Shown here: positions 1 to 53,979 of the stretch, one piece after another
How the letters are laid out: every line of letters begins with the position of its first letter
Numbering within the stretch: position 1 is the stretch's first letter
Source of the DNA: an uncultured Bacteroidota bacterium
GTDB lineage: Bacteria; Bacteroidota; Bacteroidia; Bacteroidales; CG2-30-32-10
Direction: 5' to 3'
Length of the DNA: 53,979 nucleotides
NCBI GenBank assembly: GCA_903889915.1
Contig: CAISZK010000195.1
Coordinates: 1-53,979 of the forward strand
Translations under genes and position numbers: made by a program
The notes under the pieces: generated by a model
What the model was told of the DNA's origin: nothing
The model's database searches: none
Seen by the model: the letters and a program-made list of their open reading frames with translations, nothing else

Positions 1-713
1 TCGATGTGAAGATTCTTCATGTCAATTCCAAGCGGACTGATCTTTGTGATCGCTGAAAAACTCTTCAGGTAAAAACCACTCTTTTCTTTCATTGACAATG
101 AACGGATGTCGGCATAGATATAGTCGTTGATAATTGCAAGGTTCACAATCTGTGTGTTGATGCCGCTTAGCTCAAGGTCATTGAAGTCGGTGATGCCTTT
201 TTGCGGCACATTGTTCTGATCAATGAACTTGAAATTTGTGTTGATCAGCTTCACTGAACCAATATTTATTTTCCAGCTTTTACCGCTTTTTGTGGTGTCG
301 TTTGATTTAAAATAGTCAACAATGAATTGAAAATTGAAAGTTTTTTCGTTCTTATATTTAATGATATTCAGGTTGAGATCTTTTAAAACAATATCGTTGA
401 TGCTGATCACATTTCTGTTCAGAAAAAGATCATTCAGATCGAGCACGATGGCTTTTGAATCAAGAAAGGTTTTGTGATGAAGATCCTTTACTTCTACATC
501 TTCAAGAACAATATCTAAAAACATGGAGACATCCACTTTCCCGATGGTCACTTCGGTGTGCAATTTTTCTGATAAAACCGAAGCAGCTTTTTTTGCAATA
601 ATGGTTTGTACAAAACTAAATTGCAGCAGCAAATACAATGCTGCCGGCAGCGACAACACTGCCAGTAAAAAGTAAAGCCCTATTTTTCCTGTTTTTTTGA
701 TACCTTTGAAAAT
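1..713 (-). CDS. TamB-like (DUF490) protein, N-terminal part, cut by window edge
   Basis: The frame is open from the left edge to about 713 and encodes about 237 residues of an N-terminus. A basic stretch (FKGIKKTGKIG) is followed by one hydrophobic segment, then a beta-rich AsmA/TamB-like region with phrases such as TEVTIGKVDVSMFLDIVLEDV. Proteins of this kind are anchored in the inner membrane and span the periplasm, serving outer-membrane biogenesis or lipid transport. It is divergent from tsaD, a common pairing in Bacteroidetes. The start is a problem: no ATG, GTG or TTG precedes the hydrophobic segment in this frame. The best-placed codon is ATT at 711-713; the next conventional one is a GTG inside the hydrophobic segment. 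Family call from sequence style only. Confidence 0.6.
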   Translation of the reverse strand, partial: MFKGIKKTGKIGLYFLLAVLSLPAALYLLLQFSFVQTIIAKKAASVLSEKLHTEVTIGKVDVSMFLDIVLEDVEVKDLHHKTFLDSKAIVLDLNDLFLNRNVISINDIVLKDLNLNIIKYKNEKTFNFQFIVDYFKSNDTTKSGKSWKINIGSVKLINTNFKFIDQNNVPQKGITDFNDLELSGINTQIVNLAIINDYIYADIRSLSMKEKSGFYLKSFSAITKISPLGIDMKNLHI

Positions 714-847
714 TATTTTTAAAAACTAAAAAAGCAAACGGATATTTGGATAAAATGTTCAAAGTAAAACTAAAACTCAATTGCAAACTCTTTGAAGAAT
801 AAAAAAATTATAACAATGAATTGTTCAAAACCTCTAACGTCTTTTAA

Positions 848-908
848 ACTTTATGAACTTTAAAAACTTTACAAACCTTATAAACCTTACAAACCTTCTA
901 ACTTTTTA
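848..908 (+). repeat. 9-bp tandem repeat in the tsaD leader
   Basis: Six to seven consecutive copies of a nonamer of the form ACYTTANAA (ACTTTATGA, ACTTTAAAA, ACTTTACAA, ACCTTATAA, ACCTTACAA, then decayed copies) end directly at the tsaD start codon. The period is exactly 9 for the first five units. Confidence 0.75.
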
Positions 909-1931
909 ATGAGCATTTTTATTTTAGGAATAGAATCATCCTGCGACGACACATCGGCAGCTGTGATCAATGAAACCCGTATCCTTTCAAATTTCACCGC
1001 TAACCAGGATGTGCACAAGACTTATGGAGGTGTTGTTCCTGAACTCGCCTCACGTGCCCATCAGCAAAACATCATTCCTGTAATCGAGCATGCTTTGAAA
1101 CATGCAAAGATACGAAAAAACCAGCTCAATGCCGTTGCTTTTACCAATGGTCCCGGTCTTCTGGGTTCTTTGCTTGTTGGCGCTTCGTTTGCCAAAGCTT
1201 TTGCAATGGGCCTGAATATCCCTCTGCTAGAGGTTGACCATATACAGGCACACATTCTGGCGCATTTCATTCAGCCGGCAACCGGAGATAAAGATATCCC
1301 TGATTTTCCTTTTCTCTGCCTGCTCATTTCGGGAGGACACACACAAATTGTGATCGTCAAAGATCATTTTGATATGGAAGTCATCGGGCGCACCATTGAT
1401 GATGCTGCCGGTGAAGCCTTCGACAAGTCAGCAAAGATACTCGGGTTGCCATACCCCGGCGGACCTTTGATTGATAAATATTCAAAACAAGGAGACCCGA
1501 AAAAGTTCCCTTTTCCGCATCCTTCCATCAAAGAACTTGATTTTAGTTTCAGCGGATTGAAGACATCCATACTCTATTTCCTGCGTGACAAAATGAAAGA
1601 TGATCCGGGTTTTATTGAACAAAATAAATTCGATCTTTGCGCTTCTATTCAATCAACGATCGTTGACATACTGATGCACAAAGTTGAAAATGCAGTAAAG
1701 AAAACAGGCATCAAACAGGTTGCTATTGCTGGAGGTGTCTCAGCCAATTCAGGATTAAGAAAAGCCTTGTTGAACAAACAAAAAAGTGCGGGATGGAAAG
1801 TTTTTATTCCTGACTTTGAATACTGCACCGACAACGCGGCAATGATAGCCATCACGGGCTATTTTAAATTTCTTGATCATAATTTTTCCGATCAGAAATC
1901 ATCACCTTATTCCAGAAATATTCGTTCGTGA
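909..1931 (+). CDS. tsaD: tRNA N6-adenosine threonylcarbamoyltransferase TsaD
   Basis: TsaD transfers the threonylcarbamoyl group from threonylcarbamoyl-AMP to A37 of tRNAs reading ANN codons, acting with TsaB and TsaE in the cytoplasm. The 340-residue length is normal. It opens with ILGIESSCDDTSAAV, has the metal-binding pair H111 and H115 in DHIQAHILAH, the nucleotide-binding phrases LISGGHTQ and GGVSANSGLR, and the late conserved aspartate in CTDNAAMIA. The ATG at 909 fits the family N-terminus. It is a single-gene unit, divergent from the TamB-like gene. Confidence 0.97.
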   Translation: MSIFILGIESSCDDTSAAVINETRILSNFTANQDVHKTYGGVVPELASRAHQQNIIPVIEHALKHAKIRKNQLNAVAFTNGPGLLGSLLVGASFAKAFAMGLNIPLLEVDHIQAHILAHFIQPATGDKDIPDFPFLCLLISGGHTQIVIVKDHFDMEVIGRTIDDAAGEAFDKSAKILGLPYPGGPLIDKYSKQGDPKKFPFPHPSIKELDFSFSGLKTSILYFLRDKMKDDPGFIEQNKFDLCASIQSTIVDILMHKVENAVKKTGIKQVAIAGGVSANSGLRKALLNKQKSAGWKVFIPDFEYCTDNAAMIAITGYFKFLDHNFSDQKSSPYSRNIRS

Positions 1932-2226
1932 AACAATGATCGGAAGTATAATTGATTCTTTCCTTTTTAATTTAAGGAAGATATATGCGGGATGATATCA
2001 AGGCGGAATAATAGATGCTAGTGAAATATTAATAGGGTAGACACAGCTTTTAAAATTGCTTATGCATTGACTCATTTTCGAATTGATTATGCTTTAAATT
2101 ATCATCACCACTATTTCTAATGCAAAGTAATAGATCAACGCGCTATTTCATCATTTGTGGTTTTTGTTCGAATGTTATAACAGTTGAAATGCCTTTACTC
2201 TATCGGATTTTATAAATTCTGTGTGT

Positions 2227-3342
2227 TTATCCATGGATGAATATTTCTGTTTTCCTGATTGTTTTCCGTTTTGTGAAATGTTCTGAATCTCCGTATTCGT
2301 TGTACACAATTTCTTCGCCTATCATCTTCACCCTGTTTGCAAGGCAGTCAAGACATTCGTCAGCTTCTTCGTCAATACATGGTTTGTTTTCATAAAGAAG
2401 GTAATTGCTTTTATATTTGCCGGGTGTAAGGTTTGGCATCAGCACATTTGCACCGGCTTTCAGTCCGCGTTCTCTTCCCATTTTCATGATAGATTGAAGC
2501 GCTGTTGTTGATGCGATGTTGATAAAAGGCATCATGATTCGTAAAATCGCGATCATGCGAAGTGACAGGTTGAACCGTTCAGGGAGAGGCAGCAACATGT
2601 CGTTGTATTTGTATAAAGGCGTGTCAGCGTGTTCGAGATAAGGGCCCATGCCTACCATATCAATGCCCATTTTTTTTATGAATAAAAGATCGTCGGCAAG
2701 ATATTCTGTTGTTTGAAAGGGCAATCCTATCATTACTCCTGTTCCGGTTTGGTAACCCGCTTTCTGAATGTTTTCAAGGCATTTCAAGCGTGTTTTATAA
2801 TTGTGCAAATCATTAACGGGATGAATTTTTTTATAAAGCGTTTCATTGGAAGCTTCAATGCGAAGCAAATATCGTTGCGCCCCGGCATCGAACCATTCTT
2901 TGTATGTTTCGAATGATTGCTCTCCCAGTGAAAGTGTAATCCGGAATTCAGGGTTTGTTACTTCCTTAATTTTGGTTATCAGATCTGTTATTCTTTTCGT
3001 AAAACCGATATTGTTTTGCTCACCTGACTGCAGCACAATGCCTGTGAATTTGTTTTTTTGAGCGAAATCAACAACATTGATAATTTCTTCGTCGGAAATG
3101 GAATACCTGTTGACTTTTGTATTGCCGGCCCGGATGCCACAGTAGAAACAATTTTTTTTGCACTGATTTGAAAACTCTATAAGTCCCCTCAAATAATCTT
3201 TTTTCCCTACACAACTTTCCTTGACCGAATATGCTTTTTTAATCAGAGTGTCGTGATCTTCTTTGGTGGTAAGTGAAAGCAAGGAAATGATATCAGCCTT
3301 CGACAGTTCCTGTTTGGATAATATTTCACTTACGGTATTCAT
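2227..3342 (-). CDS. hydE: [FeFe]-hydrogenase maturase HydE (radical SAM)
   Basis: HydE is a radical SAM enzyme needed with HydF and HydG to assemble the di-iron subcluster of the H-cluster; it acts in building the dithiomethylamine bridge. The 371-residue protein has the CX3CX2C radical SAM motif in NQCKKNCFYCGIR near residue 60. Its C-terminus has CX7CX2C (CIDEEADECLDC), which matches the second-cluster cysteines known in HydE. The ATG at 3342 gives a normal N-terminus. A 480-bp spacer full of small hairpins separates it from hydF, so it may be transcribed separately from the main operon. Confidence 0.95.
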   Translation of the reverse strand: MNTVSEILSKQELSKADIISLLSLTTKEDHDTLIKKAYSVKESCVGKKDYLRGLIEFSNQCKKNCFYCGIRAGNTKVNRYSISDEEIINVVDFAQKNKFTGIVLQSGEQNNIGFTKRITDLITKIKEVTNPEFRITLSLGEQSFETYKEWFDAGAQRYLLRIEASNETLYKKIHPVNDLHNYKTRLKCLENIQKAGYQTGTGVMIGLPFQTTEYLADDLLFIKKMGIDMVGMGPYLEHADTPLYKYNDMLLPLPERFNLSLRMIAILRIMMPFINIASTTALQSIMKMGRERGLKAGANVLMPNLTPGKYKSNYLLYENKPCIDEEADECLDCLANRVKMIGEEIVYNEYGDSEHFTKRKTIRKTEIFIHG

Positions 3343-3417
3343 GAATTATTTTCATTAGTGTTCCGGTAAATTATTGCAATCGGTTTTTTTAATACTTATT
3401 AAACATGACTATCCGAT

Positions 3418-3678
3418 AGATATCGCCCCGATGGGGCTTATTTTTGTCGTTTGAATTTTTACTACAAAGATTCCACCTCTATGAGGTTTTTAATCCTGCT
3501 TAAGCACTAATCACGTAGTGATTTAATCTTTGTAATTAACGGTTGCAGGAGGAAGCAAAAACAGCGTAGCTGTGACATCTTTCTTATTATAATCTCTTTC
3601 TGGTTTTTATATCGCAGCTACGCTGCTTCATTGCTCTCTTTACTTTTTGTTACAAAGATATTGCTCCTACGGAGCATT
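3418..3678. repeat. Array of six small hairpins with different stems (REP-like)
   Basis: The gene-free stretch 3343-3821 holds six 5-6 bp stems with 3-nt loops: GCCCC-GAT-GGGGC (3425), ACCTC-TAT-GAGGT (3474), AATCAC-GTA-GTGATT (3509), ACAGC-GTA-GCTGT (3561), GCAGC-TAC-GCTGC (3614) and GCTCC-TAC-GGAGC (3663). Most are flanked by ACAAAGAT or a close variant on the same side when orientation is normalised; units three and four are inverted relative to the rest. Stem sequences differ but pairing is always kept. No ORF or promoter was seen here. Confidence 0.8.
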
Positions 3679-3821
3679 TTCCATCTTCACCTCCCAACAT
3701 TTCAAAGTTTCTAAAAATTCTTACGATAACGATCTTCTTTGTTCCTGTGAATATCTATAAGAATTCTTCAACTTGACCAAAGGAGATAGGCAGTTAAAAT
3801 ATTTAATGGGATAGTCATGAA

Positions 3822-5045
3822 TTATTTAATAAATGGTGCAACTGCTCTGTCAAAAATTCCATTGATATAAGCTATTGTCAGCCCGTAATTGCTGACAGGA
3901 ACGCCTGCTTCAATGGCATCAGCCAACCGACTGAATATTTGTTTGCGTGTGATCATACATCCGCCGCACTGAATAATCAAAGCATAATCTGTAATGGGAT
4001 TTTTTATTTCATTCAAGCCTGCAACGGTTTCAAATTCCAGTTTTTTCTTTGTGAATTCTTTCAACCAGCGTGGAATTTTATACCTGCCGATATCTTCACA
4101 ACTTACCTGGTGGGTGCACGATTCAAGAATTAATATTTTGTCGCCATCTTTCAGCGTGGCAATTTTTAAAGTTCCATTGATGTATTCATGAAAAGGGCCA
4201 CGCATATTGGCATAAGCAACACTAAAGCCGGTTAAGGGAATTTCAGGAGGAATGATTTTATTTACAAATCCGAATGCCTGGCTGTCGGTAATAACTAATT
4301 TTGGTTTGATTCCTGTCTTTTTCAGAAATAATTCAGCTTCCGTTTCCTTAACCACAATATTGATTGCATTGTTATCGAGAACATCGCGGATAGCCATTAC
4401 CTGTGGCAGGATCATTCTTCCCTCGGGAGCTTCAGAATCAACAGGCGTGATGAGCATCACAATATCGCCTCGTTCAATGATGCCTTTTAATAAAGATGGG
4501 TTTTTATAAGCTGTTTCCGGTATCGTGTTCTTAAGCGCTTCGATGATCCCTTCAATATTTAATTTTGTTCGTGAACTAAATTCAACAACCATTGCGTTTG
4601 TGAATTGGTCAATAGTTTTTATTGTTGAATTCAATAAAGGCTCAATATCGGTTTTGTTGTGCACGATCAGATATGGAATATCTAATTTGATGAATTTCTG
4701 AATAAGCATTTTTTCATAATCACCGAAAATGTTATTTGCTATAAGCAGGATGGCACAATCAATTAGCTTAATAACTTCCAGTGTTTTTGCAATTCTTTTT
4801 TCGCCGAGTTCCCCGCTGTCGTCAATACCGGCGGTATCAATGATGATGGCAGGGCCGATACCGAATATCTCCATTGATTTTTTTACGGGGTCGGTGGTTG
4901 TTCCAGCAATTTCAGAAACTATAGCAATATCAAGCTTTGTGAGAGCATTGATGAATGAACTTTTGCCGAAATTTCTACGGCCAAAAATTCCAATGTGCGG
5001 TTTGTTATCTCTTCCTTTTGACATAATTTTATTGTTTGAATTCAT
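3822..5045 (-). CDS. hydF: [FeFe]-hydrogenase maturation GTPase HydF
   Basis: HydF is the scaffold GTPase on which the di-iron subcluster is assembled before delivery to HydA. The N-terminal Ras-like domain has the P-loop GRRNFGKSS, the G3 motif DTAG and G4 NKTD. The C-terminal cluster-binding region has CTH, then 46 residues, then QCGGC. The family motif is CxHx(46-53)HCxxC, so here the second histidine is glutamine. The 407-residue length is typical. The start codon lies directly after the hydG stop (5046), indicating tight co-transcription. Confidence 0.95.
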   Translation of the reverse strand: MNSNNKIMSKGRDNKPHIGIFGRRNFGKSSFINALTKLDIAIVSEIAGTTTDPVKKSMEIFGIGPAIIIDTAGIDDSGELGEKRIAKTLEVIKLIDCAILLIANNIFGDYEKMLIQKFIKLDIPYLIVHNKTDIEPLLNSTIKTIDQFTNAMVVEFSSRTKLNIEGIIEALKNTIPETAYKNPSLLKGIIERGDIVMLITPVDSEAPEGRMILPQVMAIRDVLDNNAINIVVKETEAELFLKKTGIKPKLVITDSQAFGFVNKIIPPEIPLTGFSVAYANMRGPFHEYINGTLKIATLKDGDKILILESCTHQVSCEDIGRYKIPRWLKEFTKKKLEFETVAGLNEIKNPITDYALIIQCGGCMITRKQIFSRLADAIEAGVPVSNYGLTIAYINGIFDRAVAPFIK

Positions 5046-6467
5046 TTACAAATACAAATCTCTTTCTCCCTGTTTAATTTTTACAAGCCTTTTTATGACT
5101 TCTTCTTGCAACGATTTATCAACAGTGGTAATATTTTTCAATATCAACTTCCATCCTTTTTCTTTTACGTTTTCTGATGCATAATCCATCAGGTATTCTG
5201 CAAGTGTGAGGAGTGCATTGGGCGTACAATATTTTTTGATAAACCCGGGAACTGAAAATTCCATGAAATGCTGACCTGTTCTGCCTTTTCTGTAGCATGA
5301 TGTGCAGAAAGAGGGGAGATAACCTTTGTCAATAAGTTCTTCCATGACTTCTGCCAGGGAGCGATCATCGTTAATTTTGAATTGTTCCCGTCGCAGGTTT
5401 TGTTTTTCAGAATCGGGTTTTGCATAGGCTCCGATTTCAATTTTTGTTCCTGCATCTATTTGCGAGCAGCCGAATTCAAGAACTTCTTTCCTGATATTTT
5501 CAGGTTCCCTTGCAGTAAGAATTAAGCCGGTATAAGGCACAGCAAGACGAAGGATAGAGATTATCCGGACAAATTCTTCATCGCTGACTTTGTAAGGAAA
5601 TGAATTATCCATCACGGAAGCGTCCTGTATCCTGGGAAAAGAGATTGTATGCGGACCTACATTGAAACATGCTTCAAGATGGTTGACATGACGGACAAGA
5701 GATAATAATTCAAATTTCCAGTCGTACAAACCAAAAAGAACACCAATACCCACATCATCAATTCCGGCTATCTGGGCTTTATCCAAAGAAGTAAGCCTGT
5801 TTTCGAAATCAGCTTTTTTCCCACCCAGATGATATTTCCCATAAGTTTCTTTATGATAAGTTTCCTGGAAGATCTGGTATGTGCCGATGCCTGAATCTTT
5901 GACTTTTTTAAATCCTTCAACTTCGAGAGGGGCTGCGTTGATATTTACACGGCGGATTTCTCCATTCTTTTCTTTCACCTTATAAACCGTTCTGACACAT
6001 TCGGCAATATAGTCAGGTGAATATTTTTCATGCTCACCAAACACAAGAATCAGTCTCTTCTGCCCTGTGTTTTCAAGCGCTTTGACATTGTTTACCAATT
6101 CTTCATTATCGAGTGTGTGGCGAATCTCTTCCTTGTTTGAAGCACGAAACCCGCAGTATGAACAGTTGTTACGACAGAGGTTTCCGACGTACAATGGCGC
6201 AAACAAAACTATACGATTGCCATAAACTTCTTTTTTTAATTTTCTGGCTCCTTCTTTTATTTCGTCAATCAGCCGCGAATCTTCAGAATTGATAAGTATG
6301 GCCGTTTCCCTGAGGCTGAGTCTTTCTTTAGAAAGCGCTTTGGTAATAATCTTGCTTACTTCTCCCGGTTCCGGAATGATCTTTAACAGATCTTCAATTT
6401 CTTTATTGTCAATGTATGGCTTTAAAGGAATGTCTTCGATTGCATATTTTTGCGGTACGAATTTCAT
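5046..6467 (-). CDS. hydG: [FeFe]-hydrogenase maturase HydG (tyrosine lyase, radical SAM)
   Basis: HydG cleaves tyrosine to supply the CO and CN ligands of the H-cluster. The 473-residue protein has the radical SAM motif CX3CX2C (LCRNNCSYCGFRASNKE). Near the C-terminus it has CX2C followed by exactly 22 residues and a Cys (from CTSCYRKGR to KKYC), the CX2CX22C auxiliary-cluster motif specific to HydG and absent from ThiH. It is followed immediately by hydF and preceded, 21 bp away, by the receiver-kinase gene, so it belongs to the long hydrogenase operon. Confidence 0.97.
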   Translation of the reverse strand: MKFVPQKYAIEDIPLKPYIDNKEIEDLLKIIPEPGEVSKIITKALSKERLSLRETAILINSEDSRLIDEIKEGARKLKKEVYGNRIVLFAPLYVGNLCRNNCSYCGFRASNKEEIRHTLDNEELVNNVKALENTGQKRLILVFGEHEKYSPDYIAECVRTVYKVKEKNGEIRRVNINAAPLEVEGFKKVKDSGIGTYQIFQETYHKETYGKYHLGGKKADFENRLTSLDKAQIAGIDDVGIGVLFGLYDWKFELLSLVRHVNHLEACFNVGPHTISFPRIQDASVMDNSFPYKVSDEEFVRIISILRLAVPYTGLILTAREPENIRKEVLEFGCSQIDAGTKIEIGAYAKPDSEKQNLRREQFKINDDRSLAEVMEELIDKGYLPSFCTSCYRKGRTGQHFMEFSVPGFIKKYCTPNALLTLAEYLMDYASENVKEKGWKLILKNITTVDKSLQEEVIKRLVKIKQGERDLYL

Positions 6468-6488
6468 AATCCTGTTTTTTATTTTATT

Positions 6489-7610
6489 TCAATATCTCGG
6501 CAATGTTATTGTAAACGTGCTTCCTTTTCCGGAATTACTGGAAACGTCAATGTTCCCGTTATAGATTTCAACTATCTTTTTGACAATTGATAACCCAAGC
6601 CCGGTTCCGACAATGTCTTTTGTGCTTAAGTTTTTTATTCTTACAAATTCGTGGAAAAGCTTGGTAATATCATCTGCTGACATGCCAATGCCGGTGTCTT
6701 CAATAATTATATTCACCGCATTCCCCAGATCTTTGATGATGATGTATATCTGCCCGTTTTCCTTGTTGTATTTAACTGCATTTGAGATCAGGTTATTGAA
6801 AATTATCTCCATTTCCTGTCTGTCAGCTTTCATGAGGATACTTTCAGGAGCATCAAGGTAGATTTTTATGTTCTTCTGTTTTGCCAGTGGTTCAAAAGTA
6901 TCAATGGCAAATTTTGACACGTCAAATAAGTCCACTTCCTGCAAATGCCTGTTGTTTTGGCCGGATTCTATCCTTGTCAGATCAAGCATGTCGGATATCA
7001 GACTGCGCATGCCTTTCATTCGTAACAGAGAGCGCTCAATCATCTGATCATAATCTTCCAGTTTATCACCTGCCTGTCTTTCACGCATCATATTCATGTA
7101 GCCTTCTACAGCATTGATAGGAGATTTCAGTTCATGAGAAAGAACGGAGAGGAACTGGTGACGCAGTTCCTTGTCATTCTCCGTCATTTTTTTTGTCATC
7201 CGTTTCAGGTAAAGATGCTTGGTGATGCTCTCCATGGCAGCTTTTAATTCCTGAGGCACGAAAGGCTTAGGAACAAAGTTATAAGCACCGTTTTTTGTAG
7301 CAGTGACAGCAAGTTCCAGGGATGCATAGGACGTGATCATCATGACCTGAATATCGTATTTGTTTTTACTGACGTATTCCAAAACATCTATTCCAAGTAT
7401 TCCCGGAAGTTTGTTGTCGAGCAACATGATGTCCGTTTTATTTTCCTGTATAAAACTTATTGCCTCTTCTCCTGTTGCCGCTTCATGAATGTCGAATCCA
7501 AAATCTTCTTCCATGAAAGGGAATCCCACGGTGTAATTTCTCAGTATCCTGCATATCCCGGAACGTATCCCCGGCTCGTCGTCAACCACTAACACTAGTA
7601 ACTTTTCCAT
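6489..7610 (-). CDS. Receiver-histidine kinase hybrid (REC-HisKA-HATPase)
   Basis: The 373-residue soluble protein starts with a receiver domain (acidic pair D10/D11, phospho-acceptor D65 in MLLDNKLPG, conserved K115 in VPKPF). It continues with a HisKA dimerisation domain whose H-box SVLSHELKSPINA contains H159, and ends with a HATPase domain (NLISNAVKYN, DTGIGM, GTGLGLSIV). It has no transmembrane segment and no output domain. This order suits a kinase whose activity is set by phosphorylation of its own receiver, that is, a mid-step of a relay. It lies between the stand-alone receiver gene (15 bp) and hydG (21 bp). Its role in hydrogenase control is inferred from position. Confidence 0.9.
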   Translation of the reverse strand: MEKLLVLVVDDEPGIRSGICRILRNYTVGFPFMEEDFGFDIHEAATGEEAISFIQENKTDIMLLDNKLPGILGIDVLEYVSKNKYDIQVMMITSYASLELAVTATKNGAYNFVPKPFVPQELKAAMESITKHLYLKRMTKKMTENDKELRHQFLSVLSHELKSPINAVEGYMNMMRERQAGDKLEDYDQMIERSLLRMKGMRSLISDMLDLTRIESGQNNRHLQEVDLFDVSKFAIDTFEPLAKQKNIKIYLDAPESILMKADRQEMEIIFNNLISNAVKYNKENGQIYIIIKDLGNAVNIIIEDTGIGMSADDITKLFHEFVRIKNLSTKDIVGTGLGLSIVKKIVEIYNGNIDVSSNSGKGSTFTITLPRY

Positions 7611-7625
7611 GACTTTTGTTTTTTA

Positions 7626-8018
7626 TTACTTCATTAAACTGTTTATTTCTTTTTGAAGCTGATCGGGTCGCAAACTCTTGTCAATATATCTGTCAGCCTT
7701 TATCCATGAGCGTTCACCAGGACTGTTGAGACCAAATACCAATCCTGTTTCTGCTGTAACAGCAGTGGCAATAATAACCGGAACATCAGGATATAATTTT
7801 TTGAGCTTATGACTGAGGATAAAACCACTGTCCTTGTTTTCCATCATAAGATCGAATATAGCAAGGTCGGGTTTGAAAAGAGTTAACTGTTCTTCTGCTT
7901 CTTTCTGGCTTGTGACTGCATGAACTTCAAAACCCATAAGTTTTGTGTTGACTTCCATGAAAGTTAAAAAATCGGGATCATCATCTGCAATCAGTACTTT
8001 TTTATTATTTGTTTTCAT
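7626..8018 (-). CDS. Stand-alone receiver protein of the hydrogenase operon
   Basis: This 130-residue single receiver has the acidic triplet DDD at 12-14, the phospho-acceptor D56 (LAIFDLMMEN) and a late K in DRYIDKSLRP. The segment before that lysine is extended (GERSWIKADRYIDK), also seen in the second receiver of the protein at 14245-15195. The ATG at 8018 was chosen over upstream starts because those would overlap the end of the sensor-kinase gene, while MKTNNKKVLIADDD is a standard receiver start. It carries no output domain, so it is probably a phosphate shuttle between the hydrogenase-like kinase upstream and the receiver-kinase downstream (inference). Confidence 0.88.
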   Translation of the reverse strand: MKTNNKKVLIADDDPDFLTFMEVNTKLMGFEVHAVTSQKEAEEQLTLFKPDLAIFDLMMENKDSGFILSHKLKKLYPDVPVIIATAVTAETGLVFGLNSPGERSWIKADRYIDKSLRPDQLQKEINSLMK

Positions 8019-8031
8019 AACAATGAAATTT

Positions 8032-10023
8032 TTAATTGGTTTTATTTTTTGGTAATACAATAGTGAATGTAGTGCCGGTTGGTCCTTTTGTAGGATCGTT
8101 ATTTGAATTAACTAAAAGGTCTCCTTTGTGCATTTTCACAATGCCGTAAACTGTTGGCAGGCCAAGACCGGTGCCTTTTCCGACAGCTTTTGTTGTGAAG
8201 AAAGGTGTGAAAAGCTTGTCCATATTTTCTTTCGGGATTCCTGTTCCTGAATCTTTAATACTGATATGGATTTTTTCATCTGATTCTTCAAGGTGTATTT
8301 CAATTTGTCCTCCTTCCTGCATTGATTCCATTGCATTTTTGATAAGATTTGTGATAGCCTGAACCATTTGTTCCTTATCAAGCAGCAAGCTGGTTAGAGT
8401 AAGGTTCTTTGTTACATTGATCTTTATGTTAGCAGGAATGATTAAAGAACTCAGGCAATCATTAATAAGCGAGTCAATGCCTGTCATCTCATAACGCACC
8501 TGGTTTGTTCTTGCAAAATTCAGCAGACCACTTACAATTGATTTGCATCTTTCTGCCTGATGAGTGATGAGTTCGAGATCCTGCCTTATTTGAGAATCAG
8601 GAGGACATTCTTCAAGTAAAATATTGCTATACATAATAACCACACCAAGCGGGTTATTTAATTCATGTGCAATACCTGCCGATAACTGACCCATGTGAGC
8701 AAGTTTTTCTGATTGCCTGAGAGCAAGCTGAACATTGGCAAGTTTGTCATTAGAAAGCGCCAGTTCTGAATTGTATTTATGAAGTTTTTCAATCGTGAAA
8801 GGCAAACACATTTCCTGTTCTGCAATTCCTTTGTAGATTGCTATTGCATGTTCTTCACAAGTGTCATATCCGCATGCACCGCAATTCAGGTGATCACTTT
8901 TACTTTCTTTCCCGAGAAACTTAAGGATTCTTGTGATTTCGTCATCTGTAGCAAAAAGAATACGCTGGTCATTTGCCTCGAAAGTTTTTGAAAGATCCAG
9001 GTTTTTGAAACGTTCTATGTTTTCCTGCCAGCTTTGCAAATTGAAGTTCTCCATTTTTTCGTTTGCATATTTTTTTATGCAAGCGATTTGGGTGTAGGTT
9101 TTTCCCGATGGGGTCATGCCTACACCTTTAATACAGCCATTGCAACAGAGCAGTTCAAGTAAATCTGATTTGGATAAACCCGACTCCGCTTCTTTAATTG
9201 CTTCAACAAAATTTAACCTCCCGTCAGCAACAATATTGTTGCTTTTCAAAATGTCATCTTCCGATTCAAGGTTGTAAAGCAATCCCCTGCTTACCGGAAA
9301 TACTGCACCTTTACCACCCAGTGGTTCGTCAAATTCGCAGGGTGTGGTATTCTCAGGAGAGATATTTAATTTGAGAAACAATTCACGTAATTCGCGAAAT
9401 GTAATTACCTCGCATATCTCAACATCCTCAGATTTCTTTGCAATACATGGACCTATAAAAACAATTTTTGTTTCTTTTCCGTAAAGTTCATGCAACACTT
9501 TTGCTGTAGCTCCCATCGGAGAAACAATAGGGATGAGATTTTTTACGATATCAGGATTGTATTTTTCAATGTAGGTAACTATTGCAGGGCAATCGGATGA
9601 AATATAATTCTGAAGTTTATTATCGCGAAGTATCTCTTTATATTTTAAGGCAACAAGGTCTGCCCCAAAAGCCACTTCATGCACTTTTGAAAACCCTATT
9701 GCTTTTATCATTCCAACAAAAGTTTTGTGATTTACAAATTCGCTGAATTCAGCCGGGAAACTTGGAGCAATACAAGCGACAACATTATTGTCAGTTTTTA
9801 GCATGTCAAGCACATTGTCCATGACCTTGTAATATTGTTTGGCATCCTGGCTGCATACCTTTACACAATTACCACAGCCAATACAGCGACTTGCTATAAC
9901 TTCAGCCTGACCATTGACGATCTTTATTGCTTTTGCAGGACACTCTCTTACGCAAGTGTAGCATATCCTGCAACGCTCTTTTATCGTATAAACCAGTGGT
10001 AATATGTTTTCTTTTGTTGTCAT
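8032..10023 (-). CDS. Hydrogenase-like sensor histidine kinase (HydS type)
   Basis: This 663-residue fusion starts with two [4Fe-4S] ferredoxin motifs (CRICYTCVRECP, CIGCGNCVKVC; residues 18-57). Next is an [FeFe]-hydrogenase H-cluster domain (about 80-320), a further Fe-S motif CGACGYDTC (381-389) and a kinase core with H453 in IAHELNNPLG plus a HATPase (GTGLGLPTV). The four H-cluster cysteines appear present: C145 (SSDCP), C193 (GPCIAKK), C293 and C297 (CCNGC). The proton-transfer Cys of catalytic enzymes (first C of TSCCP) is Asp144 here, and Met of the third motif is Leu. Known group C sensory hydrogenases are likewise altered at this site. It is 2 bp from hydA. Likely an H2 or redox sensor rather than a bulk enzyme; no PAS domain was recognised. 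Confidence 0.88.
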   Translation of the reverse strand: MTTKENILPLVYTIKERCRICYTCVRECPAKAIKIVNGQAEVIASRCIGCGNCVKVCSQDAKQYYKVMDNVLDMLKTDNNVVACIAPSFPAEFSEFVNHKTFVGMIKAIGFSKVHEVAFGADLVALKYKEILRDNKLQNYISSDCPAIVTYIEKYNPDIVKNLIPIVSPMGATAKVLHELYGKETKIVFIGPCIAKKSEDVEICEVITFRELRELFLKLNISPENTTPCEFDEPLGGKGAVFPVSRGLLYNLESEDDILKSNNIVADGRLNFVEAIKEAESGLSKSDLLELLCCNGCIKGVGMTPSGKTYTQIACIKKYANEKMENFNLQSWQENIERFKNLDLSKTFEANDQRILFATDDEITRILKFLGKESKSDHLNCGACGYDTCEEHAIAIYKGIAEQEMCLPFTIEKLHKYNSELALSNDKLANVQLALRQSEKLAHMGQLSAGIAHELNNPLGVVIMYSNILLEECPPDSQIRQDLELITHQAERCKSIVSGLLNFARTNQVRYEMTGIDSLINDCLSSLIIPANIKINVTKNLTLTSLLLDKEQMVQAITNLIKNAMESMQEGGQIEIHLEESDEKIHISIKDSGTGIPKENMDKLFTPFFTTKAVGKGTGLGLPTVYGIVKMHKGDLLVNSNNDPTKGPTGTTFTIVLPKNKTN

Positions 10024-10025
10024 TA

Positions 10026-11750
10026 TTATTTTAATACTTCACGTTTCGAATAATTGGTATGCAGGTATTCATGGCTTGTTTCACCCAGAGGCTTTCCAAG
10101 GAATTTATTGTATAATTCCATGACCTGTGGATTGAGATGTGAAACATTGATGCTTTCTCTTTCATCAATATCGTGCAACCTTTTACCTCTTGCAATGATA
10201 GCGTCCGTATTGGCGCCAATGTGTTGACCACCCCCTGCAATACAACCTCCCTTGCAGGTCATGACCTCTATAAAATGAATGTTGCTTTTGCCGGAGGCAA
10301 TTATTTCCATCAATGGTAATGCATATCCGAGTCCGTTCACAACAGCAACATTAAGTTCCATATCGCCAACTTTCACTTTGGTTTCTTTTATACCCTGGAA
10401 ACCCCTTAATTGAGCAAATCTATGCTCATTGAGTTCTTTGCCAGTTATCACAAAATGTGCGGTCCTGAGTGCTGCTTCCATAACACCTCCGCTCACTCCG
10501 AATATCTTTCCGGCTGAAGTCCTTGTTCCAAGTGGTGAGTCAGCAGGTTCCGGTTGAAGTTTATTTATGTCTATACCGAATATCCTGATAAGTTTTGCTA
10601 GTTCACGAGTAGTTAAAACAGCATTGACATCGGCCATTCCGTTTGTTGACATTTCTTCGCGCTGTGCTTCGAATTTCTTGGCAGTGCACGGCATGACAGC
10701 TACAGAATATATTTTCGCGGGGTCTGTTTTTTCAACTTTGGAATAATAATTTTTAATTATACTCCCCATCATTTGTTGCGGCGATTTACAGGTTGAAAGA
10801 TTTGGAAGCATGGCAGGCCAGAATTCTTCCACATATTTTACCCATGAAGGGCAACAGCTTGTGAACATTGGTAGCGGCTTTTTATCCTCAATCCGGTGTA
10901 ACAATTCCGAAGCTTCTTCCATTATAGTAAGATCTGCTGCGAAACTGGTATCAAAAACTCTGTTAAACCCGATTTTTCTGAGAGCTGCATTCATGATACC
11001 GTTAATATCCCTTCCGGCTTCAAGTCCAAACTCTTCAGCAAGAGAAACGCTGATAGCAGGAGCATATTGAACAATTACCTGCATTTCGGGGTTGCTGATT
11101 GCTTCTATCACCTGGTTTAAATGCGATTTTTCAGAGATTGCACCTGTAGGGCAAACCATCAGACATTGTCCACAGTTCACACATGAAGATGTGTTGAGAC
11201 CTTTGTTGAATGAAGTTCCAACAATTGTCTTGCTTCCCCTGAAACTAAAATCAATTGCTGACACTCCGATGATTTCTTCACACTCCCTTATGCAACGTCC
11301 GCAAAGGATGCATTTATCCGGATCCCTGGTGAGACTTAATCCTGAGATATCAAGACTATAATTGTTCTTTTTGCCAATGATCCTTCGTTGTCTTACATCC
11401 AGTTCTTCTGATAAACTCTGTAGTTCACAGTTTTTGTTTCTTGAACAGAAAAGACAATCATCAGGATGGTTTGATAACAAAAGTTCAACGATCGTTTTGC
11501 GTGCGTTGATAACCCTTGGAGAATGCGTAAGAATACTCATTCCTTCTTCAACAGGGTAGGAACATGAAGTGATGAGTTTACCACTGCCTTCAATTTCAAC
11601 CAGGCACATCCTGCATGCACCACTTGGTAACATTTCTTTCATGTGGCAAAGCGTGGGTATCTTAATTCCGTTGCGCTCAAGAGTGTCAAGGATGTATTCG
11701 CCTTTTTCGGCTGTTACCGGCTTTTTGTTTATTGTTATATTGAGACTCAT
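10026..11750 (-). CDS. hydA: [FeFe]-hydrogenase catalytic subunit HydA (NAD/ferredoxin type)
   Basis: The 574-residue protein has the full clostridial-type layout. It has a [2Fe-2S] domain (C35, C46, C49, C63), a His-Cys [4Fe-4S] site (HPDDCLFCSRNKNC, 95-108), two [4Fe-4S] ferredoxin motifs (147-157, 190-200) and the H-cluster domain. The H-cluster signatures are intact: TSCCPSW (C299 proton transfer, C300), MPCTAKKFE (C355) and EVMTCKGGC (C499, C503), at the same numbers as in Clostridium pasteurianum CpI. With HydB and HydC adjacent it should form the cytoplasmic trimeric hydrogenase that couples H2 to NAD and ferredoxin (electron bifurcation or confurcation). The gene is 26 bp from hydB. 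Confidence 0.97.
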   Translation of the reverse strand: MSLNITINKKPVTAEKGEYILDTLERNGIKIPTLCHMKEMLPSGACRMCLVEIEGSGKLITSCSYPVEEGMSILTHSPRVINARKTIVELLLSNHPDDCLFCSRNKNCELQSLSEELDVRQRRIIGKKNNYSLDISGLSLTRDPDKCILCGRCIRECEEIIGVSAIDFSFRGSKTIVGTSFNKGLNTSSCVNCGQCLMVCPTGAISEKSHLNQVIEAISNPEMQVIVQYAPAISVSLAEEFGLEAGRDINGIMNAALRKIGFNRVFDTSFAADLTIMEEASELLHRIEDKKPLPMFTSCCPSWVKYVEEFWPAMLPNLSTCKSPQQMMGSIIKNYYSKVEKTDPAKIYSVAVMPCTAKKFEAQREEMSTNGMADVNAVLTTRELAKLIRIFGIDINKLQPEPADSPLGTRTSAGKIFGVSGGVMEAALRTAHFVITGKELNEHRFAQLRGFQGIKETKVKVGDMELNVAVVNGLGYALPLMEIIASGKSNIHFIEVMTCKGGCIAGGGQHIGANTDAIIARGKRLHDIDERESINVSHLNPQVMELYNKFLGKPLGETSHEYLHTNYSKREVLK

Positions 11751-11776
11751 AGTTTTATTTATTAGAAGTTATTTGA

Positions 11777-13714
11777 TCAATAAGAGGATATAGCATTAAA
11801 ATTACATGCCTCAGCACATGCACCGCAGCCTATACATTTATCTTCTACGACATAATGTGCGGTTTTTTTTGCCCCAATGATGGCTAAAGCGGGACATTTT
11901 TTTATGCAAACCATGCATCCGGTGCATTTCTCAGCATCAATAGAAAATTTACGAAGCTCTGTGCAAATTTTGGCGTCACAGATTCTTTCATAAATGTGAG
12001 TTTCGTATTCATTCCTGAACCACTTGATAGTGCTGAGCACAGGATTTGGAGCAGATTGTCCAAGGCCACAAAGAGATGTTTCCCTGATAACTCTTCCTAA
12101 ATTTTCCAGTTGTATTACTCCCTGGAAACGCTCCAGCGCTTCGCGGTTATCTTCTGATGATGGTTTGTGGGTAATGTTTTCCAAAATTTCCAGCATACGT
12201 TTTGTTCCTTCTCTGCAGGGGATACATTTTCCGCAACTTTCTCTCTGGATAAAATCCATGAAAAATTTTGCAACGTCCACCATACAGGTATCTTCATCCA
12301 TTACGACCAGTCCACCGGAACCCATCATAGCATCTGCTTTCTTCAGTGAATCATAATCTACCTGGATATCCAGATTCTCTTCAGTTATGCATCCACCGGA
12401 AGGCCCACCTATTTGAACAGCTTTAAATTTTTTATCATTCCTGATACCACCGGCAATATTGAAAATAATTTCCCTGATGGTTGTTCCCATTGGTATTTCA
12501 ACAAGACCGGTTTTTGATACTTTTCCGGAAAGAGCAAATACCTTTGTTCCTTTGCTGTTTTTTGTTCCTATTGAACTAAACCATTTTGCACCATTCGCAA
12601 TAATAGCCGGTACATTTGAAAAAGTTTCAACATTATTAATTACTGTTGGCATGTGGAATAATCCGTCAGTAGCAGGGTAAGGAGGTCTTGGCCTTGGCAT
12701 GCCCCGTTTACCTTCAATACTGTTGATAAGTGCAGTTTCTTCACCACAAACAAATGCTCCTGCTCCTTTTTTGATTTTGATGTCAAAATCAAAACCTGTA
12801 TTCAATATGTTTTTCCCAAGGATTCCATATTCGCGTGCATCTTTCAATGCTATTTTCAACCGTTCAATTGCTAAAGGGTATTCAGCACGAATATATACAT
12901 AGCCGCAATTAGCGCCCATGGCATAACCACCGATGATCATTCCCTCAATCACACTGTGAGGATCGCCTTCAATTACCGCTCTATCCATAAAGGCTCCGGG
13001 ATCTCCTTCGTCTGCGTTGCAGATAATATATTTAGGCGTACGCCTCTCGTAAAGAGCAAGTGTCCATTTTTTCCCGGTTGGAAAACCACCACCACCTCTT
13101 CCACGAAGTCCACTTAATTCAATAATGTTACAAACCTGTATAGGCGTGTTTTCTTTTATAGTTTTACAAACATTTGCATATCCTCCGTTAGCGATATATT
13201 CTTCAATACTATAAGGATTTATGATGCCACAGTTTTTAAGAACTATTCTTTTTTGTGGAGCAAAGAACGGATGCTCATCAATGTATTTCACACCTTTCCA
13301 TTCTTTCGAATTTACTGAATGATACTGACCTATAATACCGTCAGAGGGAATCAGATTATTTAATAAGTTTTCAACTTTATCAAAAGTGATATTCTCGAAA
13401 GAGACACGGTTCATTCCGGGTAACATAATATCAACTATAGGTTCTGATGTACAAAGACCAATGCAACCTGTTTCTATGATATCAGCATCCAGATTATTCT
13501 TGTCGCAATATTTGCGTATCGCTTCAATCGTTTCTCCGGCTCCTGCACCAAGCCCGCATGTCCCGGCTCCAACGAATATCACTATTTGTGAATGATTTTC
13601 ACGCCTGTAATATGCTAACAATTCGTTAACTTTCTGTTGGGATTCTTTGTCGGTTTTTCCTTTAAGAAAATTTACAATCAAATCCTGTTTGTTTTTTTCG
13701 CTTACTGTTTTCAT
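11777..13714 (-). CDS. hydB: Hydrogenase flavoprotein subunit HydB (NuoF-like)
   Basis: The 645-residue diaphorase subunit has an N-terminal thioredoxin-like [2Fe-2S] domain, the FMN/NADH module (LRGRGGGGFPTGKKW, ICNADEGDPGAFMDR) and a NuoF-type [4Fe-4S] site (ESCGKCIPC with a later Cys in SLCGLGQ). It ends with a two-cluster ferredoxin domain (CTGCMVCIKKCP, CIGCGACAEACN). The ferredoxin tail distinguishes the hydrogenase/bifurcating type from complex I NuoF. In the N-terminal domain only three cysteines are visible (GTCGLGAG, then GCIGLC). It should exchange electrons between NAD(H), ferredoxin and HydA. It starts 2 bp after the hydC stop. Confidence 0.95.
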   Translation of the reverse strand: MKTVSEKNKQDLIVNFLKGKTDKESQQKVNELLAYYRRENHSQIVIFVGAGTCGLGAGAGETIEAIRKYCDKNNLDADIIETGCIGLCTSEPIVDIMLPGMNRVSFENITFDKVENLLNNLIPSDGIIGQYHSVNSKEWKGVKYIDEHPFFAPQKRIVLKNCGIINPYSIEEYIANGGYANVCKTIKENTPIQVCNIIELSGLRGRGGGGFPTGKKWTLALYERRTPKYIICNADEGDPGAFMDRAVIEGDPHSVIEGMIIGGYAMGANCGYVYIRAEYPLAIERLKIALKDAREYGILGKNILNTGFDFDIKIKKGAGAFVCGEETALINSIEGKRGMPRPRPPYPATDGLFHMPTVINNVETFSNVPAIIANGAKWFSSIGTKNSKGTKVFALSGKVSKTGLVEIPMGTTIREIIFNIAGGIRNDKKFKAVQIGGPSGGCITEENLDIQVDYDSLKKADAMMGSGGLVVMDEDTCMVDVAKFFMDFIQRESCGKCIPCREGTKRMLEILENITHKPSSEDNREALERFQGVIQLENLGRVIRETSLCGLGQSAPNPVLSTIKWFRNEYETHIYERICDAKICTELRKFSIDAEKCTGCMVCIKKCPALAIIGAKKTAHYVVEDKCIGCGACAEACNFNAISSY

Positions 13715-13716
13715 GA

Positions 13717-14178
13717 TTATTTTTCTTTATTTCTGAAACTTTCAATGATTTCTGTTAAAGAGTCTATGGTAACCTTTGCAAAGAATTGTCCGTTGATGCT
13801 GATAACAGGTGCTAAACCACATGCACCGATGCAAGCCACAATCTCAATACTGAAAAGCCCATCACGTGTTGTTTGTCCTGCTTTTATTTTTAGTTTCTTT
13901 TCAATTTCTTTAAGTACTGTTGATGATCCAAGCACATGACATGCGGTACCTCTGCATACCTGTATATGGAATTTACCATTGGGTTGAAAGCGAAATTGAT
14001 TGTAAAAAGTAGCAACGCCATATATTTTGCTTGTGGGAAGATGTAATATATTCCCAACTTTTACAATAGAATTTTCCGATAGAAATCCTTCGCTCTCCTG
14101 GATGTCCTGAAGCATGGGGATAAGGCTATCCCTTTTTGCTCCTTGATATTCCTGTAATATTAATTCTAGTTTATCCAT
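13717..14178 (-). CDS. hydC: Hydrogenase [2Fe-2S] subunit HydC (NuoE-like)
   Basis: The 153-residue thioredoxin-fold protein has the [2Fe-2S] motif CX4C (CRGTAC) and CX3C (CIGAC) of the 24-kDa complex I subunit NuoE and of HydC/HndA. It opens the hydrogenase operon, 2 bp before hydB, and has a well-formed Bacteroidetes promoter just upstream. It is expected to be a peripheral electron carrier in the HydABC complex. Confidence 0.94.
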   Translation of the reverse strand: MDKLELILQEYQGAKRDSLIPMLQDIQESEGFLSENSIVKVGNILHLPTSKIYGVATFYNQFRFQPNGKFHIQVCRGTACHVLGSSTVLKEIEKKLKIKAGQTTRDGLFSIEIVACIGACGLAPVISINGQFFAKVTIDSLTEIIESFRNKEK

Positions 14179-14200
14179 TGTGTATTTTTTTGTTAGTTAC

Positions 14201-14229
14201 CAAACATATTTTAATTTTTAAAAATGCAA
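14201..14229 (-). promoter_or_regulatory. Promoter of the hyd operon
   Basis: On the minus strand, TTG, 18 nt, then TATGTTTG fits the Bacteroidetes consensus TTG-N17-23-TAnnTTTG. The -7 box lies about 23 nt upstream of the hydC start codon. It is the strongest-looking promoter near the operon and marks its probable 5' end. Confidence 0.65.
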
Positions 14230-14244
14230 TATCCTGTATTTCTT

Positions 14245-15195
14245 TTATTGAATGGATACTTCTTTGGTCCTTTTATCCAGGATCCTGTTGATTTCCGGAA
14301 TGAGTTTATTTACATCAATTGGTTTGCTTAAAAAACCATCAACGGGAAACCAGATAGATTTGCCATTTTCAGACAAATAATCAATACCGGCATTTCCAGA
14401 AACAACGTCTTTAACCAGGAGGACATACAATTCTTTAAAGCCTGGGTTTTTTCTAAACTCTCTTGCCATATCCTGAACCGATGGATTTGTTGTGACAAGA
14501 ATTTCAATTGAAGTTTGCATTAAGACAGGAATGTTTCTTAGTGTCGGGTCATCATTGATTTCTTTTGCCATTTCAAAACCTTCGTAATGTGTACTCATCA
14601 TTACATCTAGTATTGCAAGGTCAGGTTTTTCTTCACGAAGCTTCTGCATGCCTTCCAGTTTATTGCTCGCTGTTACTACATTATAGCCGTTTCTGCTTAA
14701 TATAGTTTGTAGAACAGTGATGATATCCATATCATCATCTACTAATAAAATCTTTGTTGTTTTCATAATGGTAAATTTTAAGTTATTTTTATATTGATTT
14801 ATATGAATTGGGAAAAATGTTTGTCCATCAATTACAATATCTATAGCTCTTTCGAGTTCTTTCCGTGAAGTGTTTTTTTGCAGGAAGCAATTCACCCCTG
14901 AGTTAATAATTGATGCCAGATAATTCAGATCATTAAAAGCCGTGATAGCTATAACCTTTATACAAGTGAAATTGCTTGTAATAGTTTTGCATAATTTAAT
15001 TCCATCGGTTCCCAGCATTTCTGTATCAAGTAAAATAAGGTCGGGATTTAAATGCAAAAGAATTTCCATTAGTTCATTTCCATTTGCAGCCTCACCTACA
15101 ATTTCCACCCGGCTTAATTTGGAAAGAGCCATCTTTAACCCTTCTCTGTATATCTGGTGGCCATCTGCTACTATCGTTTTTATTTTTGTTTGCAT
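14245..15195 (-). CDS. Double receiver protein (NarL-type REC fused to hydrogenase-type REC)
   Basis: The protein has 316 residues from the ATG at 15195; a TTG 21 bp upstream was rejected. Residues 1-125 form a NarL-type receiver (D57 in LILLDTEM, K107) without the HTH domain such proteins normally carry. One of its two acidic N-terminal residues is Gly (ADGH in place of DDH). Residues from 144 form a second complete receiver starting at an internal Met (MKTTKILLVDDD, ATG at 14766; phospho-acceptor near 197, late K in DGFLSKPID). The 18-residue junction QYKNNLKFTI resembles untranslated spacer. The product may be one fused protein, or the second receiver may also start independently. It lies upstream of the hyd promoter. 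Confidence 0.8.
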   Translation of the reverse strand: MQTKIKTIVADGHQIYREGLKMALSKLSRVEIVGEAANGNELMEILLHLNPDLILLDTEMLGTDGIKLCKTITSNFTCIKVIAITAFNDLNYLASIINSGVNCFLQKNTSRKELERAIDIVIDGQTFFPIHINQYKNNLKFTIMKTTKILLVDDDMDIITVLQTILSRNGYNVVTASNKLEGMQKLREEKPDLAILDVMMSTHYEGFEMAKEINDDPTLRNIPVLMQTSIEILVTTNPSVQDMAREFRKNPGFKELYVLLVKDVVSGNAGIDYLSENGKSIWFPVDGFLSKPIDVNKLIPEINRILDKRTKEVSIQ

Positions 15196-15213
15196 ATCCT
15201 TTGGAATTCGATG

Positions 15214-15221
15214 CAAAATTA
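15214..15221 (-). promoter_or_regulatory. -7 box upstream of the double-receiver gene
   Basis: TAATTTTG on the minus strand matches TAnnTTTG. It covers the alternative TTG start, supporting the ATG at 15195. No convincing -33 TTG at the usual distance. Confidence 0.4.
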
Positions 15222-15351
15222 TATAGGCGTAGCCACCTGATTAAGGTAGTTTTGTAGGGAAATTCTATGTAATTTTAAGTAAGAAAGGAAAGAGGTAACC
15301 GGTAGTTTCAGGAAATGAAAATTGCCTAAAAGTATTGGTTTTGAATCTTGG

Positions 15352-15999
15352 CTATAAGTTAACCAATTTGTTTTTAATCACATAAGCTAAAAGCTGAATG
15401 GTGCTTTTGCAGCCTGTTTTTGAAAGAAGATTTGATTTGTGGCCAACTACGGTTCTTTCACTTATGTAGAGTTTATCTGCGATTTCTTTGTTGCTAAGCC
15501 CCTCGAGAGACAACTGAACAATTTCAATTTCTCTTTGGGTAAGCTTTACTTCAGGAGTCTCTTGCTTTTCAGTCTGGGTTATCTTTTTTGTAAAATATTG
15601 AAATAGTTCTTCGGAGTAATAATTTTTGCCAGCCATTACTGATTGTAAAGCTTTGTCGAGAGTTTCTTTTTTTATGCTTTTTAACAGAAAACCTTTAACT
15701 CCTGCATTAAGCATACTTTCCACATATTCCTCGTCATTGAACATTGTCAATGCAATGATCTTGAGATCGGGGTATTGTTCCAGGGCTTTCCTTGTTGCTT
15801 CAATACCGTTCATTACCGGCATTTCAATATCCATCAATACGATATCAGGCATGTCCAATTCAAGTATGTCAAGGAATTCCTTACCATTGGTAACTTCCGC
15901 AATCACTCTGCCGTACTTCAAACGATTGATAAGCAGTTTGAGTCCACTCCTGAAAATCTCATGATCGTCAACGATCATTATTTTTATCTTGTCATCCAT
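15352..15999 (-). CDS. NarL/FixJ-type response regulator
   Basis: The 215-residue regulator has a receiver domain (D11/D12, phospho-acceptor D57 in LMDIEMP, K107 in LLKSI) and a C-terminal LuxR-type HTH (LTQREIEIVQLSLEGLSNKEIA through SERTVVGHKSNL). It binds DNA as a phosphorylation-controlled transcription factor. The kinase gene 34 bp upstream is of the matching HisKA_3 (NarX-like) class, so the two form a cognate pair. Its target is not shown by sequence; the neighbouring hyd operon is the obvious candidate. Confidence 0.93.
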   Translation of the reverse strand: MDDKIKIMIVDDHEIFRSGLKLLINRLKYGRVIAEVTNGKEFLDILELDMPDIVLMDIEMPVMNGIEATRKALEQYPDLKIIALTMFNDEEYVESMLNAGVKGFLLKSIKKETLDKALQSVMAGKNYYSEELFQYFTKKITQTEKQETPEVKLTQREIEIVQLSLEGLSNKEIADKLYISERTVVGHKSNLLSKTGCKSTIQLLAYVIKNKLVNL

Positions 16000-16033
16000 G
16001 CTGCTTACATTGTCATCTGCAAAATTAGCATTA

Positions 16034-17332
16034 TTATTTTACCTCCACTTCCAGATTAAAATGAAAATTTGGCATTGTATTGCTGAAACTATAATTTGCA
16101 TTAATTGTTTTCGATCTGCTGATAATGTTTTTTAACCCCATTCCGTTTTTGGAATCAAGGAGCTCTTCATTTACAATGCACCCAACACCATTGTCTTTAT
16201 AATCCAGTATTATTTTGGAATTAGAAATGTCAAGAACAATTTCTGACATTGAAGCTGTTGAATGTTTTAACGTATTGTTAATTAATTCTTCCGTTATCCG
16301 GTACAATATCATCTCAATTGCAATATCAAGTTTGGCGATGCAATTCTTACAGGTGAATTCTATTTTTATCTTATCAGTAACGTTTATTTTTTTCACCAAT
16401 GATTCTATAGCTTTTACAAGTCCATAATCCGTTATTACGGTTGGCATCAGGTTATCTGAAATAGTTCGGATATTCGACACTGCATCATCTAGCATTTCGT
16501 TAGTGAATTTAATAAGGTTTTCTTTTTCTTCACTAGAAATGTCATCACTGTATATTTCGTTCAGGTAGATCTTAATGGTATAAAGTAAAGGACCCAAACC
16601 GTCATGTATTTCTTTTGCAAACCTTTTCCTTTCGCGCTCTTCCGCTTCAATTACTGCGCTTAATATTTTTCTTTCAAATTCTCTTCTTTCAGTGATATCC
16701 CTTGCAATTGTAAAAATCACTTTTTCTCCTTTATACCTGATGGTCCTGCTGCTCATTTCCAGTGCAATATTTTTCTTGTCTTTGGAAACATGTTCGGATT
16801 CATAGACATGAGTACCATGTTTGATGATCTTATCAATATTCTCCCTGACCTGATTGACATATTTTGGAGGTTTGATATCGGCAAAATTCATTTTAAGCAA
16901 TTCTTCACGGGTATAGCCAAGTTTTTTTGTAACTTCTTTGTTCACCTCCAGGAAATTTCCTTCAATATCGGCCAGAAATAACTCGTCACTGCTATTATTG
17001 AACAAAGTGCGAAACCTGATTTCAGATTCGTAACGTTCGTTTTCAGTCTTTTTTATGGAAGTTAGTATTCTGGTTAAATAGACCAGACTAATAATCATTA
17101 TTACAGAAACAAAAATGTCTATCAGGGAGTTAAAATCGGCAATCTGGTATTGCTCGGGGCTTTGAAGATATAACACAAATTCAGACAAGCGCCTTAGCGC
17201 CATCAGTGTAAAACCAATGGAAATTAATATCCACGAAAGACGGCTTTGTGCAAGCCTGATCATTCGCAAGGCAAGCAGTATGGGGATAAACTGCAGTATG
17301 ATGGATAGTATAAGCCAGATGTATGTAAACAT
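16034..17332 (-). CDS. Membrane PAS histidine kinase, NarX/DegS class
   Basis: The 432-residue protein has about three transmembrane segments within residues 4-90. A PAS domain follows (about 100-215, FRTLFNNSSDELFLADIEGNF), then a HisKA_3 domain with phospho-accepting H243 in RFAKEIHDGLGPLL, and a HATPase (ELINNTLKHS, DNGVGC, GMGLKNI). It has almost no extracytoplasmic domain, so the signal is probably sensed in the membrane or by the PAS domain. It is co-oriented with and 34 bp from the NarL-type regulator. Confidence 0.92.
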   Translation of the reverse strand: MFTYIWLILSIILQFIPILLALRMIRLAQSRLSWILISIGFTLMALRRLSEFVLYLQSPEQYQIADFNSLIDIFVSVIMIISLVYLTRILTSIKKTENERYESEIRFRTLFNNSSDELFLADIEGNFLEVNKEVTKKLGYTREELLKMNFADIKPPKYVNQVRENIDKIIKHGTHVYESEHVSKDKKNIALEMSSRTIRYKGEKVIFTIARDITERREFERKILSAVIEAEERERKRFAKEIHDGLGPLLYTIKIYLNEIYSDDISSEEKENLIKFTNEMLDDAVSNIRTISDNLMPTVITDYGLVKAIESLVKKINVTDKIKIEFTCKNCIAKLDIAIEMILYRITEELINNTLKHSTASMSEIVLDISNSKIILDYKDNGVGCIVNEELLDSKNGMGLKNIISRSKTINANYSFSNTMPNFHFNLEVEVK

Positions 17333-17344
17333 AAAATCGTGTTT

Positions 17345-17539
17345 TTAGTGCGATGCGAATAAATTAAAAAACATTTTTCGAGAAAAATATTGAATAAATA
17401 TCAGGGGTTGCCCATCAACAAAAGTCCAGTCTGAAAGCTTCAATTTCCTATCCCATATTACATGTTCTGCTTCTTCTGGCTTACAGCCTTTTGTTTCAAT
17501 AACTTTGACCGTGCCTATGTCCTGGTTCTTTTGCTTTAT
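17345..17539 (-). other. In-frame open stretch after the stop of the lipoprotein gene
   Basis: After the TAA that ends the lipoprotein gene at 17540, the same frame stays open for about 64 codons. It reads like protein (IGTVKVIETKGCKPEEAE and DWTFVDGQPLIFIQYF). It could be a remnant, a read-through extension or chance. Confidence 0.3.
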
Positions 17540-18352
17540 TTACATGAAAATAAACCTGTCATAAGCAGCAGGGGAGAGCATCTTTCTCACAGGGTCGTAG
17601 TGCATGTACGCGATTTTCTTTTTGCCCTTGTATTTTAAATACACATACTCGTTCATGAAGTAATCGAAAATGTAATCAGCGTTGGTTACTCCGAAATCCT
17701 GGGCCATCTGGTAAACATCATCCTCAGTAATGTCCTTCCTCTTATAGAAGAATTTTATTTCACCTGACATGAAATCTCTCTTAAAATGCCCGTTTACGTC
17801 ATCACTGATGCTTGTTGAGCTGAAAAGCATCCTTTTCTTATCCTGGTCACCATTGAGCTGTGAAACATCAAACCAGAGGTTGATGCTGGCAGAGTTCAGA
17901 ACAAAATCCTGGTAGTAAACCTTGTCTTCAATTTCCTGAGCGGCTGTATCATTTTCAAAATACTCATCAAGTTCAATCTGTGTCAGGTTAAAGATATATG
18001 CTTTGCCGGTCATTTTCATGAAAACATTAAGGCTATCTTCTATATAAACGCTGAACTTGCTTTTTTTGATCTCATCTGACATCCCATTATAAACAAGCTC
18101 AGCAAAGGTTTTGTCTTTTATTTTTCCGAGAATTGTACTGTTGGCAAGGCTTACTGAATCCCTGACAGATTCAGGGAGGGAGTCAGCATTGATCTTGAGA
18201 TTTTTCTTATAAAGGTTATCCGTTTTCAGCAAAAGTATCTTTATTGAGTCTTTTGACGAAATGAATTTCCTGCACAGGCTCACTTCAGGAGAGCATGAAG
18301 AGATTAGCAAAAGAGCAGCAAAGCAGCAAATAATTGCATAACTTTTCATCAT
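17540..18352 (-). CDS. Lipoprotein of unknown function
   Basis: I do not recognise the family. Starting at the ATG at 18352 (MMKSYAIICC) gives a clean lipoprotein signal with lipobox ISSC about 20 residues in. The longer frame upstream overlaps fprA and has no signal peptide, so it was rejected. The remaining 245 or so residues are polar, rich in D, K and S, with no membrane segment; the C-terminus is aromatic (KYKGKKKIAYMHYDP). It lies 46 bp downstream of fprA on the same strand and may be co-transcribed with it. An open stretch continues in frame after the stop. Confidence 0.75.
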   Translation of the reverse strand: MMKSYAIICCFAALLLISSCSPEVSLCRKFISSKDSIKILLLKTDNLYKKNLKINADSLPESVRDSVSLANSTILGKIKDKTFAELVYNGMSDEIKKSKFSVYIEDSLNVFMKMTGKAYIFNLTQIELDEYFENDTAAQEIEDKVYYQDFVLNSASINLWFDVSQLNGDQDKKRMLFSSTSISDDVNGHFKRDFMSGEIKFFYKRKDITEDDVYQMAQDFGVTNADYIFDYFMNEYVYLKYKGKKKIAYMHYDPVRKMLSPAAYDRFIFM

Positions 18353-18398
18353 GAATGTACGACTGACATCATGAAGGATATTCTGCAGTATGTTGGTG

Positions 18399-19616
18399 TT
18401 ATTCTTCTGCAATTTTATTTTCCAGCAATTGTTTTCCGAACCTTTTTCCAAAATCAAGACATTTCTCAAAGTCTTTGTGATGCAGGGCGAATTTAACAGT
18501 GAAATCTTCTTCAAACATTTTAAATCTCAGGTTGGCGAGATTGTCATGAATGATCTTAAAACATTCGCCGCTCCATCCGTATGAGCCAAACACTGCAGCA
18601 AGTTTGCCTCTTTCACGGATTGGGTTTACCAATCCAAACAACTGGTAAATCTGCATGAGTGTATTCTTGTTGATAGTCGGTGATCCTACAAGCATTCCTG
18701 AACATTTAGAAAGATGTTCGGAGATAAGCAAAAATGGAGCATTTTCAATATCCACCACATTCACTTCAATTTCCCCGGCACTGCGTATTCCTTCTGCAAT
18801 TTTCTCAGCAATGTTTCCTGTCATTTTATATGCCGACACATAAGGAATAAAAACTGTGGGATGATCATTGGTTGATAAATATTTTTTGGCGTATTCCTCT
18901 GAAAGATCAACATATTTTTTCCAGTTACTGCGAAGAATCGGTCCGTGCCCTGTGGCGATCATGGATATGTCAAGAGGTCTTATCTTATCAATAGCTTTAA
19001 GTATGAACTTGCTGTAAGGGCTAAGGATTGAGTCAAAATAATATTTGAAAGCATCATCAAAATTGCCTACCTGATCATCGAACATTGTCTGATCACAAAA
19101 GTGACTGCCAAAACTGTCGCAGGTGAACAACACTTTGTCCTCTTCAAGATAAGAGTAAATGGTATCCGGCCAATGCAGGTTTGCAGCTCCAATAAAACGA
19201 ATAGTCTTGTTTCCGAGATCAAGGGTCTGCCCGTCTTTCACTACGATGTGTGGAAAATCATGACCCAGTTGATCGGTCATAAATCTGATCAGACTACCAC
19301 TGCCAACCACTTTTGCTTTGGGCGCTAATTGTAATAAATTCCCAAGATTGCCTGAATGATCAGGTTCGGAATGGTTCAGGATGATGTAATCAATTTCTTC
19401 AGGGTTTACAACTCTTTTGACTTTGTCAATGTAAGTTTCCCAAAATTTGGATTTGGTAACTTCAATAATGGCTTTCTTTTGAGCATTGATAAAATAGGAA
19501 TTGTACGTGGTTCCGTATTTTGTTTCCATGATAATATCAAAAACTCTGAGATCCGGATCCAGCACACCTATCCATTTTACATCAGGAGTAAGGTCCAGTA
19601 TTTTATTATCATTCAT
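18399..19616 (-). CDS. fprA: Flavodiiron protein (FprA, A-type flavoprotein)
   Basis: The 405-residue protein joins a metallo-beta-lactamase-fold diiron domain to a C-terminal flavodoxin domain (VGSPTINKNTL, FGSYGWSGE). The diiron ligands are visible in NHSEPDHSGN, in NLHWPDT, at the Asp of CDSFGSH and at ATGHGP. These soluble enzymes reduce O2 to water or NO to N2O using FMN and protect anaerobes, including those with oxygen-sensitive [FeFe]-hydrogenases. No rubredoxin domain is fused, so an external electron donor is expected. Confidence 0.95.
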   Translation of the reverse strand: MNDNKILDLTPDVKWIGVLDPDLRVFDIIMETKYGTTYNSYFINAQKKAIIEVTKSKFWETYIDKVKRVVNPEEIDYIILNHSEPDHSGNLGNLLQLAPKAKVVGSGSLIRFMTDQLGHDFPHIVVKDGQTLDLGNKTIRFIGAANLHWPDTIYSYLEEDKVLFTCDSFGSHFCDQTMFDDQVGNFDDAFKYYFDSILSPYSKFILKAIDKIRPLDISMIATGHGPILRSNWKKYVDLSEEYAKKYLSTNDHPTVFIPYVSAYKMTGNIAEKIAEGIRSAGEIEVNVVDIENAPFLLISEHLSKCSGMLVGSPTINKNTLMQIYQLFGLVNPIRERGKLAAVFGSYGWSGECFKIIHDNLANLRFKMFEEDFTVKFALHHKDFEKCLDFGKRFGKQLLENKIAEE

Positions 19617-19717
19617 TTTAAGAAAGTTTGTTTTTCGTAATTGTTAAAGATAGTAATTTATTAACGTTTGTGAATTTTTCAACGAATTCCTTTGTCCCCC
19701 ATTCATTTTAATAATAG

Positions 19718-22555
19718 TCAGAATAATTTCATCTGAACATCATCATCGGGGTCTCTTTTTGAAATGGGTTTCTTTGGCCTGGATACCGGTGTTTGCTTAG
19801 TTTTTGGTTCAGGTAAAATTTCCGGAGGTTCGGGTTCTTCAGTTTCTGCCACCTTATCCTGCTTTTTGGATTTCTTAGTGGGTTTTGGCAATTCTTCTAT
19901 TTCAAGCTCAATAACATTTTCTTCGGCTTCATCCTGAATTTCTTCAGAATCGGTCAAATCATCTTCAATGTCATTTTCCGTCTCATCTTCCAATTCTGGT
20001 TCGGGTTCCGGTTCATCATAAGGGAGAAGCTCAAGAGGGATGATTTTCTCTACAAGATGATCTGAAAGTCTTTTTCCTTTGGCCTTGAAACTTTTTATTC
20101 CTATGAAATCAGCAAGAAGAATTTCTTCGTTGGGGCGCTGTTTATTTTTAACAGGTGTAAATTCAATTTCAATCCGGGGCAGATGATCAATGAATATCTG
20201 CACAAGTTTCGATTCAGGATGTTCACCAATGAAGTTAGCTTTCCTTGTGGATTTGTCCAGAATGAATCTTTTTGCATAATACATCTGCAACTCTGCATCC
20301 CAATAAATGGCAGTGATAATTCTTTTGGGATTGAATTTTTCAATGAGCAAAAGGTCTTCATCAAAATGCGTAGCCATATCATATCCCAGCAACTTGAATT
20401 CACCGGAAGCCATGATCGTAAGAATTTTATCATCGCCGCCAAAAGAACCTAAACATTTGCCTCTTTTTTCAGTATTCAGTCGCATGACAGTATCATCAAA
20501 CCAGATATCCAGATCTCCCAGTGTTGAAACACCTTCTCCTTTTAATACAATTTTACGTATGGCATGACGTGTTAGAATATTGCCAATTGATCCTCTTCCT
20601 TTGATGGCAAGCGTACTGAAATCCAAATCAAATGACAACTTCTTGAGTTTGGGTTTTGGCCTGAGATAAACACTTACCACTTCTGCTTCACCATTTGGGT
20701 TCACAGTAAAGTAAAGCACTTTCGATCCTTTGGTTCCTTTTGTCAGTGTGTATTCTTTGTCACGTGTGACGCCGGTAACTGCAAAACGCTTCATCATGAT
20801 ATTGCCACGAAGTCCATCCTGGTAGATCATGTTGTAAATGGTGCGGTCATCATTTTTAAAGAATACGCTGATATGGATAATATCTGTTCCGACAAAGATT
20901 TTATCAGTGATCTTTGTAATGATAAATGTGCCGTCGCCTCTGAAAACAATGATGTCATCAATGTCAGAACAATCACAGACAAATTCATCCTTTTTCAAAC
21001 CTGATCCTGCGAAACCCTCTTCTCTGTTGACATAGAGTTTCTGGTTGGTGGCTACGACCCTTACAGCTTCTATGGTATCAAAGTTTCTAATCTCTGTTTT
21101 ACGTTCCCTGCCTTCGCCGTATTTTTCCTTTATCCTGTTGAAGTATGCAATAGCATATTCAATAAGGTTGTCAAGGTGATGCTCAACTTCCTTTATCTCG
21201 GATTCGATCTTACTGATAATATCATTTGCTTTCAGTGAGTCGAATTTGGAAATTCTCTTGATTTTAATGTCTGTCAGCTTTACAATATCTTCCTTAGTGA
21301 TCGGTCTGTAGAATAATTTTTTGTAAGGGTCCAGTCCTTTGTCTATCGCTTTCAGGACAGCTTCCCATGTCTTACATTCTTCAATATCGCGGTAAATGCG
21401 TTTTTCAATGAATATCTTTTCAAGACTTGAAAACATGTGGTCTTCCATCAGCTCCTGCATCCTGATCTCCAGTTCCAGCTTCAGCAAATGAACAGTGTTG
21501 TCCGTACAATTGTCGAGTATTTCTTTTACTGTGAGAAAGCGTGGTCTGTCGTTTTCAATGACGCAGGCATTGGGTGATATGGAAATTTCACAATCAGTGA
21601 AAGCATACAAAGCATCTATGGTCTGATCGGGCGAAACACCGGGAGCAAGATATACGAAGATCTCCACAATTTCGGCAGTGTTGTCTTCTATTTTTTTGAT
21701 CTTGATCTTTCCTTTGTCATTGGCAACAATGATTGAATCAATCAGGCTTGTTGTGGTTGTGCTGAAAGGAATATCATTTATTACGAGTGTTCTTTTATCA
21801 AACTGGCTGATTTTTGCCCGTATGCGAACTTTCCCTCCTCTAAGACCATCGTTATATCTTGAAACATCTATCAGTCCTCCTGTAGGAAAATCCGGGTAGA
21901 GATCGGTTTCAATACCATTCAGAAGATTGATGGATGCATCAATCAGTTCAATAAAATTATGAGGAAGAATTTTCGAAGCTAGTCCCACGGCAATACCTTC
22001 CACACCCTGATGAAGCAGTAATGGGAATTTGACAGGAAGGTTGATGGGTTCTTTATTTCTGCCATCGTAAGATGATTTAAAACGCGTTGTTTTAGGATTG
22101 AATACGGTTTCAAGAGCAAACTTTGATAATCGTGCTTCAATATACCTGGATGCTGCAGCCGAATCGCCGGTAAAGATATTTCCCCAGTTTCCCTGGCAGT
22201 CAATCAGCAGGTCTTTCTGTCCCATCTGAACGAGTGCGTCTCCAATAGAAGCGTCACCATGAGGATGGTATTTCATAGTATGGCCGATGATGTTGGCAAC
22301 CTTATTGTAGCGCCCGTCATCCAGCTCTTTCATGGCATGAAGTATCCTGCGATGTACCGGTTTCAGTCCATCGAAAAGATCAGGCACAGCACGCTCAAGG
22401 ATGACATAAGAGGCATAATCAAGAAACCAACTCTCATACATGCCTGAAAGCTGAACAGTTTGCTTGAGTTCGCTCAGCTCACCTTTTTCGCCATTATCTC
22501 CATTCTCGCCACTATCTCCGATCACCTGATCATCTATGATCTCGTCGTCTGCCAT
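19718..22555 (-). CDS. parC: DNA topoisomerase IV/gyrase subunit A (ParC type)
   Basis: The 945-residue type IIA topoisomerase A subunit has the quinolone-region sequence KYHPHGDASIGDALV and the catalytic tyrosine in AASRYIEARLS. The N-terminus carries an acidic, Gly-rich extension of about 30 residues. The C-terminus ends in an acidic stretch (many E and D) followed by a basic one (KPTKKSKKQ, RPKKPISKRD). Bacteroidetes genes with this DGRYNKVANIIG style are normally annotated as topoisomerase IV A. The partner parE is not adjacent. Gyrase A cannot be fully excluded by eye. Confidence 0.9.
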   Translation of the reverse strand: MADDEIIDDQVIGDSGENGDNGEKGELSELKQTVQLSGMYESWFLDYASYVILERAVPDLFDGLKPVHRRILHAMKELDDGRYNKVANIIGHTMKYHPHGDASIGDALVQMGQKDLLIDCQGNWGNIFTGDSAAASRYIEARLSKFALETVFNPKTTRFKSSYDGRNKEPINLPVKFPLLLHQGVEGIAVGLASKILPHNFIELIDASINLLNGIETDLYPDFPTGGLIDVSRYNDGLRGGKVRIRAKISQFDKRTLVINDIPFSTTTTSLIDSIIVANDKGKIKIKKIEDNTAEIVEIFVYLAPGVSPDQTIDALYAFTDCEISISPNACVIENDRPRFLTVKEILDNCTDNTVHLLKLELEIRMQELMEDHMFSSLEKIFIEKRIYRDIEECKTWEAVLKAIDKGLDPYKKLFYRPITKEDIVKLTDIKIKRISKFDSLKANDIISKIESEIKEVEHHLDNLIEYAIAYFNRIKEKYGEGRERKTEIRNFDTIEAVRVVATNQKLYVNREEGFAGSGLKKDEFVCDCSDIDDIIVFRGDGTFIITKITDKIFVGTDIIHISVFFKNDDRTIYNMIYQDGLRGNIMMKRFAVTGVTRDKEYTLTKGTKGSKVLYFTVNPNGEAEVVSVYLRPKPKLKKLSFDLDFSTLAIKGRGSIGNILTRHAIRKIVLKGEGVSTLGDLDIWFDDTVMRLNTEKRGKCLGSFGGDDKILTIMASGEFKLLGYDMATHFDEDLLLIEKFNPKRIITAIYWDAELQMYYAKRFILDKSTRKANFIGEHPESKLVQIFIDHLPRIEIEFTPVKNKQRPNEEILLADFIGIKSFKAKGKRLSDHLVEKIIPLELLPYDEPEPEPELEDETENDIEDDLTDSEEIQDEAEENVIELEIEELPKPTKKSKKQDKVAETEEPEPPEILPEPKTKQTPVSRPKKPISKRDPDDDVQMKLF

Positions 22556-22584
22556 TTTACCCTTACTTCTTACACTGATTCGTG

Positions 22585-22592
22585 CAAAGATA
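22585..22592 (-). promoter_or_regulatory. -7 box of parC
   Basis: TATCTTTG on the minus strand, about 30 nt upstream of the parC ATG, fits TAnnTTTG. No -33 TTG at the expected distance. Confidence 0.45.
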
Positions 22593-22681
22593 GATAAAAA
22601 TCAAAATGACATTATTAAAGTAGAGCAAGAGTTTGAACAATTTGTTAACAGGTTGCTGTGAATGAAATTTTATTTTCTAAC

Positions 22682-22715
22682 TTGCTAATTTTTGATTGAA
22701 TAATGGATATATTTG
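22682..22715 (+). promoter_or_regulatory. Promoter of the glycosyltransferase gene
   Basis: TTG (22682), 23 nt, then TATATTTG (22708-22715), about 20 nt before the ATG at 22736. The spacing is at the upper limit of the TTG-N17-23-TAnnTTTG consensus. Confidence 0.5.
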
Positions 22716-22735
22716 CTTGTTTTTTAATCTGAAAA

Positions 22736-24199
22736 ATGTTACGGAAAATTATTAATAACAAAACATACCTGTTCTGGCTTGCCCTTCTTTTGATCATTGT
22801 CAAGTTAGCTCTCCTGCCATTTGCACAGGTGAACGATGCCGATGCTGTTTCACGTACATTTCTTGCAGTAGCATGGAAAGAAAACCCTGTGTGGATCATC
22901 AGCAATGTATGGGCTCCTTTTTATTTTTATATGAATGGCTTTTTCCTGAGCTTTGTTGATAGTTACCTTTATACAATACCTGTTGTCAATATCTTCTTTT
23001 CTGCATTTATGCTCATCCCTTTTTATTATTTTGTCAAAAGAGAATTCAATAGCAAAGGTGCGATATACACAACATTTTTTCTCGCTATAAGTCCTGTCCT
23101 GTTCCGCATCAGTTTTATGGCTCTCTCTGAAATTCCATATTTGTTTTTCCTGGTACTTACATTAAACCTGATCTCGAAAGGAAGCAGGCAAAATTCAAAA
23201 ATTTTAATAACATTGGCAGGATTGAGCATCACCATTGCTTCCGGATTCAGGTACGAATCATGGATCATCACTTTCTTCCTTTTTGCTGCATTGCTTTTAA
23301 AAAGGAAATGGAAAGAAGGTCTTTTGTTTGGTATGGTGGCTTCCGTTTTTCCTGTGCTCTGGCTTTTCACTTGCTGGCACACTACAGGCGATCCTCTGAT
23401 AAGTTTTAAATGGGCTAAGGAAGCCTATGTCAACAATGGCTTTTCAGGAATGGAGTCGTTGCTCCGAAGGTTTTGGTTCTTCCCTTTTTCATGGTATATT
23501 GCATTGGGACCTGTTGTAACCTTCCTTGTGTTGAAATATATTTTCAGGGACTTCCGCAATAAGCAGGATAGGGCTTTATCCGTTGACTGGAGTTTGATTT
23601 TCTGGGCAATGTTGATGGTGTTTGAATACAATTGTTTTAAAGGAGCTTTATTGTTGCAGCATAGATTTACAGGTACTCTTGTTTTGTTTTCGCTTCCTTT
23701 TGCAGCAAATTATTTTAATGACTTTTCTTTTCGAAAAATAAGACTGGCAGCGATCTCAATTGTTTTGGTTGTTGGCTTGTCTTTCGTTTACAATACTGAT
23801 GGCATCAAGCCTGTGCCAAGATTAAGGGACAGATCAGTGCAAAACATTTCAGATATTGTTCATGGCAATCTTACATCTACGTCCTGCCTGATCACTGATT
23901 TTGCAGGCTGGGACAATACTTATTTTATCGCGTTGAACTGCGGAATAAATCCGAAACAAATAGTCATGCTGCCAGATAACGATAGCAAGGTTGATAGTTC
24001 ATCTTATGCCATCATTCATGCCACCATGGCAAAGTTTGACAAGGGTTTAATCATATTTCGCAATGGATCAAAATTCAGCAAGGAGGCAGTTATTGAAAAA
24101 GATCATCTGATATTCAGGTTCAGTATTGACGATACATTGAAGACAGAGAAAATTTATTCGGATGAGAAGCTGGCAGTGATGAAATGGAGAAGGCGGTAG
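22736..24199 (+). CDS. Multispanning membrane glycosyltransferase, GT-C fold (GT39-like)
   Basis: The 487-residue protein has about ten transmembrane segments. After the first one comes a loop with NDADAVSRTF, an acidic motif at the place where GT-C enzymes (ArnT/PMT-like) hold catalytic acid residues. The C-terminal 110 residues form a soluble domain ending MKWRRR. Such enzymes transfer sugars from polyprenyl-phosphate donors on the outer face of the inner membrane. Substrate is unknown. It is divergent from parC and has no operon partner. Confidence 0.75.
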   Translation: MLRKIINNKTYLFWLALLLIIVKLALLPFAQVNDADAVSRTFLAVAWKENPVWIISNVWAPFYFYMNGFFLSFVDSYLYTIPVVNIFFSAFMLIPFYYFVKREFNSKGAIYTTFFLAISPVLFRISFMALSEIPYLFFLVLTLNLISKGSRQNSKILITLAGLSITIASGFRYESWIITFFLFAALLLKRKWKEGLLFGMVASVFPVLWLFTCWHTTGDPLISFKWAKEAYVNNGFSGMESLLRRFWFFPFSWYIALGPVVTFLVLKYIFRDFRNKQDRALSVDWSLIFWAMLMVFEYNCFKGALLLQHRFTGTLVLFSLPFAANYFNDFSFRKIRLAAISIVLVVGLSFVYNTDGIKPVPRLRDRSVQNISDIVHGNLTSTSCLITDFAGWDNTYFIALNCGINPKQIVMLPDNDSKVDSSSYAIIHATMAKFDKGLIIFRNGSKFSKEAVIEKDHLIFRFSIDDTLKTEKIYSDEKLAVMKWRRR

Positions 24200-24296
24200 G
24201 AGGGAAGAAGGGGGATGGCGTATAAGGATTAAGACAGTGTTATTAAGTCAGGGAAATGTGATTAAATTGAATAAAATTGAAATTCTTTGAACCGGG

Positions 24297-24372
24297 AAAT
24301 CCTGAAAGGATTTAATATGAATAGTAAAACATGCAGGGACAATGCAACCCTGCAAAGGTTGAATATGAATAG
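24297..24372 (+). repeat. Left hairpin repeats of the Y1 transposase
   Basis: Two hairpins (AAATCC-TGAAA-GGATTT and CAACC-CTGCAAA-GGTTG) are each followed by the same tail, AATATGAATAG. The tail recurs in inverted orientation on the other side of the transposase gene. Confidence 0.8.
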
Positions 24373-24513
24373 CTTTAAAATTGAAGATGCAGCCAACACT
24401 GAAATTGTTGAATGTATTTTCTCTTAGGAAAAATAAATATTTTTGTAATTGGAATAGACATTGCAAATTAATAACCAAAACCAATTTTTAGGAATTTTAA
24501 TCATAAAAAAATT

Positions 24514-24960
24514 ATGAGCACCTATACTCAAATTCTTTATCAAATCGTTTTTTCTACATGGTCTCGGGAAAAAACACTTGCCGAAAACAGGAGAGATGAT
24601 CTTTTCAAATACATTGCAGGTATCCTGCAAAATAAGAAATGTCATTTGTATCGGATAAATGGTGTAGAAGAACATTTGCACATTGTTACTGATATACATC
24701 CAACAGTGGCATTGGCAAATGTTGTTAAAGATGTTAAACTGGCAAGTTCTGATTGGATAAAGAAAAATAAAGTTTTTCAGAATTTCAACGGGTGGCAGGA
24801 AGGTTATGGTGGTTTTACATATTCACTAAAAGAAAAAGATGCACTAATAGAATATGTCAAGAATCAACAGCAACACCATAAAATAAAAACTTTCAGAGAG
24901 GAATATATTTTATTGTTGCAGGAACATGGAATAGAATTTGAAGAAAAATATTTGTTTTAA
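24514..24960 (+). CDS. Y1-family transposase, IS200/REP-associated (RAYT-like)
   Basis: The 148-residue Y1 (HUH) transposase has the HUH metal-binding motif H54-L-H56 in VEEHLHIVTD. The likely catalytic tyrosine is Y114 in LIEYVKNQQQHH, and the family phrase WQEGYGGFTYS is present. Length is normal for IS200 TnpA or TnpA-REP. The hairpins on both sides with inverted orientation, and further hairpins in tandem on the right, fit a RAYT with its own palindromes better than a simple IS200 copy. The gene appears intact. Confidence 0.9.
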   Translation: MSTYTQILYQIVFSTWSREKTLAENRRDDLFKYIAGILQNKKCHLYRINGVEEHLHIVTDIHPTVALANVVKDVKLASSDWIKKNKVFQNFNGWQEGYGGFTYSLKEKDALIEYVKNQQQHHKIKTFREEYILLLQEHGIEFEEKYLF

Positions 24961-24966
24961 GGATAT

Positions 24967-25312
24967 TCAACCCCTTCAGGGTTGTCGCTTCAGTTGTCAT
25001 TATTACTATTCATATTAAATCCCTTCGGGATTTCCTTGCCCTAAGCCGTATAATTGTTCAATTTTCAAAAGATAATCCTTCGGGATTTTCTTGCTCTAAG
25101 CTGTATGATTGTTCAATTTTCAAAAGATAATCCCTTCGGGATTTTCTTGCCCTAAGCTGTATGATAATTCAATTTCCAAAAGATAATCCCTTCGGGATTT
25201 TCTTGCTCTAAGCTGTATGATAATTCAATTTCCAAAAGACAACCCTGAAAGGGTTTAATATGAATAGTAAAACATTTTGGGAACACAGCAACCCTGAAAG
25301 GGTTGAATATAG
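24967..25312. repeat. Right hairpin array of the Y1 transposase, with a 56-bp tandem repeat
   Basis: The array starts with AACCC-CTTCA-GGGTT and then an inverted copy of the left unit (CTATTCATATTAAATCCC). Three tandem 56-bp units follow (25032 to about 25197), each ending in AATCCC-TTC-GGGATT and containing CTAAGCTGTAT and TTCAATTT. The fourth unit switches back to the direct form AACCCTGAAAGGGTTTAATATGAATAG, followed by one more hairpin at 25289-25305. It ends about 70 bp from the batA stop. Confidence 0.85.
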
Positions 25313-25384
25313 TTCATTGCCTGTATTCAACAAATGTTGGATTGTTTTTGACAATGTTAATAATTTTTATTACTCACCAAACCA

Positions 25385-27430
25385 TCAACTTTTCAAAAAC
25401 CTTAATAATATAACTTCTGCCGCAAGGAATAGCAATGCCAGTATCACACAAAGCCTCCAGAAACGATTGCCCTGACTGAGTTCGTTGAGCACGGCAGTGA
25501 CAGTTTTATTTTTCAGATCAAGAACATTGAAGTTTTTCAATCCCTTTTCCTTGATGAGGTTTTCAAGTTCTGAAACAGTATAGCATTTTAATTCCGATTC
25601 GTTGCGGTTGTAGTTATAGGAGATGGCTTTCACAGTATCCTCACCATTCTTCAAAATATAGTTCCCTGCCTTGAGCACCTGGTCGTGCGGATAAACATAG
25701 GTCTGCAGGTCAATGTTCCTGTGCTCCGGAATGATCTCAAAATTCAATGCTTTGTTGACGATCCTGAAAGTAAGATCACCTGATATTTTCACGTTCTTCA
25801 CCTCTATGGGTTCATCTTTTCCTATGGTGTAATAAAGCTTACCGACAGGCTCGCTGAACAAAGCCATGTTGTACAATGTTGGTACGAATATGGCATGTTT
25901 TGCAAAATTGCTGAATTCGGAATTTAATGCAACAGATGAAAGATACACCTTACCCTTGCCTGCTTTCTGCGATACCAGGAAGGATTCGCCGTTGACCATT
26001 TTCATGATGTATTCATCAGCCGAAAAAGTTTTCGGATTAAAAGTGTAATGCGATTTCACAACGGGAAGATCCATGTTTTCTGCAATCTTTTCAAACACTC
26101 CTGTGAATATCTCATGATCGTTGTTGATGGCGCTGACCTTTGTATTCACCGTGTCGAGGCCGGAATAATATGCCGTGCCAAGGCCAAGAAGAAAAGTCTT
26201 GTAGTTGCTGATATCAGCAGTGGTTGCAGGAAACACCAGCAAACTCCCTCCGCCTTTTACAAACTGCTCGAGTTCCTGTGCCAGCCCGCTTGCTATCGTA
26301 GGAAGCTCATTCAGTATGATCAGCTTGAATTTTGAAAATCCTGAATAGTCAAGTTTGTTCACATCCATGTTGGTCAGTGCGAAAGCAGAGTCCTTGCCAA
26401 ACATGGCATTCAGATAAACACTTTCGGTTTTGTTATTGATGCTTAAAATGGGGATGCTGTCGCTGACATTATAGCTAAAATACAATTTGTCATCAAAGGT
26501 CACCGGGTTGTCAATGATCTCAAGCAATCCCAACTGCAGGCCTTTTGCACCTGTGCTGTAAGGCATTTTCACCACGGCCTCTGAATTGGCAGGAATATCC
26601 ACGCTGGCAACAGTCTTCTGTGTGCCGTTGATGCTGAGTTTTACAGGCACTTTCTCAGCGTCCTCATCCGAACTGTTTTTGATGAGTGCGTTCAACTGTA
26701 CCACCTGGTTCACCTGTGTTGCAGGCGACAGGAACCAGCAACTGTCAATATACACATTGTTCGCTTTGGCTGAAGCCAGCGGCACAAGGTTCACTTCAAC
26801 ACTGGTGTCAGTTTTCACAGCATCAAGATCTGTGGTAGCTTTTGAAAAATCGGAGATGATAAACGACACTTTATTTTTGCTGTTGACAGTGTTGAACAGG
26901 TCGTTTTGCCTTGTGACAATTTCTGAAAGTTTTCTGAACGCGGGCGAGATCTCAAGCTCCGGCGGCATTTGCATGAATTCTTCTTTGGTGATATACACCT
27001 GGTGTTTGCCTTCAAAATCGTTGGTCAGCATCTGAAAAAGATCAGAGAATTTATAGGCATCGGCAATTTCGAGCGACTTCCTTTTTGCCTCGTCAAACAA
27101 ACTTCCTTTGCTGGAAAGGGCTTCCATGCTGAACGAATTGTCAACAAAAATGCTCACCACATTTCCGCGCGGATTAACTTTATGTTCTTTCAGAGGAATG
27201 TAAGGTTGTGCAAAAGCAAGCACAAGAAAAATAATGGCAAGGATGCGCGAAGCCAGCACCAGCAGTTGTTTCAGCTTCGATTTCTTCTGCGTTTGTTGCT
27301 TCATCTCTTTCAGAAACTCAACATTGCTGAAGTAAACTTTTTTGAATCTTCTGAAATTAAACAGATGAATCACTATGGGAATAGCAATGGCAGCAAGCGC
27401 AAACAGGAAATATGAATTGACAAACTTCAT
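25385..27430 (-). CDS. BatA/von Willebrand A-like membrane protein
   Basis: From the ATG at 27430 the protein has 681 residues. It opens with the BatA N-terminal domain: a transmembrane segment (SYFLFALAAIAIPIVIHLF), FRRFKKVYFSNV, and a second segment near residue 60. A VWA-like domain follows (FVDNSFSM at the metal-binding position), then a long periplasmic region with a glutaminase-like fold (GGGSLLVFP) and a final membrane segment (LCVILALLFLAAEVILL). Such proteins sit in the inner membrane; their exact role is unsettled. The TTG 30 bp upstream was rejected because it lies in the probable -7 box. Confidence 0.88.
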   Translation of the reverse strand: MKFVNSYFLFALAAIAIPIVIHLFNFRRFKKVYFSNVEFLKEMKQQTQKKSKLKQLLVLASRILAIIFLVLAFAQPYIPLKEHKVNPRGNVVSIFVDNSFSMEALSSKGSLFDEAKRKSLEIADAYKFSDLFQMLTNDFEGKHQVYITKEEFMQMPPELEISPAFRKLSEIVTRQNDLFNTVNSKNKVSFIISDFSKATTDLDAVKTDTSVEVNLVPLASAKANNVYIDSCWFLSPATQVNQVVQLNALIKNSSDEDAEKVPVKLSINGTQKTVASVDIPANSEAVVKMPYSTGAKGLQLGLLEIIDNPVTFDDKLYFSYNVSDSIPILSINNKTESVYLNAMFGKDSAFALTNMDVNKLDYSGFSKFKLIILNELPTIASGLAQELEQFVKGGGSLLVFPATTADISNYKTFLLGLGTAYYSGLDTVNTKVSAINNDHEIFTGVFEKIAENMDLPVVKSHYTFNPKTFSADEYIMKMVNGESFLVSQKAGKGKVYLSSVALNSEFSNFAKHAIFVPTLYNMALFSEPVGKLYYTIGKDEPIEVKNVKISGDLTFRIVNKALNFEIIPEHRNIDLQTYVYPHDQVLKAGNYILKNGEDTVKAISYNYNRNESELKCYTVSELENLIKEKGLKNFNVLDLKNKTVTAVLNELSQGNRFWRLCVILALLFLAAEVILLRFLKS

Positions 27431-27457
27431 CTCGTAAAAATTCCTTTTTAATAACTG

Positions 27458-27465
27458 CAAAATTA
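27458..27465 (-). promoter_or_regulatory. -7 box of the batA-like gene
   Basis: TAATTTTG on the minus strand lies 28 nt upstream of the ATG at 27430 and overlaps the alternative TTG start, deciding for the ATG. Confidence 0.45.
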
Positions 27466-27504
27466 TTTAATTATTGCGATTAGTGTGAAAATTAATTTTA
27501 GCCT

Positions 27505-27569
27505 GGTCATAAGTCAATAGTCAATAGTCATTTGTCATAAGTCATCAGTCAGTGGTCAATTGTCAATGG
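27505..27569 (-). repeat. TTGACNN heptamer array upstream of batA
   Basis: About nine imperfect heptamers of the type AGTCAAT/AGTCATT on the plus strand, that is TTGACNN/ATGACNN reading toward batA. A few stray copies follow near 27600-27630. Related arrays lie at 43192-43322 and 51161-51224. Confidence 0.85.
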
Positions 27570-27727
27570 AGAATCAAATGAACGTGGTACTTTGTATTGA
27601 TAGTCATTGCAGAATGCCGAATGACTATTGACAGAGGTAGCATGCATTTTTTAATGAGTGACACAGTAAAAACCAAAACCTGTTCATAGAATTTATTCTA
27701 CTTTTTATTTTGAAATTTAAAATTTAT

Positions 27728-27735
27728 TATCTTTG
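27728..27735 (+). promoter_or_regulatory. Candidate -7 box ahead of the accessory lipoprotein region
   Basis: TATCTTTG, with a TTG 15 nt upstream, which is closer than consensus. It would transcribe the hairpin repeat, the coding remnant and the lipoprotein gene at 28056. Confidence 0.35.
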
Positions 27736-27800
27736 ACAACTGATTATACATGTAGTGAAAGAGTAGGATTGTTGAAATGATAATTTGTGTAGTAAAAATG

Positions 27801-27875
27801 GTCGGATTACAAATCCTTATAATAAAACGGAACGATTGCAAATCCGTTCCGACGCGCAGCAACATATCCGGACTG
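27801..27875 (+). repeat. Dispersed hairpin repeat element, copy 1
   Basis: GTCGGATTACAAATCC, a spacer CTTATAATAAAA, then a long hairpin (27828-27851; CGGAACG arm, GCA loop, CGTTCCG arm with a one-base bulge). The downstream part ACATATCCGGACTGGCAG recurs in copy 2 at 29403. The GGATT/spacer/hairpin part recurs with a different stem at 40833. Confidence 0.7.
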
Positions 27876-28053
27876 GCAGATTCCGACGCTCAACAAATCT
27901 GGACCGGCGGGGATATGGAATAATTATGATTGGGACTACGGAGGAACTATTCTAAGAAATATATTGATTTTTAACGAAAGACTTTCTAAAGGACTTAATG
28001 ATTCACACGGTTTTCCAACTAGAATTTATGGTATTGGATTTTTAAATAGATAA
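27826..28053 (+). pseudogene. Coding remnant, possibly the tip of a larger (toxin-like) protein
   Basis: The frame is open for 75 codons without a credible start and ends in TAA at 28051, 2 bp before the lipoprotein ATG. Its first third runs through the hairpin repeat. The last 50 residues look like real protein: IWNNYDWDYGGTILRN, then FNERLSKGLNDSHGFPTRIY and GIGFLNR. No domain is recognised. A short C-terminal piece directly followed by a small lipoprotein resembles polymorphic-toxin tip plus immunity arrangements, but this is only positional inference. Confidence 0.4.
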
Positions 28054-28055
28054 AA

Positions 28056-28463
28056 ATGAAATTATTAAACAAATCTATTCTTTTAATTTTATTTAACATT
28101 ATCCCATTTTTCTCTTGTAATTTTTATGGGGATAAAAATTTAGGTAATGGATATATACTAGCAAGAGATGGGAGCTATAGTGAAATAGATTATGGAGTAT
28201 ATCCTGTAATGCATGAAAGTGTAAGATATTGTAATTATAACAAATCTTTCATAATCCTTATGACTACTAGATCTGAAAAGCCACCGAATGTTATAAGAGA
28301 ATATTGGATAATAGATAAAAGCATCCCTGTGGTTCTAAAAGACCATGTTAGCCAAGAGGAGTTTAACAAACTTCTAAGAATTGGATTGACAGGGCCTTTA
28401 GATTCATTAGAGTTTTATAGGCAGTTGAAAAATAAAAAAATTGACTTGCAACTCAATGAATAA
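28056..28463 (+). CDS. Small lipoprotein, unknown function
   Basis: The 135-residue protein has a lipoprotein signal (KSILLILFNIIPFFSC, Cys21). The mature part is polar and aromatic, with DYGVYPVMHESVRYCNYNKSF and a C-terminal lysine-rich helix. I do not recognise the family. It begins 2 bp after the end of the coding remnant, so it may be an immunity-type partner left from a larger locus (inference). Local DNA is more AT-rich than the flanking housekeeping genes. Confidence 0.7.
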   Translation: MKLLNKSILLILFNIIPFFSCNFYGDKNLGNGYILARDGSYSEIDYGVYPVMHESVRYCNYNKSFIILMTTRSEKPPNVIREYWIIDKSIPVVLKDHVSQEEFNKLLRIGLTGPLDSLEFYRQLKNKKIDLQLNE

Positions 28464-28551
28464 TAAATTAAATTACAAAACAACAAATATTGAGCTAATT
28501 CATAGAACTTCAAGTGCTTCACTAATTTCCCTGTTGCTGTTTTTTAAAATT

Positions 28552-29148
28552 ATGAAAAAACTTTTATTCCTTTTTTGCTTTGTGGCATTCTCATACTGTT
28601 ATGCAGAAGTAAATACACCGCACGATACCCTATCGACACCGCATTATTCAATCAACAATTTTAACAGATCATTACAGCAGCATTCTGCAGTATTTGCTGT
28701 TCGCGACTCAACCATAAGACCTAAAATCTCATTGGATGCATCATATTATTTCGGTGATATTAAAAGCTTATCTGGGGCTCCTATGGTTTTATATAAAGGG
28801 TTTTATGTTGATGATGGAAATCGTGAAAAACTTGGATTTCTGCATAATAGGTTAGGAAAATATTTAAAATGCGACCCACAGGCATATAAATTTTTTAAAA
28901 CACATCGTACATTTCATTTAGCCCGAATATCTTTACTTACGCTTTTCATTGCAGATGGTTTATTTGCCTTAACTGATACACAAAATGATCCCAAAAACGA
29001 TAAATTAAAGGTTACTATTACTGTTTCTTTAAGTTGCATATTATTGAGACTTGCTTTCAACGAAATTTCAAAAATAAAGCTACGCGAAAGCGTTAAAACA
29101 TACAATAAGAATGCTGGTTACGGATATACAGATGGTATAAAATATTAA
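28552..29148 (+). CDS. Secreted or membrane protein of unknown function
   Basis: The ATG at 28552 gives MKKLLFLFCFVAFSYCYAEV, a signal peptide; the earlier TTG start would put about 37 unlikely residues before it. The product has 198 residues. After a polar region there are two predicted membrane segments (ISLLTLFIADGLFAL and ITVSLSCILLRLAF). It ends with SVKTYNKNAGYGYTDG, similar in style to the C-termini of small Bacteroidetes envelope proteins. Function unknown. Confidence 0.65.
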   Translation: MKKLLFLFCFVAFSYCYAEVNTPHDTLSTPHYSINNFNRSLQQHSAVFAVRDSTIRPKISLDASYYFGDIKSLSGAPMVLYKGFYVDDGNREKLGFLHNRLGKYLKCDPQAYKFFKTHRTFHLARISLLTLFIADGLFALTDTQNDPKNDKLKVTITVSLSCILLRLAFNEISKIKLRESVKTYNKNAGYGYTDGIKY

Positions 29149-29169
29149 AAATTGCTCTTTTTATATTCT

Positions 29170-29313
29170 CTGATCACATCGTCAGCAAGTTAGTTCACGT
29201 TTCAAACGCAAGCTACATTAAAAAACAATGCACAATGCTTCATAAAAATTTTGAATTTTGTTTTAATATTTTTCACAAGCACTCGTCAGAAGACAGATTG
29301 CGAACTTATTGGT
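29170..29313 (+). repeat. Direct duplication flanking the minisatellite, left copy
   Basis: This segment (CTGATCAC, GCAAGTTAG, TTTCAAACGCA-GCTACATTAAAAAA, AATGCTTCAT, TTTGTTTTAAT, GCGAACTTATTG) recurs at 30031-30243 in the same order and orientation with many substitutions and an extra block. Confidence 0.75.
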
Positions 29314-29402
29314 GGTCGCTATCAAGATTTGAAGCACACGAACTATTTGACAAACATGATCAGGTAGTAAAGGGTTTATTAAACCCAATTTATTTAAAAA
29401 TT

Positions 29403-29459
29403 ATGGTCGGATTACAAATTCGTTCCGATGCGCAGGAACATATCCGGACTGGCAGATTG
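29403..29459 (+). repeat. Dispersed hairpin repeat element, copy 2 (internally deleted)
   Basis: Nearly the same as 27799-27885 but lacking the 30 bp between the two CAAAT repeats: GGATTACAAAT runs straight into TCGTTCCGATGCGCAG, then ACATATCCGGACTGGCAGATT. The deletion removes one hairpin arm. Confidence 0.7.
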
Positions 29460-29628
29460 GAAATAAGTAAATCAGATCAGTCTTTAAATAACCTTAAGAA
29501 ATTAAGTAACAGAAAAAATCTAAAATTAAGAAAGAAGGGGCTTTTACAAAATCCTTCTTTCTTTTTTTTATTAGAACGTGAATTGGTATCTGATTTTTTA
29601 AAAGGAAATCATTAACAAATGATGAAAA

Positions 29629-29965
29629 TTACGTACGGTATTGTGTGTGTACTGTACGTAATTGTGTTCATACTGTACGGTATTGAGTGTTTACTGTACG
29701 GTATTGTGTGTGTACTGTACGTAATTGTGTTGATACTGTACGGTATTGAGTGTTTACTGTACGGTATTGTGTGTGTACTGTACGTAATCGAGTGTTTACT
29801 GTACGGTATTGAGAGTTTACTGTACGGTATTGTGTGTGTACTGTACGTAATCGAGTGTTTACTGTACGGTATTGTGTGTTTTACTGTACGGTATTGAGTG
29901 TTTACTGTACGGTATTGAGTGTGTACTGTACGGTATTGTGTGTGTACTGTACGGTATTGTGTTAA
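29629..29965 (+). repeat. 21-bp minisatellite, about 16 units, with 63-bp higher-order period
   Basis: Each unit begins TACTGTACG and continues GTATTG or TAATTG/TAATCG, then 6 variable bases. In the first two-thirds, variants cycle in threes (TAATYG, GTATTGAG, GTATTGTG), giving a 63-bp period. Unit 12 has one extra T. The frame through the first 11 units would encode a hydrophobic LYGIVCV-type heptapeptide repeat. There is no plausible gene around it, so I treat it as non-coding. Confidence 0.95.
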
Positions 29966-30030
29966 TATTTGTACTATTTCTAAATAGAACTTTTAACATC
30001 TGCATGTATTTGTCTGGTTTTTAGTACACA

Positions 30031-30243
30031 TCTGATCACGCTCCTTTGCAAGTTAGCGAGTGATTAAAACGCATGCTCAGATAGCACGCGTTAGCCAGTT
30101 AGCGCACGTTAGCCTGTTAGCGCATTTCAAACGCATGCTACATTAAAAAAAACAAGGCATAATGCTTCATGAAATTTTTGAAATTTGTTTTAATGTTTTT
30201 TCAAACGCACGCGTCAGGAGATAGTGCGCAAACTTATTGACGA
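30031..30243 (+). repeat. Direct duplication flanking the minisatellite, right copy
   Basis: Right-hand copy of the 29170-29313 segment. It carries about 60 extra bp near its start with GTTAGC repeats (GCGTTAGCCAGTTAGCG, CGTTAGCCTGTTAGCG). Confidence 0.75.
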
Positions 30244-31195
30244 GTGCACTCAAGGAACAATATTGCATCATCGAACTGATCACGTTTTATTATATCGTCA
30301 CAACGTGCCTTCAGTTTGATCCTGATATTTTTTTCTACCAATATACCTTCACTAAGTGACAATTTCCCCGAATTTTCTTCCGATAGTTTGACACGCATGC
30401 ACAGGAACAGGTATCGCAAAAGACAGGTAATTAAAAAATTGTTTTAGTGGAATTTTGTGTTTTAGTGTTTTTGTGGTAAAAATGACTTTTCGGAGTGTGT
30501 TCATTTTTGATTTTTAATTTTGGGTTTTGATTGAATCATGTTTTTCAAAATGGAAGACTTTATTCATGGACAATAGCCAGGAACGAGAATTGATGAGCAA
30601 ATACAAAAAAAGTTTTCCTGCACTGTAACTTTTGAAGGGTATCCCCGTTATAATAATAAAAGAATGTGAATCCCCATTGATTTACCAATACACAACAGCG
30701 ATCTGAATTTTATTATTGACACATTTTGATAACTTAAAAATTGCAGGTTTCAGGAAGTAGCTGTTTAAAAATTGGCAAATAAATTCCGGTGAATTCAAAC
30801 AAAAAATCATTCAGGTATTAAAACAGATTTTCAGAGAAGAAATAATTTTGCAAAAATCAAATCAGTGTTTTTTTTACTGTATTTTTGGCATTGCACAATA
30901 ATAAGGCAACTAATTTCGTCAAATTTCGTCTAAAGTCATTGAAAAAAATGAAAGAATATTGTGTTGAATAAGATTCTTGAAACCAATTGATTGATAAATG
31001 ATTATTGCTCAAAGTGATTGCGATGATACTTTATTTGAAAAACTATTTGAACTTTCTTGCATTTTGGATGAAAAATTATTTGTAAATTTACAGCCTCTAA
31101 CTAACGTAAATTTACGGGCTGAAAATAGTTAGAATTTTAAAAATAAAAAGCTTCACTAAGTGTTGAAATTAATTTAATTAAATCTTCAAAAATAA
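30244..31195. other. Gene-free, AT-rich spacer
   Basis: About 950 bp with no supported gene, RNA or insertion sequence. The only noticeable structure is the pair of palindromes at 31082-31115. A 61-codon minus-strand frame near 30234-30419 has no clear start or family. Confidence 0.6.
31082..31115. promoter_or_regulatory. Two identical 10-bp palindromes upstream of the first T9SS cargo gene
   Basis: GTAAATTTAC occurs at 31082-31091 and 31106-31115. Each is a perfect palindrome, with centres 24 bp apart, about 80 bp before the ATG at 31196. CAGCC and GGCTG next to them can also pair. This is a possible operator; no TAnnTTTG box was found beside it. Confidence 0.35.
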
Positions 31196-34100
31196 ATGAG
31201 AAACAAAGTTTTAAAAGCAATTACAATCCTTGTAATTTTTCTCTCTGTTCAAATCGTAAAATCACAACCGGGTTGCCCAAGCATTGAAGCGGGCAATGAT
31301 CAATCGTTAAACTGTCAGACGTCCTGTACCAACTTAAGTTCGTCAGTACTTGCAACAGGGGCCACGACCAGCTATGCAGTTTCTTCAATACCTTATGCAC
31401 CTCCATATCCTTACAACACCGGAACGCCTATATTGGTTAGCCAGGATGATGTTTGGGGATCTGTTATAACCTTGCCATTTACTTTCTGTTTTTGGGGTGT
31501 TAGCTACAATAAAATTGTTGCCGGCTCCAATGGTTGCATCTCTTTTGGTCCTGCAAATGCTAATGCTTCCTGTGCCTGGTCATATACTGTAAGCTGCCCC
31601 AATCCCAATATCATTAGTGGCAGCACCGGTCCTTACGTACTGGGACCATATCAGGACATTGATCCGGCTGTTTCGGGAAGTGGAAATATGTATTACGCTA
31701 TTCTTGGAACATATCCCTGCAGAACTTTTGTCATCAGTTGGGACCATATTCCAGAATTTAGTTGTACCACATTGATAAGTACAAACCAGATCGTTTTGTA
31801 TGAAAGCACCAATGTTATTGAAGTCTATATGCTCAACAAACCTCTTTGTTCAACCTGGAATAGCGGAAATGCTACTATTGGAATACAGAATGCAGCAGGC
31901 ACCCAGGGTATTTGTCCACCGGGAAGAAACACCGGTCAATGGACTGCCGCAAACGAAGCATGGAGATTTACTCCGAATGGAACTCCAAATTACACTACAT
32001 ACTGGTATCAGGGAAGCCTTTCATCAACTCCGATTGATACAAATCAAGCCACCATTACTGTTTGCCCGACATCATCAACAACTTATTATGCACAGGTTGT
32101 GTATAACTGTTGCACCGGCCTCGACGTTATCGTGAATGATAGTGTAACTGTCAATGTCAATAACAGCATAGGGCTTGCAATCACACCATCTGCACCTTCT
32201 ATCTGTAATGGCAATTCTGTTACTTTAAATGCAACGTGTACTGACCCGACAGCCACCTACCAATGGTCAGGAGGAGGACCGGCGACAAGCACATATACTG
32301 TCACCCCTACAAGTACGACTACGTATACGGTGACAGCGACAACAACTATGTGTACAACGCACACTCCTGTGACGGTGACGGTAAATCCGAACCCGTCAAC
32401 AATAACAGGAAACAACAGTCCTATTTGTGCGGGTAGCGACCTGAATATTACTTATGCTGATGCGGGAGATACGTATGTCTGGAGCGGTCCGAATGGTTTC
32501 TCAAGTTCTGATCAGAATCCAACCATCACCGGCGCCACACCGTCGGCAACGGGCACCTACTATGTTACTGTTACCACCCCTGCGGGTTGTACTGCAAATG
32601 CACAGACATCGGCAACTGTGAATCCCAATCCGGTTGCAACTGCCTCAAGCAATTCTCCGGTATGCACAGGAAACACTCTTAATCTTACTTCCGGCGGCGG
32701 CACTTCATACAATTGGAGTGGCCCCAATGGTTTTACAAGTACCAATCAAAATCCGACGATCAGCGGAGTGACATCTCTGGCAACGGGTACATATCTCGTT
32801 ACTGTTACCGGCGTTGGAGGCTGTACCGATACTACACATACTGTAGTTCTTATCAATGTTACACCAACACCAACCATATCGAACAACAGCCCTCTGTGTG
32901 CAGGGGATACGCTTAAACTCACTGCCGGTGGCGGATCAGGTTACAACTGGAGCGGACCCTCGGGTTTTACATCAACTTTACAAAATCCAACATTATTAAA
33001 TACCACCGTGTCTGAATCAGGAAATTATGTTGTTACAGTGACTGATATAAACGGATGCTTTGCAACCACACAAACTGCCGTTACCATCAATCCTCTTCCG
33101 GTGGCAACCATCACCAGCAACAGCCCTGTTTGTTTTGGAAATACTTTAAACATGAATACCGGTGGTGGCTCAACATTTGTATGGGCAGGCCCAAACGGTT
33201 TCAGCAATACTACACAAAATCCTTCAATAACGCCTGTGGTCTTTGCTGATGCAGGAGTCTATTCGGTGACTGTTACAGGAATTGGTGGGTGTTCTTCAAC
33301 AAACCAAATGACTGTTGTGGTCAATCCAAATCCTACATACACAAGTGTTGTTGACAGTGTAAAATGTCATGGAGGAGCTACAGGCAGCATTACGCTGACT
33401 CCTTCAGGAGGAACTCAGCCTTATTCATATACCTGGAACCCTTCAGAGCCAAACAGCCCGGCAGTAACCAGTCTTCTGGCAGGAACATATCATGTTACTG
33501 TTACTGACAATAACGGTTGTGATACTACCGGAAGTTTTACAGTTTACCAGCCCCAGAGTGTTGTGTTAAGTCTTAATCCCACGAACGAAAAATGTCCGGG
33601 CAATTGCAATGGACTTATAAATTCAAATGTGTCGGGCGGAACAGGATCGTTTACTTACAACTGGGGAGGTGGCCAACATACACCAAATATAAGCAATCTG
33701 TGTGTGGGCAATTATTCACTTACTGTAACCGATGCCAATGGTTGCACTGCATCATCAAGCAATTCAGTTGCGACAAGCTGGTCAGTCAATGCTTCATTTA
33801 CGGTCAGCGATACAATGGGTGTTTATCCGTTTACTGTGAACTTTACTAATACCAGTTCAGGAGCATCAATCTACTATTGGGATTTTGCTGACGGCAATAC
33901 ATCAACACTTGAAAATCCGACCCACACTTTTGCTGATTCCGGATTGTATCATGTAATGCTTATTGTCAACAGCGGCAACCCTTATGATTGTGCCGATACT
34001 TTTTATTATTATATTGATGTCATCGTTCCCTCAATGATAACTGTTCCGAATGTGTTTACTCCAAATGGTGATACGAAAAATGATGAATTCAGAATTGATA

Positions 34101-34309
34101 GCAAAGGGATAGGTCAATTCAGTTGTCAGATCTACAACCGCTGGGGAAAGAAAATTTATGACTGGGACGACATCACCAAAGGCTGGGATGGCAAAACAAA
34201 AGGAGGCCAGAATGCTGATGATGGCGTTTATTACTACATACTCTACGCCAGAGGACTTGATAAGATTGAATACAATCAGCATGGCACTGTAACACTTTTA
34301 AGAAAATAA
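31196..34309 (+). CDS. Large secreted protein with T9SS type B sorting domain (Ig-like/SprB/PKD)
   Basis: The 1037-residue protein has a signal peptide (residues 1-24, cleavage after VKSQ). A Cys-rich N-terminal head (to about 270) resembles nidogen-like domains. Next come about four Ig-like repeats of some 75 residues (each NNSPICAG or NSPVCxGN, then WSGPNGF, then GTYxVTVT), two SprB-like repeats (DSVKCHGGATGSITL and NEKCPGNCNG) and a PKD domain (YYWDFADGNTS). It ends with the type B C-terminal sorting domain (VFTPNGDTKNDEF, IYNRWGKKIYDW, GWDGK, DGVYYY). It is expected to be exported by T9SS to the cell surface or medium, with an adhesive or gliding-type role. Confidence 0.93.
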   Translation: MRNKVLKAITILVIFLSVQIVKSQPGCPSIEAGNDQSLNCQTSCTNLSSSVLATGATTSYAVSSIPYAPPYPYNTGTPILVSQDDVWGSVITLPFTFCFWGVSYNKIVAGSNGCISFGPANANASCAWSYTVSCPNPNIISGSTGPYVLGPYQDIDPAVSGSGNMYYAILGTYPCRTFVISWDHIPEFSCTTLISTNQIVLYESTNVIEVYMLNKPLCSTWNSGNATIGIQNAAGTQGICPPGRNTGQWTAANEAWRFTPNGTPNYTTYWYQGSLSSTPIDTNQATITVCPTSSTTYYAQVVYNCCTGLDVIVNDSVTVNVNNSIGLAITPSAPSICNGNSVTLNATCTDPTATYQWSGGGPATSTYTVTPTSTTTYTVTATTTMCTTHTPVTVTVNPNPSTITGNNSPICAGSDLNITYADAGDTYVWSGPNGFSSSDQNPTITGATPSATGTYYVTVTTPAGCTANAQTSATVNPNPVATASSNSPVCTGNTLNLTSGGGTSYNWSGPNGFTSTNQNPTISGVTSLATGTYLVTVTGVGGCTDTTHTVVLINVTPTPTISNNSPLCAGDTLKLTAGGGSGYNWSGPSGFTSTLQNPTLLNTTVSESGNYVVTVTDINGCFATTQTAVTINPLPVATITSNSPVCFGNTLNMNTGGGSTFVWAGPNGFSNTTQNPSITPVVFADAGVYSVTVTGIGGCSSTNQMTVVVNPNPTYTSVVDSVKCHGGATGSITLTPSGGTQPYSYTWNPSEPNSPAVTSLLAGTYHVTVTDNNGCDTTGSFTVYQPQSVVLSLNPTNEKCPGNCNGLINSNVSGGTGSFTYNWGGGQHTPNISNLCVGNYSLTVTDANGCTASSSNSVATSWSVNASFTVSDTMGVYPFTVNFTNTSSGASIYYWDFADGNTSTLENPTHTFADSGLYHVMLIVNSGNPYDCADTFYYYIDVIVPSMITVPNVFTPNGDTKNDEFRIDSKGIGQFSCQIYNRWGKKIYDWDDITKGWDGKTKGGQNADDGVYYYILYARGLDKIEYNQHGTVTLLRK

Positions 34310-34352
34310 ACAACAACACAACTAAATTAATAACCAAATTAAATTTTAAACT

Positions 34353-34775
34353 ATGAAAAAAATGATGAAAAGTTTGCTTACTGCTACAATCGCAGTGTTT
34401 CTGTTCTCAACAATTACCTATGCTCAGGTATCAACAAAGGAAATCACCATTACTGTGAATAAAAAAGGTGATAAACTCTGTACCAAAAACACAACAGGTA
34501 ATGCAGTTTTTGACTTTGTGATCAACGGACTCACTACCCAGAAAGAAATAGATGATTTCACCACAAAATTTAAAACACTTAAGGGTGTAGCTGATTTTGT
34601 TGTAACTTCATCTGACAACAAATGGAATGCAAGTGCAACCATCAACGTTAAAGCTACTAAAAATTATTTGAAAACTCTTCTCACTCTTGCCGGTGTGAAG
34701 AAGGTTATTATTGACGGAAAAACCATACTCACAGCAGAACTGGAAAGTTACAGGGCTACTCCAACTACGAAGTAG
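34353..34775 (+). CDS. Small secreted protein, HMA-like fold without cysteines (tentative)
   Basis: The 140-residue protein has a signal peptide (MKKMMKSLLTATIAVFLFST, cleavage near TYAQ). The mature part is alternating strand and helix (FVINGLTTQKEIDDF, NKWNASATINVKA, LKTLLTLAGVKKVIIDGK), in the style of ferredoxin-fold HMA domains but with no CxxC. It lies 43 bp after the first T9SS cargo gene and 38 bp before the second, so it is probably co-transcribed with them. It has no sorting domain itself. Function unknown. Confidence 0.7.
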   Translation: MKKMMKSLLTATIAVFLFSTITYAQVSTKEITITVNKKGDKLCTKNTTGNAVFDFVINGLTTQKEIDDFTTKFKTLKGVADFVVTSSDNKWNASATINVKATKNYLKTLLTLAGVKKVIIDGKTILTAELESYRATPTTK

Positions 34776-34813
34776 TTTTTCTGATTGAAGAAGTTAGAAA
34801 CAAAGACATTTTT

Positions 34814-37402
34814 ATGAAAAAATGTTTACTTCTGAAATCAGGACTTGTCAGGTGTTTTGTAATTGTAGTATTATTTTTCATCCCGCATTTGGTCAATGCC
34901 CAGCTAAATGTCAGTCAGGCATTGACTCCACAGCAACTGGTGCAGAATGTGCTTGTGGGTGGAGGTGTGACAGTTTCAAATGTTACCTATACAGGTTCTC
35001 TTCAGTCCTTCGCTTCATTTGCCAATGGTGGCACCACAAACCTGGGTTTAGCAGATGGTGTTATACTATGCTCGGGAAATGCGACTAATATTCCACAGGC
35101 GGCAAGTGTTTTAATGTCCACCGATCTGGGTGGGGCAGGAGATGCCAATCTCGATAATCTCACTTCGGGAGGAACCCACGATGCCACAGTTCTTGAGTTT
35201 GACTTTGTACCTTTATCCGATACTATCAAATTCCGATATGTTTTTGGTTCCGAAGAATACCATCAGTATGTAAATTCGGCTTACAATGACGTATTCGGAT
35301 TTTTTGTTTCCGGACCCAATCCTGCGGGTGGCAATTATACCAATTTAAATATTGCACGTGTACCGGGTACAACATTACCGGTTGCAATTAATAATGTCAA
35401 TAACGGTCAAACTACCAATGCTTGTTCTGGAGGACCCTGTAACAATTGTGCATATTTTATTGATAATTGTAACAATACTTCCATCGTCTTTAATGGGTTT
35501 ACTACTGTGCTGACAGCTTTGTGCCCGGTCACACCCTGTGTGCAATATCATATAAAACTGGCCATCGCGGATGTGAGTGACGGCATCCTTGACTCAGGGG
35601 TGTTTCTTGAAAAAAACAGCTTCAGTACAAACGGGATCAACTATAGCACGAGTTATACCTCCAATATTGATACGGTGGCTATTGAAGGTTGTAACAATGC
35701 CATCATTAGTTTTGTCCTGAATCAGCCTGCCATTGCGCCCGTACCAATTCATTATACTATTTCAGGAACAGCTACTGAAGGTGTGGATTATCCTGCTGTT
35801 CCCGATAGTCTCGTGATTCAGACAGGACAGGATTCTGTTTCGTTTATGATATCACCGATTAGCGATGGAATTATAGAATCTACAGAAACGGTTTACATTG
35901 TTTATCAAAATACCACTTGCGGAGGAACGGATACCATCATTGTAAAAATAAAAGATTATCCACCGATACACGCACTTTACACAAATTACAACTCTTGCTC
36001 AGGGCAGCCGGTAAATGTGAATGTTGGTACGACGGGAGGGTACCCACCTGTTTCATATTTGTGGGATAGCGGACTTGGGACTACTTCTTCTATAAATGTC
36101 AGTCCAACGGATTCAACAACCTATTTATTGACTATCTCCGATGCCTGTGGCTTTTCACAGGTTGACAGTGTGCATGTATTTGTCAGCAATATTGCAGCAA
36201 CAATTGTCAATACTGATTCAGTTACCTGCTATGGTCTGTCAGATGGAGCTGCGGCTGTAAATGCAGTAAATGGATTTACACCTTACTCTTATAGTTGGTC
36301 ACCATCAGGCGGGAATGGCAATATTGCTTCAAATATTCCGGCCGGAAGTTATACTGTTGTTGTTACCGATGATAATGGATGTACTTCTGCTGCAAATACT
36401 GTTATTTATCAGCCAACATTATTGGTTGGGGCGGTTGCCAATATTGATTCTGTACATTGTTTTGGCGAAAACAACGGGAGCGTGGCTGTTTCTGCAAACG
36501 GAGGAATACCAGGATATACTTATCAGTGGAATACAATTCCTGTTCAAAATACACCTACTGCATCAAACCTTACGTCCGGTTCTTATTCGGTTGTTATTAC
36601 CGATCACAATGGTTGTGACACCACCATTACAGCTTTCGTAAATCAGCCGGCAGATCTTGTTTTGTCAACAACCCCTGTAAATGAGGGATGTCAGAATAGT
36701 TGTAATGGGCAGGTTTCAGCAACAAGTACAGGTGGAACAGGAAGCTATATTTATACCTGGAGCAACACCCAGCACACACAAAATATTACCAATCTTTGTG
36801 CAGGCAGTTATAGTGTTACAGTTACTGATGCCCACGGTTGCAGCGAAACAAACAATGTTACGGTTTCAACCACTACATTTTTAAGTGCCAGCGCCAGTGC
36901 ATCGCCAACAAATGGACCTATTCCATTGGATGTGAATTTTAACTTTACAGGAACAGGTGCAACAACCTACAATTGGAATTTTGGTGACGGAACTTCTTCA
37001 ACTTCGGAGAATCCGGAACATACATATTCCAGTACAGGAACGTATTATGTTGTATTAACGGTTAACAGTGGTTCACCTGATAATTGTACGGATACTGTCA
37101 ATATCACCATAGTTGCTGAACTTCCTTCATTCCTTGTGATTCCGAATGTGTTTACTCCCAATGGTGATGGTAAGAATGACGAGTTTATGGTTTCCTCACA
37201 AAGCATTCAGTCTTTCAGTTGTGATATCTACAACCGTTGGGGCAAGAAAATTTTTGAATGGAGCGATGTTACCAAAGGATGGGATGGCAAGACAGAGGGA
37301 GGAAAAGATGCAAGCGATGGCGTTTACTACTATATCATCACTTCCAGAGGAATTGATAATATTGATTACAACTTGCATGGAACGATTACATTATTAAGAT
37401 AG
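34814..37402 (+). CDS. Secreted choice-of-anchor-L protein with T9SS type B sorting domain
   Basis: The 862-residue protein has a signal peptide ending near VNAQ. An N-terminal choice-of-anchor-L domain spans about 30-290 (LTPQQLVQNVLVGGGV, ILCSGNA, FRYVFGSEEYHQYVN, AIADVSDGILDSGVFLE), followed by a Calx-beta-like stretch (TEGVDYPAVPDSLVI). Then come three SprB-like repeats (DSVTCYG, DSVHCFG, NEGCQNSCNG), a PKD domain (YNWNFGDGTSS) and the type B sorting domain (VFTPNGDGKNDEF, IYNRWGKKIFEW). It is surface or secreted cargo of T9SS, in a row with the two similar genes. Confidence 0.94.
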   Translation: MKKCLLLKSGLVRCFVIVVLFFIPHLVNAQLNVSQALTPQQLVQNVLVGGGVTVSNVTYTGSLQSFASFANGGTTNLGLADGVILCSGNATNIPQAASVLMSTDLGGAGDANLDNLTSGGTHDATVLEFDFVPLSDTIKFRYVFGSEEYHQYVNSAYNDVFGFFVSGPNPAGGNYTNLNIARVPGTTLPVAINNVNNGQTTNACSGGPCNNCAYFIDNCNNTSIVFNGFTTVLTALCPVTPCVQYHIKLAIADVSDGILDSGVFLEKNSFSTNGINYSTSYTSNIDTVAIEGCNNAIISFVLNQPAIAPVPIHYTISGTATEGVDYPAVPDSLVIQTGQDSVSFMISPISDGIIESTETVYIVYQNTTCGGTDTIIVKIKDYPPIHALYTNYNSCSGQPVNVNVGTTGGYPPVSYLWDSGLGTTSSINVSPTDSTTYLLTISDACGFSQVDSVHVFVSNIAATIVNTDSVTCYGLSDGAAAVNAVNGFTPYSYSWSPSGGNGNIASNIPAGSYTVVVTDDNGCTSAANTVIYQPTLLVGAVANIDSVHCFGENNGSVAVSANGGIPGYTYQWNTIPVQNTPTASNLTSGSYSVVITDHNGCDTTITAFVNQPADLVLSTTPVNEGCQNSCNGQVSATSTGGTGSYIYTWSNTQHTQNITNLCAGSYSVTVTDAHGCSETNNVTVSTTTFLSASASASPTNGPIPLDVNFNFTGTGATTYNWNFGDGTSSTSENPEHTYSSTGTYYVVLTVNSGSPDNCTDTVNITIVAELPSFLVIPNVFTPNGDGKNDEFMVSSQSIQSFSCDIYNRWGKKIFEWSDVTKGWDGKTEGGKDASDGVYYYIITSRGIDNIDYNLHGTITLLR

Positions 37403-37639
37403 GTTGAAGGTTGAAGGTTGAAGTAAATTAGATAATTGCCTTATGCCTATTATCCATTTACCCTAAGATGTAGCAGTGAGATCGGAATTTATTTAATCCC
37501 GGTAATAACTACCTAAGCGGACATTATTAATTAAGTGAAAAGTTAGGCGTCACATGTTTGTTATAAGTTGTTGATTTGAAAATAATTTGAATGAATTTTA
37601 TTGTTTTTTGATATTAATTACCAACCCGGATTAGAAAAT

Positions 37640-40600
37640 ATGAAGAAATTATTACTTTTTGCGCTTTTAATGAGTTGTTTTACAGCAAAAACATTTTCAC
37701 AATGTGCTGGTACAACACTTACAGTTAATAACCCATCTTTTGAAGGCCCCGTTGGAGCCGGTATCACACCACCTAATTGGGATATCTGTCAACCCGGAGT
37801 TACCCCTGATACACAACCCGGGGAATGGGGTATTACGTTAGCACCCGCCAACGGAAGCAGTTATGTTGCTTTTTGTAATCAGACCAGCGGAAACTGGCAT
37901 GAAGGCGCCAGTCAAACTTTGAGCAGTCCGATGGTTGCAGGAACAACTTATTCGTTTACTCTGGACTTGGCAACAACAAACTCTACGGTAGGCGGGATCA
38001 CCCCCGGATGTATTGAGCTTCAGATATGGGGAAATATGGGAGGAAACACCGGCTGTGATGAATCTGCATTATTGTGGAGTTCAGGTGATGTTTATGATGC
38101 AGCCCACATGAATCAATGGGTATTAACCAATGTAACATTTACCCCTACTCAGAATTGGTCACACCTTTTATTTATGAGCAACAACCTGGGTTGTGTTGAT
38201 AATCCATACATCATGATGGATAACCTCTCTCCAATAACTCCTATTGTTGATGTCCCTGCATTCACCTGGTTGAATCCTTGTCAGGGAGGAGCTTTGCAGT
38301 TTACTGATCAGTCAGTGTCAACGGACGGAACCATCAATTCATGGAGCTGGGATTTTGGAGATGGAAATTCAAGTGTGTCTCAAAACCCGTCACATCTTTA
38401 TACCACGCCGCAGACATATAATGTAACACTAACGGTTACGAGTACTGTTCCATGCACCACAAGTGTGACACACCCTGTTAATGTCAATCCCTTGCCTGCA
38501 TTTCATATAACGCCGGCAAATCCTTCAATTTGTATGGGGAGCAGTGTGATTTGCAATGCGGCGCCTACAGGAAGCGGGTCTTATAATTATCAATGGTCTC
38601 CGTCCAATGGATTGTCAACAACAAACGGTCCAACTGTAACAGCGAATCCTCAGTCAACCACCATTTATACAGTCACAGCAACAGATCCTAACGGATGTTC
38701 GAATACATCTTCTTTTACCATTACAGTCAATCCTATGCCTGCACCGACTATTACAAGTCACAACGACAGTTGTGGCCTGGGTCATGGTTTTGCGCAGGTG
38801 TTTCCCAATGGCGGTACTCCGACCTTTACTTTTAACTGGAGCACAAGTCCACCTCAAACAAATGCATTGGCGACAAACTTGCCGGCCGGAACATATACTG
38901 TAACTGTTAGCGATTTTAATACATGCAGCGCTACTTCGTCTGTAACGATCACTGCGCCGCCACCATTTTTGACAACTATTTCTTCAGTTGATTCAGTTCT
39001 GTGTTTTAGTCAGACGAATGGGAATATGAATGTACATACCACAGGAGGCACCCCCGGGTATACATATATATGGAACACCAGCCCCCCACAGACAGATTCA
39101 ACAGCCTTAAATCTGGCCGCCGGCACATATACTGTTACAGTCACCGATATTATGGGTTGTGTGAGTACTATTTCTTCAACAGTTTATCAGCCAACTCAGC
39201 TTGCAGTCACTGTTTCCGGGTTAACACCGGTGCCTTGTTATGGTCAGAGTAATGGCAGCGCAACAATCTCTGCTTCGGGAGGCGTTCCCGGTTACATTTA
39301 TCAATGGAGTACAAGCCCTTCACAGACAACAGCAACTGCTTCAAATTTGCCTGCGGGTACTTATACTGTGACAGTATCGGATCATAATAGCTGCACGACA
39401 ACAACGTCTGCAACTATTACTCAACCCACATTGCTGATCAGTACTGTTTCAAGTATTGATTCTGTTCAATGTAACGGACTTGGTAACGGTAGTATTAATG
39501 TGAACACTTCAGGTGGAACAACCAATTATACATACCTTTGGAATACTACTCCCTCACAGACTACTTCAACAGCCAACAACCTTCATGCAGGTTCTTACAC
39601 AGTCACCGTAACGGATGCGAATGGCTGTACCAACACTTTAAATGCTACTGTTTATGAACCTACAGTTTTAGCTGCCGCAATCAATCATGTTGACTCTGTT
39701 AATTGTTTCGGTCAGAATAACGGAAGTATTACCACTACAGTTACGGGAGGCACACCTACTTATATTTACCATTGGAATACCACACCGCCACAAAATGGTT
39801 CCAGTTTGTCAAATGTCCCGGCAGGTCCGTATTCAGTGACTGTCACTGACCACAATGGGTGTACCAGCACGCTGACAACTATTGTTTACCAGCCAAATGC
39901 TCTTGTGTTGAACCTTACTCCTCATAATGAAGGTTGCTTAAATAGTTGCAATGGACAAGTGTCAGCCGCTGCTTCGGGTGGAACAGGGAACATCAATTAT
40001 ATATGGAGCAATAACCATACTACTCCGGCTATAACAGGGTTATGCCCGGGTGTGTACAGTGTTACCATTACTGATCATAACAATTGTACGGTATCCGGTA
40101 GTTCAACAATCTCCACAAACACCCTTATCAATGCAAATTTTATTGCTACGCCGACCATTGGAACCATTCCTTTTGATGTGAATTTCACTTTTACAGGTTC
40201 CGGAGCCAACACATATTCATGGAATTTTGGTGACGGCGGCACTTCAACCCTTCAGGATCCAACTCATACTTATACAACAACAGGTAACTATCATGTGATC
40301 CTTTTGGTTAACAGTGGCTCGCCTGATAATTGCACCGATACCGTAAGTCTTTTGGTTATCGCTGACAATCCTTCATTTCTCACAGTCCCCAATGTTTTCA
40401 CGCCTAATGGTGATGGTATAAATGATGAATTTCTTGTGAAGTATCAAAGCATCGAATCATTCAGCTGTGTGATTTATACACGATGGGGAACTAAGATCTA
40501 TGAATGGTCGGATGTATCCAAAGGGTGGGATGGCAAAACATCCGGAGGTAAAATGTCCAGCGATGGAACCTATTATTATATCCTGAGCGCAATGGGTGTT

Positions 40601-40651
40601 GATAAAACCGACTATGAATTGCATGGCACAGTCACGTTGATAAGTCATTGA
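37640..40651 (+). CDS. Large secreted SprB-repeat protein with T9SS type B sorting domain
   Basis: From the ATG at 37640 (MKKLLLFALLMSCFTAKTFS signal peptide) the protein has 1003 residues; the TTG 39 bp upstream was rejected. The head is a jelly-roll-like domain (NPSFEGP, PGCIELQIWG, to about 205), followed by PKD (WSWDFGDGNSS) and an Ig-like unit. Six SprB-like repeats follow, each with a Cys-Gly-Gln/Asn-Asn-Gly phrase and GTYTVTVSD, then a second PKD (YSWNFGDGGTS) and the type B sorting domain (VFTPNGDGINDEF, YTRWGTKIYEW). A terminator follows the stop. Confidence 0.94.
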   Translation: MKKLLLFALLMSCFTAKTFSQCAGTTLTVNNPSFEGPVGAGITPPNWDICQPGVTPDTQPGEWGITLAPANGSSYVAFCNQTSGNWHEGASQTLSSPMVAGTTYSFTLDLATTNSTVGGITPGCIELQIWGNMGGNTGCDESALLWSSGDVYDAAHMNQWVLTNVTFTPTQNWSHLLFMSNNLGCVDNPYIMMDNLSPITPIVDVPAFTWLNPCQGGALQFTDQSVSTDGTINSWSWDFGDGNSSVSQNPSHLYTTPQTYNVTLTVTSTVPCTTSVTHPVNVNPLPAFHITPANPSICMGSSVICNAAPTGSGSYNYQWSPSNGLSTTNGPTVTANPQSTTIYTVTATDPNGCSNTSSFTITVNPMPAPTITSHNDSCGLGHGFAQVFPNGGTPTFTFNWSTSPPQTNALATNLPAGTYTVTVSDFNTCSATSSVTITAPPPFLTTISSVDSVLCFSQTNGNMNVHTTGGTPGYTYIWNTSPPQTDSTALNLAAGTYTVTVTDIMGCVSTISSTVYQPTQLAVTVSGLTPVPCYGQSNGSATISASGGVPGYIYQWSTSPSQTTATASNLPAGTYTVTVSDHNSCTTTTSATITQPTLLISTVSSIDSVQCNGLGNGSINVNTSGGTTNYTYLWNTTPSQTTSTANNLHAGSYTVTVTDANGCTNTLNATVYEPTVLAAAINHVDSVNCFGQNNGSITTTVTGGTPTYIYHWNTTPPQNGSSLSNVPAGPYSVTVTDHNGCTSTLTTIVYQPNALVLNLTPHNEGCLNSCNGQVSAAASGGTGNINYIWSNNHTTPAITGLCPGVYSVTITDHNNCTVSGSSTISTNTLINANFIATPTIGTIPFDVNFTFTGSGANTYSWNFGDGGTSTLQDPTHTYTTTGNYHVILLVNSGSPDNCTDTVSLLVIADNPSFLTVPNVFTPNGDGINDEFLVKYQSIESFSCVIYTRWGTKIYEWSDVSKGWDGKTSGGKMSSDGTYYYILSAMGVDKTDYELHGTVTLISH

Positions 40652-40681
40652 TGTGAAAACAGTATTTGACTTTAATAAAAA

Positions 40682-40708
40682 GCCACCGGGATTTTCCGGT
40701 GGCTTTTT
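40682..40708 (+). terminator. Rho-independent terminator of the third T9SS cargo gene
   Basis: Stem GCCACCGG/CCGGTGGC with a 6-nt loop followed by five T, 30 bp after the stop codon. A related copy lies at 42112. Confidence 0.9.
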
Positions 40709-40832
40709 AATTTAGCGAAGAATCAAATCAAATAAATACGGATTAGCAGGGAGACACATTGCGAACTTATGGATGTGCCTTTTTCAGAAGGACGAGAGGG
40801 GATTAACTGATGTATGCTTTCAGGACCGCTGA

Positions 40833-40882
40833 CCGGATTGTAAATCTCTATAATAATAGCAGGGATTGCAAATCCCTGCTGG
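40833..40882 (+). repeat. Dispersed hairpin repeat element, copy 3
   Basis: CGGATTGTAAATCTC, TATAATAATA, then the perfect hairpin GCAGGGATT-GCA-AATCCCTGC (40859-40879). Same layout as 27801-27851 with a different stem. The rest of the 40709-41003 spacer shows nothing further. Confidence 0.7.
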
Positions 40883-41003
40883 TGGAGGAAAAATGAAAAA
40901 TAAAAGTGCTACGAGTTTTGCGATTTTTGTTCACATAGTTTTATTGTTTAGTGTTAGTTAAGTTTTGTTTTTATTTTGTAATTTAGCAGAAAAAAATTAA
41001 AGC

Positions 41004-41237
41004 ATGTTTAGAAAGATAATTGTACCTGAAAGCCCCAATATATCGCTTCTTCTGCCTGCCAATTTTGTAGGGCACGAGGTGGAAGTGATTGCTTTCCCTA
41101 TAGAAGACAAGCAAACTATCGAGAAGCAAAAAGACGAAAATAAATACTCGTGGAAAAATGCGAGGAATTTTTTTAATGCCCATAGGATAGACCTTAGTAA
41201 TTTTAAATTCAATAGGGATGAAGCAAACGAACGGTAA
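41004..41237 (+). CDS. Antitoxin, VapB-like (tentative family)
   Basis: The 77-residue protein has an N-terminal beta segment (ISLLLPANFVGHEVEVIAFPIE) in the style of AbrB-like or small Bacteroidetes antitoxins. A charged linker and a C-terminal helix (SWKNARNFFNAHRIDLSNFKF) suit toxin binding. It overlaps the PIN-domain gene by 20 bp, typical of a toxin-antitoxin pair with the antitoxin first. It should repress its own promoter and neutralise the toxin. Confidence 0.8.
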   Translation: MFRKIIVPESPNISLLLPANFVGHEVEVIAFPIEDKQTIEKQKDENKYSWKNARNFFNAHRIDLSNFKFNRDEANER

Positions 41238-41637
41238 TATTTTTTTAGACAGCAATATTTGCATATACCTTTTTGCAGAAGATGAAAGGAAAGCTGAAAT
41301 TGCATTTAATTTGATGGACAAAAGCCCTGCAATAAGCACACAGGTTATTGCAGATGCAACGAATGTGTTTATCAAAAAACATAAATTCACAAAACAAACT
41401 GCTTTGGATTCGGTGATGTTTATCATGAACAAAGCTAGAGTGAGAGTAATCACTCCAAAAACTATATGTGATGCTTTTGCTATTAGTATAAAAAATAATT
41501 TTTCATTTTATGATAGTCTTATAGTTGCTGCGGCTTTTGAAAACAATTGTTCTATTCTTTATTCAGAAGACATGCAGCATAAGCAGAAAATTACTTTTGA
41601 AAAAAAGCATATTACAGTTATCAATCCTTTTATTTAA
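41218..41637 (+). CDS. PIN-domain ribonuclease toxin, VapC-like
   Basis: The 139-residue PIN-domain protein has acidic metal-binding positions visible as D11 (IFLDSN), D46 in QVIADATNV (usually Glu in the family), D98 in FYDSLIVAAA and D117 in YSEDMQ. VapC toxins cleave RNA, often initiator tRNA or rRNA. The ATG at 41218 lies inside the end of the antitoxin gene. The pair is located between the third T9SS cargo gene and a broken copy of its 3' end. Confidence 0.88.
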   Translation: MKQTNGNIFLDSNICIYLFAEDERKAEIAFNLMDKSPAISTQVIADATNVFIKKHKFTKQTALDSVMFIMNKARVRVITPKTICDAFAISIKNNFSFYDSLIVAAAFENNCSILYSEDMQHKQKITFEKKHITVINPFI

Positions 41638-41744
41638 CTTTTATTTCCAATTTTTTTTCTTTGAGTTCTTTCCGTTACTTCGACAAGATCAGCACATCGC
41701 TTTGCGTGCCAAATTGTTTTTACTTGTTTTCTCCAATTCTGAAT

Positions 41745-42081
41745 AGTGGACCTCCTGGTAACTGAACAGACACAGTCATCATTACAATCACTGCTGATAA
41801 CCCTTCGTTTCTGACTGTTCCTAATGTTTCCATCCTAATGGTGGCAATGTGAATGACTTATTTCAGGTTAAATACTAAAGCATAACTTCATTCATTTGCA
41901 TGATATAAACCCGATGGGGAACGAAGATCTGTGAATGGTCGGATATGTCCAAAGGGTGGGATGGCAAAACATCCGGGGTAAAATGTCCAGCGATGGAACC
42001 TATTATTATATCCTGAGCGCAATGGGTGTTGATAAAACCGACTATGAATTGCATGGCACGGTCACGCTGATAAGTCATTGA
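41745..42081 (+). pseudogene. Broken second copy of a T9SS type B C-terminal region
   Basis: This segment aligns with the last 340 bp of the 37640-40651 gene, including the VFTPNGD, GWDGK and YYYILSAMGVDKTDYELHG coding parts, but is frameshifted by several indels. The last 145 bp are nearly identical to the intact gene (a few substitutions and one deleted base) while the first 190 bp are strongly diverged. It is non-functional as it stands. Confidence 0.9.
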
Positions 42082-42111
42082 TGTAAAAACAGTAATATTC
42101 TTAAACTTAAA

Positions 42112-42138
42112 GCCACCAGAATTTCCAGGTGGCTTTTT
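42112..42138 (+). terminator. Terminator following the broken T9SS copy
   Basis: Stem GCCACC/GGTGGC with T5, a diverged copy of the terminator at 40682. It is now downstream of the toxin gene and could serve the vapBC-like pair. Confidence 0.75.
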
Positions 42139-42261
42139 AAATGTGTGAGGAATCACTTCAATATGACTGCAAATCTTTTCAAGTCAACTGCAATTTTCAC
42201 GGTGATATAAATCTTACTGAATCATGCATCAATTTTTTCAAATTGTAATTTCACTTTTTAT

Positions 42262-43188
42262 TTAATAAAAAGGCTGTTCTCTGAAAAAATCGGGCCGATA
42301 ATGCATATTGCTATCAAACTCCTGCAGCCATCCACGCTCCAACCCTAGCTTTGACATTGCGTTAATAACGGCTTCATATTCCTCTTTTAATAGCGTCCTT
42401 CCAATGACTGGATGATGGATTGAACCATGCGAAGGATAATATTGCGACATGAGCGAGATATGAACCAATGGAGAGATTTCTTCAGCGATCAGTCGCAATA
42501 CATCCAAACTGTTTTCCACATGTCCGGGAAGCACAAGATGCCTGATGATAACTCCGGATTCGGCTTGACCTTCATCATTCAACCTGATGGAAGTCCCTTT
42601 TTGCCGCACCATTTCTTTAATTGCTTTAAGGGCAACTTCAGGATAACCCGGAGCATCAGAATAATCAATGGCTAACCTGTTATCAGCATATTTGAAGTCG
42701 GGCAAATAAACATCAACAAGGTTCTCAAGTGATCTTAATGATTCAACTTTATCATAGGAATTGGTGTTGTAAACAATGGTAGGTTTTCTGCCTTGTTCGT
42801 GCAAAGTATAAATGATGCTTTTTGTCTGAGGAATAAAATGTGAAGGAGAAACAAACCCCAGCAGATTAATCCCCTGATCAAGCTTAGTACAAATTTCAGA
42901 AACAATATCTTTAATTGATCTAATATTCAAAGATTGTACTGCGTTATTATTACTGATTTGATGATTCTGACAATAGATGCATTGCAGATTGCAGTGGGTG
43001 AAAAACACATTGCAAATTCCTTTTTCACCACTTATCACAGGTTCTTCACCCAAATGTTTACAAATAGAAGCAATATCAAAAGTATGACCGGTTTGGCAAT
43101 AACCATTGTTATCGTTTAGCCGATCAGCATGACATTCATGCGGACACCATGCACAATCTTTTAATTCGTTTAAATAATTGTAAAGCAT
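42262..43188 (-). CDS. Radical SAM protein, PflA-like (COG1313 type)
   Basis: The 308-residue protein has CX3CX2C in FTHCNLQCIYCQNHQ, which binds the radical SAM cluster. The N-terminal region has additional cysteines (CAWCPHEC and GYC at about 13-31), possibly for a second metal site. The rest is a partial TIM barrel with VYNTNSYDKVE, DVYLPDFKYAD and HISLMSQYYP. Proteins of this group are annotated as pyruvate formate-lyase-activating-like, but no glycyl-radical partner is in the window, so the substrate is unknown. Confidence 0.88.
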   Translation of the reverse strand: MLYNYLNELKDCAWCPHECHADRLNDNNGYCQTGHTFDIASICKHLGEEPVISGEKGICNVFFTHCNLQCIYCQNHQISNNNAVQSLNIRSIKDIVSEICTKLDQGINLLGFVSPSHFIPQTKSIIYTLHEQGRKPTIVYNTNSYDKVESLRSLENLVDVYLPDFKYADNRLAIDYSDAPGYPEVALKAIKEMVRQKGTSIRLNDEGQAESGVIIRHLVLPGHVENSLDVLRLIAEEISPLVHISLMSQYYPSHGSIHHPVIGRTLLKEEYEAVINAMSKLGLERGWLQEFDSNMHYRPDFFREQPFY

Positions 43189-43191
43189 TAC

Positions 43192-43322
43192 TAAGTCATT
43201 AGTCAGAAGTCATTAGTCATTAGTCAGAAGCCATTTATCAAAGTCCCGTCAATTAACTATTGACTAATGACTATTGACCATTGACCATTGACCATTGACT
43301 ATTGACCATTGACCATTGACTA
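43192..43322. repeat. Bidirectional TTGACNN heptamer array between divergent genes
   Basis: On the left (43192-43231) copies of AGTCATT/AGTCAGA reach to within a few bases of the PflA-like start codon. On the right (43249-43322) about ten copies of TTGACCA/TTGACTA face mutL. The two halves are in inverted orientation and could pair with each other. Confidence 0.9.
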
Positions 43323-43356
43323 TATTTCGGTTCACAGAAGTTTATAATTCGCTACT

Positions 43357-43388
43357 TTGCAAAGTTCACAAAATATTCGGTAATTTTG
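43357..43388 (+). promoter_or_regulatory. Promoter of mutL
   Basis: TTG (43357-43359), 21 nt, TAATTTTG (43381-43388) fits TTG-N17-23-TAnnTTTG, 55 nt before the ATG. The heptamer array ends 35 bp upstream of the TTG. Confidence 0.55.
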
Positions 43389-43442
43389 GCAACAAATTCC
43401 GTTGAATAAAAACTTTGTTCTTAAATTGAAAGTACTCAAAGC

Positions 43443-45299
43443 ATGACTGACATTATCCGATTATTGCCCGACAACGTCGCCAACCAGATAGCAGCAGGGG
43501 AGGTGGTTCAACGCCCTTCATCGGCTGTGAAAGAACTGCTGGAAAATGCCATTGATGCCGGAGCCACATACATAAAGCTGATCATTAAAGATGCAGGTAA
43601 AGCCCTTATCCAGGTTATTGACAATGGTTGCGGAATGTCGGAGACGGATGCAAGACTGAGTTTTGAAAGGCATGCAACGTCAAAGATCAAAGAAGCCTCT
43701 GACCTGTTTAATATTCGCACAATGGGTTTCAGGGGTGAGGCGCTCGCTTCTGTTGCGGCCATTGCACAGGTTGAAATGAAAACAAAAAGGATAGGTGATG
43801 AAACAGGAACAATGGTTGTTGTTGAAGGTTCGGAAGTGAAACTGCAGGAAGCCTGTCAGTGCCCGGAAGGAACATCCATTTCAATCAAAAATCTTTTTTT
43901 CAACGTTCCTGCCAGAAGAAATTTTCTGAAAAGCAACAATGTTGAATTAAGCCATATCCTTGATGAGTTCCATCGTGTAGCCCTTGCCTTCCCTGATATT
44001 TCTTTTGAAATGCACCATAATAACAATGAGGTTTTTCATCTTCCCCCGACACCATTGAAGCAAAGGGTCATCAATATTTTTGGCAATAATTATAACCAGC
44101 GACTGCTTCCTGTACTTCTGGAATCGGGTATTTGCAACATCACAGGATTCATCGGGAAACCTGAGGCGGCAAAGAAAACAAAAGGCGACCAGTTTTTCTT
44201 CGTCAATAAACGTTATATCCGTCATCCCTATTTGAACCATGCAGTCTCTACAGCTTTTGCAGAACTGCTGACGGAAAAAGCATACCCTGCCTATTTCATT
44301 TTTATTGAAATTGACCCGAAAGAAATTGATATCAATATTCATCCGACCAAAACGGAGATCAAATTTCAGGATGATAAGAGCATGTATGCCATCATGAAAT
44401 CGGCAACCACGCAATCACTGGGGAAATTCAGCATTACTCCCAGCATTGACTTTACGATTGAAACCAGTTTCGATGTTCCTCCATTGAGAAAAGGGGAAAC
44501 GGTGAAGCAGCCCACTATCAAACTGAATCCTGATTATAATCCGTTCGACAAACTCAAAAAGGAAACTTTAGAAGCTCCTTTGACTGTACAGAATAAAAAC
44601 AACCGTGAAAACTGGGAGAAGCTATATTCTCGCCATGCCGACAATCAACTTGAGCTTCCGCAAATGACACCGAAAGAACAACCGGTTCAGCAGATCATTC
44701 CCTCGAATATGGATTCTGAAGCTTTGCAGATGTCCGAAAAGCAATATTTCCAGCTTCATTCAACATTTATTATAACATCCGTAAGATCCGGCGTCATGCT
44801 GATCCATCAGCAGCTTGCACATGAACGGATATTGTTTGAGCATTTCAGTGAAATACTGGAAAAAAGAGTGTCTTGTCCACGACAAAAACAGCTTTTTCCG
44901 CAGGTGATAGAATTCTCTCCGGCAGATGCTGAACTGATGAAAGAGATTGCAGAAGATGTTAAGATATTAGGGTTTGAAATTGATGATTTTGGACTGGGTT
45001 CTTTTGTTGTAAACAGCGTCCCGGCTGATGATCCTGATGTCAATGTTAAACAAATTATTGAAGGTTTGCTCGAAAATTTCAAACTCAGCAGGAGTGTAGT
45101 GGGGCAGGACAAAAATACGATGATCGCTAAAACAATGGCAAGAACTATGTCGCTCAAGCGTGGAAAACCACTTCAGCAAGAGGAAATGAGATCGCTCGTT
45201 GACCAGTTGTTTGCATGCAAACTTCCGCATACCTCTATTGAGGGAAAACCTACGATATCTATTATTTCATTGGAAGAGCTTGAGAGAAAATTCAAGTAA
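43443..45299 (+). CDS. mutL: DNA mismatch repair protein MutL
   Basis: The 618-residue protein has the GHKL ATPase domain (IAAGEVVQRPSSAVKELLENAIDAG, DNGCGM, FRGEALASVA), the transducer domain and a C-terminal dimerisation domain. The usual endonuclease motif DQHA(X)2E(X)4E appears as HQQLAHERILFE: both glutamates are present but the Asp and His are replaced. No CPHGRP motif is seen; the matching site reads KLPHTSIEGKPT. It couples MutS mismatch recognition to strand removal. Confidence 0.96.
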   Translation: MTDIIRLLPDNVANQIAAGEVVQRPSSAVKELLENAIDAGATYIKLIIKDAGKALIQVIDNGCGMSETDARLSFERHATSKIKEASDLFNIRTMGFRGEALASVAAIAQVEMKTKRIGDETGTMVVVEGSEVKLQEACQCPEGTSISIKNLFFNVPARRNFLKSNNVELSHILDEFHRVALAFPDISFEMHHNNNEVFHLPPTPLKQRVINIFGNNYNQRLLPVLLESGICNITGFIGKPEAAKKTKGDQFFFVNKRYIRHPYLNHAVSTAFAELLTEKAYPAYFIFIEIDPKEIDINIHPTKTEIKFQDDKSMYAIMKSATTQSLGKFSITPSIDFTIETSFDVPPLRKGETVKQPTIKLNPDYNPFDKLKKETLEAPLTVQNKNNRENWEKLYSRHADNQLELPQMTPKEQPVQQIIPSNMDSEALQMSEKQYFQLHSTFIITSVRSGVMLIHQQLAHERILFEHFSEILEKRVSCPRQKQLFPQVIEFSPADAELMKEIAEDVKILGFEIDDFGLGSFVVNSVPADDPDVNVKQIIEGLLENFKLSRSVVGQDKNTMIAKTMARTMSLKRGKPLQQEEMRSLVDQLFACKLPHTSIEGKPTISIISLEELERKFK

Positions 45300-45337
45300 G
45301 GAAATAGAATTTTGATTTACTTTTGATAAAATACAGG

Positions 45338-45631
45338 CTAAATTGGTTTCGTAAGAATTCTGTTTGTATTTTCGTAAACTCCTATCGCTGCTATCGGACC
45401 TTCATTCGCTGCTATTGTTCCTTCATTCGCTGCTATTGTACCTTCATTCGCTGCGATGCAATGTTCTATTGCAGCTATTTTGCCTTCATTTGAAGTTGCA
45501 TAAATTTCATAAGCAGTTATGGAATTTAAACCTGATACGGTTACTTTATAAAAATAAACCTGTAATTTATGCCGTTCAATACATGAGATTAGGAATTTAT
45601 AGAACCTGACATCAAAACCACTATCAAAGCT
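45338..45631 (-). pseudogene. Open frame with 21-bp (IAANEG) repeat, no start, possible gene remnant
   Basis: On the minus strand a 97-codon frame without ATG reads FDVRFYKFLISC, then YKVTVSGLNSITAYEIYATS, then a heptapeptide repeat IAANEGT (three to four copies) and a stop at 45338. The DNA repeat (45384-45457) has a perfect 21-bp period. The sequence resembles a decayed piece of a surface or Fn3-like protein. The plus-strand frame through the same repeat (Leu/His-rich) is a shadow. Confidence 0.35.
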
Positions 45632-45687
45632 TCATGAAAAATGCTGATAAAAGAAAACTACCTTTTCAGAAGTTTTACATCTGTTTA

Positions 45688-46452
45688 TTACATTTGAAAT
45701 GTGTACTTGATATACGTAAGGAAATTCACGGCTTTACCATTTCTTTTACCCGGAATCCATTTGGGATAGGTTTTTATAAACAGGGCTGTAACTCTCAGCG
45801 CTTCTTTGTCAAGATAAGGATTTACACTTTTACTGATTGAAATTTTGTCAATAGTTCCTTCTTTTTTTACATAAACTTCAACAGAAACCTCGCCTTGTAT
45901 TTTATTGCCATAAGCTTCTACAGGATACCTTGTATTCTTAATTTGAAATTTAGTCAGACCATCTAATCCGCAGGGAGGTTTAGGTAGCTGTCCAACTCTA
46001 ACCCATAGGGTGCTGTTTCCAACCCCGTTGTCGCTGCCTTCACGTGAAGTGTCTGAAGTAGCAATGCCATTATTCAAAGAATCATTTGACTGATCAGGGA
46101 CCTTCAATACACGAAGTGTATCTTTGTCTTTCTTGAGTGAATCAACAACTTTATAGTTCAGGTTATCCTGTTTACTGACAAGCTTCTTTGGAGCACTTTG
46201 CACAACGAGGCTATCCACATCCTTAAGCATGGCATATTGCTCATAATCTGCAACCATTTGCTGGTAATCATCATTGGCCTGAGAGTTTGCATTTCTCAAA
46301 CTTAAGACGTAAAAATACATTGCAATTGTTACGAAACAGAGAACAGAGATAGACAGTCCGATAGTGACATGCTTAAAGTACCTTTTCCTCAGGTCGTAAG
46401 CGCCATAAGATCTGTTTTTATCCTGAAATATTATTTTGTCAAAATTTTCCAT
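45688..46452 (-). CDS. TonB-like energy transducer
   Basis: The 254-residue protein has the Bacteroidetes TonB N-terminus (IIFQDKNRSYGAYDLRKRY), then one transmembrane segment near 30-50, a polar periplasmic linker, and a C-terminal TonB domain (YPVEAYGNKIQGEVSVEVYV, ISKSVNPYLDKEALRV, KWIPGKRNGKAV). It transmits proton-motive energy to outer-membrane TonB-dependent receptors. No ExbB/ExbD genes are adjacent, so it acts with components encoded elsewhere. Confidence 0.92.
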   Translation of the reverse strand: MENFDKIIFQDKNRSYGAYDLRKRYFKHVTIGLSISVLCFVTIAMYFYVLSLRNANSQANDDYQQMVADYEQYAMLKDVDSLVVQSAPKKLVSKQDNLNYKVVDSLKKDKDTLRVLKVPDQSNDSLNNGIATSDTSREGSDNGVGNSTLWVRVGQLPKPPCGLDGLTKFQIKNTRYPVEAYGNKIQGEVSVEVYVKKEGTIDKISISKSVNPYLDKEALRVTALFIKTYPKWIPGKRNGKAVNFLTYIKYTFQM

Positions 46453-46458
46453 TCAAAC

Positions 46459-46476
46459 TTTCAGTAATAACTGAAA
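46459..46476 (-). other. Small hairpin in the tonB leader
   Basis: TTTCAG-6 nt-CTGAAA, seven bases before the tonB start codon. It could affect translation of the leader; weak stem. Confidence 0.35.
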
Positions 46477-46512
46477 TTCTTTAAGATTATTGCATGTTTG
46501 CCAATAAAATTG

Positions 46513-46520
46513 CAAAGATA
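46513..46520 (-). promoter_or_regulatory. -7 box of tonB
   Basis: TATCTTTG on the minus strand, about 60 nt upstream of the tonB ATG; no -33 TTG at consensus spacing. Confidence 0.4.
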
Positions 46521-46610
46521 TTGCGTTTTTCAAAACGGTGTGTTGTAAATTATTGTTGGGGTTTTATTTGGAATCATGCTGAGGCGCCATAAATTGCTCT
46601 CTGCATAATT

Positions 46611-48698
<2,088 letters not shown>

Positions 48699-48700
48699 TT

Positions 48701-48727
48701 AAAAAAAAAGCCGGATTACACCGGCTT
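48701..48727 (-). terminator. Terminator of the Usp gene
   Basis: Read on the minus strand, AAGCCGG-6 nt-CCGGCTT is followed by a run of nine T, 20 bp after the stop of the Usp gene and just before ligA. Confidence 0.88.
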
Positions 48728-48746
48728 AATAAAAATTTTAATACTC

Positions 48747-49604
48747 CTAAAGGCTGTAGTACGGGCTGTCAAGATCAACAGGATTGACGCACATTACAGG
48801 AGTTTTTGCTGAGTTGAAAATTACTGTTTCAGCCCATGGATTCAATATAAAACTTGGCAATAACTGTTCGGGATTAGTAACGATCATAATCAGGTCGGCC
48901 TGTATATAGTTGCTGTAAATAACGATGCTCTTTCCATAATTTGCATGGGTATCAGCAGAGATTTTGCTTGTATGTTTAACACCGCTTTTGGTTAAGATAT
49001 TTTTTATCTGAGACATGTTGTTCTTAACTTCATTGCAGAGGAACTCATCTTTATGTTTTATTCCGAACAGGTGGATGGTAGCATCAAAAACCTTTGCTAT
49101 ATGAATTGCCCATGTGAATTTTTGTTTTGTTTCCGGTGTTTCGTCAACAGACATGACAATATTTTTATAACCGTTTGAAAAATCTTTTTCCTGAACAACA
49201 ATCACAGGAACCGGAGAGTTTTCAATGACTTTAAGTGCGAAACTTCCAACCAGATGCTGAACACCAATTTTGCCATGAGTTCCCATGACAACGATGCTTG
49301 CATTGATATCTTTGGTAACCTTTCCTATGGTTGTGAAAATATTTCCTTCCTCAGCAATATAGTCAAGTTTTACTTTGCATTTTTTTTCAATTCTCAGAGA
49401 AATAGCTTTTAATTTTTCATTGATTGACTCCTCAGTCAGTTTCTCTTTCTTAAGGTAGGCTTTTGTTTCCTTGTTGATCACATGAAGAAGGGCAACCTTT
49501 CCATTCATTAGTTTTGCAATACCGGCGGCATGGTCAATTGCATAGTCAGCGACTTCGGTGAAATCGGTCGGTACAAGTACTATTTTCTCATTATCTTTTT
49601 CCAT
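48747..49604 (-). CDS. Universal stress protein, two Usp domains in tandem
   Basis: The 285-residue protein has two Usp folds. The first has the ATP-binding signature MGTHGKIGVQHLVGSFALKV (near 108-127) and VPTDFTE at its start. The second (MSVDETPETKQKF, IMIVTNPEQLL) lacks the full glycine-rich nucleotide site, so it is probably structural. It has its own promoter and terminator, so it is a monocistronic stress gene. Confidence 0.92.
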   Translation of the reverse strand: MEKDNEKIVLVPTDFTEVADYAIDHAAGIAKLMNGKVALLHVINKETKAYLKKEKLTEESINEKLKAISLRIEKKCKVKLDYIAEEGNIFTTIGKVTKDINASIVVMGTHGKIGVQHLVGSFALKVIENSPVPVIVVQEKDFSNGYKNIVMSVDETPETKQKFTWAIHIAKVFDATIHLFGIKHKDEFLCNEVKNNMSQIKNILTKSGVKHTSKISADTHANYGKSIVIYSNYIQADLIMIVTNPEQLLPSFILNPWAETVIFNSAKTPVMCVNPVDLDSPYYSL

Positions 49605-49629
49605 AGGATTTATTGATTTTTTTTGTGAG

Positions 49630-49657
49630 CAAATATAAAGAAAATTGGATTTTGCAA
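49630..49657 (-). promoter_or_regulatory. Promoter of the Usp gene
   Basis: Minus strand TTG, 17 nt, TATATTTG, 26 nt before the ATG. It is a good match to TTG-N17-23-TAnnTTTG and overlaps the end of the HD gene region. Confidence 0.6.
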
Positions 49658-49658
49658 A

Positions 49659-50246
49659 TTAATTTTCTGACAATAATTCTAAAATCTGTGTGAGGTTTTC
49701 ATTTTTCTTTTCAATTCTCAACGATTTTGCTGATGATGTAAAATAATTATTGTTGTTCAGAAAATCTACCTGAATATGATACCATTTTTTTAATGGTGTA
49801 GGAAACCCGTTGATGTTCCATTCGCAAAGCAGCTTGCCTGCGATCATGAAAAAATCATCCCTGCCCAGATAATCAAGATCAGCATCACATAAGATCTTTT
49901 CAAGTAGTGTTGTTGGTTTCTGAGGTAATTTGGTTGCTGTGATCATAGCTGTGATGACCTCAATGTCTTGCTCGGAATAACCAAATTGCGGGAGTAGTTC
50001 CCTTGTCACTTTCGCAGATTTTTCTTCGTGTTCATTATACTCAAGAAGAAATCCTGTGTCGTGATACAGTGCGGCGGTTTTCAGCAAAACAAGGTCTTTT
50101 CCTTTCACACCTTCAAGTTTTGCAAGCTTTATTGCACTTTCGTAAACATCAATTGTATGGCCGTAACAATGATAGCACAATCCTGACTTTAATTCTTTTT
50201 TTAGCTTGTTTAAAACAAATTCTTTTGCAGCTTCGAAGTCTATCAT
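49659..50246 (-). CDS. HD-domain phosphohydrolase, unknown substrate
   Basis: From the ATG at 50246 (MIDFEAAKEF) the protein has 195 residues; the TTG 9 bp upstream was rejected. HD-domain metal ligands are visible as H in HCYGHT, HD in ALYHDTG, H in EHEEKS and D in CDADLDYLG. This class hydrolyses phosphate esters in nucleotides or signalling nucleotides; nothing here shows which. It is transcribed toward the Usp gene with about 50 bp between, but that gene has its own promoter. Confidence 0.88.
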   Translation of the reverse strand: MIDFEAAKEFVLNKLKKELKSGLCYHCYGHTIDVYESAIKLAKLEGVKGKDLVLLKTAALYHDTGFLLEYNEHEEKSAKVTRELLPQFGYSEQDIEVITAMITATKLPQKPTTLLEKILCDADLDYLGRDDFFMIAGKLLCEWNINGFPTPLKKWYHIQVDFLNNNNYFTSSAKSLRIEKKNENLTQILELLSEN

Positions 50247-50268
50247 AAAGCCCAATAATTTTTATTAG

Positions 50269-50276
50269 CAAATGTA
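50269..50276 (-). promoter_or_regulatory. -7 box of the HD-domain gene
   Basis: TACATTTG on the minus strand, 23 nt before the ATG at 50246. It also argues against the TTG at 50255. The rest of 50256-50544 shows nothing else. Confidence 0.45.
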
Positions 50277-50544
50277 AATAATTTCATTCATTTAGAAAGA
50301 AATAATTTTTATAAAAATTGCTTTTTTTTGAATTTTGAATTCCTTGTATAGCTTTAAAGCTTGTAATACTATGCAAATACGGAAATTTTTATCGGGTTTT
50401 TGTTTTTCTGTTTTTGATAGAATTGTGAAAATTTTACGGCTCTATTGTGAAACCATATCATGTCATCAGACCTGGCTAATTCCTGAATCAGAAAAATAAT
50501 TAAAATTGGATTTGCACAGAAGTAAACTGTAGTTTTAAACCGGG

Positions 50545-51165
50545 TCAATGTCGTAAATTGGATAAATATTCTTTGGAATATTTTCCCTCATTAAACAAAA
50601 GATCAATAATGCTCAGGTTTGGCATGTAACCAAATTTATCACCGAATACCTGGTTGTATTTGGGGAAATCAATGAATGATTTGGATTTTCGTTTTGGTGT
50701 AATAGTATTTCTGAGATCAGTTAACTCCTCCTTTTTTTCAATATAGCTTTCAGCAAATTTTATCTCTGTAGCAATGCCACAATGTCTAAGTAATACCTGG
50801 AGCATTTCATTGTTCAGATCAAACAGAAAATTGAATTTTCTCTCATAGAATGGCTCAATTGCATCTCTGAAATAAAGGAAGAAAGGGGAGGAGTTGTAAG
50901 CTGATTCTATAGAACGCCAGTGCAGACGTTGCCATGGCTGACTATAGTCAATTTTGACATCCTTTACCTTTGTGTGATTGCCAAAAGTTTTAATGATCGG
51001 GATGCTCAAACTTAATCTGCCATTTGCAGCCATGATGTAGCAACGGTTTCTGTATGTCTGTTTAATGTAATTTTCATAAAGATCAATTGAAACCTCCGTA
51101 CTTTTGTTCAGGTAAAAAAAATACTCAAGAGGTGGCAGATATGCTGTGGAAAGTAATGGGGTCAT
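50545..51165 (-). CDS. WbqC-family protein
   Basis: The 206-residue protein starts with LLSTAYLPPLEYFFYL and contains ENYIKQTYRNRCYI, LSIPIIKTFGNHTKVKDVKID and QPWQRLHWRSIESAYNSSPFF, the hallmark of the WbqC-like family. Members occur in O-antigen loci and are frequent beside lepB in Bacteroidetes; the reaction is not established. The start codon lies in the first, degenerate unit of a TTGACNN heptamer array that separates it from lepB, 93 bp upstream. Confidence 0.9.
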   Translation of the reverse strand: MTPLLSTAYLPPLEYFFYLNKSTEVSIDLYENYIKQTYRNRCYIMAANGRLSLSIPIIKTFGNHTKVKDVKIDYSQPWQRLHWRSIESAYNSSPFFLYFRDAIEPFYERKFNFLFDLNNEMLQVLLRHCGIATEIKFAESYIEKKEELTDLRNTITPKRKSKSFIDFPKYNQVFGDKFGYMPNLSIIDLLFNEGKYSKEYLSNLRH

Positions 51166-51224
51166 TGGTCAATAGTCAATAGTCAATAGTCAGAAGTCAG
51201 AAGTCAATAGTCAATAGTCATAGG
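51161..51224 (-). repeat. TTGACNN heptamer array upstream of wbqC
   Basis: Nine heptamers (AGTCAAT, AGTCAGA) on the plus strand, that is TTGACTA/TCTGACT toward wbqC; the wbqC ATG is within the first, degenerate unit. Confidence 0.9.
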
Positions 51225-51258
51225 TTATTCTTGAAAGTACCCGGTTTTATTCATTCAA

Positions 51259-52329
51259 TTATTCAATCATTTTAAAGCATCTGTTCCATCTGATCCTGTT
51301 GAAAAAACTGTTGTTTTTATCAATGGAGAAAAGTATCATCACTGCTTTTCCGATAATATGGTCTTCGGGAACAAAACCCCAGAACCTTGAGTCGGCTGAG
51401 TTATGACGATTATCACCAAGTGTGAAGTAATAATTCATTTTAAAAGTATAGGTTTTTGCAGCAACCCCGTTGATGGTGCAAATGCTGTCATTTTTTATCT
51501 CAAGTTTGTTGTTTTCGTAAACGCTGATAATACGGTAGTACAAAGGAAGTGTGATCTTGTTAAGTTTTATTGTTGCACCTTTTGCGGGAATCACTATCGG
51601 GCCATAGTTGTCAGTGTTCCATGAATAGTACGTTGACGAAGGAAAAAGATTTTCAGCATAGAGGCCGCTGTCTTCACACAAGATCTCTGTCTTTAAAACA
51701 TGTGGCAATTTGTTGACAATACCTGCATTTTTCCTTGTCATGGTAAGGTTGTATGTGGACAGATCCATTACAGGTCCTCCTTCCGTAATTCCTAATTTGT
51801 CAAGTTCTGTCTGATCAATCACAGTGCTGTCTGTCCTCACAAGGAAGTTGAATTCTGCATTGGCAGGTTCTGCAATTACTTTATTATTGACAAATACTTT
51901 TCCATTCCTTATTCTCAAAGTATCTCCCGGAATGGCTACGCATCGCTTGACAAATGGAGTTCTTTTATCAACGGGTTTATTGTCTTCAATCGGGTAGTTA
52001 AAAACTATCACATCATTTGTTTTAACATGCGAATAGCCCGGAAAACGGTAATATGGAAGCTTTATGATATCCGAGTATATTTTGCTGAAGAATGGCATGG
52101 AAAGAGGAGTCATCGGATCTCTTGCGCCATAGTTAAGTTTACTCACAATGATATGATCGCCTTCAATAAGCGTTTTCTCCATGGATGTAGTTGGAATGTT
52201 GTAAGTGTCGAAAAGAAATCCTTCGATGAAAAGTACCAACAGCAGCGCGATTCCAATGGCTTTAAACCAGTCGAAAAGACTTTTTTTTGTTTTTGGGGTT
52301 ATATGGATTTTGTTGAATAATCGTTTCAT
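51259..52329 (-). CDS. lepB: Signal peptidase I
   Basis: The protein has 356 residues from the ATG at 52329. A transmembrane segment (WFKAIGIALLLVLFIEGFLF) precedes the catalytic serine S49 in IPTTSMEKTL. The catalytic lysine is K128 in DKRTPFVKRCVAIPGD, and box E reads GDNRHNSADSRFWG. It has a large central insertion (about 140-285), common in Bacteroidetes LepB. It cleaves signal peptides at the periplasmic face of the inner membrane. The -7 box overlaps the alternative TTG start, so that start is excluded. Confidence 0.96.
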   Translation of the reverse strand: MKRLFNKIHITPKTKKSLFDWFKAIGIALLLVLFIEGFLFDTYNIPTTSMEKTLIEGDHIIVSKLNYGARDPMTPLSMPFFSKIYSDIIKLPYYRFPGYSHVKTNDVIVFNYPIEDNKPVDKRTPFVKRCVAIPGDTLRIRNGKVFVNNKVIAEPANAEFNFLVRTDSTVIDQTELDKLGITEGGPVMDLSTYNLTMTRKNAGIVNKLPHVLKTEILCEDSGLYAENLFPSSTYYSWNTDNYGPIVIPAKGATIKLNKITLPLYYRIISVYENNKLEIKNDSICTINGVAAKTYTFKMNYYFTLGDNRHNSADSRFWGFVPEDHIIGKAVMILFSIDKNNSFFNRIRWNRCFKMIE

Positions 52330-52341
52330 GCGTAGCTCATG

Positions 52342-52349
52342 CAAATATA
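52342..52349 (-). promoter_or_regulatory. -7 box of lepB, very close to the start codon
   Basis: TATATTTG on the minus strand ends 13 nt before the ATG at 52329, which would leave a leader of only about 5 nt. Confidence 0.5.
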
Positions 52350-52463
52350 ATTAAATGTTCGGCTTTTGAAGTTTTAAAATTGAATGCTGAGTGATTTTTG
52401 ATTTTACGGAAGTAATAGTTTGAGAATTCTACTTGTTTTAAATCTTTGATTTCTTATTCTTTT

Positions 52464-52471
52464 TACCTTTG
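52464..52471 (+). promoter_or_regulatory. -7 box of the DUF3089 gene
   Basis: TACCTTTG, 31 nt before the GTG start at 52503; a TTG lies 15 nt upstream, slightly close. Confidence 0.45.
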
Positions 52472-52502
52472 CATAAAATGACCTCATTAATCTTTTGAAG
52501 AA

Positions 52503-53534
52503 GTGGAAACCTACAATCTCAGATTTAAATCACTAATTTATCTTTTGGTTTTTTGCAGTTGCTTTTCATTCGTGTCGTGCTTACGTCCCTACAGGAGTTT
52601 TGAAAGAAGCAAAGTTACTTCAGCTCCGGATTATTCACAGGAATTATATTGGGCTGCTTTGCCAACAAAAAAAGATAGCGCTGATGCAGTACCTTATGGT
52701 TCCGGATTAAAGGATGAACAGTCCACGGCAAAAGTTGATGTATTTTTTATTTACCCTACTATTTATTGGTCAGGCAAGACATGGAACGCTGATGTAAACA
52801 ATGAAAGATTGAACAAAAAAATTGACAGGACAACAATACTGTCTCAGGCAACTGTTTTCAATGGAAGTTGTAAAATCTATGCTCCACGTTACAGGCAGGC
52901 GGTTCTCAAGTCATTTTTTGTATTAGGTGGAAAGGGTAAAAAAGCTCTCGATTTTGCCTATAAGGATGTGAAAGTGGCATTCGATTATTACATGAAGCAT
53001 TATAATAATGGCCGGCCTGTTATCATTGCATCGCATAGTCAGGGAACATGGCATGCGGAGCGGTTGCTGCATGATTATTTTGATAATGATAGTGCACTTC
53101 GGAAAAAACTGGTAGCTGCTTATATCATTGGAGGCGCTGTAAAAAAGTATGCTTTCGTAAATATTCCAGGTTGTAATTCACGTACTCAAACGGGTTGTGT
53201 GATTTGCTGGAACTCGCGGAAATGGGGGATGAGTGCAGGGCATAATTATGGAATTGATCTTGAATGTGTGAATCCGCTTACATGGAAATCTGATACCGTT
53301 GCTGCACCGGTTTCATTGAATATGGGCTCAATACCTTTCGGATTTAAAGGAATTGAAAAAGGCATAGCAGATGCAAAAGTTGCACCTTCCGGGCTTCTTT
53401 GGGTACATAAAAAAAATGAAAAAGGATTTCAATGCGTAAGCAACTACCATATTCTTGATTACAGCCTTTTCTGGATGAACATACGCGAAAACATTAAACA
53501 GCGGGTTGATGCTTATTTGAGTAATAATAAGTGA
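52503..53534 (+). CDS. DUF3089 lipoprotein, alpha/beta-hydrolase fold
   Basis: The 343-residue lipoprotein has a signal FCSCFSFVSC ending in a lipobox. The mature protein has the DUF3089 phrases VDVFFIYPTIYW, FNGSCKIYAPRYRQA, and the nucleophile elbow ASHSQGTWHAERLL with the likely catalytic Ser. The start is GTG: an ATG at 52478 runs into a stop after six codons in another frame, and there is no ATG at the signal peptide. It may be an esterase; substrate unknown. Confidence 0.85.
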   Translation: METYNLRFKSLIYLLVFCSCFSFVSCLRPYRSFERSKVTSAPDYSQELYWAALPTKKDSADAVPYGSGLKDEQSTAKVDVFFIYPTIYWSGKTWNADVNNERLNKKIDRTTILSQATVFNGSCKIYAPRYRQAVLKSFFVLGGKGKKALDFAYKDVKVAFDYYMKHYNNGRPVIIASHSQGTWHAERLLHDYFDNDSALRKKLVAAYIIGGAVKKYAFVNIPGCNSRTQTGCVICWNSRKWGMSAGHNYGIDLECVNPLTWKSDTVAAPVSLNMGSIPFGFKGIEKGIADAKVAPSGLLWVHKKNEKGFQCVSNYHILDYSLFWMNIRENIKQRVDAYLSNNK

Positions 53535-53570
53535 AAATTCTTCAAGATAAATTTACCTGATAAGTTTTTT

Positions 53571-53870
53571 ATGATTTTTTCAATTGCTGACTGGCTTGAA
53601 CAACACACTCTGCCTTGTTTCTATAAGAAGTACCTGGGGTTTGAATGTCCCGGTTGCGGAATGCAAAGAGCCTTCATAGAAATATTGCGGGGTAATTTTC
53701 TTGAAAGCCTGAAAATCTATCCGGCATTGCTGCCAACGATCTTTTTACTGACATTTCTTATCCTCCATCTGATTTTTAAATTTGAGAAAGGTGCCTTTGT
53801 TTTAAAAATTTCATTTATTTTTACCGCTTCAATTATTGGTAATTACTCAGTCGCTAGGATTGGCAATTGA
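53571..53870 (+). CDS. DUF2752 membrane protein, 3' end possibly replaced by an insertion
   Basis: The 99-residue protein has the DUF2752 signature CPGCGMQRAFIEILRGNFLESL followed by two membrane segments (LLPTIFLLTFLILHLIF and ISFIFTASIIGNY). It is 36 bp downstream of the DUF3089 gene and probably co-transcribed. Its last 28 bp overlap the end of a transposase gene on the other strand, so the terminal residues SVARIGN may come from inserted DNA. Function unknown. Confidence 0.8.
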   Translation: MIFSIADWLEQHTLPCFYKKYLGFECPGCGMQRAFIEILRGNFLESLKIYPALLPTIFLLTFLILHLIFKFEKGAFVLKISFIFTASIIGNYSVARIGN

Positions 53871-53979
53871 GATATGAGTTTTAAAACCTCAAAAACATCC
53901 GCATCATTTTTAATGCAAGTATCAATTATTGAACGTAGGATAGCGAATGATTCATGACCAGTTTTAAATTGTCCTGAAA
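53843..53979 (-). CDS. Transposase C-terminal fragment, cut by window edge
   Basis: The last 44 codons of a minus-strand gene enter from the right edge: SGQFKTGHESFAILRSII, DTCIKNDADVFEVLKLI, ending ILATE. The G-F-K-T...RSIIDT...F..L pattern resembles the tail of IS66-type or similar DDE transposases. The rest lies outside the window, so the family is uncertain. Confidence 0.5.
   Translation of the reverse strand, partial: SGQFKTGHESFAILRSIIDTCIKNDADVFEVLKLISQLPILATE

Follow-up and report, generated by a model that had tools for sequence, protein, structure and literature searches.

What does a histidine kinase that carries a hydrogenase domain sense, and what is the role of an aspartate in its active site, at the place of the cysteine that passes protons in catalytic [FeFe]-hydrogenases? 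Both questions are raised by an intact open reading frame of 663 amino acids with an ATG start (ORF call; positions 8032..10023, minus strand) in the window, which is the whole analysed stretch of 53,979 nucleotides from an uncultured Bacteroidota bacterium. The list of open reading frames and Pfam matches identify the product as an H-cluster-domain sensor histidine kinase resembling BfuT and HydS. Kinase-bearing BfuT proteins beside HydABC are already known (PMC11406978); the fixation of the aspartate in a Bacteroidota branch is new. The locus bears on proton movement and signal passing in sensory [FeFe]-hydrogenases: in the literature searched, the relay in TmHydS and TamHydS is unclear and no demonstration of a kinase output was found for either. 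Sensor and kinase are here on one soluble polypeptide, so that H2-dependent autophosphorylation could be directly measurable. We consider it probable that the protein is a cytoplasmic H2- or redox-sensing kinase which controls the adjacent NADH-dependent hydrogenase, and whose active site is tuned by the aspartate.

Domain architecture and gene neighbourhood

Relatives of the kinase were the best 80 named loci out of 84,980 species genomes, to which were added genomes that share the family, class or phylum of the source genome; counts given below refer to sequences or loci listed from this set. The kinase begins with a 2x[4Fe-4S] ferredoxin domain (residues 12-61, 9841..9990, minus strand; Pfam Fer4_10), of which all eight cysteines (C18, C21, C24, C28, C47, C50, C53 and C57) are present in 98/98 listed sequences with these columns. 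It is followed, on the same strand, by the H-domain (Fe_hyd_lg_C, PF02906, E=1.9e-42; residues 80-300, 9124..9786), an FeS domain with a Cx2Cx4Cx16C motif (PF04060; residues 379-408, 8800..8889), a signalling helix seen in the AlphaFold2 model (residues 407-443, 8695..8805), a HisKA domain (PF00512; residues 444-506, 8506..8694) with the phospho-accepting H453 in the motif AHELNNPL, and a HATPase_c domain (PF02518; residues 549-660, 8044..8379). The FeS-domain cysteines C381, C384, C389 and C406 all occur in 101/101 listed kinase-fused sequences, and the kinase hallmarks (His, N-box and G-box) are found as H453 (101/101), N563 (98/98) and D591 (99/99 listed sequences). In structure searches with the AlphaFold2 model (67 sequences; pLDDT 87.9, pTM 0.67), the front half matched the [FeFe]-hydrogenases CbA5H, Thermoanaerobacter kivui HydA1, a Desulfovibrio enzyme and CpI, and the back half matched the kinase ZraS.

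The domain order is common to all 67 listed relatives scanned with Pfam, and PF04060 is present in each of them. No PAS domain was matched by Pfam in the kinase or in these 67 members, and this result, together with the continuous model helix, ruled out that the linker conceals one. An earlier note on this DNA had described a direct fusion of the H-cluster domain to HisKA without a PAS domain. The absence of PAS holds, but the FeS domain and a coiled helix lie between the two parts; the FeS domain had been overlooked, as had the two ferredoxin clusters in front. The broader description as a compact H-cluster sensor kinase is well supported by the domains, the invariant ligands, the adjacent maturases and the conserved operon. 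Two listed loci, apparently from the same organism (L005 and L036), have an in-frame TAA that splits the kinase gene between ferredoxin and H-domain.

The genes run in the order hydC (13717..14178, NuoE-like), hydB (11777..13714, NuoF-like), hydA (10026..11750), kinase, single-domain response regulator (7626..8018; PF00072), receiver-HisKA-HATPase kinase (6489..7610), hydG (5046..6467; TIGR03955) and hydF (3822..5045; TIGR03918), with hydE (2227..3342; TIGR03956) after a gap, all on the minus strand; hydB, hydC and the receiver-kinase were assigned by Pfam, and the three maturases score above their cut-offs. HydA is a catalytic group A hydrogenase with the motif TSCCP and passes the NCBIfam 'NADH-dependent, group A6' model (NF040763, 795 bits, cut-off 765). 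For the receiver gene, the probable start is ATG 8018, just past the kinase stop, and not the listed TTG 8060 inside the kinase gene. HydA lies directly upstream of the kinase in 65/73 listed loci; in the 65 listed loci with room, the downstream receiver-kinase is found in 62 and the adjacent regulator in 57. Among the listed loci this order is conserved across more than 10 phyla, including Bacteroidota, Planctomycetota, Elusimicrobiota, Myxococcota, Lentisphaerota, Actinomycetota, Acidobacteriota, Hydrogenedentota, KSB1 and Ignavibacteriota. No earlier description of the receiver/receiver-kinase pair was found in the literature searched (main texts, mostly open-access).

Directly upstream of hydC lies a double-receiver protein (14245..15216, minus strand; two Response_reg stretches) that is kept in several relatives, followed by a LuxR-type response regulator (15352..15999, minus strand; REC and GerE; syntenic in L050, L055, L066 and L072) and a PAS-HisKA_3 histidine kinase (16034..17332, minus strand, identified by its domains; syntenic in L050, L055 and L066). 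The LuxR-type regulator is a candidate for the DNA-binding output. None is encoded directly downstream of the kinase, which counts against control of the hydrogenase by this kinase. Near the hydrogenase cluster, positions 18399-19616 encode a flavodiiron-like fusion of an ODP-type metallo-beta-lactamase and a flavodoxin.

The kinase and the adjacent HydA are the only two PF02906 proteins in the 5.55 Mb, 476-contig genome. Further hydrogenases may be present, since two open frames of about 490 amino acids on other contigs (C12 and C160) match the family of [NiFe]-hydrogenase large subunits. The window belongs to a Bacteroidales-type genome: judging from sequence, genomes of the same order carry Bacteroides-type monomeric hydrogenases, and the named relatives nearest to it are Bacteroidales MAGs.

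HydDB groups C1-C3 are putative sensors (PMC5037454). The window kinase matches BfuT, HydDB group C3, a placement that rests on synteny and on the published Perlabentimonas example. The accessible part of PMC11406978 describes kinase-bearing group C3 BfuT beside BfuABC, including that of Perlabentimonas gracilis, and sub-type V BfuTABC clusters in Hydrogenedentota, Caldithrix and Perlabentimonas; as in sub-type V, an H-domain and a histidine kinase are here on one chain adjoining HydABC. P. gracilis (L101) falls in the Asp branch described below, and Hydrogenedentota relatives are in our set. HydDB labels C3 'phosphatase-linked', whereas the window protein bears a kinase. That part of PMC11406978 makes no mention of the aspartate, the receiver/receiver-kinase pair, the fixed linker or the shortened L3 loop. 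A non-kinase BfuT paralogue, encoded by a divergent gene upstream of hydC, occurs in L051, L042, L057 and L058, also in L037, L040, L101 and others; its residue at the C299 position is mostly Asn. The first four copies have lost H-cluster cysteines (GPV, YTE-F, YDEGC and YHSGC), which suggests that these paralogues are sensors that lost their cofactor.

The aspartate at the CpI C299 position

Residues 142-146 of the kinase read SSDCP and align on TSCCP of the neighbouring HydA, with D144 (codon GAT, 9592..9594, minus strand) on its cysteine. Phmmer likewise placed SSDCP on CpI residues 297-301, and D144 matches the aspartate of the C299D variant (6GLZ). The alignment is firm because the neighbouring C145 is a cysteine throughout the listed kinase-fused relatives, and the original observation of an Asp in place of the proton-transfer Cys is thus confirmed. 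A sequencing slip does not explain it, since at least 33 Bacteroidota sequences carry the aspartate, with both codons (GAT 26, GAC 7). Among 100 listed kinase-fused sequences the position is D30, T21, S20, P16, A12 and N1. The expectation that sensory enzymes usually have Ala here is fair for HydDB sensory sequences overall (Ala ~43%, Cys 17%, Pro ~10%, Ser ~10%; PMC10055695) but does not describe the kinase-fused family. About 20% of that published tally are unnamed residues, and Asp is possibly among them.

On a tree built without column 144, Asp occupies one branch (29/29 rows, support 94) and requires a single change; its rows are all Bacteroidota wherever named. Thr requires 10 changes, Ser 13, Ala 5 and Pro 3. 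At the rate outside the branch, about 5.3 changes would be expected within it and 0 were observed (P~0.005, estimated roughly with a Poisson model from a single, quickly built tree), while the Asp codon switched synonymously between GAT and GAC 6 times with 0 amino-acid changes. Ser or Pro occurs in some Bacteroidota-labelled sequences that fall elsewhere on the tree (L057, L058, L061, L104, L109, L112 and L115). Selection appears to keep Asp144 in one Bacteroidota branch, and nature seems to have retained a mutation previously investigated only in laboratory variants. No earlier report of a natural Asp at this position was found in the literature searched (main texts, mostly open-access), and the window kinase offers a natural, apparently selected counterpart of C299D.

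The engineered variants indicate what the residue could do. In CaHydA, C298D is the sole active substitution at that cysteine and keeps high activity (PMC3485046). The carboxylate of CpI C299D is hydrogen-bonded to the azadithiolate amine; this variant retains 30-80% of H2 release, and its hydride state fails to accumulate (6GLZ; PMC6226526). The Cys to Asp change reduces H2 oxidation to 0.02-4% of the wild-type level, far more than it reduces evolution, and so tilts the balance to the latter (PMC9563086). By analogy with group A, the change would suppress H2 oxidation, the reaction expected of an H2 sensor, and this counts against a tuned H2 sensor. The laboratory variants are catalytic and have their relay intact, whereas the Asp of the window kinase is natural and lies in a kinase that has lost the relay. 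Of the group A relay C299-E279-S319-E282, the first three positions are D144, Y128 (Tyr in 95/100 listed kinase-fused sequences) and I164 (Ala/Ile in the family); the E282 position is ambiguous because of a gap. The group D path residue E252, which in a mapping made here corresponds to CpI V423, is L248 (Lys in some relatives).

Against this background it is unlikely that Asp144 is a working proton relay between amine and water that gives the sensor a useful rate of H2 turnover. Such a relay would fit the ability of Asp alone to replace Cys with high activity in CaHydA (PMC3485046) and with much activity in CpI and HydA1 (PMC6226526), and Y128 could hold waters. With the next relay residues and E252 gone, however, a fast relay is not re-created by Asp on its own, and restoring Cys in TmHydS lowered activity (PMC10055695). 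No acidic or protonatable residue gained together with Asp is evident within the H-domain core of the alignment, and a proton path that co-evolved with Asp was ruled out on this ground. Fast relay by Asp144 is thus doubtful, since the CpI partners E279 and S319 are replaced, and tuning of the H2 threshold with slow turnover appears the safer reading. The suggestion in the earlier note of a relaying Asp with slow turnover therefore stands in part: group A Cys to Asp variants are active (PMC3485046, PMC9563086), but the replaced partners oppose it, and H2 turnover is something we infer, as the relay is not restored and an acidic partner did not co-evolve. A purely structural Asp144, acting as a helix cap or in a salt bridge and with no role at the amine, would agree with the drift of residue 144 among T/S/A/P elsewhere, which implies that the family can do without a proton donor at this site, but is improbable because alignment with the C299D crystal puts Asp144 beside the amine and because no Asp-specific salt-bridge partner was found for it. 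A branch-specific D144-R246 bridge was ruled out, as R246 (27/30 in the Asp branch) is frequent without Asp too (24/70 outside).

H-cluster ligands and the L3 loop

The predicted H-cluster ligands are C145 in L1 (9589..9591), C193 in a GPC motif in L2 (9445..9447) and C294 and C297 in a contracted L3 loop, C294-N-G-C297 (9133..9144), all on the minus strand; each is Cys in 101/101 listed kinase-fused sequences, and G191 occupies the CpI M353 position. Four ligand cysteines had been recognised before, of which C145, C193 and C297 stand and C293 is corrected to C294: position 293 varies (C50, F32, A12, S6 and L1 in the listed kinase-fused sequences), and conservation rules C293 out as the fourth ligand. 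CpI M497 falls on L292, with the L3 ligand Cys two residues further on; the same position is S267 in TmHydS (PMC10055695). The loop reads C-x-G-C in 100/101 listed kinase-fused sequences, the sole exception being L099. Compared with C-x-G-G-C of group A it lacks one residue, so that the canonical C-x-x-G-C is absent. HydA of the window has CKGGC, and two sensory references (L116 and L117) have C-x-G-S-C. On sequence grounds this shortening is as unusual as Asp144, and no earlier description of it was found in the literature searched (main texts, mostly open-access). With one residue fewer, the cluster geometry may differ from that of CpI, which counts against the reading as a tuned H-cluster sensor. 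Residues A86-P87-S88 and K197, which we take to be equivalent to the [2Fe]-contact residues A230-P231-S232 and K358 of CpI, are 97-100% kept in the listed kinase-fused sequences.

We give little credence to the alternative that the kinase holds [4Fe-4S] clusters only, without a [2Fe] subsite, and acts as a redox or oxygen sensor. It would account for the shortened loop and for Met170 at the CpI Q325 position (mapping made here), and the upstream paralogue, which lacks ligand cysteines in the same operons of several genomes, indicates that the H-domain fold can live without an H-cluster. In the kinase, however, the bridging C297, K197 and A86-P87-S88 are almost invariant. HydG and HydF in the same gene run also speak against it, if weakly, because HydA needs them anyway.

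From the H-domain to the histidine kinase

The last FeS-domain cysteine (C406) and H453 are 47 residues apart in the window kinase. In the 101 listed sequences this distance is always 47 (72 sequences) or 40 (29), one heptad apart, and it changed three times on the tree, each time by exactly 7 residues. In the AlphaFold2 model a single helix (407-472) begins immediately after C406; the confidence is lower around the middle of this helix. By this model, the fixed linker and single helix are what a fixed-register coiled coil would need. A heptad-fixed linker was not found described in the literature searched (main texts, mostly open-access).

These features were compared with characterised sensory enzymes by the residue numbers in the published papers on TmHydS and TamHydS. 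TmHydS, of group C (M2f), shares a non-Cys residue at C299, Gly at M353 and a C-terminal four-Cys cluster, but has Ala at C299, Ser at M497 and a PAS domain, where the window kinase has Asp, Leu and none (PMC10055695); a continuous model helix takes the place of the PAS domain that follows the FeS domain in group C (M2f). TamHydS, of group D (M2e), shares Cx2Cx4Cx16C, the absence of PAS, Leu at M497 and Glu at E289; it differs in Ala at C299, Ser at M353 and E252 (Asp, G191 and L248 in the window kinase) and has no kinase on the same chain (PMC8163306, PMC10407848). G191 and L248 also separate the window kinase from group D (M2e), which is marked by Ser or Thr at M353 and by the proton-path Glu at E252. 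A RaHydS-like protein of Ruminococcus albus (L116) shares the H-domain, the FeS-domain cysteines and a signalling neighbourhood, but has Cys at C299, the L3 loop CNGSC, no HisKA motif and an adjoining SpoIIE phosphatase gene.

The sequences themselves show the architecture, the conservation, the fixation of Asp, the linker length and the operon; for the tuned H2- or redox-sensing kinase that we prefer, we infer cofactor, ligand, direction of response and target as follows. HydE, HydF and HydG would assemble the H-cluster at C145, C193, C294 and C297, and H2, or a redox state set by H2, would reduce it and the ferredoxin clusters. The change would pass to the FeS domain and then to the heptad-registered coiled helix that runs directly into HisKA, and H453 would be phosphorylated or not. 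In TamHydS, H2 leaves the C-terminal cluster unreduced (PMC13104023), so a conformational change, rather than cluster redox, may be what drives the helix. From H453 the phosphate would move to the single-domain regulator, the receiver-kinase or both, and hydABC would be adjusted, so that the kinase would monitor the product of the hydrogenase encoded alongside. Asp144 would adjoin the azadithiolate amine as Asp299 does in CpI C299D, and most likely sets active-site acidity, the H2 threshold and slow turnover; a fast proton wire is not envisaged. Biochemistry for the kinase-fused family was not found in the literature searched, which counts against this mechanism. More tentatively, and with the balance somewhat against it, kinase-fused BfuT may form a separate class of PAS-free H2 receptors with a remodelled H-cluster (short L3 loop) and fixed-register readout into HisKA, in which the natural C299D site of the Bacteroidota branch dampens the oxidation of H2 and gives the sensor a threshold of its own for H2. 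Sensory-hydrogenase-like sequences, ~30% identical, also occur in three records labelled Bacteriophage sp. (MT835503, MT835859 and MT835845), which are possibly bacterial contigs.
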